The translations under genes were made by a program, and so were the position numbers. A DNA stretch of 64,000 bases from Bacteroidota bacterium (GTDB lineage: Bacteria > Bacteroidota > Bacteroidia > Chitinophagales > BACL12), in the NCBI GenBank assembly GCA_016124275.1, contig WGOA01000006.1, forward strand, positions 16,194 to 80,193, written 5' to 3'. Positions 1 through 64,000 of this stretch are shown here, in pieces; position 1 is the first letter of the stretch; each line of letters starts with the position of its first letter. A model generated the notes under the pieces. That model worked only from the letters and a program-made list of their open reading frames with translations, made no database searches and was not told the DNA's origin.

Positions 1-5
1 CTGCG

Positions 6-995
6 GTGGAAATTATCACCGCTGCGTCCATCGGCCTGATGGTCTGGTATGCGGGCTACAACGCTATCAGCCAAGAAGCCTCCATCGGAAACATCTTTGG
101 CTTTATTTTATTCCTCAACATGTTGTTCCGTCCGCTGCGCATGTTGGCCGATAAATTCAACACGCTGCAAATGGGCATCGTCTCGGCTGATCGTATTTTT
201 GGTGTTCTCGAAAAGTCGGCTCGCACGCCCGACAACGGCAAAAAAACCGCCGACCACCTAAGCGGCGAAATCAACTTTGACCAGGTATGGTTCGCCTACA
301 AAGATGAAGAATGGGTATTAAAAGATCTTAGCTTTAATCTACCCGCCGGCAAAACACTGGCACTGGTCGGTGCCACCGGGGCAGGCAAATCATCGGTCAT
401 TAACCTGCTCAACCGCTTCTACGAAATCAACAAAGGGACCATCCGCATAGACGGCACCGACATCAGGGATTTTACGCTGGAATCGCTGCGCGCCAACATT
501 GGTGTGGTGCTGCAGGATGTGTTTCTCTTCTCCGGCACCATCACCGAAAACATTACGCTGCGCAACCCGGACATCCCCTTCGCACAGGTAGAAAAAGCCG
601 CCAGAATGGTTGGCGCGCACACCTTTATCGAAAACCTTCCGGGTGGCTACGACTACAACGTCATGGAGCGCGGCGCTACGCTTTCCATGGGCCAGCGGCA
701 GCTGATCTCGTTCATCCGTACTTTAGTCTATGATCCCCGCATCCTTGTTCTGGATGAGGCCACCTCATCCATTGATACAGAGAGCGAACAAATGATAGAA
801 AACGCCATTGAAACGCTGGTCTCCAACCGCACCTCCATCGTAATCGCGCACCGACTGAGCACGGTGCGCAAAGCCGACCGCATTATGGTTCTGGAGAAGG
901 GCGTGGTGGTAGAGTCCGGCACCCATGAAGAACTGCTGCTCGCCGATGGCCACTACCGCAAATTGCACGACATGCAGTTTGCCGAGGCGGGGTAA
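6..995 (+). CDS. ABC transporter ATP-binding/permease protein (MsbA/MdlB-like), 5' end outside window
   Basis: Walker A GATGAGKSS, signature LSMGQRQL, Walker B ILVLDEATSSID, H-loop; N-terminal TM segment partial. Confidence 0.9.
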   Translation: MEIITAASIGLMVWYAGYNAISQEASIGNIFGFILFLNMLFRPLRMLADKFNTLQMGIVSADRIFGVLEKSARTPDNGKKTADHLSGEINFDQVWFAYKDEEWVLKDLSFNLPAGKTLALVGATGAGKSSVINLLNRFYEINKGTIRIDGTDIRDFTLESLRANIGVVLQDVFLFSGTITENITLRNPDIPFAQVEKAARMVGAHTFIENLPGGYDYNVMERGATLSMGQRQLISFIRTLVYDPRILVLDEATSSIDTESEQMIENAIETLVSNRTSIVIAHRLSTVRKADRIMVLEKGVVVESGTHEELLLADGHYRKLHDMQFAEAG

Positions 996-1015
996 TTTCT
1001 ATAAGGACTGTAAAG

Positions 1016-1618
1016 ATGTCGGATAAAAATCTATACATAATTGCAGGATGCAATGGTGCTGGAAAGACAACCGCGTCATTTACCATTCTCCCGGAGATTA
1101 TCCACTGCAGGGAGTTTGTCAATGCCGACGAAATAGCAAAGGGCTTATCCCCTTTTCAACCGGAAACAGTAGCCTTTCAGGCTGGCCGAATCATGCTGAA
1201 TAGGATCAACGAACTGTTAGCAGAAGTCCAGAGTTTTGCCTTTGAAACCACCCTTTCCACATTAAGTTACCGGAGTAAAGTACAGGAGGCGAAAGAGAAA
1301 AACTACACTGTTACGCTCTTGTTCTTTTGGTTGAAGAATGTTGAACTGGCAAAAAAACGGGTAAGCATAAGAGTTGCGGAAGGTGGGCATAACATAGAAC
1401 CTGATATCATTGAACGAAGATACTACAGAGGAATAAATAATTTGTTTGATATTTATCTACCCATTGTTGACGGAGCATTGATTTTTGATAATTCTAACGG
1501 AAATCACGAACTTCTGGCCGAGAAAACAATTGATGGATTGTGGAATATTGCCAATGAAATTAAGTTTAAGGAGTTAAAAAAGTACCATGACAACCGTCGA
1601 AGAACAAATCGAACTTAG
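1016..1618 (+). CDS. Zeta toxin-family P-loop kinase
   Basis: N-terminal IIAGCNGAGKTT P-loop, FVNADEIAKGL, FETTLS motifs typical of the zeta toxin/UNAG kinase fold. Confidence 0.8.
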   Translation: MSDKNLYIIAGCNGAGKTTASFTILPEIIHCREFVNADEIAKGLSPFQPETVAFQAGRIMLNRINELLAEVQSFAFETTLSTLSYRSKVQEAKEKNYTVTLLFFWLKNVELAKKRVSIRVAEGGHNIEPDIIERRYYRGINNLFDIYLPIVDGALIFDNSNGNHELLAEKTIDGLWNIANEIKFKELKKYHDNRRRTNRT

Positions 1619-1739
1619 AAAAAAGATCATGTTGGGTCTAGAAATAGCCTACAAACGCCTAATTGAGTTTAAAAAACATAAGAATTCTTACCTCGTCGTC
1701 ATGCAAGGCGAAGAGATCGTATTGATTAAACCTAAATAA
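1587..1739 (+). CDS. Small 50-aa protein overlapping the 3' end of the zeta-like gene; candidate partner/antitoxin
   Basis: ATG..TAA read by hand: MTTVEEQIELRKKIMLGLEIAYKRLIEFKKHKNSYLVVMQGEEIVLIKPK; overlaps the toxin ORF by 32 nt in another frame; below the ORF-track size cutoff. Confidence 0.55.
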   Translation: MTTVEEQIELRKKIMLGLEIAYKRLIEFKKHKNSYLVVMQGEEIVLIKPK

Positions 1740-1804
1740 GGTTCGACTGTTTTGTACTCAAGCATTAGAGCGGCCGATAGCTGGACCCGGAATCTATAAC
1801 CAGA

Positions 1805-3106
1805 TCAAGCCGTCACTGCCCCGCGCTGCTCAATAGGCACATAAGCCCGTGAAACAGCGCCTGTGTACAACTGGCGCGGACGGCCGATGGGCTGCTTGTC
1901 AGCGCGCATTTCGCGCCACTGGGCAATCCAGCCGGGCAAGCGACCCAGGGCAAACAACACGGTGAACATTTCGGTGGGGAAACCGATGGCGCGGTAAATG
2001 ATGCCCGAATAGAAGTCTACGTTGGGGTATAACTTCCGCTCTACAAAGTAGGGGTCATTCAGTGCAGCTTCTTCCAGCTTCTTGGCAATGTCCAGTACGG
2101 GATCGTGGATGCCCAACTTAGTAAGCACCTGATCGCAGGCTTTTTTGATGATGGTAGCGCGGGGGTCAAAGTTCTTGTACACCCGGTGGCCGAAGCCCAT
2201 CAGGCGGAAGGGGTCGTTCTTGTCTTTGGCTTTGTCCAACCACTTTTCGGTGTTGCCCCCATCGTTGCGAATGGCCTCCAGCATTTCAATGACCTCCTGG
2301 TTGGCACCGCCGTGGAGCGGCCCCCACAAAGCAGCAATGCCGGCAGAAATGCTGGTGTACAGGTTGGCATGCGACGAGCCAACGATGCGCACGGTGGATG
2401 TGGAGCAGTTCTGTTCGTGGTCAGCGTGTAGAATCAGGAGCTTGTCCATGGCATCCACAATAACCGGATCAATTTCGTAGTCTTCCGTCACATGCTTAAA
2501 CGTCATGTTCAGGAAATTCGAAACATAATCCAAGTTATTGTTGGGGTAAATCTTGGGATGCCCCGCCGACTTCTTGTAAATCATGGCGCAAATGGTTGGC
2601 ATTTTAGCCAACATGCGCCGGATGGTGTGCAATTGCTGCTCCGGGGTGCGGTTCGGGTTGAGCGACTCCGGATAAAAAGAAGACAAAGAGGACACCATGG
2701 CCACCAATTGCCCCATCGGGTGCGAGCCTGTTGGGTAGGCGGCAAAGATGTTGCTCATGTCTTCATTGACCAGAGTCTGGTGGCGAATGTCTTCGTCCCA
2801 GGTGGCCAGTTGTTCTTTCGTGGGAAGTTCCCCGTGGACGAGCAGGTAACAAACCTCAATAAAAGAGGATTTCTCTGCCAGGTCTTCAATGGAATACCCG
2901 CGATGCCGCAAAATGCCTTTTTCACCGTTCAAAAAGGTGATGGAGCTGGTGGTTGAACCGGTGTTCTTGTACCCGATGTCCAGTGTGATCAAACCGCTTT
3001 GATCGCGCAAGTCGGAGATGTCCAGGGCGCGTTCCCCTTCCGTGCCAATGATAACCGGCAATTCATACACTTCTTCGCCGATCTTGAGAATTGCCATTTC
3101 TGCCAT
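1805..3106 (-). CDS. gltA: Citrate synthase
   Basis: [55 protein letters not shown] motifs. Confidence 0.96.
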
Positions 3107-3214
3107 GCTGGGAGGGGAGGGTTAATCGTTTGGGAGTTGCCGTCAAAATTAACAAACAAAGCGGCATAAAGCAGCCCGGCTATTCGACCTAAATGCTTAA
3201 AAATTAGCGGTTTT

Positions 3215-3433
3215 TCAGTCTTGGTGGCGAATTACGTAGTAAAATATATAACCCAAAAACGGCACAATCACCACAATCATCAGCCCAATGAGTGAGCCGT
3301 ACTCCGAGTCGTCAAAAAAGTAGGTGGAAATGGGCTTCCGGAAGACCCAAAAGACTCCGGCAAGAACCCCCAGGGCCAACAGGACGGTCACCGTCTGCAA
3401 GCAACCTGCTAATTTCCGCTTTGCAATGGCCAT
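3215..3433 (-). CDS. Small two-TM membrane protein, unknown function
   Basis: 72-aa product from internal ATG (MAIAKRKLAG...), two hydrophobic segments. Confidence 0.5.
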   Translation of the reverse strand: MAIAKRKLAGCLQTVTVLLALGVLAGVFWVFRKPISTYFFDDSEYGSLIGLMIVVIVPFLGYIFYYVIRHQD

Positions 3434-3551
3434 ACGGTATGGCGGTATCTCCTCCCGCTCCCGGCTCAAAGTAGGGCAAAGCGGCGGAGTTGCCAAACCC
3501 TTGACCCTGAGCTGACCATTGCATGCCCCCTCCCCCCTACCTTTACCACCC

Positions 3552-4121
3552 ATGCGAGCACTTTCCACGCTGGCGTTCCTCCTCCTTGTCGCTGCTGCAA
3601 GCAGGGCCCAATTCTACATAACGCCCCCCAAGGGCGAACTGGCCTATGTGGTTGACGGCGTCCAAATCGGCGATCAGGCCATGGTTTTTGATCGCGAACC
3701 CGCGTTCCCCGGCGGGCGATTCGAACTGTTCCGCTATCTGGAAGCCAATGTAACGGCCAGCGGCCCGTCGGCCCAGGAAGCCGCGTTGGCCGGCGAAGCG
3801 CTGCTTTCTTTCAAGCTGGACGCTGCCGGCCGGGTCAGCAAACCCGAAATGCTGCGGACCAACACACCAAGCCTGGAGTTTGCTTTTTTGCGCGCTGTGG
3901 AAAACATGCCGGACTGGGAACCGGCCATCCTGGAAGGCGTAGAGACCGCCATAACCGTGTACCTGCCTTTGGGTTTTCGAACCAACGGCAGCTTGCTCAT
4001 CTTTGATGAGAGCACCAACAAAGCCGTAATGGGCCGCGAACCCGCCAATTGGTGGTTCAAAGCCGTGCTTTTGGTGGGCGCCGTAGCGGTTTTTGCCGGG
4101 CTGTTTTTTGGGTTGCAATAA
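3552..4121 (+). CDS. Secreted protein with TonB C-terminal-like domain and C-terminal TM
   Basis: Signal peptide MRALSTLAFLLLVAAASRAQ; DAAGRVSKPEMLRT...FLRAVENMPDWEPA resembles TonB_C repeats. Confidence 0.55.
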   Translation: MRALSTLAFLLLVAAASRAQFYITPPKGELAYVVDGVQIGDQAMVFDREPAFPGGRFELFRYLEANVTASGPSAQEAALAGEALLSFKLDAAGRVSKPEMLRTNTPSLEFAFLRAVENMPDWEPAILEGVETAITVYLPLGFRTNGSLLIFDESTNKAVMGREPANWWFKAVLLVGAVAVFAGLFFGLQ

Positions 4122-4134
4122 AGGGAACGCAAAC

Positions 4135-5508
4135 TCAGTCCGCTTTGTACGTCATTTTGCCCACGCTGATGAGCATGCGTTTGCCCAGCGGACCCTTGCG
4201 GCCTTTTTCACTGCCTTTGACAAACGAGTCGAAGTACATTTTGGCGTAAAACGCGGCGTATGGGGCGCAATCGCGGTGCGTCATTTTGCGCGACACCCGC
4301 CGCAAGCGAACCGACTCGCTGCCCAGGTCGCGCATAGCGTTGTAGGCCACTTGCGCGTTTCGCGGGTCAACCTGCTCGTCCGCGTCGCAGTAACAGAGCA
4401 TCATGGGCCGCTCCGGAGCCCATTGCGTCAGGGAGTTTTCGCGCATGGCCAGGCGCATGGGAAAATTGGGGTCGTCCTGGTAGGCCTGAAGCACCTCCGG
4501 GCGAATGATTTCGGCGGGCACCGCCGGCATAACCCTGCCCAGTTCGCGCAGCGAAAAGTCGTCCCGGTCCAAAATGCTGACCACGGTTTCGGCGTACTCC
4601 GGCACCAGAGCATCGCGCAGGTCGGGGTACATGCCATAGACTTCGTTCATGCCCCAGAGCAGAAAGGCAAAGTAACCGGGTCGGGAATACTCCCGGAACA
4701 TGCTCTCCGCCTGAACCCCTTCCATATCATAGGCTCCTGAAAGCGGCGCAGAAGCGGTCAGCGAAAACTCCCCGGCAAAGTGCGTCTCTATCCACTTGTG
4801 GGTGGCCATGGCGGCGTGCCCTCCTTGAGAATAGCCGCTTAAAAAGAGCTGTCCGCTGGTGCTCACGCCCAGTTTTCGGTTCAACGCGCGAACGGCCCGC
4901 AACATGTCAATGGTAGCCATGGCCTCTGTGGCGGCGTGTTGGTACAAGTGGCGGCCCTGGTCAGTGCCCAGTCCAATATAGTCCGGCATCAGGGCGGCGT
5001 ATCCATCCGCAGCCAGCGCCGTGGTAATGATGGCCTCGCTTTTCAGTTCAACCTCCGTCCTGCGGTCAGAACGCGAACCGTGGTTAAACGAAACCAGGGG
5101 AAGGGCGTTTCGCTGCTCCAGCGGAAAATAGTACAATCCGCTGGCCTGAATGCGGCTTCCATCGTACCAGGAAGTCCAGTAAAGCACTTCATATACTTCC
5201 ACACTGTATCTAACCTTTGAAATGGCCTTGGGAACCTTGTTGGCCTTCCACAGCGAGTCCAGATGCGCTTTGGAATAGACCGCCACCCGTTGCGCCTCTA
5301 TCAAGGTATTGGTATCGGAAGAGGCCAGGCTGCGGTCGGTAGCCCCTTGGTACGGCTGGCCTTCAAGTCGAAGGGCGATCAACGCCAGGAGCGCCATCAG
5401 CGCGACCTTCTGGCCGCAGTGCGCGCGCCAGCTTGAGCCGCAGCGCGTGTGCCAGCTTGAGCAGTTACGCGCGACCGGCTGAGTTGGTTTGGTTTCGGGA
5501 TGAGGCAT
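4135..5508 (-). CDS. Alpha/beta-hydrolase (esterase/lipase-like), probably secreted; true start may be about 5397
   Basis: GYSQGG nucleophile elbow, LMPDYIGLG, YCDADEQVDPRNA, C-terminal MTHRDCA. Confidence 0.75.
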   Translation of the reverse strand: MPHPETKPTQPVARNCSSWHTRCGSSWRAHCGQKVALMALLALIALRLEGQPYQGATDRSLASSDTNTLIEAQRVAVYSKAHLDSLWKANKVPKAISKVRYSVEVYEVLYWTSWYDGSRIQASGLYYFPLEQRNALPLVSFNHGSRSDRRTEVELKSEAIITTALAADGYAALMPDYIGLGTDQGRHLYQHAATEAMATIDMLRAVRALNRKLGVSTSGQLFLSGYSQGGHAAMATHKWIETHFAGEFSLTASAPLSGAYDMEGVQAESMFREYSRPGYFAFLLWGMNEVYGMYPDLRDALVPEYAETVVSILDRDDFSLRELGRVMPAVPAEIIRPEVLQAYQDDPNFPMRLAMRENSLTQWAPERPMMLCYCDADEQVDPRNAQVAYNAMRDLGSESVRLRRVSRKMTHRDCAPYAAFYAKMYFDSFVKGSEKGRKGPLGKRMLISVGKMTYKAD

Positions 5509-5555
5509 CGGAGAAGAGAGGAAGAGTAACGATGAAGAAAAAACCGGGCCTTAGC

Positions 5556-5603
5556 GTTTGCCGTAAAGCTTGCCGTAAAGTTTGCCGTAGAGTTCGCCAA
5601 AGA
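5556..5603. repeat. 12-bp tandem repeat, 4 degenerate copies
   Basis: gtttgccgtaaa/gcttgccgtaaa/gtttgccgtaga/gttcgccaaaga immediately downstream of the BtpA-family stop codon. Confidence 0.85.
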
Positions 5604-5605
5604 GC

Positions 5606-6454
5606 TTAGCGCGCCCGCTGCGCTTCGCGAACCATGGCCTCCACCCGAGCAGGGTCGGGCGCTGCCGCCCAATGACCGCCTTGCTTGAGGCTGGAACCCA
5701 CGATCCAGGCATCGGCGCTGCGGTAGGCCGCTGCGTTTTCCGGACAGATGCCCGAACCGATCACCACCGGAAGCGGGCATGCCGCGCGCACCTGGTCCAA
5801 GGCAGCCGGGTCGGCTGCATGGCCCGTGGAAGCCCCGGTTAAAATGACCGCCGCTGCCCCGGCAAAAGTGGCTTCGCGGGCCCAATCGGCCAGGCTCAGG
5901 TCGGCCGATCCGGCATGGCTGGCGTGCTTTTTCCGCAAGTCCGTCCAGATGGCCACCTGACTTGCGCCAATGTGGCGGCGATAGCGCAGCAGTTCGCCGG
6001 CATCGGCGTCCATCCAGCCTTCGTCGGCCAAATGCCCAAAGACAAAAGCCTCCGCGCGGATAAAATCCAGCCCGCAGGCCAAGGCCACGGCCAGAGCTTC
6101 TCGGTTGGCACCCGCCAGAATCTGCACCCCGATGGGCAGCGCAGGGGCTTCGGCGCGCACGGCGGCGGCGGCCAGGGTCATGGCGGCTGTGATCTCCGGG
6201 CCCACACTTCGGCGCAAGTAGGGCCGGTCGTGCATATTCTCCAGCAAAAGCGCATCCACACCGGCGTCGCGGTAGAGGGCCGCTTCGCGAGCCGCCTGTT
6301 CCGCCAGCCGCGCAGGCAGGGAGGCTTGCTCCGCTGCCGTGCCCGAAGCAGCAAACGGTGTTCCCGGAAGCGCACCCAGATGGATCATGGCCACAAGCGC
6401 CGGACGGCTGGCCTTCAGGGCCGGAAAGTTGGGGGGTAAGGCAGCGGTGTTCAT
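5606..6454 (-). CDS. BtpA/SgcQ family protein (TIM-barrel)
   Basis: ALVAMIHLGALPGTP, DAGVDALLLENMHDRPY, IGVQILAGANREAL, ILTGASTG motifs. Confidence 0.85.
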   Translation of the reverse strand: MNTAALPPNFPALKASRPALVAMIHLGALPGTPFAASGTAAEQASLPARLAEQAAREAALYRDAGVDALLLENMHDRPYLRRSVGPEITAAMTLAAAAVRAEAPALPIGVQILAGANREALAVALACGLDFIRAEAFVFGHLADEGWMDADAGELLRYRRHIGASQVAIWTDLRKKHASHAGSADLSLADWAREATFAGAAAVILTGASTGHAADPAALDQVRAACPLPVVIGSGICPENAAAYRSADAWIVGSSLKQGGHWAAAPDPARVEAMVREAQRAR

Positions 6455-6685
6455 GCGTGTGGCACAAAGATACCGGTCTGCTTTTGACCAAAATGCCGGG
6501 CAGAATCACAGGAGCCTTTCGCCCTAAAAACGGGGCTGAAGCAGAACTGAATCAGCCAAACGGCGCTGGTCACAAAGGCTTGCGCTCTGTCAGCACCTTC
6601 GGCGGCCAAAACAGAAACGCACGCGGCAAGCCCTCGTTGCATAGAAGGAAGGGCCGGTGATCCACCCGCCGACCCGCTCCTGGCC

Positions 6686-7360
6686 ATGAAATTGATTCAA
6701 CAAATCTGGGCGACTGCAGCAGCCATCGCCTTGACCGTGCCGCTCTGCGCACAACAGAACGCCCAACACAAGACGCCACAGGCTGACCACGCAGGACCGG
6801 CACACGCTTCAACCACGCAGGCAACAGGCGCGCCAACATGGTCTGAAGAACGGCCCGCGGCCCCCGTGCCCGACCCCATGATGCCCCGGCATGCTGTCTA
6901 TGTAGAACTGGCCGGCAACAGCGGCGACCGCCTTTCGCTGAACTACGAACTGGCCATTTGGCGCCAGGAGAAGGTCACGTTTACCGCCCGAACGGGGGTG
7001 TTTTACTTCCAACAGCAGGACGTTACGCCGCTTAAGGTTCAGCGCGATGCCGGCGACATGATCTTCGGCATTCACACCATTTACGCGGCAGACTCGAGGC
7101 ACCGCCTGGAAACCGGTTTGGCGGTGAACATTCGCTGGCAAAAACTCGAGGGAATTACCAATTACCTGTCGAGCAACCTTGTGACAGGCTCCATAGGTTA
7201 TCGTATGCTCCCAAAGGACGGCAGCGGCCTGATGCTTCGCGCCAACCTGATGCTGATCCACAACGCCGAATTCAACTGGCTGGAGTACTACATCGAAGGC
7301 CAGAAACGCTCCGTCAGCATCATGCCCTGGGCGGGCGTGAGCGTCGGGTATGCGTTTTAA
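6686..7360 (+). CDS. Secreted/outer-membrane hypothetical protein
   Basis: Signal peptide MKLIQQIWATAAAIALTVPLCAQ; alternating hydrophobic C-terminal strands. Confidence 0.6.
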   Translation: MKLIQQIWATAAAIALTVPLCAQQNAQHKTPQADHAGPAHASTTQATGAPTWSEERPAAPVPDPMMPRHAVYVELAGNSGDRLSLNYELAIWRQEKVTFTARTGVFYFQQQDVTPLKVQRDAGDMIFGIHTIYAADSRHRLETGLAVNIRWQKLEGITNYLSSNLVTGSIGYRMLPKDGSGLMLRANLMLIHNAEFNWLEYYIEGQKRSVSIMPWAGVSVGYAF

Positions 7361-7447
7361 CAGAATTTAACAAAAGAAAGCAGGGCAGAAACGTGGTGGC
7401 TTAATAGCAAGAGGCGAACTTCAACGCCTCACCAATCCCTATTTGCT

Positions 7448-7816
7448 ATGAGTTACCATGAAAAAGCAGCGAAACTGTACAAAATGATGGATGAAGGCCA
7501 AATGATGGAGGCCTTCGAAAAGTACTACCACCCGGACGTGGAGGTGGTGGAAGCCACCGGCGAAGTGCGCAAAGGCAAAGATGCCCAACGCCAGGCCCTG
7601 GTACAATGGGCCGGCTCGCTGAAAGAAATGCATGACGGCGGCGTGGGCTCCATCACCGCCAATGAGGCGGATGGCGTGACCACCGTAGAAAGCTGGATGG
7701 ATTGCACCTTCGCAGACGGCAACCGGATGAAGATGGAAGAAGTAGCCGTTCAGCGTTGGAAGGGCGATCAGATTGTCCACGAGCGTTTTTACTACAACAT
7801 GCCCGGCCAGGGTTAA
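7448..7816 (+). CDS. SnoaL/NTF2-like family protein
   Basis: MMEAFEKYYHPDVEVVEATGEVRKGKDA..., about 120-aa single-domain architecture. Confidence 0.75.
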   Translation: MSYHEKAAKLYKMMDEGQMMEAFEKYYHPDVEVVEATGEVRKGKDAQRQALVQWAGSLKEMHDGGVGSITANEADGVTTVESWMDCTFADGNRMKMEEVAVQRWKGDQIVHERFYYNMPGQG

Positions 7817-7864
7817 CCTGGCGACCAGGCGGTTTACCGCAGGGTTCCGGGCGCTTTGCCCTGG

Positions 7865-7896
7865 AAAAAGCAGGCCTCAACAGGCCTGCTTTTTTA
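7865..7896 (+). terminator. Rho-independent terminator
   Basis: AAAAAGCAGGCCTcaacAGGCCTGCTTTTTT stem-loop plus T-tract after the SnoaL-like CDS. Confidence 0.85.
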
Positions 7897-8084
7897 TTAC
7901 AGAAAACTTGCACTAAAAAAAATTGGCCGAACTAACCCGTTGAAAATCAATTATTTGCACGATAAAAAAGCATCCCTGAATACCCTTAGCTATGGTTAGA
8001 GCGAAACATGTCATCCTCAAAATCCGATACAATGGTCACCATTAGGACATCTGCTTAAGACCAAAGACTGGATACCCGAGGAAC

Positions 8085-8978
8085 ATGAACTTTACCCGAC
8101 TGCTCTTACCTGCCCTAACCCTTGCCTGGGCAACCTTCTGCCAGGCCAATTCGCTCCCTTCCTGGAATGCGCCGGTTGGCCCCGGGGTCTCCGAAGGCGA
8201 TTCTTCGCTTCGGGCAACGGGTGTTGCCGTATCGCCTTCGCGCTTGCGCATGGCTGGTGCACCCGGCGAAACGATTGTCCATAAGATTAAAATCACCAAC
8301 GACACCCCGCAGCCCAATTCGTTCAAGCTGTCCTTTCAGGACTTTGACATGAACGGCATGGGCAAAAGCAGTTTCATTCCTGCGGGCGAAGGGCGTTACA
8401 GCCTTGCGCGATGGGCGACCATCAGCCCCAGCTTTGTGGAACTGGCCCCTGGCGAAAAAACGGAAGTGACGCTCACCCTTGCGCTGCCCAATTCCGAAGA
8501 AGCCCGCCGCGCGGCCTGGAGCATTCTGATGGTGGAACAAACGGCTGAAAAGCGCTCGCTTGATTTGCCCAGCCCCGGAAGCGAAAACGTAGCTTTTGGT
8601 ATTGTTCCAACCTTTGCCTTCGGCGTGTTCTTATACCAGAATCCCCCGAACGTTTCCAACAACCGGGTGGACATCACCGACTTTCGCCTGACATCGGAAG
8701 CCGCAACCGGAAACGTGATCGACTTCAAAATTGAGAACACCGGCGACGGCATCTCCTACTGCACTTCCTACGTGGAACTGACCAACCTGACCACGGGTCA
8801 GGAGCGCAAACTGCCGGTCAAGCAATTCACGATTCTTCCTGAATTAATTCGCGATTTCAAGTTTACCCTGCCCTCCGATCTCAGCCCTGGCCGCTACAGT
8901 GCGGTTGGTGTGCTCGACTTCGGACACAAGGAAGAAATTCAGGCTGCTGAGCTTGAGTTTGAAATTGCCCCTGAATAA
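8085..8978 (+). CDS. Secreted Ig-fold, PapD-chaperone-like protein
   Basis: Signal peptide; GVAVSPSRLRMAGAPGETIVHKIKITNDTPQ..., ISPSFVELAPGEKTEVTLTLALPN..., second Ig-like half. Confidence 0.55.
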   Translation: MNFTRLLLPALTLAWATFCQANSLPSWNAPVGPGVSEGDSSLRATGVAVSPSRLRMAGAPGETIVHKIKITNDTPQPNSFKLSFQDFDMNGMGKSSFIPAGEGRYSLARWATISPSFVELAPGEKTEVTLTLALPNSEEARRAAWSILMVEQTAEKRSLDLPSPGSENVAFGIVPTFAFGVFLYQNPPNVSNNRVDITDFRLTSEAATGNVIDFKIENTGDGISYCTSYVELTNLTTGQERKLPVKQFTILPELIRDFKFTLPSDLSPGRYSAVGVLDFGHKEEIQAAELEFEIAPE

Positions 8979-9125
8979 AGCCTCCCGCTTCTCCACCTCA
9001 TTTTATTCCCGTTTTCAAACGGACTATCGCATACCGATCAATATTGGTACCCCTACCGGCCTGGACTACCCTTTCATTTCACTCACTGTTTGTTATCAAA
9101 ATTTCAAAACTCCATTAGTAAGACC

Positions 9126-9908
9126 ATGAAAAGAATTCTCTTAACCCTGGTTGCAGCAGCTACCCTTTTTGCACTGCCCGCATCCGCCCAGCTGATCGAC
9201 GAAAAAGACGTGACGGTCACCATGGACCTTCAGCCCGTTCTTCAGTTGGAAATGTCCACGCCAAACCAAATTGAGTTTGTGTTCGACAACATCAACGAGT
9301 ACTACGCCGGTATCACCCAGTATGCAGCCACCATTCTGAAAGTGAGCTCTACCGTGAGCTGGGACTTGTACGCTGTTGGTCGTTCCAACGGTACCAACGG
9401 CCCCGAGTTCTGGGACCAGGTCATTGACTATGGCAACAGCAACATCAACGCCATCCCGGACCTTCCGCTGTCGTTGTTGGAACTGCGCCAGGCTCAGGCC
9501 AACAACGGTGCAACGGCTGCTGCCGCTACCGCAACGTTTGCTGACTACAACCAGGCTTTCTCGCAGGCTGCTGTTCCCAGCGCAGGCAACAGCTTGTATG
9601 TAAACGGCGGTACCAACACCCCTCCCGGTGTGGACGGCAAGTACATCGCTGGCCACAGCGGTACCACTGCTCCTGGTGCTGACGCCATGCCCGGCGGTTC
9701 ATACCTGATCAACGGTGGAACGGCTTCTGATTTCTACTATGCCGTAGACTACCGCATCCTGCCAGGTCTGCCAGCCGTCTTCCCGATGGCCGCTGACGCT
9801 GACGGTGCAACGTTTGAAGACCTGGTGACCGTCAACGGCGCCGGCAGCTATGCCGAACCCGGTGTGTACACCATGTACGTGCAGTACGTGCTGCTCGAAG
9901 ACCAATAA
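9126..9908 (+). CDS. Secreted structural-subunit-like protein 1
   Basis: Signal peptide MKRILLTLVAAATLFALPASAQ; C-terminal VDYRILPGLPAVFP...YAEPGVYTMYVQYVLLEDQ resembles the next gene product. Confidence 0.6.
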   Translation: MKRILLTLVAAATLFALPASAQLIDEKDVTVTMDLQPVLQLEMSTPNQIEFVFDNINEYYAGITQYAATILKVSSTVSWDLYAVGRSNGTNGPEFWDQVIDYGNSNINAIPDLPLSLLELRQAQANNGATAAAATATFADYNQAFSQAAVPSAGNSLYVNGGTNTPPGVDGKYIAGHSGTTAPGADAMPGGSYLINGGTASDFYYAVDYRILPGLPAVFPMAADADGATFEDLVTVNGAGSYAEPGVYTMYVQYVLLEDQ

Positions 9909-10092
9909 TCGGAACCAGTAACCAAGTGCCCGCTCCACAACCGGAGCGGGCCCTTTGGTTCCCTGCCTAACCCGCTCTGGAACCGGTCCCGGTTCCCCCG
10001 TTTGAATGGCCTTGTTGTTTGCGTTTCTTCCCTTCTTCCCTGTTCCCTTTTGTACCCGTTTTTACTGCCCCGCTTTGGTTGAACCTTCCTGG

Positions 10093-10716
10093 ATGAACCG
10101 ATCCTTCACCATCCTGATGCTGTACCTGGCCATGTCCTGGTTTAGTGCTCCGGCGCTCAAGGCTCAGTTGCATTGCGGCAACGTGGAGCTAACGCCGAAC
10201 ACGCCGGTGCAGGCCCTGTTCAGTTTTGATGAATTCCGGGATTACCAGGGCGGTCTGATCCTCAGCAACGTAGCTACATTGCGCGTTAACATTCAGGATC
10301 TGGCCATCCCCGATCCGCAGTGCAGTTGGTCGCTTTCGGTCCTGATTGACAACAATCCCTCCAGTGGTACGCCTGCTGCGGAATGGGAGGAACTCAGCCC
10401 ATACGGCTTTGGGGCGGGCAACAACCCGACCCTCGATATCCTGGAGATGCGCGTTCGAAACAACTGCCAGACTTCGCCGCTCAACGGCACATTCATGAGC
10501 TTCACCAACCACGGTGATATTCTGGACATCATTGAATCGGCTTTGCCCGTTACCCCGGCGGGAAGTTGCACCACCAACGTTAACGGCGTGGGCAGCTACC
10601 TGACCAACCCCGGCGAATACACCTTTAACCTGGACTTGCGCATCACCCCGGGTTTCGTCTTCGATCCAGGCATTTACATGATCACGTTGCGCTTCAATCT
10701 GGAAGAAAATCCGTGA
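10093..10716 (+). CDS. Secreted structural-subunit-like protein 2
   Basis: Signal peptide; C-terminal LDLRITPGFVFDPGIYMITLRFNLEENP parallels subunit 1; ATGA overlap with the next gene. Confidence 0.6.
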   Translation: MNRSFTILMLYLAMSWFSAPALKAQLHCGNVELTPNTPVQALFSFDEFRDYQGGLILSNVATLRVNIQDLAIPDPQCSWSLSVLIDNNPSSGTPAAEWEELSPYGFGAGNNPTLDILEMRVRNNCQTSPLNGTFMSFTNHGDILDIIESALPVTPAGSCTTNVNGVGSYLTNPGEYTFNLDLRITPGFVFDPGIYMITLRFNLEENP

Positions 10717-13703
10717 TGAGCAAGCTGCGCTATTTCTATACCCTGCTGAACGGTCGGAACATGCTTCCGCTCTTCGCTGTTTTGGCGCTGGTTCTATCCA
10801 GTTCCGAAGCTGCGGCACAAACACAGGGCATCCTGCAGGCGCAAGTGCGCCACAAGGATGTGCAGTTAGAAGAAGGCGAGATTGTCAGCAATATTCTGCG
10901 CATAACCAATCCTACGGACCGCACGCGAAGCTTTTCGGTCAGCACCACGGAGCCCGCAGGATGGCGTCGGCTCAGCCCCCGCGACCTGCTCTACACCCTT
11001 TCGCCCGGCGACTCCATGTTTGTTCCGGTGCGCCTCATACCCAGCAAGGAAGCTGCCGGTGCCAGCGTGGTCATCAACGTGCTGGTCATGACCGATGAAG
11101 GGCAACAAGTGGCCCAGGACTTTTTCTTTGCCCAATCGGAAAAGCGCGTCATCTGGAACCTTGAGGTGGAGGAAGGGCGAAAAATCTACTTCCCCAGCGG
11201 GCAAAATCAACTCGACATCCACGCGCTGCTGGAGAACCAGGGCGCCTACGACCAGGATATTTTTGTGCGCGCTTCCGGTATTGGCCAAGGGCTGGTCATT
11301 GAGAGCAAAGAAGCCAGCGAAGACCAAGCTAACGTCGTTAAACTCAGTCCGGGTGCGGATACCAGCCTGACCTGGACCGTGCGCACCGAGCAAAGTGAGC
11401 GCAACCTGCGCAGCGTTTCCGTGCTAAGTCACCGACCAGACCTGAATCTGCAAGGGCGCCATTACTCCATGCTGATTGAAACTACTGAGCCCCTGCAAAG
11501 CGATAGTCTGGGATACCGCCGTGCAACGCGGGTTGAGCTGTTGGAACTGCCCAACGACATCAAAGTGCAGGAGCACAGTTCGCAGGTACTGCCTCTTATC
11601 GTTGAAGGGCAATACCAGAACATTATGGGCCAGCAGTCGGTGTTTGCCCTGAACCTGAACGGCACCATGCCCGTCAATGATCAGGCTTACCTGGTGTACT
11701 TCAGCCAGCTCATGTTCCGCGAGGTGTACGCCAGCAATCCGCTGACCGGTGCGCCCTGGTACATTGGCTATTTTGATCCCAAATACACGGTGGAAGCCGG
11801 CACCATCAATGGTGCCATGCTAGGCATGAACTCCGCCGGACGGGGGTTGAAGACTTCCTGGCAAGTCAATCCGGGGAATCGCCTCGGTGCGTTTTACGTC
11901 CGCGGTCCGTTTATCCAAAATCCCTTCCACCAGTCGTTTGGCCTCAGCCACCAGCTCAAGCTGGGTAAAGTGGGCATGTTAACCACGCGGGCAGGGCGCA
12001 ACATGAGCACCTTGCTGGACCAGGCTACCAACGTAGGTTCCGCTACCTTAAGCTTGCGGCTGGCCGGCAATCAATCCATTGGTCTAACAGGCGCTTACAG
12101 TTTGCGCGAAACCAATTTCAGCCCGGACAGCAGCGCGACCCGCCAGGGATTCCTGGCCGGCTTAAACTACTCGTCGCATTACCTGGATCGCCGGCTCGCC
12201 ATCATGGCAGGCGCGCAAACCAACTCCCGCTATTTCGGCAGTGCCAACTTGCAGCGCATTGCCGGCAACAGCCGCATCACGTACCTGTTGAATCCAAAAT
12301 GGGACATCTACTACGCAGGGGCTTACAACCGCAACTACGTGTACTCCAACACGGTGGGTACAGACACCACGGTTTCTGAAAACGAGCAGTCCATCAACAA
12401 CCTGGTGTTTTCTACTCGAACCGGAGCCGGTTCGATCCAACCCGGAGCTTACTACAACGTGCTCAACCGTCCGGACTTTGTCACGCATTCACGCGGTTTG
12501 AGCTTTCGCTACTCGGCCATGGAATTCAACAAGAATTTCATGTTTACGTTGTTCGCCATGGGCGGCTACGATGACCCGCGCAACCTGCCCGGGGTAAAAG
12601 ACTACTTCACCTTCCGGTTCAATACGCTGATGCGCATCCGAACCCTGACCCTGACCAGCAGCTACCAGTACGGAGCCCTCTCCTCATCTTCGCTCAACTA
12701 CCAATTGGACCGCGGCACAACCCCACAATTCTTCCGCATCTCCGCCAACCACCAGTATGTCTTCCAAAACAGACGCTATGTTATGGAAAACAGCGGTTTC
12801 TATACGTACAACAACCAGTTCCGCAGCCATACCTTGGGCACCTATCCGCGCATCTACTACTTCAGCAACACGGGCTGGCGCTTTGAAGTGCAGTTTGGGT
12901 ACACGCTCTCTTCCAACAACTTTGAATCTACCTTCGATACCTATACCGGACCCCTGGCTGCTCCCGTAGGCGGCGAGGGAAGTGGTGCAGTGGTCAACAA
13001 CAACGTTTCGTTTGGTGTAGGCCTGCGCAAAGAATTCGGCATTCCCATTCCCTTTGCCAAAAAGAAAGCGGCAACAGCTGCTTTGGTTGCCTTTTACGAC
13101 CTGAACGGCAACGGCTACCGCGACGAAGAGGAACAGCCCATTTCAGACGTAGTGATCGGGCTGGGCAACTATGAAGTCATGACCAACTTGCAGGGTCAGG
13201 CAGCCATTCGCAACCTCAACATCGGCACGTATCGGTTGACGGTAACCCCGTTGACGCGGCAGGAAGGCTGGTTCCCCAACCTGCCCGATTCCATCAATAT
13301 TGGCTTTAGTGAGATCCAGTACATCCCTTTTGTGCGCGGCGTTAAGGTAACGGGCAACGTGTACGTCAACCGCCAACAAATTGCAGTCACTGACGACAAA
13401 CAACTGGACCTGACCAACATTAAGATCACCGCTACCTCAAAAGACGGTGAGCGTGATTTTCACACGCTCACCGATCTGGAAGGCAACTTTTCGTTTTATC
13501 TGCCCAATGGAACGTACCGTCTCTCTATGGACGAATCCATTCTGGGCAGCCGATTCCGCTTAGCGCAAAACAACCTGGAAATCACGCTGAAAAGCGGAAT
13601 AGAATCCATGTACACATCGTTCTACATCACGGAGAAAGAGCGCGAGGTAAAAGTAAAGCGGTTTGAGTCCGAGGTTCCGGTTATTCGCCCGAACAACGAT
13701 TAG
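10713..13703 (+). CDS. Usher-like outer-membrane protein: N-terminal Ig-like region, central beta-barrel, C-terminal SdrD B/transthyretin-like domains
   Basis: 996 aa; amphipathic strands through the middle; VAFYDLNGNGYRDEEEQPISDVVIGLG near the C-terminus, as seen in ushers of the alternate chaperone-usher type. Confidence 0.55.
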   Translation: MMSKLRYFYTLLNGRNMLPLFAVLALVLSSSEAAAQTQGILQAQVRHKDVQLEEGEIVSNILRITNPTDRTRSFSVSTTEPAGWRRLSPRDLLYTLSPGDSMFVPVRLIPSKEAAGASVVINVLVMTDEGQQVAQDFFFAQSEKRVIWNLEVEEGRKIYFPSGQNQLDIHALLENQGAYDQDIFVRASGIGQGLVIESKEASEDQANVVKLSPGADTSLTWTVRTEQSERNLRSVSVLSHRPDLNLQGRHYSMLIETTEPLQSDSLGYRRATRVELLELPNDIKVQEHSSQVLPLIVEGQYQNIMGQQSVFALNLNGTMPVNDQAYLVYFSQLMFREVYASNPLTGAPWYIGYFDPKYTVEAGTINGAMLGMNSAGRGLKTSWQVNPGNRLGAFYVRGPFIQNPFHQSFGLSHQLKLGKVGMLTTRAGRNMSTLLDQATNVGSATLSLRLAGNQSIGLTGAYSLRETNFSPDSSATRQGFLAGLNYSSHYLDRRLAIMAGAQTNSRYFGSANLQRIAGNSRITYLLNPKWDIYYAGAYNRNYVYSNTVGTDTTVSENEQSINNLVFSTRTGAGSIQPGAYYNVLNRPDFVTHSRGLSFRYSAMEFNKNFMFTLFAMGGYDDPRNLPGVKDYFTFRFNTLMRIRTLTLTSSYQYGALSSSSLNYQLDRGTTPQFFRISANHQYVFQNRRYVMENSGFYTYNNQFRSHTLGTYPRIYYFSNTGWRFEVQFGYTLSSNNFESTFDTYTGPLAAPVGGEGSGAVVNNNVSFGVGLRKEFGIPIPFAKKKAATAALVAFYDLNGNGYRDEEEQPISDVVIGLGNYEVMTNLQGQAAIRNLNIGTYRLTVTPLTRQEGWFPNLPDSINIGFSEIQYIPFVRGVKVTGNVYVNRQQIAVTDDKQLDLTNIKITATSKDGERDFHTLTDLEGNFSFYLPNGTYRLSMDESILGSRFRLAQNNLEITLKSGIESMYTSFYITEKEREVKVKRFESEVPVIRPNND

Positions 13704-13744
13704 CGCATTGTTGCTGCTCCTCTCCGGACCGGCATCACGCTCCC

Positions 13745-15991
13745 TCAAAAATCGATCTTGAGGAACGTTTTGCTGACCCCTTCGCCTTGTTCGGTTTCTA
13801 CGCGCAACACATAGGTGCCTGCAGCGAGGTTGCTGGTGGGCAATTCATGGTGCGAGCCCTGGGTCATAATCAAGCGGCCCATCCATACCAAGCGGCCATC
13901 AGCGCCCAGTACTTGTGCCCAGGAATCCAACAGCTCAGTACCCTGCCAATAGACATGCAGGTTACCGGTAGTGGGAACGGGACCCACTTGCAGCGAGCCT
14001 GCCCAAGCCACATCCAGACCGCTCGCACCCGAAACAAGGATGGTTGCCGCCGCTGTGCATCCGTTTGGATCCTGCACACTGACCGTGTAAGAGCCCGGCG
14101 TCGTAACTGTGATGGTTTGGGTCGTTTCGCCCGTTGACCAGAGGTACAGCGAGCCGGGGTTACCCGCATCCAGCACCAGACTGCCGCCGTGCAGCAGCGC
14201 CGTAGCCGGAAGCGGAATAGTCACTTCCACCACATCAATTACAACCGTATCATAGCCTATGCAGCCGCTGAACGGATCGGTCACCAGGACGGTGTAAATA
14301 CCCGCCAGCAACACCGTAATTTCTTCTGTGGTTTGGCCCGTGCTCCAGGCATGGTCCATACCCGTCATCCCGGTGGAAAGGGTCACGCCCTCTTGGCGAC
14401 AGATTTTCTGATCATCGCCAAGGTTCACTGCCAAACTGGAGCTGACCACCATTAGGCTGTCACAGGCGGTAGCACAGGCGTTGGAGGCCATGGCCCATAC
14501 CAGGCCGGGCTCCGTTGCGCTGTAAACCGGAACGGTAGAACCATCATGCCATGTTACCGTGGTCACCCCGCTCAATTCCGGATAAATGTCCAGGCTGAGC
14601 ATGCCCGGGCAAAGGCTTGTATCCACCCCCAGATTGACATAAGGAACCGTATGGATAGTAACGTCGAACGTTAAGGTATCCGGAGGTCCCCAGCCGTGCA
14701 GCACGGCGGTTGCCGTGTAGGTGCCCGGCGAGCTGTACACGTGGTAGCCCGCCATAGCAGTCATGGTGTTTTCGGCTCCGGAAGCGGGGTCGCCAAAATT
14801 CCAGCGCACCGAGTCGGTCTCGGCCAGATCGTACACGGTAAAATGCGTGGTGTCTGCCAAACAGATGCCGCTGCTCTCCAGCCAATTGGGCGCAAAGAGG
14901 TACGGAGGAAAATTGGGGCTGCTCAGTTTTGCGACACCCGCGCCCAAGTTAATGGCGTTGTTGACATAGCCACATGCGCTGCCCGCCACATCCGGTTGGT
15001 TGATCACCGACAGAAAATTGGTCCAGTTAGCCATGTAGATTTTGCCGTTCGGGGCCAGTGCCAAGCCGCCCGGCTGAGACACAGAAGGCACGGCCACAAC
15101 ATCTCTTGTGGTTGGAATCACTGCATAATCGTTGCTGGACAAATCGTACTGCACCAACGCCGGGTCGGTGACGTGCGTGGTCAGGTAGAGTTTGCTGGAA
15201 TTGGGGCTAAATTCCAATCCGTACGTCCAGCCGTCCTGCAGCAAGGTCAAGGGCTCAGACACCATACCCGTGCTGCGGTCAAAGCGAAACAATTCCGCCT
15301 TGCTCTGTTTGAAAATAGCCGCTGCCAGCCAGTTGCCGTCCGGGCTAAATTTCATGAACCCGATGCTGTTTTCCACGATCATGCCGTGCACGCTGCCCAC
15401 GTTGCTCAGCACAGGGGCATCTAAGCCGGTTGGCGTCAACAAACGCGCCTGGAACTCGTCGTTGCCAAACCCGTGTGTCACAATCCAGATGTCCTGGTTG
15501 TTGCTGTGTTTATACGCGGTGATTTTTTCAGCAACCGGGTCGCTGAGCGGCACGTCTTTGACGATAACATCGCCTAAGCCACCGTTGGCCAGCATGTCCA
15601 CGATGGAATACGACAACCCCGGGCTGCCCCCCATGTGGTATGCTGTAAAAACAAAGTAAATGTTATCCGTCAGCGGCTGCCGGATAATCATCGCCGACTG
15701 CGCCGCTGAAGGACCGCCTGCAAGTCCGGTGCCCGTTGGCATGGCGTTGTGGTTTCGGTCCCAAATGGTCCGGCCATCCGTATAGAAAAGCAAATTGCCC
15801 CAGCCATCACTGATGCTGGCGGTGCCCTCTATGGTGTTGGTCAGGCCGTCGGTCACCACACTGGGTGTTGCGGCAGAATGGTCCACTCCGGCATACTGCC
15901 CGAAGTACCAATTGGCGGTTTCCAATTGGGCTGTAGCGGTGACTGCGCTGCTCAGGATGGCGACCAGGAGCGTACGCAGTTTTCTCCCCAT
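13745..15991 (-). CDS. T9SS-sorted protein with N-terminal beta-propeller-like region and PKD domain
   Basis: FGDPASGAENTMTAMAGYHVYSSPGTYTATAVL (PKD); C-terminal T9SS type A-like sorting domain ending LAAGTYVLRVETEQGEGVSKTFLKIDF. Confidence 0.8.
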   Translation of the reverse strand: MGRKLRTLLVAILSSAVTATAQLETANWYFGQYAGVDHSAATPSVVTDGLTNTIEGTASISDGWGNLLFYTDGRTIWDRNHNAMPTGTGLAGGPSAAQSAMIIRQPLTDNIYFVFTAYHMGGSPGLSYSIVDMLANGGLGDVIVKDVPLSDPVAEKITAYKHSNNQDIWIVTHGFGNDEFQARLLTPTGLDAPVLSNVGSVHGMIVENSIGFMKFSPDGNWLAAAIFKQSKAELFRFDRSTGMVSEPLTLLQDGWTYGLEFSPNSSKLYLTTHVTDPALVQYDLSSNDYAVIPTTRDVVAVPSVSQPGGLALAPNGKIYMANWTNFLSVINQPDVAGSACGYVNNAINLGAGVAKLSSPNFPPYLFAPNWLESSGICLADTTHFTVYDLAETDSVRWNFGDPASGAENTMTAMAGYHVYSSPGTYTATAVLHGWGPPDTLTFDVTIHTVPYVNLGVDTSLCPGMLSLDIYPELSGVTTVTWHDGSTVPVYSATEPGLVWAMASNACATACDSLMVVSSSLAVNLGDDQKICRQEGVTLSTGMTGMDHAWSTGQTTEEITVLLAGIYTVLVTDPFSGCIGYDTVVIDVVEVTIPLPATALLHGGSLVLDAGNPGSLYLWSTGETTQTITVTTPGSYTVSVQDPNGCTAAATILVSGASGLDVAWAGSLQVGPVPTTGNLHVYWQGTELLDSWAQVLGADGRLVWMGRLIMTQGSHHELPTSNLAAGTYVLRVETEQGEGVSKTFLKIDF

Positions 15992-16177
15992 GGGTAAATT
16001 TTTTGTGTTGTCCGTTTAACACAAAATAGGGATAAGCTGGTCACAGAGGTAGTGTTTCTGAAATTATTTTGCTGATAATCAATTTATTACAAAGATGCTT
16101 CATGCAAGATCGTATGGGTCAATTTCTCCATTCTTCAACAGGGGAAGGGCCTTGAGGCACCGCGCCAAGTCGTGACT

Positions 16178-16289
16178 TTGCTAACGGGCCCAGATACGAG
16201 GCGCGGGCAATTTTTAACCCCGGAGTTTACTCCAAGTAAATGAGGAGGTTAAAAATTGATCGCAACGAAGTAGCTGGGCCCGTTAACAA
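16178..16289. repeat. Long imperfect palindrome (about 54-bp arms)
   Basis: TTGCTAACGGGCCCAGATAC..CAATTTTTAACC...GGTTAAAAATTG..GTAGCTGGGCCCGTTAACAA. Confidence 0.85.
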
Positions 16290-16418
16290 GGCTGGTACAA
16301 ACACTGAAACCGGCCATTGCCGGGTTCAGGGAGTAGGATCGCTAAATCCTGCTCAAGGGAGGGTAAGGTGCACCTTTGCGGACACAGCCCCAAAGGCCTG
16401 GGACCACAAGGGTTGGGA

Positions 16419-17318
16419 TTAGTTCAGGGCAACCACGAGGTATTTGGAAACCTTCCAGAATTCCTCGGCGTTGGTGATTTCCAAACTGGAGCTTTCGTTT
16501 TTGCCCCCTTCGATCATCTTGTAAGAACCCTGTGGGTGAAAGGTGATCAGTTCAGGCTTGGCAGCGGCCAACGGGATGGATTTGGTTTCGCGGATGTCCA
16601 AGGGGCGGAATCCTTCGTCCGTCAGGCCTTCATTCAGGGTTGAAGGACCGATCAGGCGCGTGTCCAGCAAGCCCTTCTCTTTGAGTTCTTTGCGCGTGCC
16701 GGTGATCATGTAGGCCTGGTTCATCCGGTTGGTGGTCTTGGTCAGCGCGCTGCTGGTGGCTACAAGCTCGGTGCGGGTAGCTTCAATGGTCTGGTCGCGC
16801 TGGTTCAGGCTTTCCACTACGCTATCCACACGGCCAACCAGGTCGGCAATTTGGGCGTCTTTCTCAGCCATGCGGGTTTCCAGCGCCTGGATTTCCGTCC
16901 AGCGCGTGTCCAGTTCTTTGTTCAACTCTTTCACTTTCTTGCGAAGGCTGGAAGCCTCGATGCCGGAAGCGCTCAATTTCTTCTCCAAATCGGCGATTTT
17001 GGTGCGGTTTTCGGCCAACACATTGCCCAAAGCGTTGATGTCTTTGATGACGGCTTCACGCTGGCTCTCAGTCAATTCGCCCTCTTGGCTTAAAGACAGA
17101 ATTTGCTCTTTCTCAGAAATGGCATTCAGCGTATTCTCAATTTCCTGGAAGGAGCTGAGCATATCATTAATAACCGAGTCGCGGCGCTGGAGCGCGCTTT
17201 CGTGGTCTTCTAAAGTGACCGACTGGTCAGCATTGCCTTCGGTACAACCGGTCCACACGGCAACCATTGCAAAAGCGGCAAACAAGGCTGCGAAGCGGAT
17301 ATTGCGATGAAAATTCAT
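16419..17318 (-). CDS. Coiled-coil lipoprotein, unknown function
   Basis: Lipobox VAVWTGC; long heptad-rich region; internal ATG chosen at MNFHRNIRFA. Confidence 0.7.
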   Translation of the reverse strand: MNFHRNIRFAALFAAFAMVAVWTGCTEGNADQSVTLEDHESALQRRDSVINDMLSSFQEIENTLNAISEKEQILSLSQEGELTESQREAVIKDINALGNVLAENRTKIADLEKKLSASGIEASSLRKKVKELNKELDTRWTEIQALETRMAEKDAQIADLVGRVDSVVESLNQRDQTIEATRTELVATSSALTKTTNRMNQAYMITGTRKELKEKGLLDTRLIGPSTLNEGLTDEGFRPLDIRETKSIPLAAAKPELITFHPQGSYKMIEGGKNESSSLEITNAEEFWKVSKYLVVALN

Positions 17319-17520
17319 GGTGATTCTTTTAAAGTTTTCAGGAGGTTTGGTCCGGACAGGTGTTAGCGATTGCCATGCCACTTTTACAAAATGTTGATTA
17401 TGTTTGCTTTTTGCATAGGCATAAATTGCATTTAATTGCAATTTGCAAAAACCCTCACCCAGAATCGCAGTTTGCAAGAAAAAAACCCTTGGGGTGGCCG
17501 GATGCTGCTGAATTGGGCCC

Positions 17521-18876
17521 TTACTCCTCCTCCTTCTGTTGAAGCAACCGGTAAATGGTGGAAGGGTGAATGTCCAGTCTCTCCGCGACGGTTTTTACTT
17601 TGCCCTCGTAGCGGTCCAAAAAATGGCGGATAATGCGCTCCGTATAATCTTTCAAGGTGCGCTCTTCGGTCAATTCGCGCGCTAACACATCATTGCCGCC
17701 TAACTGCAGATCGTCAGGCTCGATAATGCCGTCGCCACAAAGCACGGTGGCCAATTCCACCACAGCTTTTAACTCCCGGATATTCCCGGGCCAGGGATAG
17801 GCCTTTAACGCGGCCACCGCTCCTGAAGAAAGCCGAACAGGGGCATGGCCCTGCGCTTTGGTGTATGCATCCGCAAAATGCCGCGCTAACAACAACACAT
17901 CTTCGCCCCGATCCCGCAAGGGAGGAAGTTCTATCGGTATGCCAATGAGGCGATAGTACAAATCGCTTCGGAAACGCCCCTCTTTAACTTCTGCACTTAA
18001 GTCGCGGTTGGTGGCCACGATAAGCCGCGCGTCAAAGGCAATGCGCTCCCGCCCGCCTACGCGAACCACTTCGCGCTCCTGCAAGGCTCGCAGCAACTTG
18101 GGTTGAAAGTGCAGATCCGTTTCGCCGATTTCGTCCAAAAAAAGCGTGCCGCCGTGAGCAGACTCAAACAAACCAATGCGCCGCTCTGATGCGCCTGTAA
18201 ACGACCCCTTCTCGTGGCCAAACAGCTCGCTTTCTACCAGGTCTCGGGGAATGGCCGCCATGTTCACCGCAATGAATGGTCCTTTGGCGCGAAGGCTGTT
18301 GTAGTGAATGGCTTTGGCAACAAGCTCCTTGCCAGTTCCTGTTTCGCCTGCCACCACCACGTTGATGTCGGATGAGGCGGCCTTTTCCATAAAAGAAAAT
18401 ACCTTGCGCAACGCCGGGCTGTCCCCGATCATGCTGCTGCTGAACGCGTACTTTCCCCTGACTTCCTCGTGCAGCACCTCAATGCGCTCTTCCAACTTCA
18501 TGCGCTGTCTGAGGTGGTCCACCACCCGGAGTAAGCGATCGCGCAGATCGCGCTCCTTGACCAGGTAGTCAAATGCGCCCTCGCGCAGCAACGCCACGGC
18601 TGTTTCCACTTTGCTTTGCTCCGAGATCATGATGACCTCCGTTTCGGGACTGCGGCTTTTGATTTTGGGCAACAATTCCAGGCCTTCCATATCGGGCAGG
18701 CGATAGTCCAGCGTGATCAGGTTTGGGTTTTCGAAGAGTTTGTCCAAACAGGCCCGACCCGTTTCGAAACTCCGGATATCCACATCCGGGTAAATAGACA
18801 AGGCCTGCGCAATCAGCTTGCTGTAGAAGGGGTCATCTTCGACCACAAAGATTAAAAAACGCTTGGAACGGCTCAT
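17521..18876 (-). CDS. Sigma-54-dependent response regulator (NtrC/AtoC type)
   Basis: Receiver domain VVEDDPFYSKL; GETGTGKE; ESELFGHEKGSFTGA; C-terminal HTH; ATGA overlap with kinase stop. Confidence 0.93.
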   Translation of the reverse strand: MSRSKRFLIFVVEDDPFYSKLIAQALSIYPDVDIRSFETGRACLDKLFENPNLITLDYRLPDMEGLELLPKIKSRSPETEVIMISEQSKVETAVALLREGAFDYLVKERDLRDRLLRVVDHLRQRMKLEERIEVLHEEVRGKYAFSSSMIGDSPALRKVFSFMEKAASSDINVVVAGETGTGKELVAKAIHYNSLRAKGPFIAVNMAAIPRDLVESELFGHEKGSFTGASERRIGLFESAHGGTLFLDEIGETDLHFQPKLLRALQEREVVRVGGRERIAFDARLIVATNRDLSAEVKEGRFRSDLYYRLIGIPIELPPLRDRGEDVLLLARHFADAYTKAQGHAPVRLSSGAVAALKAYPWPGNIRELKAVVELATVLCGDGIIEPDDLQLGGNDVLARELTEERTLKDYTERIIRHFLDRYEGKVKTVAERLDIHPSTIYRLLQQKEEE

Positions 18877-21566
18877 CCGGACATTTTGGTTTTCTCCCAT
18901 TCAGCTGCTACGCGAAGGGCAGTGGTATGGAGCATCGGTTGCAAGCGTCGGCAGCGGTTGGCGAGGGCTTCGGCAGAAGCTCCTGCTGTTGCTTCGGCTT
19001 CCAGCGCCCGCAAAGCATCGGCCAATTCCTCAAAGCCCAGTTGGCGGGCAGGCGCTGCCAGTTTGTGCGCAGCGGCACCCACGGCTTTGCCGTCGCCGGC
19101 ATCCAGGGCCGCCTCCCAATCCGCGCGGGTTTGTTCCAGCCTTTCCAAAAAGAGTTTTAACATATCCGGTACAAAATTACGGTCTTCTCCGGCCAGTGTG
19201 CGCAAGCTCTCCAACTGCAAAGTGCCGGGTTCTTCTTCTTCGAGGGGGTTGCTGGAAGGTTGATTTGGCGCTTCCGGGCGAAGGGCTCCGTTGTCGGCCG
19301 CCGCCAGCCGCCCGATCAATTCCAACAGGGACCGTTCGGAGAAAGGCTTAGCCAACAGGCTGTCGAAGCCTGACGCGCGGCAAGCCTGATGTTCGGCTTC
19401 CGTAACACCAGCCGTAATGGCTGCTGCGGCTACGCCTGGGGCTAATGCCCTGATGGCGCGAAGCGCTTCGTGCCCATCCAAACCGGGCATGCGAACGTCC
19501 AGCAACAGCACGTCTGCGGGCTGGCGCTCAAAAGCTGCCAGCGCAGCCAGGCCATCTTCTACAATTTCTGCCTGTAAACCCGTCAATTGCGCCTGCAGCA
19601 ACTTTCGGTTGAACGCTTCATCATCGGCGGCCAGAATGCGCAAATGCTGGATGTTTTGACGCAAGGCCGTCAGGTCAGGCAGTGCTGATTCGTTGGGCCG
19701 GGGCGAGGACACAAGTTCGGGTTGAAGCCTTGGCTGCAGGTTAAGCTGCACGTTCGGCTGCACGTTCAGCGGCACGCCCGAACGCAGGTCCGGCTGCACG
19801 TTCAGCGGCGCGTCCGGCTGTACGTAAGGCTCATGGTCTAAATCAGGCGCTTCGCTCCCTTCCGGTGCCTCGCACAACGGTAGCGGAAGCTCTATGCGAA
19901 ACAGGCTGCCTTTGCCCAGCGTGCTGTCCAACGTGATGGTGCCCCCCATGCGTTTGATCAGATCGGTGGTGATAGCCAGGCCCAGGCCCAAGCCTTCGCG
20001 GTACGCCCCTTTTTCTTCGCCTCCTTGCCGGAAGGGCTCAAAAATCCGCTCGCGATCCGCTTCTGAAATGCCCGGACCACTGTCTTCCACTTCCAGAATA
20101 AGGCGAAACTGCTCATCAGCCATGGGCTGGCCTGCAGCTCGCAGCCGAACATGCCCTTGTTCCGTGAACTTGACGGCATTTCCCGCCAGATTAAGCAACG
20201 CCTGGCGCAAACGCAACCGGTCTCCCTCTAACCAAGGGGGCACTTGGGTCCCGACTTCCTTTTCCAGGTGAATGGCCTTTGTATCCGTGCGCGGTTGAAT
20301 CAAGGCAAGGACTTCGTCCAGCAGCACAGAAACCTGCAGCGGTTCCTTGCGGGGAGCGTCCTGAAGCGAACTCTCCCGAGCATAATCTAAAATATGTTCC
20401 ACGAGGCCCAGCAAGTGCGAAGCTGCATCGGAAATGATGCTGGCGTATTCGCTGGCGCGCTCAGGAAGCCGCAGGTCAACCAGGCGTTGCGCAAAGCCGC
20501 CAATGGCGTGCAAAGGTGTTCGAAGTTCGTGGCTCAAATTGGCCAGGAATGCCTCACGGGCCCGGACCAATCCGCGCTCCCGCTCAAGTGTGCGCTGCAA
20601 GGCCCATTCCATGCGGTCACCGCGTCGGAACAAATAGATGAGTCCGGTGGCCAACAACAGCAACATGGCCGTGGACAAGATTCCGTAAAGGAAAATCATG
20701 CGGTTAACCTGCTCGGACTTTACCCGGCTGGCCGCAGCCAGCGCTTCCGCTCTGCTGATAGCAGCCCGATCCATTCGATCCAACCAAATCTGGATGGCCT
20801 TGCTCACTTCGGCATCTTCCTGCACCAACTCCAGGGTCAGTCTGCGGCGGGTATCCTCGCGGCTCAACGCCTTGCGGCGGGCTACATCCAGCCGCTGCTC
20901 AATGGCCGCAAAGTACTCCGCCTGTTCCTGCGCCACGGAGTTAAGCGCATTAAGCTCCTCTTCAAGGTCACTTCGCTTCTTGCGCCGGCTTTGCAGGGCA
21001 GCCAAACTGTCTGCAGGCAATTTCTGCGCCTCAGTAATCATCTGCTGTACGCTGCCCAAAGAAGCTGTGGAATTTCGCGATGCCAGCTTAACCCAATCGT
21101 CCAAAACGAGGTAACGCGCTTTGATCAGCCTCTGCAGGGAATCGAGTGTTGGGTTGGGCTCAGGCCGCTCCAAACTGAGCAGTACTGCGTTTAAATCCTC
21201 GCGCGCTTTGCCGTAACTAATCAAGTCTTCTTCGCTCTGCGTAAGTGCATAGCGCATGACCGAATTGCCTGCCTGCACCAGCAGCAACCGCACTTCTTCA
21301 ACCACCAACCGGTCTCCGTCCGGACGCGAGATTTCCTCCAACGCCTCCACCGAACCGCGCAAATTGGTATAGGCCGTAAACATGACCCAAGGCACGCTGA
21401 GCATCAACAACGTAATGGCCACAATAGCAACGTACCGGCCAATGCGCTGTTGCTTTCGGCGGCGCTCCGCTCCATCCGGCAGTGCAGAAACCACCACATC
21501 GCGCTTGCCTTCCCTTGGCAGGGAGGTGCCTGTCTTTTCAGATCCTGGTTTTTCCCGTTCAGGCAT
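18873..21566 (-). CDS. Hybrid sensor histidine kinase with receiver and Hpt domains
   Basis: FLANLSHELRTPLHAIGGF H-box, HATPase N/G boxes, receiver LLDVRMPGLDG, Hpt AAAHKLAAPARQLG. Confidence 0.93.
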   Translation of the reverse strand: MPEREKPGSEKTGTSLPREGKRDVVVSALPDGAERRRKQQRIGRYVAIVAITLLMLSVPWVMFTAYTNLRGSVEALEEISRPDGDRLVVEEVRLLLVQAGNSVMRYALTQSEEDLISYGKAREDLNAVLLSLERPEPNPTLDSLQRLIKARYLVLDDWVKLASRNSTASLGSVQQMITEAQKLPADSLAALQSRRKKRSDLEEELNALNSVAQEQAEYFAAIEQRLDVARRKALSREDTRRRLTLELVQEDAEVSKAIQIWLDRMDRAAISRAEALAAASRVKSEQVNRMIFLYGILSTAMLLLLATGLIYLFRRGDRMEWALQRTLERERGLVRAREAFLANLSHELRTPLHAIGGFAQRLVDLRLPERASEYASIISDAASHLLGLVEHILDYARESSLQDAPRKEPLQVSVLLDEVLALIQPRTDTKAIHLEKEVGTQVPPWLEGDRLRLRQALLNLAGNAVKFTEQGHVRLRAAGQPMADEQFRLILEVEDSGPGISEADRERIFEPFRQGGEEKGAYREGLGLGLAITTDLIKRMGGTITLDSTLGKGSLFRIELPLPLCEAPEGSEAPDLDHEPYVQPDAPLNVQPDLRSGVPLNVQPNVQLNLQPRLQPELVSSPRPNESALPDLTALRQNIQHLRILAADDEAFNRKLLQAQLTGLQAEIVEDGLAALAAFERQPADVLLLDVRMPGLDGHEALRAIRALAPGVAAAAITAGVTEAEHQACRASGFDSLLAKPFSERSLLELIGRLAAADNGALRPEAPNQPSSNPLEEEEPGTLQLESLRTLAGEDRNFVPDMLKLFLERLEQTRADWEAALDAGDGKAVGAAAHKLAAPARQLGFEELADALRALEAEATAGASAEALANRCRRLQPMLHTTALRVAAEWEKTKMSG

Positions 21567-21629
21567 GCACGCAAAAGATACGACTGCAGCCGGGAAAACA
21601 GCGAGGGCTTGGTCAGGCTAGCACCCGCC

Positions 21630-23180
21630 TCAGTATGTGGCCATCCCCGGATCAATCTCGCGGGCCCAGGCCAAAATGCCGCCCTCCAGGTTGTAGAGGT
21701 TGCCGAAACCGTACTTGCTCTCCAACAGGTTGATCACATCCGCGCTGCGAACCCCGCTGCGGCAATGCACCACTACCCTGCCCTCGGCTGGGATGGCATC
21801 CAGGTGGTCCTCCACCGTCGCTTTGGGAATGAGCGCGCCGTTCAAGTGAGCGATTTCGTATTCGTAAGGTTCGCGTACGTCAATGAGCACGGGTGGTTCG
21901 TCGCCGGACAGCCATTCCCGCAGCGTGTGCACCGAAATGCTCCGCGTGGTGTGCGTGCGGGGTTTGGCAGGGTTGATGCCGCAAAACTGATCGTAATCAA
22001 TAAGTTCTGTTTGCCTGGGCGAAGGGCCGGTCAACGGGTTCTCAGGATTGGCACGCAGTTTCAGGGTACGCGTTTCCATGGACGCCGCATCCAGCAACAT
22101 CAACCGCCCGACCAAGGGCTCACCAACCCCGCTAATGACCTTGATCACCTCATTGGCTTGCAGACTGCCGAGAATACCCGGCAGCACACCAATGACGCCG
22201 CCCTCTGCGCAACTCGGAACAAGGCCGGGGGGCGGGGGGGTAGGAAACAGATCGCGGTAATTGGGTCCGCGAGTTCCGTCCGCGAAACGGTAGTTGAACA
22301 CGCTCAACTGCCCTTCGAACCGAAAAATGGATGCGTACACATTGACCTTGCCCAACAGCACGCAGGCATCGTTGACCAGGTAGCGCGTGGGAAAATTGTC
22401 CGTGCCGTCGGCGATGACGTCGTAGTCGGCCAGAATTTCCAGCGCATTGTGCCGGGTCAATTGGGTGTGGTGCACCCGCACGTCTATGTAAGGATTGAGT
22501 CCGCGAATGCGGTCGGCTGCAGCCTCCACTTTGGGTCGCCCCACATCGGCAGTGCTGAACAACACCTGGCGTTGGAGGTTGTGGTCTTCCACCACGTCAA
22601 AATCCAGGATGCCCAGCGTGCCCACGCCCGCCGCCGCAAGGTATTGCAACAGCGGCGCGCCGAGCCCCCCGGTACCCACCACCAAAACTTTGGCGGCCTT
22701 GAGTTTGCGCTGACCTTGAATGTTAAATTCAGGTATAATTAAATGGCGGCTGTATCGCTCCAATTCCTGGCGGCTAAACGAGGGAAGGGCACCCGGATTC
22801 GCAGCAGCAGCATCGCGTTCGGAGCGTGCGGTTGCCGCTCCAGCCGACTCCGTGGTGTCTTTTGAAGCCGCTGCAGAAACCGGCGCAGCACTTCCCCCGG
22901 CAATAGCGGGCACAATGCTGACCGTATCTCCTTGCCGCAGCGCCGTCTCAGGACCTTGCAAGGCCTGAATGTCTTCGTCGCCGAGGTACACGCGCAAAAA
23001 TTCGCGCAACTTGCCGGCTTCGTCCAACACGTGGGGAGCCAGGTCTGGAAACTGTGCGGTCAGGTTGCGAAAGGCCGAGGACACCGTATCTGCCTGCACA
23101 TCAATGCGCGACTCGCCACCCGTGAATTTTCGGAGCGGTGAAGGGATAAGAATCTTTATGGTATGCTGATCAGCGGACAT
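21630..23180 (-). CDS. MoaD/CysO-like carrier + ThiF/MoeB E1-like adenylyltransferase + rhodanese fusion
   Basis: N-terminal ubiquitin-like domain ending VSIVPAIAGG; VVGTGGLGAP; DGTDNFPTRYLVND; CRSGVRSADV rhodanese active site. Confidence 0.9.
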   Translation of the reverse strand: MSADQHTIKILIPSPLRKFTGGESRIDVQADTVSSAFRNLTAQFPDLAPHVLDEAGKLREFLRVYLGDEDIQALQGPETALRQGDTVSIVPAIAGGSAAPVSAAASKDTTESAGAATARSERDAAAANPGALPSFSRQELERYSRHLIIPEFNIQGQRKLKAAKVLVVGTGGLGAPLLQYLAAAGVGTLGILDFDVVEDHNLQRQVLFSTADVGRPKVEAAADRIRGLNPYIDVRVHHTQLTRHNALEILADYDVIADGTDNFPTRYLVNDACVLLGKVNVYASIFRFEGQLSVFNYRFADGTRGPNYRDLFPTPPPPGLVPSCAEGGVIGVLPGILGSLQANEVIKVISGVGEPLVGRLMLLDAASMETRTLKLRANPENPLTGPSPRQTELIDYDQFCGINPAKPRTHTTRSISVHTLREWLSGDEPPVLIDVREPYEYEIAHLNGALIPKATVEDHLDAIPAEGRVVVHCRSGVRSADVINLLESKYGFGNLYNLEGGILAWAREIDPGMATY

Positions 23181-23229
23181 GGTTGTTATGTTTTGGAACG
23201 CGGCGGGACGCTGCGGCTTTGCCTGGCGA

Positions 23230-23736
23230 TCAAGACCAGCGGTCCTGGCCCAGGTCTGTAGCTAATTCGGTAATGACACTTTCCACGCGCTCTTCGTCAA
23301 AACGGCGGTCGGCATTCAGCGTCCAGGAACGGAGGCTGTGCGGTCTGCCGGAACGGACTTCAACAATGATGTAGCTAAAACCGGGCACGGCGCTTTTGAG
23401 GTCGTGCTCCGAAGGCAGCGGTGGATGATCGGGATGGCTGTGGTACACGCCAAGCAAGTCCAACCCGCTGTCGGTGGCGTGGCGCTCGGCCAGCTGGTAA
23501 TCGCGGGTAGAAATAGCGAAGCGGCGCTCCAGGTTCTCGGTAGCGTTGTTTGAAATGGGCAAAGCAGACTCTATGTGCAACTCGTTGCCGTCAATGTAGC
23601 CGAAGAAAAAGCCGCAAGCTTCATGCGGATAGGCTTCGGCCGCATCGAGCCTCATGATGCTCTCCGCATCCGGGCTGAGGTTGAGCCTGGTTCCGGCTTC
23701 GCGGCCGGTAAAGGGGGCGGTTTGATCGCTGGACAT
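23230..23736 (-). CDS. Mov34/MPN/PAD-1 (JAMM) metallopeptidase, Mec-like
   Basis: JAMM motif GVYHSHPDHPPLPSEHD with upstream HEACGFFFG glutamate. Confidence 0.9.
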   Translation of the reverse strand: MSSDQTAPFTGREAGTRLNLSPDAESIMRLDAAEAYPHEACGFFFGYIDGNELHIESALPISNNATENLERRFAISTRDYQLAERHATDSGLDLLGVYHSHPDHPPLPSEHDLKSAVPGFSYIIVEVRSGRPHSLRSWTLNADRRFDEERVESVITELATDLGQDRWS

Positions 23737-23782
23737 GGTGGGGAGATTTGAGGAGGAGGTTGAGGAATACAGTACTTACGGA

Positions 23783-24865
23783 TTAAACAGCGGGAACGGT
23801 TGCTTGTTCGGCCGGCTGTTCGGCCGGCCAGAGTTCCCGGAACATTTCGTCGTATTTGGACGCATCATCCGCAAAAATGGTGACGATGCGCGCGGTTTGG
23901 CCTTCCAGCGCCAGTTCTTCGGCCAGTTGAGCAGCTGCAGCGGCATTTGCGCCGGCAGAGGGGCTCAACAGCAACCCTTCATCTTTGGCCAGCCGCCGAA
24001 CCATGGTCAAAGCTGCCCGGCTGCCCACTTCGCGCACCTGGTGCGCGAGAGAAGGATCGTGAATGCCCGGCACAACCGCGGTCTCCAGGTGCTTCCACCC
24101 TTCGAGACCGTGCATCGGCGCATCGGGTTGCAAGGCAATGAGCGTCACATTGGGCAATGCTGCCCTTAACCCGCGGGCTGTGCCGTTAAACGTACCGGTA
24201 GTGCCCAGTCCGGCAATAAAGTGCGTGGGTTCCAGCACCCGCAAGATCTCTAGCGCTGTGCCTTCTTCATGCGCCAGGCAATTTGCCGGGTTGTTGTACT
24301 GATCCAAGTAAACATAACGTTCCGGATGTTGGACTGCCATTTCGCGGGCCTTCTCCTGCGCACCGTCCGTGCCTTCGAGCGGAGAAGTCAACACCACCTG
24401 AGCACCAAAGGCCCGCAACATTTCTTTCCGTTTGTTAGACGCATTGGCAGGCAGGCAAAGCGTTACCGGTATGCCCAATTGCGCCCCGATGGCGGCCAGT
24501 GCAAGACCCGTGTTGCCGCTGGTGGCGTCCAGGATGCGGCGGGGCTCTGCACCCGGCTCAACATAGAAAAGATTATGTCGAATGGCCCTGCGAATCATCG
24601 CAAAAGCCGCCCGGGCTTTGACCGATCCGGACAATTGGCACCATTCCAGTTTAGCGTAAACCTCTACACCCGGCTTAGACAAGCTAACCAGGCGGTGCAG
24701 CGGGGTATGGCCAATAAAAGGTTCCAAGGCCAGCGCGCGCGCTTCCAATTCAGCCAGTTGGCCACCCGGAAACAGCCCATGAGCGAGCGTTTCCGGGTGA
24801 ACCGGACTGGTGGTCTGTTCTAAAGACCGTGAAAAACCAAAAACCCTCTTTTCCATATAGATCAA
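23783..24865 (-). CDS. PLP-dependent cysteine synthase family protein (CysM/CysK-like)
   Basis: SGSVKARAAFAMI PLP lysine, DATSGNTGLALA, GLGTTGTFNGTARGL. Confidence 0.88.
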   Translation of the reverse strand: MIYMEKRVFGFSRSLEQTTSPVHPETLAHGLFPGGQLAELEARALALEPFIGHTPLHRLVSLSKPGVEVYAKLEWCQLSGSVKARAAFAMIRRAIRHNLFYVEPGAEPRRILDATSGNTGLALAAIGAQLGIPVTLCLPANASNKRKEMLRAFGAQVVLTSPLEGTDGAQEKAREMAVQHPERYVYLDQYNNPANCLAHEEGTALEILRVLEPTHFIAGLGTTGTFNGTARGLRAALPNVTLIALQPDAPMHGLEGWKHLETAVVPGIHDPSLAHQVREVGSRAALTMVRRLAKDEGLLLSPSAGANAAAAAQLAEELALEGQTARIVTIFADDASKYDEMFRELWPAEQPAEQATVPAV

Positions 24866-24939
24866 CTAAACCTGATAACAAGCCATTATACCATTCCGTT
24901 CAAATGAAGCGGCTGGGGTTTTCATCATGTTCCTAAACG

Positions 24940-24974
24940 CAAACAGCCTCCCGGGTGCACCGGGAGGCTGTTTG
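24940..24974. terminator. Strong intergenic stem-loop, probable bidirectional terminator
   Basis: Perfect 15-bp arms CAAACAGCCTCCCGG / CCGGGAGGCTGTTTG with 5-nt loop. Confidence 0.8.
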
Positions 24975-25140
24975 ATCTGTACGCACGCACAGGTCCTACA
25001 CTCCCGGAAGGGTGTTGTTACAACAGGTAGGACAGCATGTGTGCATCATCATAAAGGCAAGATAGGCGATTCCCCGGAAATTATCCACGCTCGGCAAAAA
25101 AAATCCTCGAATTCTGACCAAGCTGTGGTAAACCGCGAAG

Positions 25141-25860
25141 TTATTCCCCCGAAAGCTTTTTGGCTACGGTCATCACGTAAAGCATTTCTGCGGCCATCTG
25201 GCGCGAGCGCAAGTCGTAGGTCTCAGCTTCTTGCGGCGTGCCATCCGACGCCTTTGGGTCAAGGTAAGGAATGGCAAAGCGGCCGGACGCCCCGGGCACA
25301 AAGGGGCAAGCCGCGTCTGCATCGGAGCAGACCATCACGGCGATGAAGCCTTTCTGCGGATTGGCGGCATCATCGTACTTCTTGGAAAAGCAGGTCAGGG
25401 GGGCTGCCTGCGTGCTTAAGCGCACCTGGTAGCGGGGATTGTCCCCACCCGGGTTTTCTATGGCAAAGCCTGCGCGCTGCATGGCGGCAACTGCCCGCGG
25501 GTTGAAGGCGGTTGCTTCCGTGCCCCCGGAATAGGTGACGATGCCCTCCAGCCCAACATGGGCGGCGGCGGCGGCTGCCCAAAGCTGGCCAATGTGGCTG
25601 CGGCGGCTGTTGTGCGTGCAGATAAAGGTCAGCTGAACCACGGGCAGCTGCTGTTTTTGCTCGTTGATGAAGGCCGCCAACTCCTCAAGTTGGGCTTTCC
25701 TTTCGGGCGAAAGGGCTTGCCATTCATTGGGCAGGCTTTGCATGTATTGATGCAATTCCGGGTTCAGGCTGGCCACTCCTTTGCCGTCGGCAGGGTTTTG
25801 GCCTGTCAGGGCTAAGGTCATGGCGAGGGTGCTTATGGATAAAAAGGAAATGGACAGCAT
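25141..25860 (-). CDS. Low-molecular-weight phosphatase/arsenate reductase-like protein
   Basis: CX5R loop FICTHNSRRSHIGQLW; possible N-terminal signal/extension. Confidence 0.75.
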   Translation of the reverse strand: MLSISFLSISTLAMTLALTGQNPADGKGVASLNPELHQYMQSLPNEWQALSPERKAQLEELAAFINEQKQQLPVVQLTFICTHNSRRSHIGQLWAAAAAAHVGLEGIVTYSGGTEATAFNPRAVAAMQRAGFAIENPGGDNPRYQVRLSTQAAPLTCFSKKYDDAANPQKGFIAVMVCSDADAACPFVPGASGRFAIPYLDPKASDGTPQEAETYDLRSRQMAAEMLYVMTVAKKLSGE

Positions 25861-25977
25861 GGAAGAGATTGGGGGCGTTGAGTGAATGTTTTCATCGCAA
25901 TATTACATTATAGCAATGAAATAACAAACTCTGTCGGGATTGCATTTGTCTTTAGCTCAACCCACCCATACAACACC

Positions 25978-26826
25978 TCACAGCACCCGCGCCCCAAACG
26001 TATCGCCGTCAGCAATGCGCCCGCTTTGGAAACCTTTGCTGAACCAGCGCTTGCGCTGCTCGCTGGTGCCGTGCGTGAAGCTCTCCGGTACAATGTAGCC
26101 TTGCGCCTGCATTTGCAGGCGGTCGTCGCCGATGGCCTGGGCGCAGCGCAGCGCCTCTTCCAGGTCGCCGGGGTCCAGCAGGTTTTTGCCTTGGGCATCG
26201 CGCGCCCAAACGCCGGCGAAATAATCAGCTTGCAGTTCCAGCCGAACACTCAATTCATTGTACTGCTCTTTGGAAACCCGGCCACGTTGCGCATCCACCT
26301 GATCGGTTAAGCCCAACAGGTTCTGGACGTGGTGCGCCACCTCATGCGCCACCACATAAGCCATGGCAAAATCGCCGGGAGCGCCAAAACGCTGTTTGAG
26401 GTCATCGTAAAAACTCAAATCGATGTACAGTTTCTCGTCGCCGGGGCAGTAAAAAGGGCCAGTTGAGGCACCTGCTGCTCCACAAGCACTTTGAACCTGG
26501 CTGGTGTACAGCACCAAAACTGGCTCGCGGTAAGCCTGACCCACCTGTTCCTGGAAAATCCGGCTCCAGGTAACCTCCGTTTCGCGCAACACTACCGAAA
26601 CAAAAGCTGCCAGTTCTTCCTCAGCGGCCGATGGGGGTGCGCTTGCTTCAGCGGCCACCGGTGCCTGGCTGAGCTGTTGCAGCAGCGCGCTTGGATCACC
26701 TCCAAGCAGCATGACCACGACGGCAATAATGATTCCGCCAATTCCAAGGCCCCCTGCGGCCATTTTACCTTTGGAGCCCCGCCGATCTTCGACGTTGCGG
26801 CTTCCTTCCCGGCCTTGCCATCGCAT
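25978..26826 (-). CDS. Neutral zinc metallopeptidase (YpfJ-like)
   Basis: HEVAHHVQN zinc motif, FYCPGDEKLYIDLSFYDDL, LELQADYFAGVWA. Confidence 0.9.
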   Translation of the reverse strand: MRWQGREGSRNVEDRRGSKGKMAAGGLGIGGIIIAVVVMLLGGDPSALLQQLSQAPVAAEASAPPSAAEEELAAFVSVVLRETEVTWSRIFQEQVGQAYREPVLVLYTSQVQSACGAAGASTGPFYCPGDEKLYIDLSFYDDLKQRFGAPGDFAMAYVVAHEVAHHVQNLLGLTDQVDAQRGRVSKEQYNELSVRLELQADYFAGVWARDAQGKNLLDPGDLEEALRCAQAIGDDRLQMQAQGYIVPESFTHGTSEQRKRWFSKGFQSGRIADGDTFGARVL

Positions 26827-26863
26827 AATGGTGAGTTTTAGCGCTTGAAATTTACCATAAAAA

Positions 26864-26893
26864 TCGGGGGAAGGGCGATGGCCCTTCCCCCGA
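26864..26893. terminator. Intergenic hairpin built from two inverted copies of the GGGGAAGGGC motif
   Basis: TCGGGGGAAGGGC gatg GCCCTTCCCCCGA, perfect 13-bp arms. Confidence 0.75.
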
Positions 26894-26917
26894 CAGCATG
26901 CTGAGCCCAAAACCTAC

Positions 26918-28564
26918 CTACCGCTGCACGGACGGCACCAGCGCGGAACGGTATTGGCCCGTTTCGGTTTGCGTGCTCAATACGTACAGCCCGTCAGGCA
27001 GCTGCTGCGTGGACACCGGGTTGCGGCCTTCAAGGGTCTGCCCCTGCCTCACCAGGCGGCCCGCGAGATCATGCAGCATCCATTGGCCGCTTGCAGGCGC
27101 ATCAAAGTAGAGCTGTTGCCCGTCTTGAAGCACTTGCAGCGCAACCGCCTGGCGGAGCGCGGGCGTGCTAAAGTTTTTCAAGGTGGAAGGAGCCGTGATG
27201 CTCAGGTCGTTGCAACGGGCGCGAACAAACCACTCGTAGTTGGTGGAAGCCGTCAGGATATTAACACTTCGCTGCGTTGCCGTGGTCTGGATCTTGCTAA
27301 AATTAGGGGCGCCAACCGCCCGACCGTTAATTTGGTACCCATCGGCGTTGGGCAAGGCATCCCAGGCCAGGCTAACCGAATTGGGTCCAAGCACGATGGC
27401 GTCTAATCCTGTGACGATAGACCCTGCGTTGCAGTTCTCAACGATTTTATAGATCTGGCCCGTGCTGAGGTTAGCTGCGTACAATTCGTTCTCCGCGTCT
27501 TCGCCAAAGGTAGAAATCAGCGACTGAACGTTGCCGTAGGGGGTAATGATGTAGCCTCCGCTGCCGTTGTCTTCCAGGGCCCACCAATTGCCACTCAAAT
27601 AGTCGCAAAAAAGGTATTTGCCGTACAGCGATGGGTTGCCAATTCCCCGGTACACATACCCGCCAGTGATGGAAATTCCGCCCGTGGTAAAATTGTGCGG
27701 GTACACAAAGACGGGGAAATCATAGGTGCCAATGGAGCTGCAACCAGACAAGTTGTAAGGTTCGTCGCCTTCATAACAACGCCAGCCGTAGTTTTCGCCG
27801 CCTGTGCTTGACGCAGGCTGCACGTTCACTTCTTCCCAATCGTCCTGGCCCACGTCAGCGATCCAATAGTCGCCGGTTAGCGCGTCAAAGCTGCAGCGCC
27901 AGGGGTTGCGCACGCCCAAGGCCCAGATTTCGGGAGCATAGGTTGGGTCACCAACAAAGGGATTATCCGCAGGGATGCCGTAAGGCGAACCGCTGTCCAC
28001 GTCAATGCGCAACACCTTGCCGAGCAGGTTGGTCTTTGTTTGGGAGCGATTGCCAGGGTCGCCGAAGCTACCGCCATCGCCTAATGCGATGTAGAGGTAA
28101 CCATCAGGGCCAAAATTCAGGTCGCCGGCATTGTGGTTGGAGAACGGTTGGGTTACAGTAAGCAGAATGACTTCGCTGGCAGGATCCGCAACATTCGGGT
28201 TGAGCGCACTGCGCGTGAACCTTGAAATGACCGTATTGCCCGCGTTGTTGGTGTAATTGACGTAGAAATACCCATTTGTGGCATATTCAGGGTGAAAGGC
28301 CATGCCAAGCAACCCGCGCTCCGAGCCAGTGGAAACCTGCGGGTCAATGTCCAGGAATGGCGTTGGAATTTTGGCTCCGCGAGCATTGAGAATTTGAATG
28401 GCACCGCGCTTTTCTACAATAAACAAGCGGTCGTCACCGGCATTGGTAATGTCAACGGGCTCAGAAAGCCCGCTGGCAAAGGGTTGCAAGGTGAAATTGG
28501 GTTGTGCGTGCAAACTGCTGCCAACGAGCAGTGCTGCCGCAAAAAGCAAGTGTACCTGTTTCAT
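26918..28564 (-). CDS. PQQ-dependent sugar dehydrogenase-like protein with Fn3 and T9SS sorting domain
   Basis: LSEPVDITNAGDDRLFIVEKRG, GLLGMAFHPEYATNGYFYVNYT, HNAGDLNFGPDGYLYIALGDGG; C-terminal sorting domain. Confidence 0.88.
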   Translation of the reverse strand: MKQVHLLFAAALLVGSSLHAQPNFTLQPFASGLSEPVDITNAGDDRLFIVEKRGAIQILNARGAKIPTPFLDIDPQVSTGSERGLLGMAFHPEYATNGYFYVNYTNNAGNTVISRFTRSALNPNVADPASEVILLTVTQPFSNHNAGDLNFGPDGYLYIALGDGGSFGDPGNRSQTKTNLLGKVLRIDVDSGSPYGIPADNPFVGDPTYAPEIWALGVRNPWRCSFDALTGDYWIADVGQDDWEEVNVQPASSTGGENYGWRCYEGDEPYNLSGCSSIGTYDFPVFVYPHNFTTGGISITGGYVYRGIGNPSLYGKYLFCDYLSGNWWALEDNGSGGYIITPYGNVQSLISTFGEDAENELYAANLSTGQIYKIVENCNAGSIVTGLDAIVLGPNSVSLAWDALPNADGYQINGRAVGAPNFSKIQTTATQRSVNILTASTNYEWFVRARCNDLSITAPSTLKNFSTPALRQAVALQVLQDGQQLYFDAPASGQWMLHDLAGRLVRQGQTLEGRNPVSTQQLPDGLYVLSTQTETGQYRSALVPSVQR

Positions 28565-28729
28565 TTGAGGGGGGTTGAGGCGTTTATCAAGTTGACTATA
28601 CTACAAAAAAACTTCTGAAACTGAAGTAGAATACCCGCATAAAACGCGATGAACCGGCAAATTGCTGGCCCATCGCGCAGTTGATCGCCTTTTGCGATTT
28701 TAAATCCGTGTTGTGGCTCTTACTCTATC

Positions 28730-29545
28730 TTACTCCGACCAGTACTGCAGGGTAACTGGAATAAAACCGTCTGGCCCTTCCTGGCTGGCCTTCAGAGTGA
28801 CCCTGCGGCTTGAAGCCCCATCGAAATAGCCTGGGTATGCGCCAAAGGTGTAGGTACTCCCTCTTAAATCAGGGAACTCGTCCGCGAAAATGTAGTCGGG
28901 GTACACATACTCCCCCGTGTACTCGTTGTACGCATAGTACCCGTACAGACCGGTTGAACCCGTTACCGGATTGCCCAGGTAATCTTCCAGTAAAATGCGG
29001 ACATTGAATGCCTGCTGCGCCTGCTTGTAGTACGCCGCTTCGCGCGCAATCTGTTTGGAAAGGTTGAACTGCTGCGTCAAATCAGCGCGAATGCTCAAGG
29101 CAACCGGGTAAGCGGCCGTTGCATCGCCGGCAAGGATCAGGCTGCGCAACACCGCGCTCTTGGCAACAATAGCATCGCCCAACCCTTCAATCTGTGCACT
29201 CCAGGTTTGAATGTTGGCAGGGTTGATGTAGCTGTCCAGGGCTGCAGCATGACCGATGGCCGCTGTGGCATCATCCTGAGCACCTTCAATGGCGCTTTGT
29301 CGCAAGGTGGTCAGCGCAACAAACCCATCAGCATCCGGCGATGGATTGTTAAGGATAAAAAAATCAATAACCAGGCTCTTCAGCGCGTTGCCATTCGCCG
29401 CAACATCCGTGTTGATGGTGCCGGCGGCACCCAAAACATCGTTAAGGAAAGAAGTAGCCGTCTGGGCCTGCAAAGCAGGTGCCCACAAGAGCAGTGTCGC
29501 AACAGCGGCGTTGCGCAAAAAGGCATTTCGTAAAAGCGTAATCAT
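28730..29545 (-). CDS. Secreted hypothetical protein
   Basis: Signal peptide MITLLRNAFLRNAAVATLLLWAPALQAQ from an internal ATG. Confidence 0.6.
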   Translation of the reverse strand: MITLLRNAFLRNAAVATLLLWAPALQAQTATSFLNDVLGAAGTINTDVAANGNALKSLVIDFFILNNPSPDADGFVALTTLRQSAIEGAQDDATAAIGHAAALDSYINPANIQTWSAQIEGLGDAIVAKSAVLRSLILAGDATAAYPVALSIRADLTQQFNLSKQIAREAAYYKQAQQAFNVRILLEDYLGNPVTGSTGLYGYYAYNEYTGEYVYPDYIFADEFPDLRGSTYTFGAYPGYFDGASSRRVTLKASQEGPDGFIPVTLQYWSE

Positions 29546-29669
29546 GGAGGAGCGTTTTAGATGAGTAAAACTAAGCGCAACGCTCCAAGCCAATGTTTCG
29601 GCAATGTTAAATCTGACAGTCGTGGATAAAAAAACAGCCCTTCCCCCGTTTCTTATAGTTCGAAGGACC

Positions 29670-30296
29670 CTACTGAAACTCTGCAACAGCGCAGGTATCA
29701 TACCGAAAATGCGTCTCCGCGCGAAGGCCAATCTCCGTGTAATCCCGATCCAAACAGCAATGCCGATGCCCCAGCGAACTGACTCCAACATCAAAAAGCC
29801 ATTGCAACGCAATATCCTTGCCTGACTCCTGCCCATACGAAATGCACTCCGCGTAGTGATGATCCTTACAGTCAATCCGCTGATGCCCGCTGCGGTGTTG
29901 CGTAGAAATTTCCGTCGCATAACATTTGGCATCCTGGAAAAGCGTCCTGTCCACTTGCAATGCGGCCACAGGCTTTCGGTTTTCCAAATCGCGCACCAGC
30001 GAAAACTTGTAGCGCACAAATTCCTTGTGGTAGGCCTGCGGGTAATCAGGATTAATCGAATACGGTATAACTTCCATAGTTAAAAACTCCTTCGGATACA
30101 ACCGACACAGGTTGATGTATAACACTGCCTCCTTTTCCTTGGGCGTCATGTAGTTGGCGCTTTCTGCCGTGTTGGCAAGTGCCAATTGCTCGGGGGTCCA
30201 ACTCTGGGCTTGAGCGGGTAAGCTCTTGAACACAAAACTTGCTACAGCAATACACAGCCAAGCAAAAATGACCGGGGAAGGGGTCCTGAACTTCAA
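29670..30296 (-). CDS. CAP (SCP/PR1)-domain secreted protein
   Basis: YINLCRLYPKEF, AKCYATEISTQHRSGHQR, ALQWLFDVGVSSLGHR. Confidence 0.8.
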   Translation of the reverse strand: MKFRTPSPVIFAWLCIAVASFVFKSLPAQAQSWTPEQLALANTAESANYMTPKEKEAVLYINLCRLYPKEFLTMEVIPYSINPDYPQAYHKEFVRYKFSLVRDLENRKPVAALQVDRTLFQDAKCYATEISTQHRSGHQRIDCKDHHYAECISYGQESGKDIALQWLFDVGVSSLGHRHCCLDRDYTEIGLRAETHFRYDTCAVAEFQ

Positions 30297-30513
30297 GCAG
30301 CATTATTTCGGCTATAATGCAGAAATACCTTGCGTTATTGCGGTCCGCGTGGACTCTTTCCTGCAGTATCCTTAATAAAATCTCCCCTTCGTTCAGCCAT
30401 TTTGCAAGGATACACTCCGGCTGGGTCCAGGTTGTCTTTCTTGCAAGAATTGATTACATTTTAAAATAATGCTTCGTGCACGGCTCATTTTAACACTTTA
30501 AATAGACTATGTA

Positions 30514-31062
30514 ATGGCTAAAAAGAAAATTTCGGTATTGGTTGGAAGTTTGAGGAAAGGATCATTTAACCACAAAATCGCGGAGGAGGTACTAAACATT
30601 GCTCCGCCGGGTTTGGCGTTAGAAATTCTGGAAATTGGTCAACTAGCTTACTATAATGAAGACTTAGATCAGGGAGATCCACCACAAGAATGGGTGCAAT
30701 TCAGAGATAAAATCAAAAATTCTGACGGCTTTTTATTCTTCACTCCGGAATACAACCGGAGCGTTCCTGCGGTCTTAAGCAACGCCATAGACGTGGCTTC
30801 CAGACCCTACGGAAAAAACAACTGGGCAGGAAAACCTGGTGCAGTGGTCAGTGTTTCCATTAGCGCGCTGGGGGCATTTGGAGCCAACCACATGCTCCGC
30901 CAATCGATGGTGTTTGTGGATGTACCCATGATGCAACAACCCGAAGCGTATGTCGGAAACGTGAAAAAACTATTCGACGAATCGGGCAATCTGGTAGAGG
31001 ACACGAAAAAGTTTCTTCAAAATTTTATGGATGCTTACGAAAAGTGGGTGGGGAAATTCTAG
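30514..31062 (+). CDS. NADPH-dependent FMN reductase
   Basis: VGSLRKGSFNHKIAEEV; FFTPEYNRSVPAVLSNAIDVASRPYG. Confidence 0.92.
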   Translation: MAKKKISVLVGSLRKGSFNHKIAEEVLNIAPPGLALEILEIGQLAYYNEDLDQGDPPQEWVQFRDKIKNSDGFLFFTPEYNRSVPAVLSNAIDVASRPYGKNNWAGKPGAVVSVSISALGAFGANHMLRQSMVFVDVPMMQQPEAYVGNVKKLFDESGNLVEDTKKFLQNFMDAYEKWVGKF

Positions 31063-31089
31063 GGCATCACGAATTCTACCATCGATACT

Positions 31090-32487
31090 TCACTTCCCAA
31101 TACAAAACCGCCCAAAGATGCTGCCGAGCAGCTCATCATTCGTGACCTCGCCGCTGATCTGGCCCAGTGCCTCCAAGACCCGACGAATGTCTAAAGAAAC
31201 CAGCTCGCCGGAGCGAAGGTCTTCCAACCCCGAAGCCACGTCCGCAAGCGCGGCGTCGGCAGTGCGTAGTGCCTCGTAATGCCGCAGGTTGCTCAACACC
31301 GCTTGCCCTGGCTGGACAGGCTCTTGAAGCACGGAAGCGACCAAAGCGTCGCTCAAGATGGAGAGCCCTTCGCCCGGAAGAGCAGCATGCGGCCGAGCCG
31401 CTGAAAGCCAGTACACCGACAGCGCCGCAAACAACGCCCGTCGCGCTCCATCCGGATCCAGATCAATCTTATTGCCCACTGGAAATATAACTAGCCCTGG
31501 TCGCTGCAACTGCTGCAAGTCGGCCGCCAGCATATCGGGCGTAGTGGTCATCAGGTCAAAGACGTAAACCAGCAGCGTGGACTCCCGTATCTTTTCATAG
31601 GTTCGCTCCACGCCGATGCGCTCAATGGCATCCGTAGCTTCTCGTATGCCCGCCGTGTCAATCAGGCGAAAGGCGATGCCGCCCAGGTGCAACACTTCTT
31701 CTATGGTATCGCGGGTAGTACCGGGAATCTCGCTGACGATAGCGCGCTCTTCCTGCAGCCAAGCGTTGAGCAACGTGCTCTTGCCCGCATTAGGGCGGCC
31801 TGCAATTACGGTGGGCACCCCGTTGCGCAGCGCATTGCCCAGCCGAAAGCTGGTCATAAGCCCGGCGATCTCGTGACGGATTTCGACGACCAGGGCTTGA
31901 AGCTTGGCGCGGTCCGCGAATTCCACATCTTCTTCGACGAAGTCCAATTCTAACTCGACCAACGCGGCAAAATCAACCAATTGGGTTCGAAGGGCGCTGA
32001 TGCGTGTGGCAATACCCCCGCGAAGCTGTCCTAAAGCCAACTGATGGGCGGCTGCGGAATCGGCGGCGATCAAATCAGCGACCGCTTCGGCTTGGGTCAG
32101 GTCCAGACGGCCGTGCAGGAAGGCCCGTAGGGTGAACTCGCCAGCGGTAGCAGGACGTGCACCGGCCGCGCAGAGCACGCGAAGCACTTCGCCCAAAATA
32201 TAGGGAGACCCGTGGCAGGAAAACTCCACCGTATCTTCGGTTGTGAACGAGCGGGGTGCGCGCAAAACGGTTGCCATTGCTTCATCGATGGCCAAACCAC
32301 GATCATGAACCATACCATAGGAAATGGTATGCGAAGACATTTCACTCAGCGAAGTGCTTGCTTTGAATACTTGGTCGGCGATCGAAAATGCATCCGGGCC
32401 GCTGACTCGGATCACGCCAAGTCCCCCCACCCCCGCCGGCGTTGCCAGCGCGCAAATGGTATCCGATAAATTGCTGTGTAGGGCCAT
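31090..32487 (-). CDS. mnmE: tRNA modification GTPase MnmE
   Basis: DTICALATPAGVGGLGVIRVSG; GRPNAGKSTLLNAWLQEERAIVSEIPGTTRDTIEE; C-terminal FCIGK. Confidence 0.96.
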   Translation of the reverse strand: MALHSNLSDTICALATPAGVGGLGVIRVSGPDAFSIADQVFKASTSLSEMSSHTISYGMVHDRGLAIDEAMATVLRAPRSFTTEDTVEFSCHGSPYILGEVLRVLCAAGARPATAGEFTLRAFLHGRLDLTQAEAVADLIAADSAAAHQLALGQLRGGIATRISALRTQLVDFAALVELELDFVEEDVEFADRAKLQALVVEIRHEIAGLMTSFRLGNALRNGVPTVIAGRPNAGKSTLLNAWLQEERAIVSEIPGTTRDTIEEVLHLGGIAFRLIDTAGIREATDAIERIGVERTYEKIRESTLLVYVFDLMTTTPDMLAADLQQLQRPGLVIFPVGNKIDLDPDGARRALFAALSVYWLSAARPHAALPGEGLSILSDALVASVLQEPVQPGQAVLSNLRHYEALRTADAALADVASGLEDLRSGELVSLDIRRVLEALGQISGEVTNDELLGSIFGRFCIGK

Positions 32488-32488
32488 G

Positions 32489-35400
32489 TTAAAAGGAGAA
32501 TCCGAGGCGGAAATTGAACAGCCAGCCTTCTTCTTCTGACCAGGTGGCGAAAGGATGCAGTGCGGCTGCGGAGAAGGGCGCGAGCCACAGCCCAGCCGTG
32601 TAGCCATGGTGCATACGAGCCCCGGGCAGATCAGCGTCGCCATAGGCGTCGTCCCAAACGCGGCCATAGTCAAAGCCGCCAACCAGACCTAGGTCCATCG
32701 GCAAAATCTTGTTGTTCCAGTGCCCGAGTTTGACGCGCAAATCGGTGGCATGCGAGAACGCCGTTCGCCCGGCGAAGCGATCGTTGCGGTAACCTCGCAG
32801 AAACTCGGTGCCGCCGACCGTGTTGGCTAAAAAGAAGGGAAAGGCATCGCCAAAGTTGCTCTTCACGCCCATTCTGCTGGCCAGGGTAACGGGCAAGCGG
32901 TTGCCGATGGTCAGGTAAAACGTCAAAGCGCCTCCTGCCTGGCCAAAGTCACCCGGTGGGATGGGCTCCGCCGGCAGCGGAGAAGGCGCAACTGCTTTAT
33001 CCCGCTGAAAAGCCCAGCGGTAATTGGCTAACAAATCCAACACAATGCCTTCTTGCGGCAACATACTATTATCTACGGAAACAAACCGTGCGCGCAGTTC
33101 AGCACCGGCATAGTAGCGCTCCGTAAAGTCCACCGCGGGCAAGGCAGCCTCTGGCAAATAGGCAAAGCGCCCTTCCACCGTTTCTACCTCATAGCGCTCC
33201 ACCATAGGTCCGCCCATGATGCTCCAATGGTCGCTGCCCAGACGGGTCTTGACAAACGGCTTCAGCGACGCGCCTTCAATGCGCACCCAATGGTACGGGC
33301 GCACCGTATCTAACTTTACGGTTTCGTTTCCAAGCCCAAAAAAGTTGATAAAGTACGGCGTGTGTACTTCGGCCTCCAGATAGAAATCAAGCACGCGAAA
33401 CGCATCGATAAAATCACCGCGGTAACGCAGATTGAAGGCCTGTGTTTCCGGGGCGAAATTGCCCGCGAGCACGTGACGTCTCCAGTACGGATCCTTGCGA
33501 AAGTTGTGCTTGGTCCAGGAATACCCGCCGCCGAGAAAAATCCGGTCGTCCACGTTGTAGCCCACATAAGCCACCGGCAAACCGCTGTCGAAAACAAAAT
33601 CTTCGCGATCGTATTCGTTCACGTCAAGATCATCGCTGCTTCGGTTGCTGATTTCGCGCGAGGCGCTCAACCGCACACCCTCAGGCGTGTCGTACACCCG
33701 CGTGCGGCGCACCCAACCGCTGACGCGGCTTTCGTCCTGCACTTCGTCGTCGCCAATGCCGCCGATGATGCGTACCGTGATGCCTTTTCGCGCACGGCCC
33801 TTGAGCATGAATTCGTCGTCGCCGTCCAGGCCATAGAGCCTGATTTCGCGGGTTTCGCTGCGCACAAAGGTTCGGTCGTAGCGTTTGTCTTTCTTTTTAC
33901 CCTTGCCGCTGCGCTCATAAAGCCTCACCCGCGTATCGCCGTTGTCCTGCCTACGCACCTCAAAATAGTCCTTGCCGTCTGTACCGGTCACGCTCACGCG
34001 GCGGCTCAGGTAATCGTAGTGGCGCAGGGCAATGCGCTCCAGGTTATCGCGACGCGCTTGCAATTGGCGCGTAAGCCTTTCGCCATCTGCCTCCAAAACA
34101 GGGGCAGGCCATTGGGCCAATGCCACCTGAATCACCGAATCGGTCAGCGCTTCCTGAAGCTCCTCGGCCACTTGCGCCCAGGCCTCCCGGTCGGGCTCGT
34201 TCAGAAAATAGCGGTCAAAGTAGCGCGCGTTGAAACTCTGCCACCAGGGCCGTTTCAAATCATCGCGAATGGTCCCAAACTTGTGCACCCCAAAAGCGGC
34301 CACCGCCCAGGGCAGCACCCCTTTGAAGCGGTAAAAGGTCTGGTCGCGGTCGCGCGGAATCGGCCGGTAAATTTTGGTTCCATCCGGTCCGTCCAGGCGC
34401 GCCCAACGCCACTGGTCGTCGTGGCGGTCCCAGTCGTGTATAAACAGGTCGAAAAGCCGCGAGCGCAACACAAATTCCTGGTCAACCCGATGGTCCGGGT
34501 CTTCTTCCAGCTTTTCCAACACATCCAGGTAGCCCAAAATCTCCTCGTGCTCCCCGAAGCTGGGCACATCCGGCCGCTCACCCTCTGGACGCTCTTCCAA
34601 CAGGTACATGCCTTCCGGAAACAACCCATTGTACACGCCCAACGCAGGCTGAGGCATCATATACACCACCTTAGGATTGGTGTGGTAAATGCCGGCAGCA
34701 TCGGCTAACGTGGGCACCACCAGGGCACTGTACGGGTGAATGGCTGAAATCTGGTCCTGCAACAAATTGAGCAGGTTGATGTCACGCAATTCCTCCGGCA
34801 GCGCCTTGGTTACGTCTTTGTCCACAGAGCGAAGGGCGTATTGGCGCCCATCAGCCGTCTCCAAACGCAGCGAATTAGAAGCCTGCCCACCGCCTTTTTG
34901 GATAGGGGTCAGTCCACCATACGCTTTGTTCAAGTCCAGCACCGGCACAGTAACGGGCACCGTCCAGGCGTCGCGGTATTGCGCACCCGTGAACCACTCG
35001 CGAAACCTGCTTGACGCATAACGCTCGGACGCGACCACCGTCATCGAGTCGGGCAACGGGGCAAATTCGCCCGAAAACAACTCGGCAACGGCCTCCGGAC
35101 GCGGCGGCACGAGTTGCTGCCGAAAATCGACCACCGCACCGGTTTCATCCGGCACCACAGACTCCAACCATACCTGACCATCAGCATAACAAAATATACG
35201 GACGTACCCATGCGCCTCGCGGGCATAGTTCGCCGTCTTGCCGCTGCGCAGGTATTCGGTTTTTGCGCCCGATCCGCTGACCACATAATGATGGCCATCA
35301 ATCGGGTGATACTGCAGGCCGTGCTCATGGCCGGCCAGAAAAATGACGTCTTCGTAAGGCTTAAGAATCTCAGCAACCCGATCGATCAATTCCTGGTACA

Positions 35401-36328
35401 AAGGGTGCGGAAGGTCCTGCACACTTCCCCGGAATTTCCGGTAAATCGGCACCAGCGACCCGAGCAGCGGCAGCGGCACCCAGGCATTGTGGTTGATCTG
35501 CGTGAACGGAAACAGGTGCTGCGTCAGGCCAAAATACCCGCCGTGGTTGCCGTTGGAATGCAGCGGATGGTGCATCACCACCACGATTTGCTTGTTCTTG
35601 TTCTGCAATACGATATCCTCAAACACTTCCAGATAGTGCGCACGGCTCTTGACATCGCAGCCTTTGTTCATGCCTTTTTCTTGATCCTCATCGTGCAGCC
35701 ACCACTGCGAATCCAGGAAAATCAACACGACATCCCCGTCCAGCTTGACCATATCCGGAGTGCCGCAGCCATCATCCGGGCGGTAACTGTTGCCCTTGTT
35801 CACATACGTTTCGACATACTCCTCCTGCCGTTGCACCGCCTTTCTGCCGCCGCTGCTCCAGTGGTTCCAATCGTGGTTGCCCGGCACCATAAACACGCGA
35901 CCCGGAAAATCGCGCGCAATGTCCAACTGTGCGCCCAAAATGGCCTCGCCCTCTTCGCGGTCCTTGGCGTCCTTCTTCGGCAAGCCATCCGGGTACACGT
36001 TGTCCCCGAGGTAAAACACCGCTGAATTGGGTCCTGCTGCCGCGAGATCACGCGCCATTGCGTCATACACTGCCTGATTGCCCTCGTCCGGCATTTCCCC
36101 GCAATCACCGATGGCAAAAAGGGTCTGCACCGGTTCCTCCGCTGGCAATGCTTGTTCCTGCCAGTTCGCTTGCTCCGCGGCCACATAAGCCTGCTTCACC
36201 GTGCTGCACGAAGGGAGCGCCAGGGTGCCCAACGCCAGGGTGCACAGGGTCATGAGGCCTCTGCTGAACAGGCCCTTCCCCCTCTGCATCGTCTCAAAAA
36301 ATCGTCGTTGCCTGCTTGTCTGCCTCAT
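32489..36328 (-). CDS. Metallophosphoesterase lipoprotein fused to C-terminal outer-membrane (surface antigen-like) beta-barrel
   Basis: GDCGEMPD..YLGDNVYPDG..VPGNHDWNH..GHEHGLQYH; C-terminal NTVGGTEFLRGYRNDRFAG and terminal aromatic F; lipobox ALPSC; start probably 36286. Confidence 0.85.
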   Translation of the reverse strand: MRQTSRQRRFFETMQRGKGLFSRGLMTLCTLALGTLALPSCSTVKQAYVAAEQANWQEQALPAEEPVQTLFAIGDCGEMPDEGNQAVYDAMARDLAAAGPNSAVFYLGDNVYPDGLPKKDAKDREEGEAILGAQLDIARDFPGRVFMVPGNHDWNHWSSGGRKAVQRQEEYVETYVNKGNSYRPDDGCGTPDMVKLDGDVVLIFLDSQWWLHDEDQEKGMNKGCDVKSRAHYLEVFEDIVLQNKNKQIVVVMHHPLHSNGNHGGYFGLTQHLFPFTQINHNAWVPLPLLGSLVPIYRKFRGSVQDLPHPLYQELIDRVAEILKPYEDVIFLAGHEHGLQYHPIDGHHYVVSGSGAKTEYLRSGKTANYAREAHGYVRIFCYADGQVWLESVVPDETGAVVDFRQQLVPPRPEAVAELFSGEFAPLPDSMTVVASERYASSRFREWFTGAQYRDAWTVPVTVPVLDLNKAYGGLTPIQKGGGQASNSLRLETADGRQYALRSVDKDVTKALPEELRDINLLNLLQDQISAIHPYSALVVPTLADAAGIYHTNPKVVYMMPQPALGVYNGLFPEGMYLLEERPEGERPDVPSFGEHEEILGYLDVLEKLEEDPDHRVDQEFVLRSRLFDLFIHDWDRHDDQWRWARLDGPDGTKIYRPIPRDRDQTFYRFKGVLPWAVAAFGVHKFGTIRDDLKRPWWQSFNARYFDRYFLNEPDREAWAQVAEELQEALTDSVIQVALAQWPAPVLEADGERLTRQLQARRDNLERIALRHYDYLSRRVSVTGTDGKDYFEVRRQDNGDTRVRLYERSGKGKKKDKRYDRTFVRSETREIRLYGLDGDDEFMLKGRARKGITVRIIGGIGDDEVQDESRVSGWVRRTRVYDTPEGVRLSASREISNRSSDDLDVNEYDREDFVFDSGLPVAYVGYNVDDRIFLGGGYSWTKHNFRKDPYWRRHVLAGNFAPETQAFNLRYRGDFIDAFRVLDFYLEAEVHTPYFINFFGLGNETVKLDTVRPYHWVRIEGASLKPFVKTRLGSDHWSIMGGPMVERYEVETVEGRFAYLPEAALPAVDFTERYYAGAELRARFVSVDNSMLPQEGIVLDLLANYRWAFQRDKAVAPSPLPAEPIPPGDFGQAGGALTFYLTIGNRLPVTLASRMGVKSNFGDAFPFFLANTVGGTEFLRGYRNDRFAGRTAFSHATDLRVKLGHWNNKILPMDLGLVGGFDYGRVWDDAYGDADLPGARMHHGYTAGLWLAPFSAAALHPFATWSEEEGWLFNFRLGFSF

Positions 36329-36461
36329 TTCAACCCCAAAGGTCGCAAAGCCCGGGGGAATGGTGTACGTGCGCTGCGCAAGATTATGGCCTTCCCTTCG
36401 TGGGCTTCCTCATGACCCTATAAGCTACACACTTCTTCCATGCGGCAGCGAAAACACAAGG

Positions 36462-37952
36462 CTATTGCTTCACAATTTTCCGGGGAAGGGTCTGCGTACC
36501 ATCTGCAGCCCTCAGGTAAACCAGGTAGAACCCTGCCGCTTTCGCCGTCAGGTCGAAGGGGGTGCTTCCTTCGTGCCACTGCCTTAGGACCTCCCTGCCG
36601 TAGAGGTCATGCACGATCAGCCAACTGGCTGGTCCACCAGTTACGGTGAAGCTACCCGAGCTTATGGAGGGGTTGATTGACCAGGATAGGTTTTGTAATG
36701 GTGAGTGGTGCAGGCCGGTCTGTGTGGTGTCTTGTTGGGAGAGTGTATCGCAGGGACTGCCGACGAGAGGGCCGAGGTCGTAGTTGGCGAAGTTGGGGAG
36801 GGAAAAGGTACTGTTTTCTCTTCCGTTAAGATAGATACCAAAAGTGTCTACGTAACAAGATAGACCTTCTAACTCTGGATGGCGGATCACAGCCAAATGA
36901 TTACTTAATCCATCTATTCCAGCCGACAATACTTCCCTTTTAAATGAGAATAGTATCTCACCATTTGAGTTCGACTCAAGTTGGCCTCCTCTGAAAAGGA
37001 AAAAAGATGGACCTCCCAGTCTTAATAATAAGGTACCATATAACCGTGAATCAGAAATACCAATCTGATAAAGAGCGATTTTATCTGCAGTTGAATAGTA
37101 TAAATACTTTCCACTAGGCGAAAAAGCTAAGCCATAACATAAATTTCCGCAAACTCTAGTGAGCATTGTGTCGACTAGAGTAAGCTGGCCGGAACAACGA
37201 TCAAAATCGTACATTGCGATAGTCGGAGGTGCCGGAAAGCAGGAATTTGTAGTTGCCAATGCAATTTTTGAACCATCCGAGGAAGCTACGAATTCACCTC
37301 CTCCTCCACCCACAAACCCAGCACCTTGAAATTCACGCTCCTGAAATCCCTCCTGGTTTAGTAAAACAAGAGTAATCTGATCACTTGGAGTAGGAAATTT
37401 TCGAGCAATAATCCACCAATCCCGGCCATTCCCATGTTTAACTGCTTGCAATTGCTCGCAAATGGGTTCATCCCAAACTAAGACATTCTTAAATTCATCC
37501 AAAATACCACCTAACCCACCATCAAGAGTTCGATCGATTTTGGAGCAGTATAATCGGTTATCGAGATCATTCATCTGAAAAAATGCAAAATATCGGTCTG
37601 AGCTGTCCCCCGGCCAAGGTAGAAACAATGAACCGTTGGTCTTAGAAGATGATGGCGGGCTAGCGATTGCAGGCAAAGTATCACTGTTCCATAAAGGTTG
37701 AAAATTGGCATTCCAAACTCGGATAGTATTAGAATAAAACAGTAGTGATCCCGAGGTATCAGATATACATGCTGCTCCTTCTGATGACCTAAAACCATCA
37801 ATAAAAGGCAACACCTCTGGTTCACCATCGGTATAATTGATGTGATAACCTTCCCCAAAAATCCAATTGGCTGTTCTGCTCTGAGCGTAAGTACCAGATT
37901 GGATAAAAAGCACTGCTCCTGCAAGAACCGTAAAACGCAATAAAATGCTCAT
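36462..37952 (-). CDS. T9SS-sorted protein, paralog A (beta-propeller-like)
   Basis: Signal peptide; RTANWIFGEGYHINYTDG...; C-terminal T9SS sorting domain; aligns with 38902-40383. Confidence 0.8.
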   Translation of the reverse strand: MSILLRFTVLAGAVLFIQSGTYAQSRTANWIFGEGYHINYTDGEPEVLPFIDGFRSSEGAACISDTSGSLLFYSNTIRVWNANFQPLWNSDTLPAIASPPSSSKTNGSLFLPWPGDSSDRYFAFFQMNDLDNRLYCSKIDRTLDGGLGGILDEFKNVLVWDEPICEQLQAVKHGNGRDWWIIARKFPTPSDQITLVLLNQEGFQEREFQGAGFVGGGGGEFVASSDGSKIALATTNSCFPAPPTIAMYDFDRCSGQLTLVDTMLTRVCGNLCYGLAFSPSGKYLYYSTADKIALYQIGISDSRLYGTLLLRLGGPSFFLFRGGQLESNSNGEILFSFKREVLSAGIDGLSNHLAVIRHPELEGLSCYVDTFGIYLNGRENSTFSLPNFANYDLGPLVGSPCDTLSQQDTTQTGLHHSPLQNLSWSINPSISSGSFTVTGGPASWLIVHDLYGREVLRQWHEGSTPFDLTAKAAGFYLVYLRAADGTQTLPRKIVKQ

Positions 37953-38405
37953 CGATTAACTTGCAATTTGAGCGTTACGGACTTGACCCCTTGGCCAAAT
38001 AACTGAATCAAAAAAAGACCATTTGATAGCTCAGGTAGATCAATAGACTGAGTGGCAAGCCCATTTAGTTCTTTAGCCAATTGGACCGTACCTTGAATAT
38101 CCGTAATGCGCAAACTTTGATAATTCTCAATATTCAATAGGTACATTGAGTTAGAGGCCGGATTGGGGGGCAATACTTGGTCCTTCTGCTTTAAAGCCAA
38201 TCTGCGCACTACTGAACGTGAACAAAACGGTATCCACCGTAAAATCTCCTGTGATTGTTTTCAAACCGCTGAAACCGGCTATTCCCAAACTGGTTGCAGA
38301 TTCATCTGTCCATCCGGTGGAAGCTACAGTAATTGGGCACGCCGTTTGTGCATCACTAAATCGCATTCCAAACAAGATAACCAAAAACAGGAAAAAAGTT
38401 CTCAT
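37949..38405 (-). pseudogene. Miniaturised remnant of a T9SS cargo gene: signal-peptide N-terminus and T9SS sorting domain in different frames
   Basis: 38405 start MRTFFLFLVILFGMRFSDAQ...GFKAEGPSIAPQSGL*; sorting domain ASNSMYLLNIENYQSLRITDIQG... in a shifted frame; shift at a C6 tract; ATGA overlap with paralog A start. Confidence 0.7.
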
Positions 38406-38477
38406 GACAGAAGGTGTAATGACGAATAATGCACAATAGTACTTGCCTCTCCCCGCATTTCCAAATTTTTTATGTTA
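38186..38477. repeat. Copy 1 of about 290-bp near-identical direct repeat (promoter + signal-peptide region)
   Basis: Matches 42761-43050 with few differences. Confidence 0.9.
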
Positions 38478-38648
38478 AAAAAGTAATATGTTTATGTTAA
38501 GCCAATGTGTCCAATTGCATCATACAAGAGTCAATACGTTGATTATCTGTTCATTGACTGCGAATGCGGCCTTTAAAAAAATGTCCAACACCCTATACAT
38601 CTTAAACGCGCTCCCGTTGTAGCGGCATAACCCAAGCTCCGTCCCAAT

Positions 38649-38858
38649 TCAAATCAACCCGCGGCCATCCTGCGCAATGTCTAAAACTTTGCTCGAAGCC
38701 AGCCCCTCATTCACCGTAAACCGCTCAAAACGAAACTCCTGGGCGTGCAGTTGTCCGCGCGACCACCAAAAACTGACCAAAACCAGCGCCAAGAGCCCAA
38801 AAGCCCTTCGCCCTAAACCTATTGAATACACTTGCCGCACCCGCGAAAGATACAGCAT
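38649..38858 (-). pseudogene. Truncated N-terminus of a two-component-regulator propeller protein
   Basis: ...HAQEFRFERFTVNEGLASSKVLDIAQDGRGLI* then stop; motif normally begins a long propeller sensor. Confidence 0.6.
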
Positions 38859-38901
38859 CCCGCGCGTTGTGCTCCCGCATTTCGGCCTATGAACCTGGCC
38901 G

Positions 38902-40383
38902 CTACTGCCGCACAATTTTCCGGGGAAGGGTCTGCGTTCCATCCGCAGCCCTCAGGTAAACCAGATAGACCCCAGCCGGTTGCGCCATCAGGTCGAAGGG
39001 GGTACTTCCTTCGTGGCACAGCCGCAGCACTTCACGACCGTAGAGGTCATGTACGACGAGCCAACTGGATGGCCCGCCGGTCACGGTAAAGCTACCCGAG
39101 CCTATGGAGGGGTTGATTGACCAGGATAGGGTTTCTATTGGTGGATGGTGCAAACTTGTCAGCGTGGTGTCTTGTGGAGAGAGGGTATCGCAGGGACTGC
39201 CGACGATAGGGCCGAGGTCGTAGTTGGCGAAGTTGGGGAGGGAGTAAGAGCTGTTTTCTCTTCCATTAAGGTATATGCCAAATGTATCAACATAACAAGC
39301 AATTCCTTCCAGTTCTGGTTCACGAATGACAATGAGATGATCGGCAAATCCGTCAGTACCACTTGTTGGAGATAACCTAACCACACCTAAGACTATTTGT
39401 CCGTTAACTGCTAATTCCAACTGAGCTGTATACATTAATGAAAATGACGGACCCGCTAATTTTAAGATCAATGAATCAACCAAAACATCATGAGAGGTCT
39501 CAATCTGATAAAGCTGAAATCTATTCGAAAGAGAATAATATAGCTTGCTTCCCGAAGCTGAAAAAGCTAATCCGTAAGAATTATTATGACACTCCCGGAT
39601 CAATAAAGTATCGCGAAGTTGTATCTCTCCCGTACATCTATCAAAATCATAGAGTGCTATTGTTGGGGGATTAGGAAAACATAAATCATCAGTCGTTGCA
39701 ATTGCAAGCAAACTCCCATATCTAGAAATGGTCATCTCACCGCCAAAACCTCCGCGGTAGCCACTAAACTGTGGATGCATCTGCACAATTCCCGCAGGTG
39801 TTAAAAGAAGCAAATCAAAATGTGTACTTTCCCAAAGTCCCTTTCTGGAAATCACCCACCAATCCCTACCATTTGCATGTCTGACTGCACTCAATTGTTC
39901 GCAAACGGGATGATCCCATACTAAGACTTGCTTTTGTTCCGGAACCACCCCACCTAAACCTCCATCTAAATTTATATTTACTTTATTGTAATATAATTTA
40001 CTGTCCGAACCGTCTATGTAAAAATGGATAAAATAAGTATCATGCTCGTCGCCTGGCCAAGGTAGAATTATTGTGCCATTTGTCTTAGTCCCTCCAACAG
40101 AGGATAAAGTATCGCTGTTCCAAAGTGGTTGAAAGTTTCTATTCCAAAGTTGACTAGAGTTTGAAAAGAACAATAGAGTCCCGCCCGTATCAGAAATACA
40201 TGTTGCGGCTTCATTTGCTCTGAAACTCTCAACAAATGGCATCACTTCAGGCACACCATCTGTGTACTTGATGTGATACCCATCCCCAAAAATCCAATTT
40301 GCTGTTCGGCCTTGTGCTTGTATCGATTGATGCAAAAACAAAGCCCCCAGCAAAAAGAGGAATACTTGCTTAATCCCGCTCAT
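38902..40383 (-). CDS. T9SS-sorted protein, paralog B (beta-propeller-like)
   Basis: RTANWIFGDGYHIKYTDG..., near-identical C-terminal sorting region to 36462-37952. Confidence 0.8.
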   Translation of the reverse strand: MSGIKQVFLFLLGALFLHQSIQAQGRTANWIFGDGYHIKYTDGVPEVMPFVESFRANEAATCISDTGGTLLFFSNSSQLWNRNFQPLWNSDTLSSVGGTKTNGTIILPWPGDEHDTYFIHFYIDGSDSKLYYNKVNINLDGGLGGVVPEQKQVLVWDHPVCEQLSAVRHANGRDWWVISRKGLWESTHFDLLLLTPAGIVQMHPQFSGYRGGFGGEMTISRYGSLLAIATTDDLCFPNPPTIALYDFDRCTGEIQLRDTLLIRECHNNSYGLAFSASGSKLYYSLSNRFQLYQIETSHDVLVDSLILKLAGPSFSLMYTAQLELAVNGQIVLGVVRLSPTSGTDGFADHLIVIREPELEGIACYVDTFGIYLNGRENSSYSLPNFANYDLGPIVGSPCDTLSPQDTTLTSLHHPPIETLSWSINPSIGSGSFTVTGGPSSWLVVHDLYGREVLRLCHEGSTPFDLMAQPAGVYLVYLRAADGTQTLPRKIVRQ

Positions 40384-42959
40384 CAGATAATCTGAAGTTT
40401 AAGGGTTGCTTTCTGTCCACCCTTACCAACCAAGTTTACCAAGTACAGTCCTGGCAAAAGCCCTGGAAACTCGATGGTTTGGCTCCATGTACCGTTTAAG
40501 CGTCCTGTTAACTGAATCGTGCCCCGTGTATCCAAAACTTCGTACGTATGATAATCATGTACTTGAAGAAGGTTTGCCGTCGTTGTTGCTGGGTTTGGTA
40601 CAATTCGCGGGCCTTCCACTGGTAATGAACCACTCCGAAGTTCTTCATCTGTAATTACATCCCATTCATGCGGAATCTGTGTTAATCCCAAAAGGCTTTG
40701 TGCAAAAACAGCGGCTGTGCCAGCGTCCTCCCAATTGGCCTGTGCAATAGACTTGAGGCTCTCCTCTTCCTCTTCGGTCCAAAAGAAACCATCATCGCCT
40801 GATGATTTTTGGAGCCTTACTTCCCAGGCTTGCTTGTAAAGCAATTCTTCAACATTGATCGGTCCAAGGCTTGCTACAAGCGTTTGGGCATAAGTAAGGT
40901 TGCCGGCCTGCCAAGCTTGCTGTATCGAATCCAGCTTTGGAATGTTCGTCAATCGCAAAGCAGTCTCTACCCGCGAGTCGGATACCTTGTTTGAATAGGC
41001 CCAACGCAAATAGGCATAGAGCTTTGGTGATATCACGGTTTGATTAGAAGCCAAAGACCGATCTAAGGACGCTTCTCTCTGCCCTGAAGGGTCTTGTGGC
41101 AGCGCTTGTGGAATTTGCCCCTCCCTGAACATATCCTCAAGAATATCGCATATAGTTGAAGTTGACCCTATCACAGAATCCAAAGGCGTAGCTGGTGGTA
41201 TATCCAGATTCGTCCCCCCTCCCGGAAAATCATACGTCGCTGCGTTGCGGTAGTACCAAACAATAGTGCCCGCTTTTGACCCGTTGATGCTAAAGGATCT
41301 TACCGGCTCAAAACCTCCTCCAAGCGTGCTCGTCCAGCGGTTGTCGCTTGAAGTAGTACTGCTCAGCATCGTGCCAGCTACCCGATTGGTGACCCCTACG
41401 GTGATGCCGAACTCTGCCGTATCCACATTGTCCCAAACCACGCCGCTGTAACTGTCGTGAAATTCATTGCACAAGGCATTCCCTTCAAGGTTGTCCCGCA
41501 GGATATACAAACCGGCCCCGCTATGCTCGATGTAGTTGAGAAAAACTTTGGCATCAGGGCTGAGGTACAGCATGATGCCCCGTATCTTGGAATTGTTCAG
41601 ATTAATCGTGTTGCAGGGCCCTCCGCCTCCAGGATAGGGGCAGTTGCCGCTGATTATGTTCTTGTAAATGAGCGGCTCGGCAACATCCAACGATAAAATA
41701 CCCCCGGCCGCTTGTGTGCTAATCCCAGCATAGCCGAAATTGATCGTGTTCGTATCTACCTGCACTTGACCAGCCGTGGATAAGGACTGAAGCACGATTC
41801 CACGAAAAACCTGGTCTATTGAGTTGATGTTTACATTCACTCCGCCGTCCAGCAAATTGACAAAGACGCCTACCGTCTCGTCGAAGGTGCCTTCAAGGGT
41901 GTTGTTGTTTACGCTTGCGTCAACGCCGGTGGCGCCTGGACCGGGATTGTCATCCAGGATGATGCCGGTGTTGGTGAAATTTTCAATCGTATTGGCTGCA
42001 ACAATGATCGAATCTGATGTCCGGTTAACCTCAACACCAATTTCAAAAGGTCCCGAAGAAGCACTCATCGTATTGTCGGACACATTGACAAGTCGCATGC
42101 CAGTACTGTACACCCCAAAACGACAGTCGGTTATCGTATTCGCGCGATTGGACCCATTGCCCACAATGAGCTCATAGGGACCAGGAGGATTCACTTCGGC
42201 GTAAACTGCGTATCCCAGATTGAGGCCTGCTATATCCTGAATGTCTTCAAACTCGTTGTTAAAAACTCGTAATTCGGAATTGAGGGCATAGATGCCTCTA
42301 TCCATGTTCGTGAATCGGTTTGCTGCAGCAGGTGCAGTTGCTGCATCGCCAATGGAAATGCCATCGCCTCCGCTTACCTGGCTGATGAAGACACCCTGAA
42401 AGGTATTGCTGGTTGGCGCAACAGGAAAACCAGGACCGCAACTGTTTGGCGGCAAACTGCCCCCTTCAAAATGCGTTCCAATCACATAACCCGGATAGGT
42501 GCCTGCCGTGTAATCGGTCACTTCAAGATTGACATAGTTGTATCGAAACAAGGAATTCTGAATGTCAAAACTGCCAGCGCTGGTAGAAAAGCCATTGTTG
42601 ATCTTTACGGCGGTGACCGCCCCACATACGTCGGAATTGTCTACTACCAACCGACCACCGGGATGAACGACAATCCCCTGCCACATTTGCGTACCCAAAT
42701 TGGTAAGCGTACTGTTTAAAATGCGGAGTTCGCACCCTGGCAATACGACAATCTGGCAACCTGCTTAAAAGCCAATCTGCGCACTACTGAACGTGAACAA
42801 AATGGTATCAACCGTAAAATCTCCTGTGATTGTTTTCAACCCGCTGAAACCGGCTATTCCCAAACTGGTTGCAGATTCATCTGTCCATCCGGTGGAAGCT
42901 ACAGTAATTGGGCACGCCGTTTGTGCATCACTAAATCGAATTCCAAACAAGATAACCAA
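40383..42959 (-). pseudogene. T9SS-sorted right-handed beta-helix protein interrupted by an in-frame TAA (42765-42767) and lacking the ATG of its paralog
   Basis: ...SSAQIGF*AGCQIVVLPGCELRILNSTL... in one frame; NosD-like repeats; C-terminal T9SS domain. Confidence 0.75.
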
Positions 42960-43050
42960 AAACAGGGAAAAAGTTCTCAGACAGAAGGTTTAATGACGAA
43001 TAATGCACAATAGTACTTGCCCCCCCCGCATTTCCAAATTTTTGATGTTA
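42761..43050. repeat. Copy 2 of about 290-bp near-identical direct repeat
   Basis: Matches 38186-38477. Confidence 0.9.
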
Positions 43051-43248
43051 AATAATTACGATGCCAACGTTAACCCTACATTAACTTCATGCGCATTTTT
43101 ATCATTATGCTTTGATACTCTGCATATTATAAGAAATTATCTCTGCAAATTTTAGCCCAAACGTTTAAAAATTTTCCTTGGGCTAACTCATTTTCAGCCC
43201 GTGCGTAGAAATCGTACTTGGTTGTCCTTGCGCAATCCAGAACTATAT

Positions 43249-43515
43249 TCAATTCCTCGCTCCATCCAGCTTCACACAGTCCCCAATTGCAAAAAGCGGC
43301 TGCATGGACTCCTCTTCAGGCAACACCTGCGCCTGCCAGCCCTCCTGTTCTGGAGCCACATAGGCCTGTCGAACTGTGCTGCACGACGTCCCGATCATCG
43401 CACAAATTGCCGTTCCAGCCATCGTAACCAGGGTCATCCCCAGCCGCCCCTTGTTACCACACCATACCACTGCCCTGCATTTTTGGAAGTGCCTTTCGCT
43501 ATTCAACTTCCACAT
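43249..43515 (-). pseudogene. Truncated N-terminal paralog of the metallophosphoesterase lipoprotein at 32489-36328
   Basis: SCSTVRQAYVAPEQEGWQAQVLPEEESMQPLFAIGDC vs SCSTVKQAYVAAEQANWQEQALPAEEPVQTLFAIGDC, then divergence and stop. Confidence 0.8.
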
Positions 43516-43992
43516 TGAAAACTATAGTCATTTTCAACCTTTATGTTGAATGGTCCTGTCCGAATCAAAAAAAGAACTCTTACCCCCTAAGTTTTCTTGC
43601 TCTGAATATCGTTAGCCGGAGCCGACGTTGATTAATCAATCCGTTAAAACAATGCTCCTGGCATACTAGGCATTTTTCAATCCTACTACTTATCCACACC
43701 CGCATTCTTCCTCTTGCTAATTCTTTCCGTTGCCTCATTGAAGGGCTAGGTTCGCTCTTACATACCAGCAAAGTCAGCAAGAATAACAAAACTTATGTAT
43801 AGAAATCTAAGGGAAATCGGCAGAAAAGGCAAGAGCCCATAATGCAGTAAAATCACAAAATCTTCATGTTGCGCCAAAGCTCTAGACGAGCATAATGCGC
43901 GGGTTTGATTTGGTTGAGCGGGCGGTTGCCTTTGAGCCGCCCGTTTGAAAATTCCGGGAGGCTCTTTGCCTTTCCCGTCTATGATAGCCGGC

Positions 43993-44022
43993 GGCCGGCG
44001 CGCGGGGAACGCGCGCCCGGCC
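43993..44022. repeat. Very GC-rich inverted repeat
   Basis: GGCCGGCGCGCG gggaa CGCGCGCCCGGCC. Confidence 0.7.
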
Positions 44023-44236
44023 AGGCCGGAACTCAGTCGCAACTCAATAGGTCAAGAGCAGAGTAGATAATCAGGATCAGCTTGGGAGTTTTTCATGGAA
44101 AAGAGGCACACTTGAGTACTGGTTAGACGAGCAATTTGTTAATATTTTGAAGGTCCCGATCTGCCTAGGGCAATAATTGGTTATAGTACGGGTCAAGATC
44201 AGGACATGCAAAGGTAAAATTGATTAGTTTAGGCCA

Positions 44237-44557
44237 ATGGAGAAAACTAATACCATACTGCTCAATCAAATTAAAAAAATAATCAGAGAAAGAGAACCTG
44301 GAGCAAAGATTTATTTTTATGGGTCACGTAGTAGAGGTGAGGCTAAAAAAGATTCGGACCTTGATTTACTCATCCTTTTGCCTTCCAATTCCACTACTTC
44401 TATTATGGAGCATGCTATTGCTTATTCACTATTTGACTTGGAGTTTGATCATGGAGTAGTAATTAGCCCTATGATTTATATGGAAGACGATTGGAACACA
44501 AAGTACAAACATACACTTATTTATAAAAATATTATGCGTGAAGCGCGACTGCTATGA
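44237..44557 (+). CDS. Minimal nucleotidyltransferase (MNT) domain protein
   Basis: KIYFYGSRSRGEAKKDSDLDLLILL (GSxxxG...DxD). Confidence 0.85.
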   Translation: MEKTNTILLNQIKKIIREREPGAKIYFYGSRSRGEAKKDSDLDLLILLPSNSTTSIMEHAIAYSLFDLEFDHGVVISPMIYMEDDWNTKYKHTLIYKNIMREARLL

Positions 44558-44650
44558 AAGAATATCGCTCCGAGGATTATATTCAGTATCGGATTCAGCG
44601 TGCATGGGAAACTATTGCAGAAGTTCAAGTTCACTTAGATAACATTTCCC
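44554..44650 (+). pseudogene. 5' remnant of a HEPN-domain gene, truncated
   Basis: ATGA overlap with MNT; MKEYRSEDYIQYRIQRAWETIAEVQVHLDN resembles HEPN N-termini, then runs out of frame into the phosphatase gene. Confidence 0.6.
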
Positions 44651-45103
44651 ATGAACATCCTGATGGTATGCCTGGGCAACATTTGCCGTTCGCCCTTAGC
44701 GCAGGGCATTTTGGAGGCCAAAATTGCGGAGAAGGGCCTTCCCTGGAGCGTAGACTCTGCGGGAACGGGCTCCTGGCATGCGGGCGATCCGCCAGATCCC
44801 CGGTCAGTGGCCATTGCCCGGAAATACGGGCTGGACATCAGCGGGCAGCGCGCGCGGCAAGTGCGTTCGGTAGATTTTGAGACATTTGACCTGATTGTGG
44901 CGATGGACGCTACGAACTACAACGATCTCCAGCGAATGGCTCTGGACGAACGGGAGAAAGCCAAAATCAAGCTGATGCTCAACTTCGTTGAACCCGGGAA
45001 AAATCAGGGGGTACCCGATCCCTATTGGGACGACGACGGGTTTGACAAGGTTTATCGCATGTTGGACGAGGCTTGTGAGCAACTGATCCGGCAAGTCGGG
45101 TAA
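44651..45103 (+). CDS. Low-molecular-weight protein-tyrosine-phosphatase
   Basis: MVCLGNICRSPLAQG; VDSAGTGSWHAGDPPD; VPDPYWDDDGFDKVY. Confidence 0.93.
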   Translation: MNILMVCLGNICRSPLAQGILEAKIAEKGLPWSVDSAGTGSWHAGDPPDPRSVAIARKYGLDISGQRARQVRSVDFETFDLIVAMDATNYNDLQRMALDEREKAKIKLMLNFVEPGKNQGVPDPYWDDDGFDKVYRMLDEACEQLIRQVG

Positions 45104-45256
45104 GGGAGGCAGCAAGTTGGGGAGGGCGGGCGGTAAATGGAGGATCGGGGGCTGCAGGTGGGCGAGCGTGGAGCCAACCTTGAGGGACACCGTAAGGGAA
45201 AACCGACCTATCCCGCCTATTTTTGCGGCAGGACCGCGAAAATGGTCCGGCTTCTG

Positions 45257-46627
45257 ATGAATGTAAAACCGGCTCTTCCCAAGGGAACACGAGATTTTAA
45301 CGCCGAACAGGTTGTCAAGCGCAATTTTATCCGCGACACCATTGTCGGAGCATACGAGCGCTTTGGCTTTGAGCCGTTGGAGACTCCGGCCATGGAATTG
45401 CTCAGCACACTCACGGGCAAGTACGGCACCGAAGGCGACCAGTTGCTGTTCCGCATTCTCAAATCGGGCGATTTTCTGCGCAGCGCCGATGCTACCGCAT
45501 TGAGCAAAAAAGATGCGCGTGCCGTGTTGCCGGAGATTGCCGAGAAAGGGCTTCGCTATGACCTGACCGTGCCCTTTGCCCGCTATGTGGTCATGAACCA
45601 GCACAACCTGACCATGCCCTTCCGCCGCTACCAGGTGCAGCCCGTCTGGCGGGCGGACCGGCCCCAAAAAGGCCGCTACCAGGAATTCTGGCAGTGCGAC
45701 GCGGACGTGGTCGGAACCAACTCTATGCTGAGCGAAGTGGAGTTCATCCAGATCTACCACGAGGTGTTCCAAAAGCTGGGCATCAAAGCCAAACTGCGGA
45801 TCAACAACCGTAAGATTCTACATGGTATGGCGTCGCTGATCAAGGCGCACGAGTTTTTTGTTCCCATCTGCACGGCCATTGACAAAATGGACAAAATCGG
45901 GGCCGAAGGGGTGCGCGAAGAACTGCTGAAACTGGGCTTGAGCACCGAGCAGGTTACTCAATTGGAGCAATTGCTGGCGCTGGAAGGGTCCAACATGATG
46001 CGCCTCAACGAGCTGGCGGACCGCTTTGCCAGCACCTGGATCGATCCCAAAGGCATTGAGGAAATGTGGGAAATCCTCTCGTACATCAGTCAACTGGGGC
46101 TGGAGTCGCTGGAGGTTCAGTTTGATCTGTCGCTGGCACGCGGCCTGAGCTACTACACCGGAACCATCTTTGAAGTAGTGGCCCCCGACCACGCCATCGG
46201 CAGCATTTCCGGTGGTGGCCGCTACGACGATCTCACCGGCATTTTCGGGCTCCCCGATGTGTCCGGCGTGGGCATCTCGTTTGGCCTGGAACGACTGTTT
46301 GACATTCTGGAAGAACAGGGCTGGCCGGTTGATTTCAGCCGAACGGGCACCCGGGTAGTGTTTCTGCCTTTTGAGGCGCAAGGCATCCCGCGAGCGCTGG
46401 AATGCCTGCAACAAGTTCGCGCGGCGGGTATCAAGGCCGAACTCTTTCCCGACGTGGACGTGAAAATGGGCAAAAAGGTCAAGTACGCCGACAAGCGCGG
46501 CATTCCTTTTGCGGCGGTTTTGGGCTCCGATGAAATTGCCGCGGGCACCATTACGCTCAAGGAACTGGCTACCGGCAACCAGGAGCGCCTTAGCCTTGAT
46601 GAACTGGTGAAGCGCTTGCTGGCCTGA
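45257..46627 (+). CDS. hisS: Histidyl-tRNA synthetase
   Basis: LPKGTRDFNAEQ; FRRYQVQPVWRADRPQKGRYQEFWQCDAD; GGGRYDDL; GISFGLERL. Confidence 0.95.
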   Translation: MNVKPALPKGTRDFNAEQVVKRNFIRDTIVGAYERFGFEPLETPAMELLSTLTGKYGTEGDQLLFRILKSGDFLRSADATALSKKDARAVLPEIAEKGLRYDLTVPFARYVVMNQHNLTMPFRRYQVQPVWRADRPQKGRYQEFWQCDADVVGTNSMLSEVEFIQIYHEVFQKLGIKAKLRINNRKILHGMASLIKAHEFFVPICTAIDKMDKIGAEGVREELLKLGLSTEQVTQLEQLLALEGSNMMRLNELADRFASTWIDPKGIEEMWEILSYISQLGLESLEVQFDLSLARGLSYYTGTIFEVVAPDHAIGSISGGGRYDDLTGIFGLPDVSGVGISFGLERLFDILEEQGWPVDFSRTGTRVVFLPFEAQGIPRALECLQQVRAAGIKAELFPDVDVKMGKKVKYADKRGIPFAAVLGSDEIAAGTITLKELATGNQERLSLDELVKRLLA

Positions 46628-46671
46628 CCGGGTTAGGGCATTGACCTACCCCAACACGGATAGCGCAGCCC

Positions 46672-49600
46672 TCACAGCCCCGTCAAAATGACGCTGCGGG
46701 TAAGCCCCCCTTCGACCCACTCCACATGGTACATACCGGCGGGCAAATTGCTTAGATCAACCTGCCCTACCGAATCGGCATCCAGGTTTAACGTGCGAAC
46801 CAGGCGGCCATCGTCGGAGAGGACGCGCAAGGTAGCTGGACCCCTTCGCCCGGAAGGCAAGGCTTGAAACACGCCGTTTGTAGGATTGGGCCAGAGCAAC
46901 AAATCGGCGTCATCCTGGTCAGCAGATTCTTCGCGTGCAGTAGCTCCCGGAGGCAGTGTCTTAAAAAGCACGCTCGTGTACGTCTGCCCAACATAGGTGG
47001 CCGCTCCGCCCAAATTGCGGCAAATGCTGACCAGGTAAATCCGGTAAAACTTGTTGGACAAAAGCGGGGTTAACAGGCGCTGGCTCAGCGCAGGTCCTGC
47101 ATACGCCTGGCGCAAGGGCTGACCCGGCGACTGGATGTACATCAAGGTGCCACCAATCGATTCGTCCCTGGGCTCCCAAGAGACCATGGCATTGGTAGAG
47201 GCCGGATTTGCCGAAGGGCCAAAGGGCGGTAAACACGGTGACGTGTTGAAATACATGGGGTATGACCATTCGCTTTCGCTGCCATCCGTGCAATATGCTT
47301 TAACCTGAACCTGGTGCACCGCACCCTCTTTAAGGCCGTTTAGCTGCACTTCAGGGGTAAACGTCAGGTCGCCGTAGGACCAAATCGCATCGGCGTGATT
47401 GGGAGTTTGGTACCGCCATTGGTAATAGTCCGCGCGGTAAACCGGCGTAATAGAAAGTCTGGCTGAAGCAGGGCTGTTGTCCAGCAACAAGGCCGGATAG
47501 GGCGAATGGCACTCGGTTCCTATCACAGCAGTATCTACGGATACCCATTGCGTATCCTTAACCACACAGCCGCTTTCCGCACCATAGAATCGGCTATGGA
47601 TGACCGGATATACGCCCGGATTTCGGTAGCGATGCGGGGCCGGAAGACGCTCATCCAGGACAATGCCATCGCCGTAGTTCCATCGCGAAAATTCTGCCCC
47701 GGTTTGGGGAAAATCCACCAAGGGAGAAACGGCAACTGCTCCATTGGCGTCAACAGTTGCAGTAAAGGAGGGATCGGGCAATCCATTGCCCAGATTCAAC
47801 GTAAAATTATCTACGGTTACAACCTCATTGTTGCTGTTGAGGGCCACTGCGCGAAAAACCACTTCAGTGGGTGTACTGAACCAACTGGACGGCAAAACAC
47901 TCAACGGAATACTTACAGCATTGCCCCCAAAAACAAGCGGCAAATCGTTGATGCTCCAGCGAAAAGCATACTCCGCTGGTCCAAAACCGGTACCCGCTGT
48001 ATTCAATGTCGCGCTCAGCAACAGCGTATCCGAAGCGCTAAAATCGGCACAGGAAACTGCAGATGTGGAAATATCCATAACAGGTTGTATGGTACCGGCT
48101 AAGGGCTCGCCTGGAATGAAGCTGGCCAGCCAGTCCCGGATCACTGCGTAGCCGGGCAAACCAGCCAGGTTGCGCCATTCTTTAGGATCAACCTTTCGGT
48201 TTGTCCCAATTTCATAGAGTTCAAAAACATCCTCATAAATGCCGCTGGCGCATGATGCGCTGCCCAATGGAACGCGGTAGCGGATCAAGTGGTAGCGCTC
48301 GGTTCTAACCGAATAAAACGGATAACAGCTGATGGTAAACCGCTCCGGCAAGCGCAATGCGGTAACAACCGGCTTGAGCCCATCAATGGTTTCGCCATTC
48401 ATGGCCTCTTTCAAAGAGCGACCATCCAGGTAACGATCGCCGGATGCCGTTTGCGGCTCCGGAGTACCTGTCATGTCGCACAAGGTGGGGAAGAGATCCA
48501 ACAGGGATACCGGAGCAGTTTGAACCTTGCCGCCAGAAACTCTCGGGTCCTGAATGACCAGCGGTACGCGCAAATCAGTTTCCCACAAGGCGTTTTTAAA
48601 CCAATGCTTTTTCTCGCCCAGCGAAAATCCGTGATCGCTGAACAACACCACAACGGTATTGGCCGCCAGCTCCGGATTGGCTTCCAAAGCATCCATGAGT
48701 CGGCCAATCTGGGCATCTACGTAGCGAATAGCCGCCAGGTAGGCCATAACCGTCGTGGCCCTGCGCGATTCGGCAACAATTTGCTTTCGCTCGGCCAAGG
48801 TTAGCGTATCAGAAAATCTGGGAACGCTGTCGAGGGTGTTGGCAAACGTCTGGTAATTGTCATGGGTACCCAGTCCAAGCGCCATTAACTGGCCTATATA
48901 AGATAGATTATCAAAATCCGAATAGGCCGGGTGAGGCTGATTTGGCATAACGACCCCGTTAGGCGGGTAGGCCTCCGGAGGAAAATTGTACGGCAAGTCA
49001 TACGGTCTTTGGTACAAATCCGGCTGGTAGTCGTCCAGAAAGTACTTTTCCGGTGCAGTGAACGGCTCGTGAGGACGGTACATGCCCACAGCGAGGAAAA
49101 AGGGCTTGTTGCAATAAGCCCCGGGATTGCTGCCATAGTCCTGAAGAAAAGATATGGCCGAACTGGTCTGTTTGTAGTCCATCATCAGCGGCTCTTCGCT
49201 GTCCTCCAATTGGCCGACACTGACGTTGGTAACCCCATCGCCATATTCGCCTGCCAGGCCTTGATCGGGTCTCGGGTCATCCTTGGGATTGAAATCCCGG
49301 AACTCGCTCCAGGACAAGCCGCGGGAACAAGGATCCAGATTGGCTGCATCGTAGTCGCGGTCGTAACCATCTCGTGCCCAACCGTGAAAAAGCTTGCCCA
49401 TACCAAGGGTGTAATAGCCTCCGGCATCTTTCAACCAGGCAGGGATGGTTTCTACTTGCAAGGGGGCACTGCCCAGGTTGTACAAACTCCGAAAGGTCTT
49501 GCTGGGCAGAATGTCAGCCAGGTACTCTTCGTTGCTGTAAAGGCCGGAATAATCCGCAGCCTTGCCCGTCAGGAAGCAATTGCGTGAAGGGGCACAAACC

Positions 49601-49848
49601 GGAACCGCGGTGTAGGCGTTTTTAAAGACCGTACCGCGGGCCGCAATACGATCCATGTTCGGTGTAAAGGTCTGCGGATGCCCGTACAAGTAACCCGTAA
49701 AATCATTAAAGTCATCAACGCTGATGAAAATGATGTTGGGCTTTGAACCCGGGGTTGGACTTGGTGCTAACGACTGCGCCTGAAGCGTCAAAACTCCGAA
49801 GCACACCCCTGCAGCAGCAAGAGTTAGGAAACGTAAAAGTGGGTACAT
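46672..49848 (-). CDS. Secreted sulfatase with PKD/Fn3-like regions and T9SS sorting domain
   Basis: NIIFISVDDFNDFTG; VCAPSRNCFLTG Cys-type sulfatase signature; C-terminal LPAGMYHVEWVEGGLTRSVILTGL. Confidence 0.9.
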   Translation of the reverse strand: MYPLLRFLTLAAAGVCFGVLTLQAQSLAPSPTPGSKPNIIFISVDDFNDFTGYLYGHPQTFTPNMDRIAARGTVFKNAYTAVPVCAPSRNCFLTGKAADYSGLYSNEEYLADILPSKTFRSLYNLGSAPLQVETIPAWLKDAGGYYTLGMGKLFHGWARDGYDRDYDAANLDPCSRGLSWSEFRDFNPKDDPRPDQGLAGEYGDGVTNVSVGQLEDSEEPLMMDYKQTSSAISFLQDYGSNPGAYCNKPFFLAVGMYRPHEPFTAPEKYFLDDYQPDLYQRPYDLPYNFPPEAYPPNGVVMPNQPHPAYSDFDNLSYIGQLMALGLGTHDNYQTFANTLDSVPRFSDTLTLAERKQIVAESRRATTVMAYLAAIRYVDAQIGRLMDALEANPELAANTVVVLFSDHGFSLGEKKHWFKNALWETDLRVPLVIQDPRVSGGKVQTAPVSLLDLFPTLCDMTGTPEPQTASGDRYLDGRSLKEAMNGETIDGLKPVVTALRLPERFTISCYPFYSVRTERYHLIRYRVPLGSASCASGIYEDVFELYEIGTNRKVDPKEWRNLAGLPGYAVIRDWLASFIPGEPLAGTIQPVMDISTSAVSCADFSASDTLLLSATLNTAGTGFGPAEYAFRWSINDLPLVFGGNAVSIPLSVLPSSWFSTPTEVVFRAVALNSNNEVVTVDNFTLNLGNGLPDPSFTATVDANGAVAVSPLVDFPQTGAEFSRWNYGDGIVLDERLPAPHRYRNPGVYPVIHSRFYGAESGCVVKDTQWVSVDTAVIGTECHSPYPALLLDNSPASARLSITPVYRADYYQWRYQTPNHADAIWSYGDLTFTPEVQLNGLKEGAVHQVQVKAYCTDGSESEWSYPMYFNTSPCLPPFGPSANPASTNAMVSWEPRDESIGGTLMYIQSPGQPLRQAYAGPALSQRLLTPLLSNKFYRIYLVSICRNLGGAATYVGQTYTSVLFKTLPPGATAREESADQDDADLLLWPNPTNGVFQALPSGRRGPATLRVLSDDGRLVRTLNLDADSVGQVDLSNLPAGMYHVEWVEGGLTRSVILTGL

Positions 49849-50112
49849 AAGACTGGTGACCTCCGTGAAAATGTAAAAGAGCCCCGAATACTGGGACACA
49901 AGGTTCTAAAATACGGCGATACAATAAGAGCGAGCATACGGATAATAAATTGTTGTAAAATATTTATTCAAATCACTTAATGACAGTTTACTAAAACATC
50001 AAAATAAATTTGTATTAGATCATATCGATTATTCATTTACTTGATGTTGAATAGCGCAAAAGGATGAAAAAGCCCCAAGCGGGCAGTGGTAAAATCGTAA
50101 ATTTCGGCCCTC

Positions 50113-51621
50113 ATGAAGACCCATCATTTGCACCCCTCGCCCCTTTCGCTTGATCAACTGGCTGATTGGTTCCGCCCCGGAGCAGCCTTTCAATTGAGTG
50201 ACCAAAGCCGCCAGGCCATTGTTCGCTGCCGGGAATACCTGGAGGCAAAGCTGGCCAGCGGTCAGGACGTGATGTACGGGGTTAATACGGGATTTGGGGC
50301 GCTGTGCCACGTCACCATTTCGCCTGAAGAAACGGCCGAATTGCAGCTCAATCTGGTGCGCTCACACGCCGTTGGCGTCGGCAATCCGGTTCCGGACCCC
50401 CTTGTGCGCGGCATGTTGCTGCTCAAGGCGCGATCGCTGGCCTACGGACATTCGGGCGTGCGCCTGGAAACCGTGCAACGCCTGCTGGACATGGCGAACC
50501 AGGACCTGTTGCCGGTTATTCCCGAGCAGGGCTCGCTGGGCGCTTCCGGCGACTTGGCGCCGCTGGCGCATTTGAGCCTTCCGCTGATTGGTGAAGGCGA
50601 AGTGCGGTTTCGGGGCCAGCAAATGCCCGCCGCAGCGGCATTGGCGTCGCTGGGTTGGAAGCCGCTTGAACTGGGGGCGAAGGAGGGTCTGGCCCTGATC
50701 AACGGAACACAATTCATGTTGGCGTATAGCCTTTTTGGGCAGCGCAAGGCAGAACGCCTGGCTGCTTTGGCCGATCTGGTGGCCGCGCTGAGCTTTGAAG
50801 CCCGCGGCGGCCGGCTCGATGCGCTGGACGAAGGCATCCAGGCTTTGCGCGGCCATCCCGGCCATGCGCTGAGCGCTGGCCGCATCCTGCAATGGCTTTC
50901 CGGAAGTCCGGGCAGCGACATGCCCCGGCACCAGGTTCAGGACAATTATTCGTTTCGGTGCACGCCGCAGGTGCACGGCGCTTCGCTGGACGCGATGGAC
51001 CATACGCGGCAGGTGTTCACCCGCGAGCTGAATGCGGTAACCGATAACCCGCTCTTGTTCCCGGATCGCGATGCGGTCATTTCCGGGGGAAATTTTCACG
51101 GGCAACCCCTGGCGTTAGCGCTTGACTACCTGGCCATCGCCGTGGCCGAACTGGGCAGCATCGCGGAGCGGCGCACCTATCGGCTGCTCGCGGGCGAGGG
51201 AGCCCTTCCCCCGTTTTTGACCAAAGGCTCCGGCCTGCATTCCGGGCTTATGATTCCGCATTACACCGCCGCCGCGCTGGTGAGCCAAAACAAACAATTG
51301 TGCGTGCCCAGCTCGGTGGACAGCATTCCTTCCAGCAACGAGCAGGAAGATCACGTGAGCATGGGCGGCAACGGCGCCACCAAACTGCTGCGCGTGTTGG
51401 ACAACACGGAGATGGTGCTTTCCATAGCGTTTATGACGGCGGCACAGGCACTCGATTTGCAGCGGCCCGGTCTGCGCAGTTCCAATGCCATAGAAAATAT
51501 TATGTTATTGTACCGCAAGCGCGTGCCCATGCTGCAAGGCGATCGCTGGCTGCAACCGGACATGCTGGCCACGCGGGAGTTTTTGAGCGAGCTCCGCAGT
51601 TTAGATGGGGACGAAGCCTAA
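50113..51621 (+). CDS. hutH: Histidine ammonia-lyase
   Basis: YGVNTGFGAL; GSLGASGDLAPLAHLSLPLIGEGEV (MIO ASG); QDNYSFRCTPQVHGA. Confidence 0.95.
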   Translation: MKTHHLHPSPLSLDQLADWFRPGAAFQLSDQSRQAIVRCREYLEAKLASGQDVMYGVNTGFGALCHVTISPEETAELQLNLVRSHAVGVGNPVPDPLVRGMLLLKARSLAYGHSGVRLETVQRLLDMANQDLLPVIPEQGSLGASGDLAPLAHLSLPLIGEGEVRFRGQQMPAAAALASLGWKPLELGAKEGLALINGTQFMLAYSLFGQRKAERLAALADLVAALSFEARGGRLDALDEGIQALRGHPGHALSAGRILQWLSGSPGSDMPRHQVQDNYSFRCTPQVHGASLDAMDHTRQVFTRELNAVTDNPLLFPDRDAVISGGNFHGQPLALALDYLAIAVAELGSIAERRTYRLLAGEGALPPFLTKGSGLHSGLMIPHYTAAALVSQNKQLCVPSSVDSIPSSNEQEDHVSMGGNGATKLLRVLDNTEMVLSIAFMTAAQALDLQRPGLRSSNAIENIMLLYRKRVPMLQGDRWLQPDMLATREFLSELRSLDGDEA

Positions 51622-51624
51622 GGG

Positions 51625-52761
51625 TCAGGGCAGAATTTTGACCAACGCTTGCCAGGTCAGTTCGGCTGTTTTATCCCAACTGAAACGGGTTCGCTCCTGC
51701 CGTCCCTGGGCAACTAAGGCCGCGCGCAGTTCGGGTTCGCAGGCCAGTCGAAGCATACCTTCTGCTATGGAATCAACGCGGGTAGGGTCAACCAGCAATG
51801 CGGCTTTCCCGGCTACTTCGGGCATGGACGAACAGTTGCTCGTGAGCACCGGCACTTCGGCATAAAAGGCTTCCAAAATCGGGATGCCGAAACCCTCAAA
51901 CAGGCTCGGGTACAGCAGCGCGGTGGCTCCGCCCAAGGCAAGCCGCAACTGTTCCACTTCCAGATGGCCTACCCAGTGCACCCGATGGCGGTGCTTCATG
52001 GCATTCCACACACTTTTCACGGACCCGGTTTGCCAGGCCATGCGGCCGGCCACCACCAGCGCGTGCGTGGCATCCTGCCCGGCAAACTGGTCAAAGGCCT
52101 GCAGCAGCCGCACCAGGTTCTTGCGTGGATGAACGGACCCGACATAAATGAAAAAAGGTGCGCTGGCGGCGTAATGCGCGCGCGCAGCCGCGGCGGCTTC
52201 CGGCGGCAAGGGGCTGTACAGGGTATTCGCGCCGTTGTACACCACGCTGATTCGGGCGGGGTTCAGGTTGTAGCGGCGCGCTAAGTCATCGCGGGTAGCT
52301 TGCGAAACGGTGGCCAACGCCTCTGCCCTGCGCGCGTAACGCGGGCTGAAATGCCGGTAAAAGCGCAGCACCAGCGGGGGAACGTGGTTGCCGTAATGTT
52401 CAAAAGCCAGGTCGTGCACCACCATGAGCGTAGGCACCGGGCTGCGCAGCGAGCAATAGCCGTCAGGAGAAAAAAAAGCGTCGGCCTTGAGCCGCCGCAG
52501 CGCAGCGGGCAAGGCCCATTCGAACCACAGGTACCACAAAAAAGGATGCCGGGCCGGCGGCGAGACCACATGCCCACTGACGCGCGCGCCTTGCCGGTTC
52601 AGGGTTTGAATCAACGCGGGGTCGAAGGGGCGGTCAAAAAGGAACAGGAATTCGTGTTCCGGATGGTTCAGTGCCAGCCGCTGCGCGGTTTCGTAACTGT
52701 ACCACCCAATGCCTTCCAGCTTGCCGGGCAGCACAAATCGCATGTTGACCGCTATGCGCAC
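51625..52761 (-). CDS. Glycosyltransferase family 4 (GT-B)
   Basis: YVGSVHPRKNLVRLLQAF; LLYPSLFEGFGIPILEAF; probable GTG start VRIAVNMRFVLPGK. Confidence 0.88.
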   Translation of the reverse strand: MRIAVNMRFVLPGKLEGIGWYSYETAQRLALNHPEHEFLFLFDRPFDPALIQTLNRQGARVSGHVVSPPARHPFLWYLWFEWALPAALRRLKADAFFSPDGYCSLRSPVPTLMVVHDLAFEHYGNHVPPLVLRFYRHFSPRYARRAEALATVSQATRDDLARRYNLNPARISVVYNGANTLYSPLPPEAAAAARAHYAASAPFFIYVGSVHPRKNLVRLLQAFDQFAGQDATHALVVAGRMAWQTGSVKSVWNAMKHRHRVHWVGHLEVEQLRLALGGATALLYPSLFEGFGIPILEAFYAEVPVLTSNCSSMPEVAGKAALLVDPTRVDSIAEGMLRLACEPELRAALVAQGRQERTRFSWDKTAELTWQALVKILP

Positions 52762-52822
52762 TGGGCACAAACTTAAGAAATCGCCTCGCGGTGGGCGAAT
52801 CACTAAATTTGAGGCCCCCTTC

Positions 52823-54355
52823 ATGCCCCGACCGTTTTTGCATAATGTAGGTTTTCTGGTGCTGATCAACCTGTTGATCAAGCCCGTATTCATTTTTGGT
52901 ATTGATATGGCCGTGCAAAACCGGGTGGGCGCAGCGGCGTACGGCAACTACTTTGCGCTGTTCAATTTCGCGTTCCTGTTCAATGTGCTGCTGGATTTTG
53001 GCATCAACAATTTCAACCAGCGGCTGGTGGCCCGAGATCCCAAGCGGGTTGGGCTCTGGCTGCCCAATATTTTATGGGTCAAGGCCGCGCTGACGCTGGC
53101 TTATGTGGCAGCTGTTTTTGCGGTGGCCGCAGCGCTGGGTTTTGACGCGGCGCAACTGCGCCTGCTGGGTTGGATTGCGCTGGGGCGGGTGCTGGTGTCT
53201 TTCCACATGTATTTCCGCAGCAATGTGTCTGGCCTGCAGGCGTTCCGCACCGATGCGGTGCTGTCGGTCATGGACCGGCTGCTTACGATTTTGCTGGTGG
53301 GTGCGCTGTTGTACACGCCGTTGATGGGCCGGCCCTTTACCGTGCAGGATTTTGTGGTGGGAACGGCGATTGCGCTGGCAGCAACCGCGCTGGTCAGTTT
53401 TGGCGCGCTGCGCCGCCTGAGCGGGCCGCTGCGGCTGGCCGCCAACCAACGGCTGTTTCGGGTGGTGTTGAAACGCGCGTATCCCTTTGCGCTGTTAGGC
53501 GTGCTGATGACGCTCTACAACCGCGTGGACGGGGTCATGCTGGAGCGCATGCTCGGCGCGGATGGCGACCGGCAGGCCGGCATTTACGCGGCCGCGTACC
53601 GCTTGTTGGACGCGGGCACCATGTTCGCTTTTTTGCTGGCCGGAATTTTGTTGCCGCTGCTGGCGCGTATGCGCAAAAAGGGGCAGGACGTATGGCCCAT
53701 CGTGCGCACCAGCGCCCGGCTGTTGTTTGCCATTTCGGCCACGGCGGCGGGCATCGGCATCTTTTATGCACAACCGCTCATGCACACGCTCTACCGCGAT
53801 GCGGATCCCTACTGGGGCGCTACGTTTGCCCTGCTGATTGGCGGTTTTGTGTTCAACGCGCTGGTGTACGTGTACGGCTCGCTGCTCACGGCTGAGAGCA
53901 AGTTGCGCGGCCTGAATGCCATTGCGCTGGCCGGGGTGGCGCTCAACATTGGGCTGAACCTGATTCTGATTCCCCGCGATCAGGCGCGGGGGGCCGCCTT
54001 GGCAACGCTGGTCACGCAGGGGCTGGTGGCACTGGCGCACGCTGGCTACGCGGCGCGGGTTTTTACCTGGCGAAGGGCGATGCTGCGCGAAGCGGCGCGG
54101 ATGTTGGGCTTTGGTGCGGTGCTCGTGGGGGGGGGGCTGGCCATTCGGCTTGGGCTGGCGTTTCTTCCGGGCGAAGGGCCTGCGGCGGGCATGGCGGGCG
54201 CGGAACAGGCTTCCGGCTGGGCGGCCTATGGTTGGTTGGTCGGGGCGGGGGCGCTGGGCCTGATCGGTTTGGTTGCGGGGCTGGCTTTCCGGCTCTTGGA
54301 CCCGCGCGCGCTTTTGGAGGAGTACCGGCAGGGGGGTATGACCAAGGATACCTAA
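52823..54355 (+). CDS. Polysaccharide flippase (Wzx/MATE-like)
   Basis: Polytopic; GAAAYGNYFALFNFAFLFNVLLDFGINNF; internal ATG MPRPFLHNVGF. Confidence 0.85.
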   Translation: MPRPFLHNVGFLVLINLLIKPVFIFGIDMAVQNRVGAAAYGNYFALFNFAFLFNVLLDFGINNFNQRLVARDPKRVGLWLPNILWVKAALTLAYVAAVFAVAAALGFDAAQLRLLGWIALGRVLVSFHMYFRSNVSGLQAFRTDAVLSVMDRLLTILLVGALLYTPLMGRPFTVQDFVVGTAIALAATALVSFGALRRLSGPLRLAANQRLFRVVLKRAYPFALLGVLMTLYNRVDGVMLERMLGADGDRQAGIYAAAYRLLDAGTMFAFLLAGILLPLLARMRKKGQDVWPIVRTSARLLFAISATAAGIGIFYAQPLMHTLYRDADPYWGATFALLIGGFVFNALVYVYGSLLTAESKLRGLNAIALAGVALNIGLNLILIPRDQARGAALATLVTQGLVALAHAGYAARVFTWRRAMLREAARMLGFGAVLVGGGLAIRLGLAFLPGEGPAAGMAGAEQASGWAAYGWLVGAGALGLIGLVAGLAFRLLDPRALLEEYRQGGMTKDT

Positions 54356-54377
54356 CTTCGGGGCTAATTTTTTGTCC

Positions 54378-55292
54378 ATGACCGATTCTCAACCGGGGCC
54401 TGAACAGGCCCGGCCCGGCAATGACCTGCTGGAACTGATTCAAATTGCCTACCGGCGCCGCCGGTTCATTCTGGGGGTTACCGGCATTGCGGCTGTGGCG
54501 AGCGTACTCATTTCGCTCTTTTTGATGCCGAATTACTACAAGTCGTCCGTGACGTTTTACCCTTCGAACCCCACCATGACAGACCGCTCGGTCATGTTCG
54601 GGGAGTCGGTGAGCGACGTGCAGATCGATTATTTTGGCGGCAACTCGGACATTGACCGCATTCTGACGCTGGCCACCACCTCCGGCACGGTGGACTACAT
54701 CATCAACAAGTACAAGCTCTTTGACCAGTACGGCTACGATACCGCTTCGCGCGACGGCCGCTACAAGACCAAAGTCAAGTTTCTGAAGAACTACAACACG
54801 CGCAAAACGGTGTTGGGTGCGGTGGAAATTTCGGTCTGGGACCGCGACAAGAACCTGGCCGCCGAAATGGCTAACCACATTGCGCTGACCGTGGACGACA
54901 AAAACCGCGAAATGCTCAACAAGGAGCGGATCAGCATCATCAATAAACTGGCCGAGCGCACCGTGCAGAAGCAGCAGTTGGTGGATTCACTGTCGGTGGC
55001 GCTGGATGGCCTCACCGACGATTCGCGCCGGGTCATGCTGTTCACAGAACTGGAATACGCCATTGAAGACCTCAACGACACGCGCCGTTTGCACGAGCAA
55101 TACTCCACGTCAGTGAACCTGGGCGTGAGCACCATCAACATTACAGAGCCGGCTTATCCGGCTATTCGCAAAGACAAACCCAAGCGCTCGCTGGTTTGCC
55201 TCGGTTATACCGTAGGGGCTTTTTTGGCCGCACTCGTGCTGGTGGTTTTGGTGGAAAAGTATCGGCAACTCAAGCCGGTTTTGCGCGACTAA
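54378..55292 (+). CDS. Wzz/chain-length-determinant-like protein
   Basis: Two terminal TM segments flanking coiled coil; LIQIAYRRRRFILGVTGIAAVASVLISLFLMPNYYKSS. Confidence 0.8.
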   Translation: MTDSQPGPEQARPGNDLLELIQIAYRRRRFILGVTGIAAVASVLISLFLMPNYYKSSVTFYPSNPTMTDRSVMFGESVSDVQIDYFGGNSDIDRILTLATTSGTVDYIINKYKLFDQYGYDTASRDGRYKTKVKFLKNYNTRKTVLGAVEISVWDRDKNLAAEMANHIALTVDDKNREMLNKERISIINKLAERTVQKQQLVDSLSVALDGLTDDSRRVMLFTELEYAIEDLNDTRRLHEQYSTSVNLGVSTINITEPAYPAIRKDKPKRSLVCLGYTVGAFLAALVLVVLVEKYRQLKPVLRD

Positions 55293-55301
55293 CGGGCTCT
55301 C

Positions 55302-56765
55302 ATGGCTGGTACTACGCTTCCTGACCGCTCTGCCAACTCATTGGCCCTGCTGCTGCAGCGCTGGGGTGAGCAACGCGTGCTGCAAGCCGGAGCGGCGGTC
55401 ATTCTGGGCAGTACGTTGGCCTCCCTGTTGCTGGTGCAACCGGCCATTATGGCCCTTCCCCTGTTGCTGATCGGGCTGGCGCTGTGGGTTTACGATTTCC
55501 GGCCCTTCGCCTATCTGTTGTGGCTGGCCACGCCGCTGTCGCTGGAAATTGCGGTGGGCGACGCGCTGAGCACCGACCTGCCTACGGAGCCGCTGATGCT
55601 GGTGCTGGCAGGCGCTTTTTTGGTCTGGATAGTGCTTCGCCGCAAGCAGGTGCCCTGGGAGCGGTTTAAGCACCCGGTCACTACGGTCCTGGGTTTGCAT
55701 CTGGGCTGGCTGCTGGTGAGCACGCTTTTTTCGGTGGATCACCTGGTTTCGGCCAAATGGATGGCCGCAAAGCTGTGGTACGTGCTCGCGTTTTTCGGCA
55801 TAACAATTATTATGGTTCGAAAAGCCCGCGATTTCCGTGGCCTGTTTTGGTGCCTCTTTGTGCCGTCGCTGTTCACGGCCATCTGGACGCTGTCGCGGCA
55901 TGCAAGCCGAAATTTCAGTTTTGCGGACGTGAATTTCAGCATGGAGCCGTTCTTCCGCAATCACGTGAATTACGCGGTTTTTCTGGCGCTGGTCACGCCC
56001 TTTGTGTGGCTGGCGGTGAGCTGGTACCCGCGCTGGAGCTGGCCGCGCATGCTGCTGTTGCTTTCGCGCTGGGTTTTTCCGCTGGCCGTGTATTTCTCGT
56101 ACACGCGCTCGGCCTGGATCAGCCTGGTGGTGGGGCTGGTGGCCTACGTTTTGCTGCGCCAGAACCGTTTGCGCGAAGGGGCCCTCGTGGGCCTGCTGGT
56201 GTTGCTGGGCACTTGCGGCTGGCTCTTGCACAATAACCGCTACCTGGATTTTGCGCCCGATTTCTCTAAAACCATCTACCACGACGATTTTGCCGACCAC
56301 ATGGCGGCCACGGCCTCGTTGGAAGACGTGTCGAGCGCCGAGCGAATTTACCGCTGGGTGGCGGGCTGGTACATGTTCCTGGACAAGCCCGTAACCGGCT
56401 TTGGACCGGGCAATTTTTACCCGCATTACCAGAACTATACGGTGTCCAGTTTCTACACTTACATCAGCCGGAACGAAGAGCGCTCTACCGTGCACAACTA
56501 TTACCTGTTGACGCTGCTGGAAACGGGCCTGATCGGCTGCGTGTTGTTTTTTGTGCTGGTGTACACGGCGCTGTTCCGGGTGCAGCGGGCGTTCAACCGG
56601 GCGGTGGATCGGGAAACCCGGGGCTTGGCGCTGGCTGTGGGTGTATCGCTGGTCACTATTTTGGTGAACCTCTTTTTCAGCGATTTGGTGGAAGCCGATA
56701 AAATCGGCACGATGTTCTTTGCGCTGCTGGCGCTGGTAGTGGTGTTGGACCGCCAGCCTACTTAA
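55302..56765 (+). CDS. O-antigen ligase family protein
   Basis: Polytopic; FSYTRSAWISLVVGL; TGFGPGNFYPHYQNY...VHNYYLLTLLETGLIG. Confidence 0.85.
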   Translation: MAGTTLPDRSANSLALLLQRWGEQRVLQAGAAVILGSTLASLLLVQPAIMALPLLLIGLALWVYDFRPFAYLLWLATPLSLEIAVGDALSTDLPTEPLMLVLAGAFLVWIVLRRKQVPWERFKHPVTTVLGLHLGWLLVSTLFSVDHLVSAKWMAAKLWYVLAFFGITIIMVRKARDFRGLFWCLFVPSLFTAIWTLSRHASRNFSFADVNFSMEPFFRNHVNYAVFLALVTPFVWLAVSWYPRWSWPRMLLLLSRWVFPLAVYFSYTRSAWISLVVGLVAYVLLRQNRLREGALVGLLVLLGTCGWLLHNNRYLDFAPDFSKTIYHDDFADHMAATASLEDVSSAERIYRWVAGWYMFLDKPVTGFGPGNFYPHYQNYTVSSFYTYISRNEERSTVHNYYLLTLLETGLIGCVLFFVLVYTALFRVQRAFNRAVDRETRGLALAVGVSLVTILVNLFFSDLVEADKIGTMFFALLALVVVLDRQPT

Positions 56766-56824
56766 TGCGCATGGGTAAGCGGGCTGATGCGCATGCCCGG
56801 CCCCCCAGCCTACTTAATGCGCAT
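56753..56824. repeat. 20-bp direct repeat spanning convergent gene ends
   Basis: CCAGCCTACTTAATGCGCAT at 56753-56772 and 56805-56824. Confidence 0.9.
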
Positions 56825-58090
56825 TGTTAATATAGAAATATCATCAACATATTCCATCTCACCCTTGAACCGGTAGATTTCGTTCATGATGCCCCGCACC
56901 AATTGGTGCATGTCGGTATCGGGGTGGCGCTGAAGATAATGAATTATATGGTCAGTGGAATACGATAAGCCTTTTTCATTTTGCACGTCGGTGACGCCGT
57001 CCGTGTAGTTGATGATGACCGAGCCGGGAGGAACCTGAATGCTGCCGGTTTTAACGCTGGGCAGTTGGTCGAACATGCCCAGAATGGTGCAGCCTTCGGT
57101 GAGCAGAAGCGTTTCGCCACCGTGGTAAAGCATGGAAGGGTTGTGGCCGCAGTTGACGTACACCAGTTGCCGCGTGCTGTAATTGTAGCGGCCCAAAAAC
57201 ATGGTGATGAACTTTTCGCCGCGCGTAATGACCAAGATGTTTTCGTTCAATTGGCGCACGAAAGCCTTTAAATCCTGGCCGGAAGTCTTCATCAGTGCGC
57301 GCACATGCGCCTGGAAATTGGCCATCAGCAGCGCAGCGCCGGTGCCCTTTCCACTGATGTCTGCGATGCAAAACACCACCTCGTTGTTGCTCAGCTCAAT
57401 GAAATCGTAGTAATCGCCGCCGACGTTGCGGTGGGGTTGATAAACCGCCGCCATTTGGATGCGATCGTCATCAGGCAGGTGATCGGGAATGAGCATGCTC
57501 TGCACCTGGCTGGCCAGTTGCAACTCCTTTTTCATGCCCTCCTGCTCCAGTTGCCGCTTGAACAGCTTTTTGTTCTCGATGGCAACAACAGCGATGTTGG
57601 TAAAGGCCTGGATGAAGCGAATTTTCTCGTCCATGACCTCGTAGCTCTCCTTGTGCGGATAGCCCATCAACACATACGCCAGCGCCTGATCCTTGTGCCG
57701 CACCGGGAGCACCACGTCAAACTCCGCCAACGCCTCGGGGCGCTCCAGGCCATCCTCATCAAAACGCACCACATCCGTGTAAGGCGACAGCTCCTTTTCG
57801 ACATCAATGGCCCGCGCAGCCTCCGTGATTTTGCGCTCAAAGGCCAGGTTCCAGGTTTCGTCGTGCAGGAAAATGGCAATGTTCTTAACCCGCAAGTGCA
57901 CCAGCAACGTCAGGTCATAAATCTGCAGCAATTGCTGCTCCGACCGGTTGTCGTTGATGGCCCGCGTAATGTCCAGCAGGGCATCAATTTCCTGCTGCTT
58001 GACCCCCACTTGGGTAGTCAGCAATTCCATCAGGTTTTCGGCTCGGCCCTTAATCTGGGGCATGGGATAAGGCTTTAAAGCAAGGACCAA
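56810..58090 (-). CDS. GAF-domain PP2C/SpoIIE (RsbU-like) serine phosphatase
   Basis: NVGGDYYDFIEL; CIADISGKGTGAALLMA; YTDGVTDVQNEKG. Confidence 0.9.
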   Translation of the reverse strand: MVLALKPYPMPQIKGRAENLMELLTTQVGVKQQEIDALLDITRAINDNRSEQQLLQIYDLTLLVHLRVKNIAIFLHDETWNLAFERKITEAARAIDVEKELSPYTDVVRFDEDGLERPEALAEFDVVLPVRHKDQALAYVLMGYPHKESYEVMDEKIRFIQAFTNIAVVAIENKKLFKRQLEQEGMKKELQLASQVQSMLIPDHLPDDDRIQMAAVYQPHRNVGGDYYDFIELSNNEVVFCIADISGKGTGAALLMANFQAHVRALMKTSGQDLKAFVRQLNENILVITRGEKFITMFLGRYNYSTRQLVYVNCGHNPSMLYHGGETLLLTEGCTILGMFDQLPSVKTGSIQVPPGSVIINYTDGVTDVQNEKGLSYSTDHIIHYLQRHPDTDMHQLVRGIMNEIYRFKGEMEYVDDISILTMRIK

Positions 58091-58235
58091 GTCAACATCC
58101 GTTCGTCCCTTTTACCTCCGAAAGGTAGCTAAATCAGGGGAAGGGGTGAATACAAGGTGCGCAGGATGGAAACTTTTGCACATTTCGTTCTTCGCTGACC
58201 CTATTTCTGATAAGCAGCATACCCACCGAATAGCT

Positions 58236-58257
58236 TCACAAGAAACTTTTCTTGTGA
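58236..58257. promoter_or_regulatory. Perfect palindrome at the KilA-N gene start (candidate operator)
   Basis: TCACAAGAAA-CT-TTTCTTGTGA overlapping in-frame GTG at 58254. Confidence 0.55.
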
Positions 58258-59084
58258 GAACAGTACAAGTCATTAATATTGATAGTAAGAATATTAATAT
58301 AATTAAGGAAAATGAGGAAGACTATATCTGCCTCACCGACATGATTTCGGGGCCAGATGGTGCTGACTGCATACGCAACTGGATGCGCAATAGAAACACT
58401 GTAGAGTTTATCGGCTTGTGGGAAACCATACACAACCCCGATTTTAAAGGTGTCGAATTCGACACCTTTAGGCGACTTTCTGGGCTAAACAGTTTTAGCA
58501 TGACTCCGCGAAAATGGGTATCTGCTACGGGTGCAATTGGGATTCTCTCCAAAGCAGGTCGACATGGCGGAACTTATGCTCATCGAGACATAGCATTTGA
58601 GTTTGGGGGCTGGATAAGTCCAATGTTCAAATTGCTGTTAATTAAAGAGTTTCAAAGACTTAAACAGATTGAAAACAATCAACTTAATCTAGAATGGAAC
58701 GTCAAAAGAATTCTTACAAAAACAAATTATCACTTTCATACCGATGCAATAAAACAACACATTATTCCAAAAAAAGATTATCAAAGCAATACCAAGTGGC
58801 TCGTATACTCTGAAGAAGCTGACCTTCTGAACGTTGCAGTTTTTGGTTCAACGGCAAAAGATTGGCGCGATGCAAACAAAAAGCTAGCCAAGGATGGTCT
58901 TAACATACGTGACTTCGCAAGTGTCAACGAACTAGTTGTTCTCTCAAATATGGAAAATATAAACTCTGTATTTATAAGTCAAGATATTGAAAAATCAATC
59001 CGACTCAACAACCTTATCAAATTGGCTAAATACCAACTCAATGCTTTAGCCGGGAAGGATTTATTCAAATCACTAAAGAAGTAA
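58254..59084 (+). CDS. KilA-N domain-containing protein
   Basis: EDYICLTDMISGPDGADCIRNWMRNRNTVEFIGLWETIHNPDFKGVEFDTF...; FSMTPRKWVSATGAIGILSKAGRHGGTYAHRDIAFEFGGWISPMFKL. Confidence 0.85.
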   Translation: MRTVQVINIDSKNINIIKENEEDYICLTDMISGPDGADCIRNWMRNRNTVEFIGLWETIHNPDFKGVEFDTFRRLSGLNSFSMTPRKWVSATGAIGILSKAGRHGGTYAHRDIAFEFGGWISPMFKLLLIKEFQRLKQIENNQLNLEWNVKRILTKTNYHFHTDAIKQHIIPKKDYQSNTKWLVYSEEADLLNVAVFGSTAKDWRDANKKLAKDGLNIRDFASVNELVVLSNMENINSVFISQDIEKSIRLNNLIKLAKYQLNALAGKDLFKSLKK

Positions 59085-59101
59085 ATCACACGCGTCCCAA
59101 C

Positions 59102-60583
59102 TTAACTCTTCAACCTTGTCTTAGCGTCCAGGGCATCGCGCAAGCCGTTGCCAATCAGGAAGAACGACAGAACCAGCAGCACAATGGCAAAACCGGGAAT
59201 GAGCGCAAGTTGTGGATCGCCATAAGCGATGTTATCCTTGTTGCGGGCAATCATCTGGCCCCAGCTCGGTTTGGGCGGCTGGGCGCCGATGCCCAGAAAA
59301 CTCAGGCCGGCTTCAATGAGAATGGCGTACGCAAAGTTGGCCGCGGTGATGACAATGATGGGGCCGCTGATGTTGGGCAGAATGTGCTTGAAGATGATGC
59401 GGGCGTGCGAAAAACCCAGGCTGCGCGCAGCTTCTACGTATTCCAACTCGCGCACGCTCAGTACCTGGCCGCGCACCATGCGCGCGATGTCCACCCACAT
59501 GGTCAGGCCCACCGCCAAAAAGATGGTCCACTCTTTCATGCCAAAGGCGAAAGCGATGGGGAAAACGAGCAGCAGCGTCGGGATGGACCAGAACACGTTG
59601 ATGAACCACAGAATCAGGTCGTCAATCCAGCCGCGGAAATAGCCCGCCACCGAGCCGAGCACCAGCCCGATAAGCAGCGCCACGGTAACCGCCAAAAAGC
59701 CCACCGATATGGAAATGCGCGTGCCGATGATGATGCGGCTCAGGTAGTCCCGGCCCTCCTGGTCGGTGCCCAGCCAAAAGCGGCGGTTGACCAGGTGCTT
59801 ACTCTCTATGGTTTGAATCAGCTCGTCGCGGCTCACGTCGCGCTCGGTCTCCTGGATGTCGCGGAACTGGTAGCGGTCGCCGCTGCGGGTCAGGGCGGGG
59901 TTGCTGTACGATCGGGTATAGGCAATGTCCACCAGGCTAAACGCCTGCCGCTGCACGGCGCGGCCCTTCCCCCGATAGGCCTGCACCACCAGCGAGTCGC
60001 CGACCACTTCGTGGCTGAGCACGGGCACTTCGCGAAAATTGGACTCGCCGCCGCTCCAGAGTTTTTGCAGCAGCGACACGTTGCTCGGCGCGCGGTTGCT
60101 GCGCACCTGCAGGAAAGTCATGCGGAAGCCCGGTTTCTCTTTTTCTACTTCCAGCACTTGCCGGTTGGCGTGGCGCGTGCCATCCGGCGCAATCCAATAG
60201 CCAAAAATGGCCACCAGAATAGCCAAAACAATGGTCAGCAGCCCAAACATGGCCGTGTCGTTGGCGATGAATTTGGCCAGCGATTTCTCCTGTTGGTCGT
60301 TTTGGAAGGGTTTGCGCTTGCGGTAGCCCGCCCACCAGCGGCGCAGCAGCAAAATGGGCGGCGCGTACACCACGGCCACCACCAGCAAGATGACGCCAAT
60401 AATGATGGCCAGGCTCTTGCCGGCGGCCAGGAAGGCGTCAAGGGTGCTTCCGCTGCTGGTCAATGCCCCAAAGAGTCCGCCCAGCAAGGTGCCGAACGCC
60501 CAAATGCCAACGATCCAGGCCAGTGCGGAGCGGAGGCGGGCCATGGGCTTTTTTTCGGGGGAAGGGGTTTGGGGGGAGGTCAC
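59102..60583 (-). CDS. Oligo/dipeptide ABC transporter permease (OppC/DppC-like)
   Basis: LGTDQEGRDYLSRIIIGTRISISVGF; EYVEAARSLGFSHARIIFKHILPN. Confidence 0.92.
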   Translation of the reverse strand: MTSPQTPSPEKKPMARLRSALAWIVGIWAFGTLLGGLFGALTSSGSTLDAFLAAGKSLAIIIGVILLVVAVVYAPPILLLRRWWAGYRKRKPFQNDQQEKSLAKFIANDTAMFGLLTIVLAILVAIFGYWIAPDGTRHANRQVLEVEKEKPGFRMTFLQVRSNRAPSNVSLLQKLWSGGESNFREVPVLSHEVVGDSLVVQAYRGKGRAVQRQAFSLVDIAYTRSYSNPALTRSGDRYQFRDIQETERDVSRDELIQTIESKHLVNRRFWLGTDQEGRDYLSRIIIGTRISISVGFLAVTVALLIGLVLGSVAGYFRGWIDDLILWFINVFWSIPTLLLVFPIAFAFGMKEWTIFLAVGLTMWVDIARMVRGQVLSVRELEYVEAARSLGFSHARIIFKHILPNISGPIIVITAANFAYAILIEAGLSFLGIGAQPPKPSWGQMIARNKDNIAYGDPQLALIPGFAIVLLVLSFFLIGNGLRDALDAKTRLKS

Positions 60584-60633
60584 AGCGGTGGTCTAATCAA
60601 GACAGAAGCCCGAAAATAAGAAAGTTCGGGCGC

Positions 60634-61869
60634 TCAGGGCTTTGGGCGGCTCTGGGCGAGTCGCCGCGCGCGGTTGAGCACTTGTGGGTCCACACGGCGG
60701 CCCTTCCACCGATAGGGGGCAAAGGTGCTCCAAGGGCCCATTAAAACAACGTATGCGATGTGTGCCAATTGAAGGGGAAGGAAGCTCCAAAGCAGGTGCG
60801 AACGGTTGAAAAAGCGCAAAACCGGCGCCTGAAACACCGTATCGGCCACGATTTTGACCAGGAACATGAGCAGGCTGATGCGGAACCAGGCGTCGTCGAG
60901 CACGCCGAGCGCCGCGAAAACAGGGATGGTCAGGTTGAACAACCACACGCCAGCGAGAATGAGCGTGATGCGGCGGTCTTCGTAGTGCGTGGATTTGCTG
61001 GCCCAGCGCAGGCGTTGCTGCCAAAGGCCGCTGATGTTGGGCTCCGTGTGCGTGCGCACGATGGCCGCTTTGTCTTTGAGGAAGCCCACCTGCCCCGGAA
61101 AACGGCGGCCGATTTTGTGCATGAGCATCAGGTCGTCGCCGGAAGGCTGGTCGTCGATGCCGCGGAAGCCGTCAACCGCCAGGAACGCCTCTTTTTCGTA
61201 GGCGAGATTAGCGCCGTTGCAGAGGTTGTAAAAACCCAGGCGAATGGACGCCGCCGCGATGCCCACCAGACTCAGAAAATCCAGCTCCTGAAACTTGCCG
61301 AGTAAACTAGGGTCCGGGTAATAGCTGACCGGGCCGGCAATGAGCTTCCAGCCCTTGGTCTCGTACGCGCCCGCGATGCGCCGCAACCAGGTTTCGCCCG
61401 GCCTTGCATCCGCATCGGTGGTGACGATCAAGGTGCCGGTAGCCTGCTCAACCGCCAATTCGATGGCCATTTTCTTGTAGGCCTTGCCTTTGGGCCGACT
61501 CTTCAGCGCCTCTTTCAAATCCAGGATTTGCAGGCTCTCCCCGCCTGCCTTGCGCGCTTCGTCGGCGGTGCCGTCGCGGCTGTGGTCGTCAATGACGATG
61601 ATTTCGTAGAGATGCGCCGGGTAATCCTGCTGCCGCAGCGCCTGCACACAGCGGCCAATTCGCCCGGCCTCATTGCGCGCCGGCACAATGACCGTAATGC
61701 GCGTGCGCGGCCGCTCGGCGGGCTGGTCGGTTTCTGGCAATCGGCTCCAGCCCCACCGATACGCCAGCATCAGCAGCGCGTAGCCCCCCGTCAATCCCGC
61801 CGCCATAAGCCCCCCGGCGTGCCAGGGCGCTTGCGTGAACCAGGAGAAGATGGAGAGGAGAAGGGGCAT
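60634..61869 (-). CDS. Glycosyltransferase family 2
   Basis: ITVIVPARNEAGRIGRCVQAL; IDDHSRDGTADEA; VTTDADARPGETWL. Confidence 0.9.
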   Translation of the reverse strand: MPLLLSIFSWFTQAPWHAGGLMAAGLTGGYALLMLAYRWGWSRLPETDQPAERPRTRITVIVPARNEAGRIGRCVQALRQQDYPAHLYEIIVIDDHSRDGTADEARKAGGESLQILDLKEALKSRPKGKAYKKMAIELAVEQATGTLIVTTDADARPGETWLRRIAGAYETKGWKLIAGPVSYYPDPSLLGKFQELDFLSLVGIAAASIRLGFYNLCNGANLAYEKEAFLAVDGFRGIDDQPSGDDLMLMHKIGRRFPGQVGFLKDKAAIVRTHTEPNISGLWQQRLRWASKSTHYEDRRITLILAGVWLFNLTIPVFAALGVLDDAWFRISLLMFLVKIVADTVFQAPVLRFFNRSHLLWSFLPLQLAHIAYVVLMGPWSTFAPYRWKGRRVDPQVLNRARRLAQSRPKP

Positions 61870-61969
61870 GGGGGGTGTGGCGGTTGGTGGCGGGTGGGTT
61901 GGTGGCCTTGAGCCTGCTTCAGCGCGAGCCCGAAAGTTCGCTGTTTTTGGGCGAAGGGGGACGTTGCAC

Positions 61970-62815
61970 TTAGCGGGGCTGCAGCAAGCCCGCGAGCCTC
62001 TGCCCGAAGGCCTCGTCAATCAAAAAATGGCCTTTCTCGAACTCGTGCAGGGCTGCGCCGGGTATGCTGTTCGCAAGTTTGCGCGCATGGGGCAGACTGA
62101 TTAGCGGATCGCGCTTGCCAGCATAGAGGTGGACCGGGAAATGGTGCTCACTTGCGGAAGCGGCCAGTTGCGCATGATCGGGCTTTAGCCCGCTCATGGC
62201 AATCCAGGACTCCCGCAACTGCACTCGTAGTGTGCGATTGGCTATGTTGGCCCGCGCAAAGTCCGCCATCTTCTTGTTCAGGATGCCCATCCTCTCCATG
62301 GCTTTGACCGGGCCGGTTATGATGCCCGGATGGTCAATCTGCCGTTTAATGATCCAACGTCCGATGCCAGTTTCGGTGCTGATTATCTGCGCCCAGTTGG
62401 GGCTCAGGCCCTCCGGTGCCGCCAGATGCAGCGAGTGCAATTCAGCGCCGGCAGTTTGACCCAAGGCAAAGGCATAGCGCCCTCCCATGCTGAACCCCAA
62501 CACGGCAAGGGGGCCTTGGTTTGTGCGGGCTTTTATGGCTTGGATTAAGTTGAGGAGGTCGTGCGTGGTACAGGGTCTTTCACCCGGCCAATTGGTCTTA
62601 TGATGCCCCGGCAACTCCAAAGCCCATACTTGCGCGATACCCTCCAACGGCTTGGCCAATGGCGCAAAGTAGCTGGCCGATTGGCTGAACCCGTGAAAGG
62701 CCAACAGAATGAGTGGCCCGCTACCATACACCGCTGCATGCCAATGCACGGTTTGCGACGGGTGAGCTGACCGGGCTTCCAAATGGGTTTCAAGATAAGT
62801 CTGTTGCGGAACCAT
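61970..62815 (-). CDS. Alpha/beta hydrolase
   Basis: LLAFHGFSQSASYF; VLGFSMGGRYAFALG; GKRDPLISLPHAR; FEKGHFLID. Confidence 0.88.
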   Translation of the reverse strand: MVPQQTYLETHLEARSAHPSQTVHWHAAVYGSGPLILLAFHGFSQSASYFAPLAKPLEGIAQVWALELPGHHKTNWPGERPCTTHDLLNLIQAIKARTNQGPLAVLGFSMGGRYAFALGQTAGAELHSLHLAAPEGLSPNWAQIISTETGIGRWIIKRQIDHPGIITGPVKAMERMGILNKKMADFARANIANRTLRVQLRESWIAMSGLKPDHAQLAASASEHHFPVHLYAGKRDPLISLPHARKLANSIPGAALHEFEKGHFLIDEAFGQRLAGLLQPR

Positions 62816-62912
62816 CGGCCGCGAAGGTAGAAAGCATAGCCGGAAAGACGGATTGAACTATATGGCAAACGGAGGAAAGGCTATATTTGTTAAATCAGGG
62901 TTTTTTATGCTT

Positions 62913-62940
62913 ATAAACGAAATTAGTAGGTTTCGTTTAT
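62913..62940. repeat. Perfect 10-bp inverted repeat
   Basis: ATAAACGAAA ttagtagg TTTCGTTTAT. Confidence 0.8.
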
Positions 62941-63024
62941 CGGGGTTTAGGGCCATATAAAGGAAATAATTTCGCGAACGTAACTGTTATGCACAATATT
63001 AGAAAACCGACAAACAACAATAAA

Positions 63025-63852
63025 ATGAGAAATAAAATTTTGACACTTGCAGTAATTACGACAATGTCTTTAGGGTGCAATGAACAAAAAAAGAATGAAG
63101 ACAAAGAACAACTAACAGCCAAACAACAGGCAAGTATTGCTGACAGTTTAGCCAGTTGCAGTCCAAATACAACCCTCTCCAATTCAACAAGCTACCAACT
63201 TTACAAGGACGAAATAACTTCATTAACTAAGAATGTTAAAAAGCTCGACCCAAACTTACCAACTATTGGAATATTAATGTATGACAAGGTTCTAATGACT
63301 GAATTAACAGCTCCTATGGACGTTTTTGCTAAACACTCAGAAGACGGAAAACAATTATTTAATGTGATTACCATTGCAGAAAACTATGATTTATTTATAA
63401 GTGAAGAAGGATTGAAAATGTTCCCTGATTACACTTTTTCTAACGCACCTAAACTTGATATTATAATTGTACCAAGTGCATACGATATGGCTGGACAAGT
63501 AAAAAATCAAAAATTGATTGCGTTTATTAGAATGCAAAATGAGAACACGGACTTTACAGTAAGTAATTGCGGTGGTGCTTCGTTGATTGGTGAAACGGGA
63601 ATTGCTGACGGTAAGAAAATTGTTACTTGGATTGGCGGTGGAATAGAATTGCAAAAGTCTTATCCAAACTTAAAAGTTCAAGACGACTCAAAAATCAGTT
63701 TTGTTGAAGATGGAAAGTTTATGTCTTCAAACGGTAATTTAGCTTCTTATATTTCTTCATTGGAATTATTAGAGAAACTTACAAGTAAGAAACATAGAAA
63801 ATTTGTTGAATCATACTTGTATTTGGACAGACTTCAACAATGGAAAAAATAA
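63025..63852 (+). CDS. DJ-1/PfpI family lipoprotein
   Basis: Lipobox MSLGC; IGILMYDKVLMTELTAPMDVFA; VSNCGGASLIGETGIADGKKIVTW nucleophile elbow; ORF can extend to ATG at 62989. Confidence 0.85.
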   Translation: MRNKILTLAVITTMSLGCNEQKKNEDKEQLTAKQQASIADSLASCSPNTTLSNSTSYQLYKDEITSLTKNVKKLDPNLPTIGILMYDKVLMTELTAPMDVFAKHSEDGKQLFNVITIAENYDLFISEEGLKMFPDYTFSNAPKLDIIIVPSAYDMAGQVKNQKLIAFIRMQNENTDFTVSNCGGASLIGETGIADGKKIVTWIGGGIELQKSYPNLKVQDDSKISFVEDGKFMSSNGNLASYISSLELLEKLTSKKHRKFVESYLYLDRLQQWKK

Positions 63853-63859
63853 ATACTGT

Positions 63860-63917
63860 GCATAACACCCAAGGCTTAAACGCATGCGCAGGCGTGCGAT
63901 TTAAGCCCCTGTTGAAC
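63860..63917 (+). other. Candidate attC recombination site (58 bp)
   Basis: GCATAAC - accc aa - GGCTTAAACGCATGCG ca gg CGTGCGATTTAAGCC - cct - GTTGAAC (fits GTTRRRY), with one bulged A in the stem. Confidence 0.5.
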
Positions 63918-64000
63918 GAACCGGGTCAGCTCAAGGCAAGAATGATGGTTTCCTATGGATTTTGGAACACGAAGCTTAGCGTAACAGTTTCTATGCTTCG

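Follow-up and report, generated by a model that had tools for sequence, protein, structure and literature searches.

A probable one-gene cassette in a Bacteroidota genome points to an integron-like gene-capture system of Bacteroidia

Introduction

A gene for a DJ-1/PfpI-domain lipoprotein in a Bacteroidota genome lies between two ends that are complementary to each other, and the second end is followed by a hairpin and a GTTRRRY core. This locus raises the question of whether the unit is a gene cassette and, if so, to which capture system it belongs. Earlier integron surveys chose the integrases by the IntI-specific domain (PMC2426708; PMC9668308), and IntegronFinder 2.0 reported one complete integron in Bacteroidetes proper (PMC9024848). 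Here we analysed a stretch of 64,000 nucleotides that carries the unit (the window), its host genome and a sample of Bacteroidia genomes. Positions 62986-63910 are very probably a cassette with a single gene, from an integron-like system by which Bacteroidia capture genes.

Results

The unit has matched ends and a short attC site

All features of the unit described here are on the + strand. Its 5′ end, GTTATGCACAATATT (62986-63000), consists of the core GTTATGC (62986-62992) and an extension, and it pairs with the unit's own 3′ end, i.e., with the R″-side arm AATACTGTGCATAAC (63852-63866), which has GCATAAC at its end (63860-63866). The original prediction had placed complementary ends at 62986 and 63866; these coordinates hold, with 14/15 complementary positions, and a repeat search returned the end pair as 16 nt with 94% complementarity. 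The stem-loop and the GTTGAAC core that were expected after GCATAAC are present as well: the attC stem-loop extends over 63873-63907 (GGCTTAAACGCATGCG, 63873-63888; loop CAGG; CGTGCGATTTAAGCC, 63893-63907), and the right-hand core (63911-63917) opens the next unit or the host site. The whole attC, from 63860 to 63917, measures 58 nt, compared with the 125-141 nt usual in Bacteroidia arrays. When the re-circularised site (R″-stem-own R′) was folded as ssDNA, it reached -22.9 kcal/mol, whereas shuffled sequences averaged -8.6 (z -6.9), and none of 200 shuffles equalled it. The gene had also been described as AT-richer than its neighbours, and the GC of the unit (0.329) is indeed below that of all 316 stretches of 881 nt sampled from the window. 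Elsewhere in the window, a lone AT-rich KilA-N domain gene (58146-59084, 0.387 GC) sits amid GC-rich genes and might be a second import.

A cassette finder based on self-complementary ends, a stem and GTT returned this unit alone in the 64-kb window. With a stricter setting (minmatch 12, stem 10/12), under which the short stem of the window falls just below the limit (9/12), the finder gave one match in 2.85 Mb of strand-bases taken from the host genome as a control and none in 632 kb of shuffles. The open reading frame that continues past the site had been put forward as a possible next cassette. This part of the prediction was not upheld: no credible gene is present there, because the window and contig C66 stop together within a repeat, and in the copy of this repeat on contig C85 the frame closes soon.

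To the left of the cassette, the sequence TATAAAGGAAAT (62956-62967) has an exact copy on contig C18, between a recombinase gene and its first cassette. In 3.1 Mb of strand-bases of the host genome it was found at these two sites only, each just left of a cassette, and it is a possible remnant of an attI-like site. A hairpin, ATAAACGAAA/TTTCGTTTAT, lies further upstream at 62913-62940, and a looser AAACGAA/TTCGTTT pair precedes the C85 cassette (L014 2170-2235).

The cassette gene has a homolog in another cassette array

The gene (63025-63852; Pfam PF01965, E 2e-10), whose stop codon TAA is at 63850-63852, lies in a frame that is open from 62989, and its start codon is probably the ATG at 63025 (MRNKILTLAVITTMSLGC, with a lipobox), as the alignments of most homologs begin at about residue 11-13 or beyond. 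Stress-related hydrolases and amidases are among the DJ-1/PfpI proteins. Homologs were found at 57 loci, nearly all in Bacteroidota, with 52-79% identity, and most of them are ordinary chromosomal genes outside cassettes. The expectation that the gene should recur elsewhere with cassette ends was borne out by a Cytophagales MAG (L061), in which a 65%-identical homolog lies within a cassette (1890-2709) of an array of at least six attC sites. Around the 57 homologs, no convincing cassette ends were found other than those of L061; at two loci (L019 and L035) attC matches lie near the homolog, and do not flank it as boundaries. A phage or plasmid source of the gene was considered and rejected: no phage match was obtained, and the plasmid homologs remained below 60%.

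The same hairpin closes other units in the host genome

Further cassettes had been sought, and a scan of about half of the host genome located them on C85, C46 (two in succession), C18 (two complete ones and one more) and C50 (one). On C85 and on C46 another gene precedes the same hairpin, and each unit has an R″ complementary to the beginning of that unit (GTTAGCGGTAATATT/AATACTACCGCTAAC on C85 and GTTAGCTGTAATGGC/GCCACTACAGCTAAC on C46). Both genes are AT-rich and unlike the gene of the window, and the anatomy is alike. The C46 unit is the second of two consecutive cassettes, and an ordinary long attC directly precedes it. The possibility that a chance inverted repeat surrounds an ordinary gene with a terminator hairpin has in its favour that hairpins past stop codons are common, but it is already contradicted by the three units of one genome that share this anatomy with different matched ends, by the control rate of the finder and by the L061 homolog, and its probability is negligible.

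The hairpin and the downstream sequence, Y, form a repeat (63863-64000, + strand) that also closes contigs C46 and C85, with 98-99% identity; the end of the window, which is the end of C66, lies inside it. An identical short attC, followed by the same DNA for at least 138 bp, is present in three otherwise differing units. Such sharing is not required of a cassette that moves on its own, and this counts against the cassette reading. The near-identity of this DNA at three contig ends, where the contigs break, could instead indicate that the gene is a passenger of another element (an IS, a transposon or a group II intron), with the hairpin and Y as the end of the element and the paired ends as its inverted termini. 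However, the ends vary between units and yet pair within each, which fits cassettes rather than transposon termini; the left flanks of the units share short motifs at most; Y has no match in relatives, IMG/VR or plasmids, and no Rfam family was matched; and the C46 unit directly follows an ordinary long attC. We therefore consider the passenger reading unlikely. A group II intron in Y, which its GTGCG start had suggested, found no support.

A further proposal concerns Y only and is compatible with the cassette reading: the three cassettes might lie upstream of rRNA operons, with Y as the leader, and homogenisation between the copies would then have made the hairpins identical. In the C85 copy (L014 3566-3854), Y holds TTGTTCTTTGACAT, which resembles the boxA-like motifs GTTCTTTGAAGT/GTTCTTTGACAT found beside rRNA genes in relatives, and the genome bin of the host has no 16S gene, as would be expected if the operons had failed to assemble; together these observations give a hint of rRNA operons. 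The motif is short, though, and was found by seeking it, and no rRNA gene was seen on C66, C46 or C85, so that we regard this proposal as tentative, with the odds somewhat against it.

On C18 the order is a recombinase gene, about 230 nt, GTTATGGCC, a MntA/HepT-like pair, an attC, a RelE-like pair, an attC and a third cassette with a restriction-like gene that reaches the contig end; the RelE-like and restriction-like labels come from reading of the sequence and not from a family search. The dispersed cassette of C50 has an attC of the C18 type. The cargo seen in this analysis includes the DJ-1 lipoprotein, MntA/HepT, RelE-like proteins and a hydrolase with an AraC regulator. The attC of the window resembles that of the C18 array in its 5′ arm (GGCTTAAACGCA versus GGTTTAAACGCA), a likeness equalled by 2 of 2000 shuffles, and the similarity of the 3′ arm alone to the C18 type was not significant.

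A recombinase related to IntI adjoins cassette arrays

An intI gene had been looked for to support the prediction, and this was answered in part: a recombinase does adjoin the C18 array, but it is not an IntI as currently defined. No recombinase match was obtained by profile search on the 80-kb contig of the window itself (C66). The C18 protein (L015 2849-4282) is a tyrosine recombinase of 477 aa that is related to IntI. Against NCBIfam, its best match was the XerA/integron integrase model, followed by TIGR02249, XerD and XerC, all below the cut-off. Positions 179-238 of the TIGR02249 profile remained unmatched, i.e., the IntI-specific region is absent: it measures 62 residues in VchIntIA (183-244) versus 20 in the C18 recombinase, whose predicted structure has only a short linker at 382-398. 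The protein also carries an extra N-terminal domain (residues 48-137), modelled as β strands and helices, with no Pfam match.

Catalytic residues are kept in 15 homologs, and L145 alone is substituted, at the first arginine. Among homologs across Bacteroidia, 15 loci have sequence that continues for over 1 kb past the gene, and at 14 of these, cassettes with matched ends follow 3′ of the gene on the same strand, the first of them usually beginning 50-140 nt past the end of the recombinase match. In the array check, which covered the top 20 homologs, 39 cassettes were found in 126 kb of downstream DNA, compared with none in 632 kb of shuffles and one in 2.85 Mb of control strands. Several of the array loci come from one-contig genomes (L177, L179 and L180). 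A recombinase count of 274/296 takes in XerC/D-like matches and is not the size of the family. Palindromic motifs are present between the recombinase and the first cassette at family loci, and TATA lies exactly at -9 before GTTR at 11/13 attI-like first-cassette junctions and also at C85; it is absent from C18 and from the left junction of the window cassette. The motif TTCGTTTATA-GTTAG was rejected as a class-wide attI motif, because its occurrence (9/198 genomes) was not above that of a reversed control. A group II intron reverse transcriptase within a Chryseobacterium plasmid cassette array (L233 14594-15910) recalls the group IIC introns that target attC.

In a tree with few outgroups and one long branch, the C18 family formed one group (90/87) with the recombinases of rAID (recombinase-associated acquired interbacterial defence) arrays, with TnpF from beside tet(X) and with the recombinase that precedes blaVEB-3; this group was sister to three IntI (100/99), and IntI and the family together (99/96) stood apart from XerA and from two Bacteroidota Xer-like proteins. 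The cassette might still derive from a canonical IntI integron, either as a CALIN whose IntI has since been lost or as an import. The anatomy is that of the textbook, and the GCATAAC/GTTATGC core is also found in Vibrio repeats. Against this, no IntI over the family cut-off is present in the host genome, and one such protein was found among 395 Bacteroidia genomes (TIGR02249; G022:C40:3592-4530, L226), which keeps the IntI-specific region; moreover, the host encodes a recombinase other than IntI, next to an array on C18, and the 5′ attC arm of the window resembles that of this array. A canonical source is thus very unlikely.

Bacteroidia attC sites share a covarying fold

When 22 Bacteroidia attC sites were aligned, all 17 stem pairs showed two-sided changes, and 91.4% of the stem cells were paired, versus 55.2% after shuffling and 31-42% after sliding; the attC of the window folds, but stands outside this alignment. 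Changes of the G-U type are rare in the stems, which would fit a fold of DNA and not of RNA. A covariance model built from sites of 137-141 nt did not match the 58-nt site of the window, so that the confirmation expected from such a model was not obtained for this site. The model matched in 278/395 Bacteroidia genomes and, in some 1.3 Mb of DNA that came mostly from the host genome, gave no match up to E 1 beyond recognised cassette loci. Of 150 genomes in which the recombinase matched strongly (E ≤ 1e-40), 140 had the attC, versus 76/143 others (Fisher p 9e-16, from hand-copied genome lists and with kinship ignored).

Recombinases of the family adjoin mobile resistance genes and rAID-like arrays

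Family recombinases are located directly upstream of tet(X3) (L230 3989-6170), tet(X5) (L231 3989-6010) and blaVEB-3 (L232 5133-6754) on Acinetobacter and Klebsiella plasmids. The tet(X3) gene lies after an attI-like GTTATGTGCC junction and before a truncated left arm of a Bacteroidia attC, and blaVEB-3 begins at GTTAGCGGTAAT, after another recombinase of the family, with the GTTA junction still visible. On Bacteroides ovatus and Parabacteroides plasmids (L234 5719-12792; L247 2716-6810), a family recombinase is followed by rAID-like arrays of immunity-like genes with short intergenic hairpins. The rAID-like recombinase of B. ovatus shares 42% identity with that of C18, and the tree places both in one group.

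Discussion

The reading of the unit as integron-cassette-like is supported, though the system differs from a canonical integron. By analogy with integrons, the best-supported mechanism for the cassette is that it would travel as a circle, of which one attC strand would fold, the cassette's own 5′ end pairing with R″ around an imperfect stem on the inside; a C18-type tyrosine recombinase would then cut and join at G^TT in R′, and the cassette would be inserted behind an attI-like site, whose consensus is TATA at -9 followed by GTTR, or behind another attC. What the data show is the anatomy, several independent cassettes with matched ends in the host genome, a class-wide linkage of the recombinase family to such arrays, compensatory changes in the attC stem and the occurrence of the gene as a cassette in another genome; the circle, the strand used, the action of the C18 recombinase on the window site and any function of the DJ-1 lipoprotein are inferences.

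More widely, it is likely that the cassette belongs to a class-wide integron system of Bacteroidia, sister to the IntI integrons, whose recombinase never had or has lost the IntI-specific insertion. The rAID arrays of Bacteroidales would be one of its specialised lineages; the genes tet(X) and blaVEB-3 would have reached Gram-negative plasmids as cassettes of the system, with the recombinase (annotated 'xerD' or 'TnpF') still attached. About 70% of the sampled Bacteroidia genomes have one covarying attC family, linked to a non-IntI recombinase, and, going by the open-access literature, this system appears to have been overlooked by integron surveys. If true, the proposal adds a very common gene-capture system, provides a sister group for asking how IntI acquired its attC-binding insertion, unites rAID arrays and integrons, and offers a testable answer to the question left by a 2020 paper, which described xerD beside tet(X), found no integron there and asked whether XerD mobilises tet(X) (PMC7473080).

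Like integrons, the system described here has cassettes of one gene or one operon that all point the same way and are delimited by attC sites, the 5′ end of each cassette being complementary to its own R″. It also shares with them the GTTRRRY core, a covarying attC hairpin that is conserved in fold over sequence, a tyrosine recombinase flanking the array on one side, and a cargo of toxin-antitoxin and defence genes; the TATA-bearing junctions are a possible counterpart of attI. It departs from the integron definition in its integrase, which lacks the IntI-specific additional domain and, on C18, has an extra N-terminal region; in addition, the recombinase gene is upstream of the array and reads towards it, instead of being divergent, and the attC has another consensus and about 138 nt. 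The lone cassettes away from a recombinase (window, C50 and C85) recall the dispersed cassettes of CALIN and attG, but here the same genome also encodes a family recombinase, and attI-like features are seen at the left junctions of the window and C85 cassettes. The 'xerD'/'TnpF' genes by plasmid tet(X) and blaVEB-3 are likewise family members directly upstream and co-oriented, whereas in these modules the recombinase and the attC are truncated and lie amid IS91-like, ISCR1 and IS26 elements. Finally, rAID loci are known from Bacteroidales; a paper that does not mention integrons (PMC12247911) describes them as arrays of low-GC genes that come after a tyrosine recombinase, in its orientation, and have conserved motifs between them. 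They share with C18 and the family loci a related recombinase, co-oriented low-GC genes and intergenic motifs, and differ in being defined by orphan T6SS immunity genes, whereas the cargo of the system described here is general and its attC is longer.
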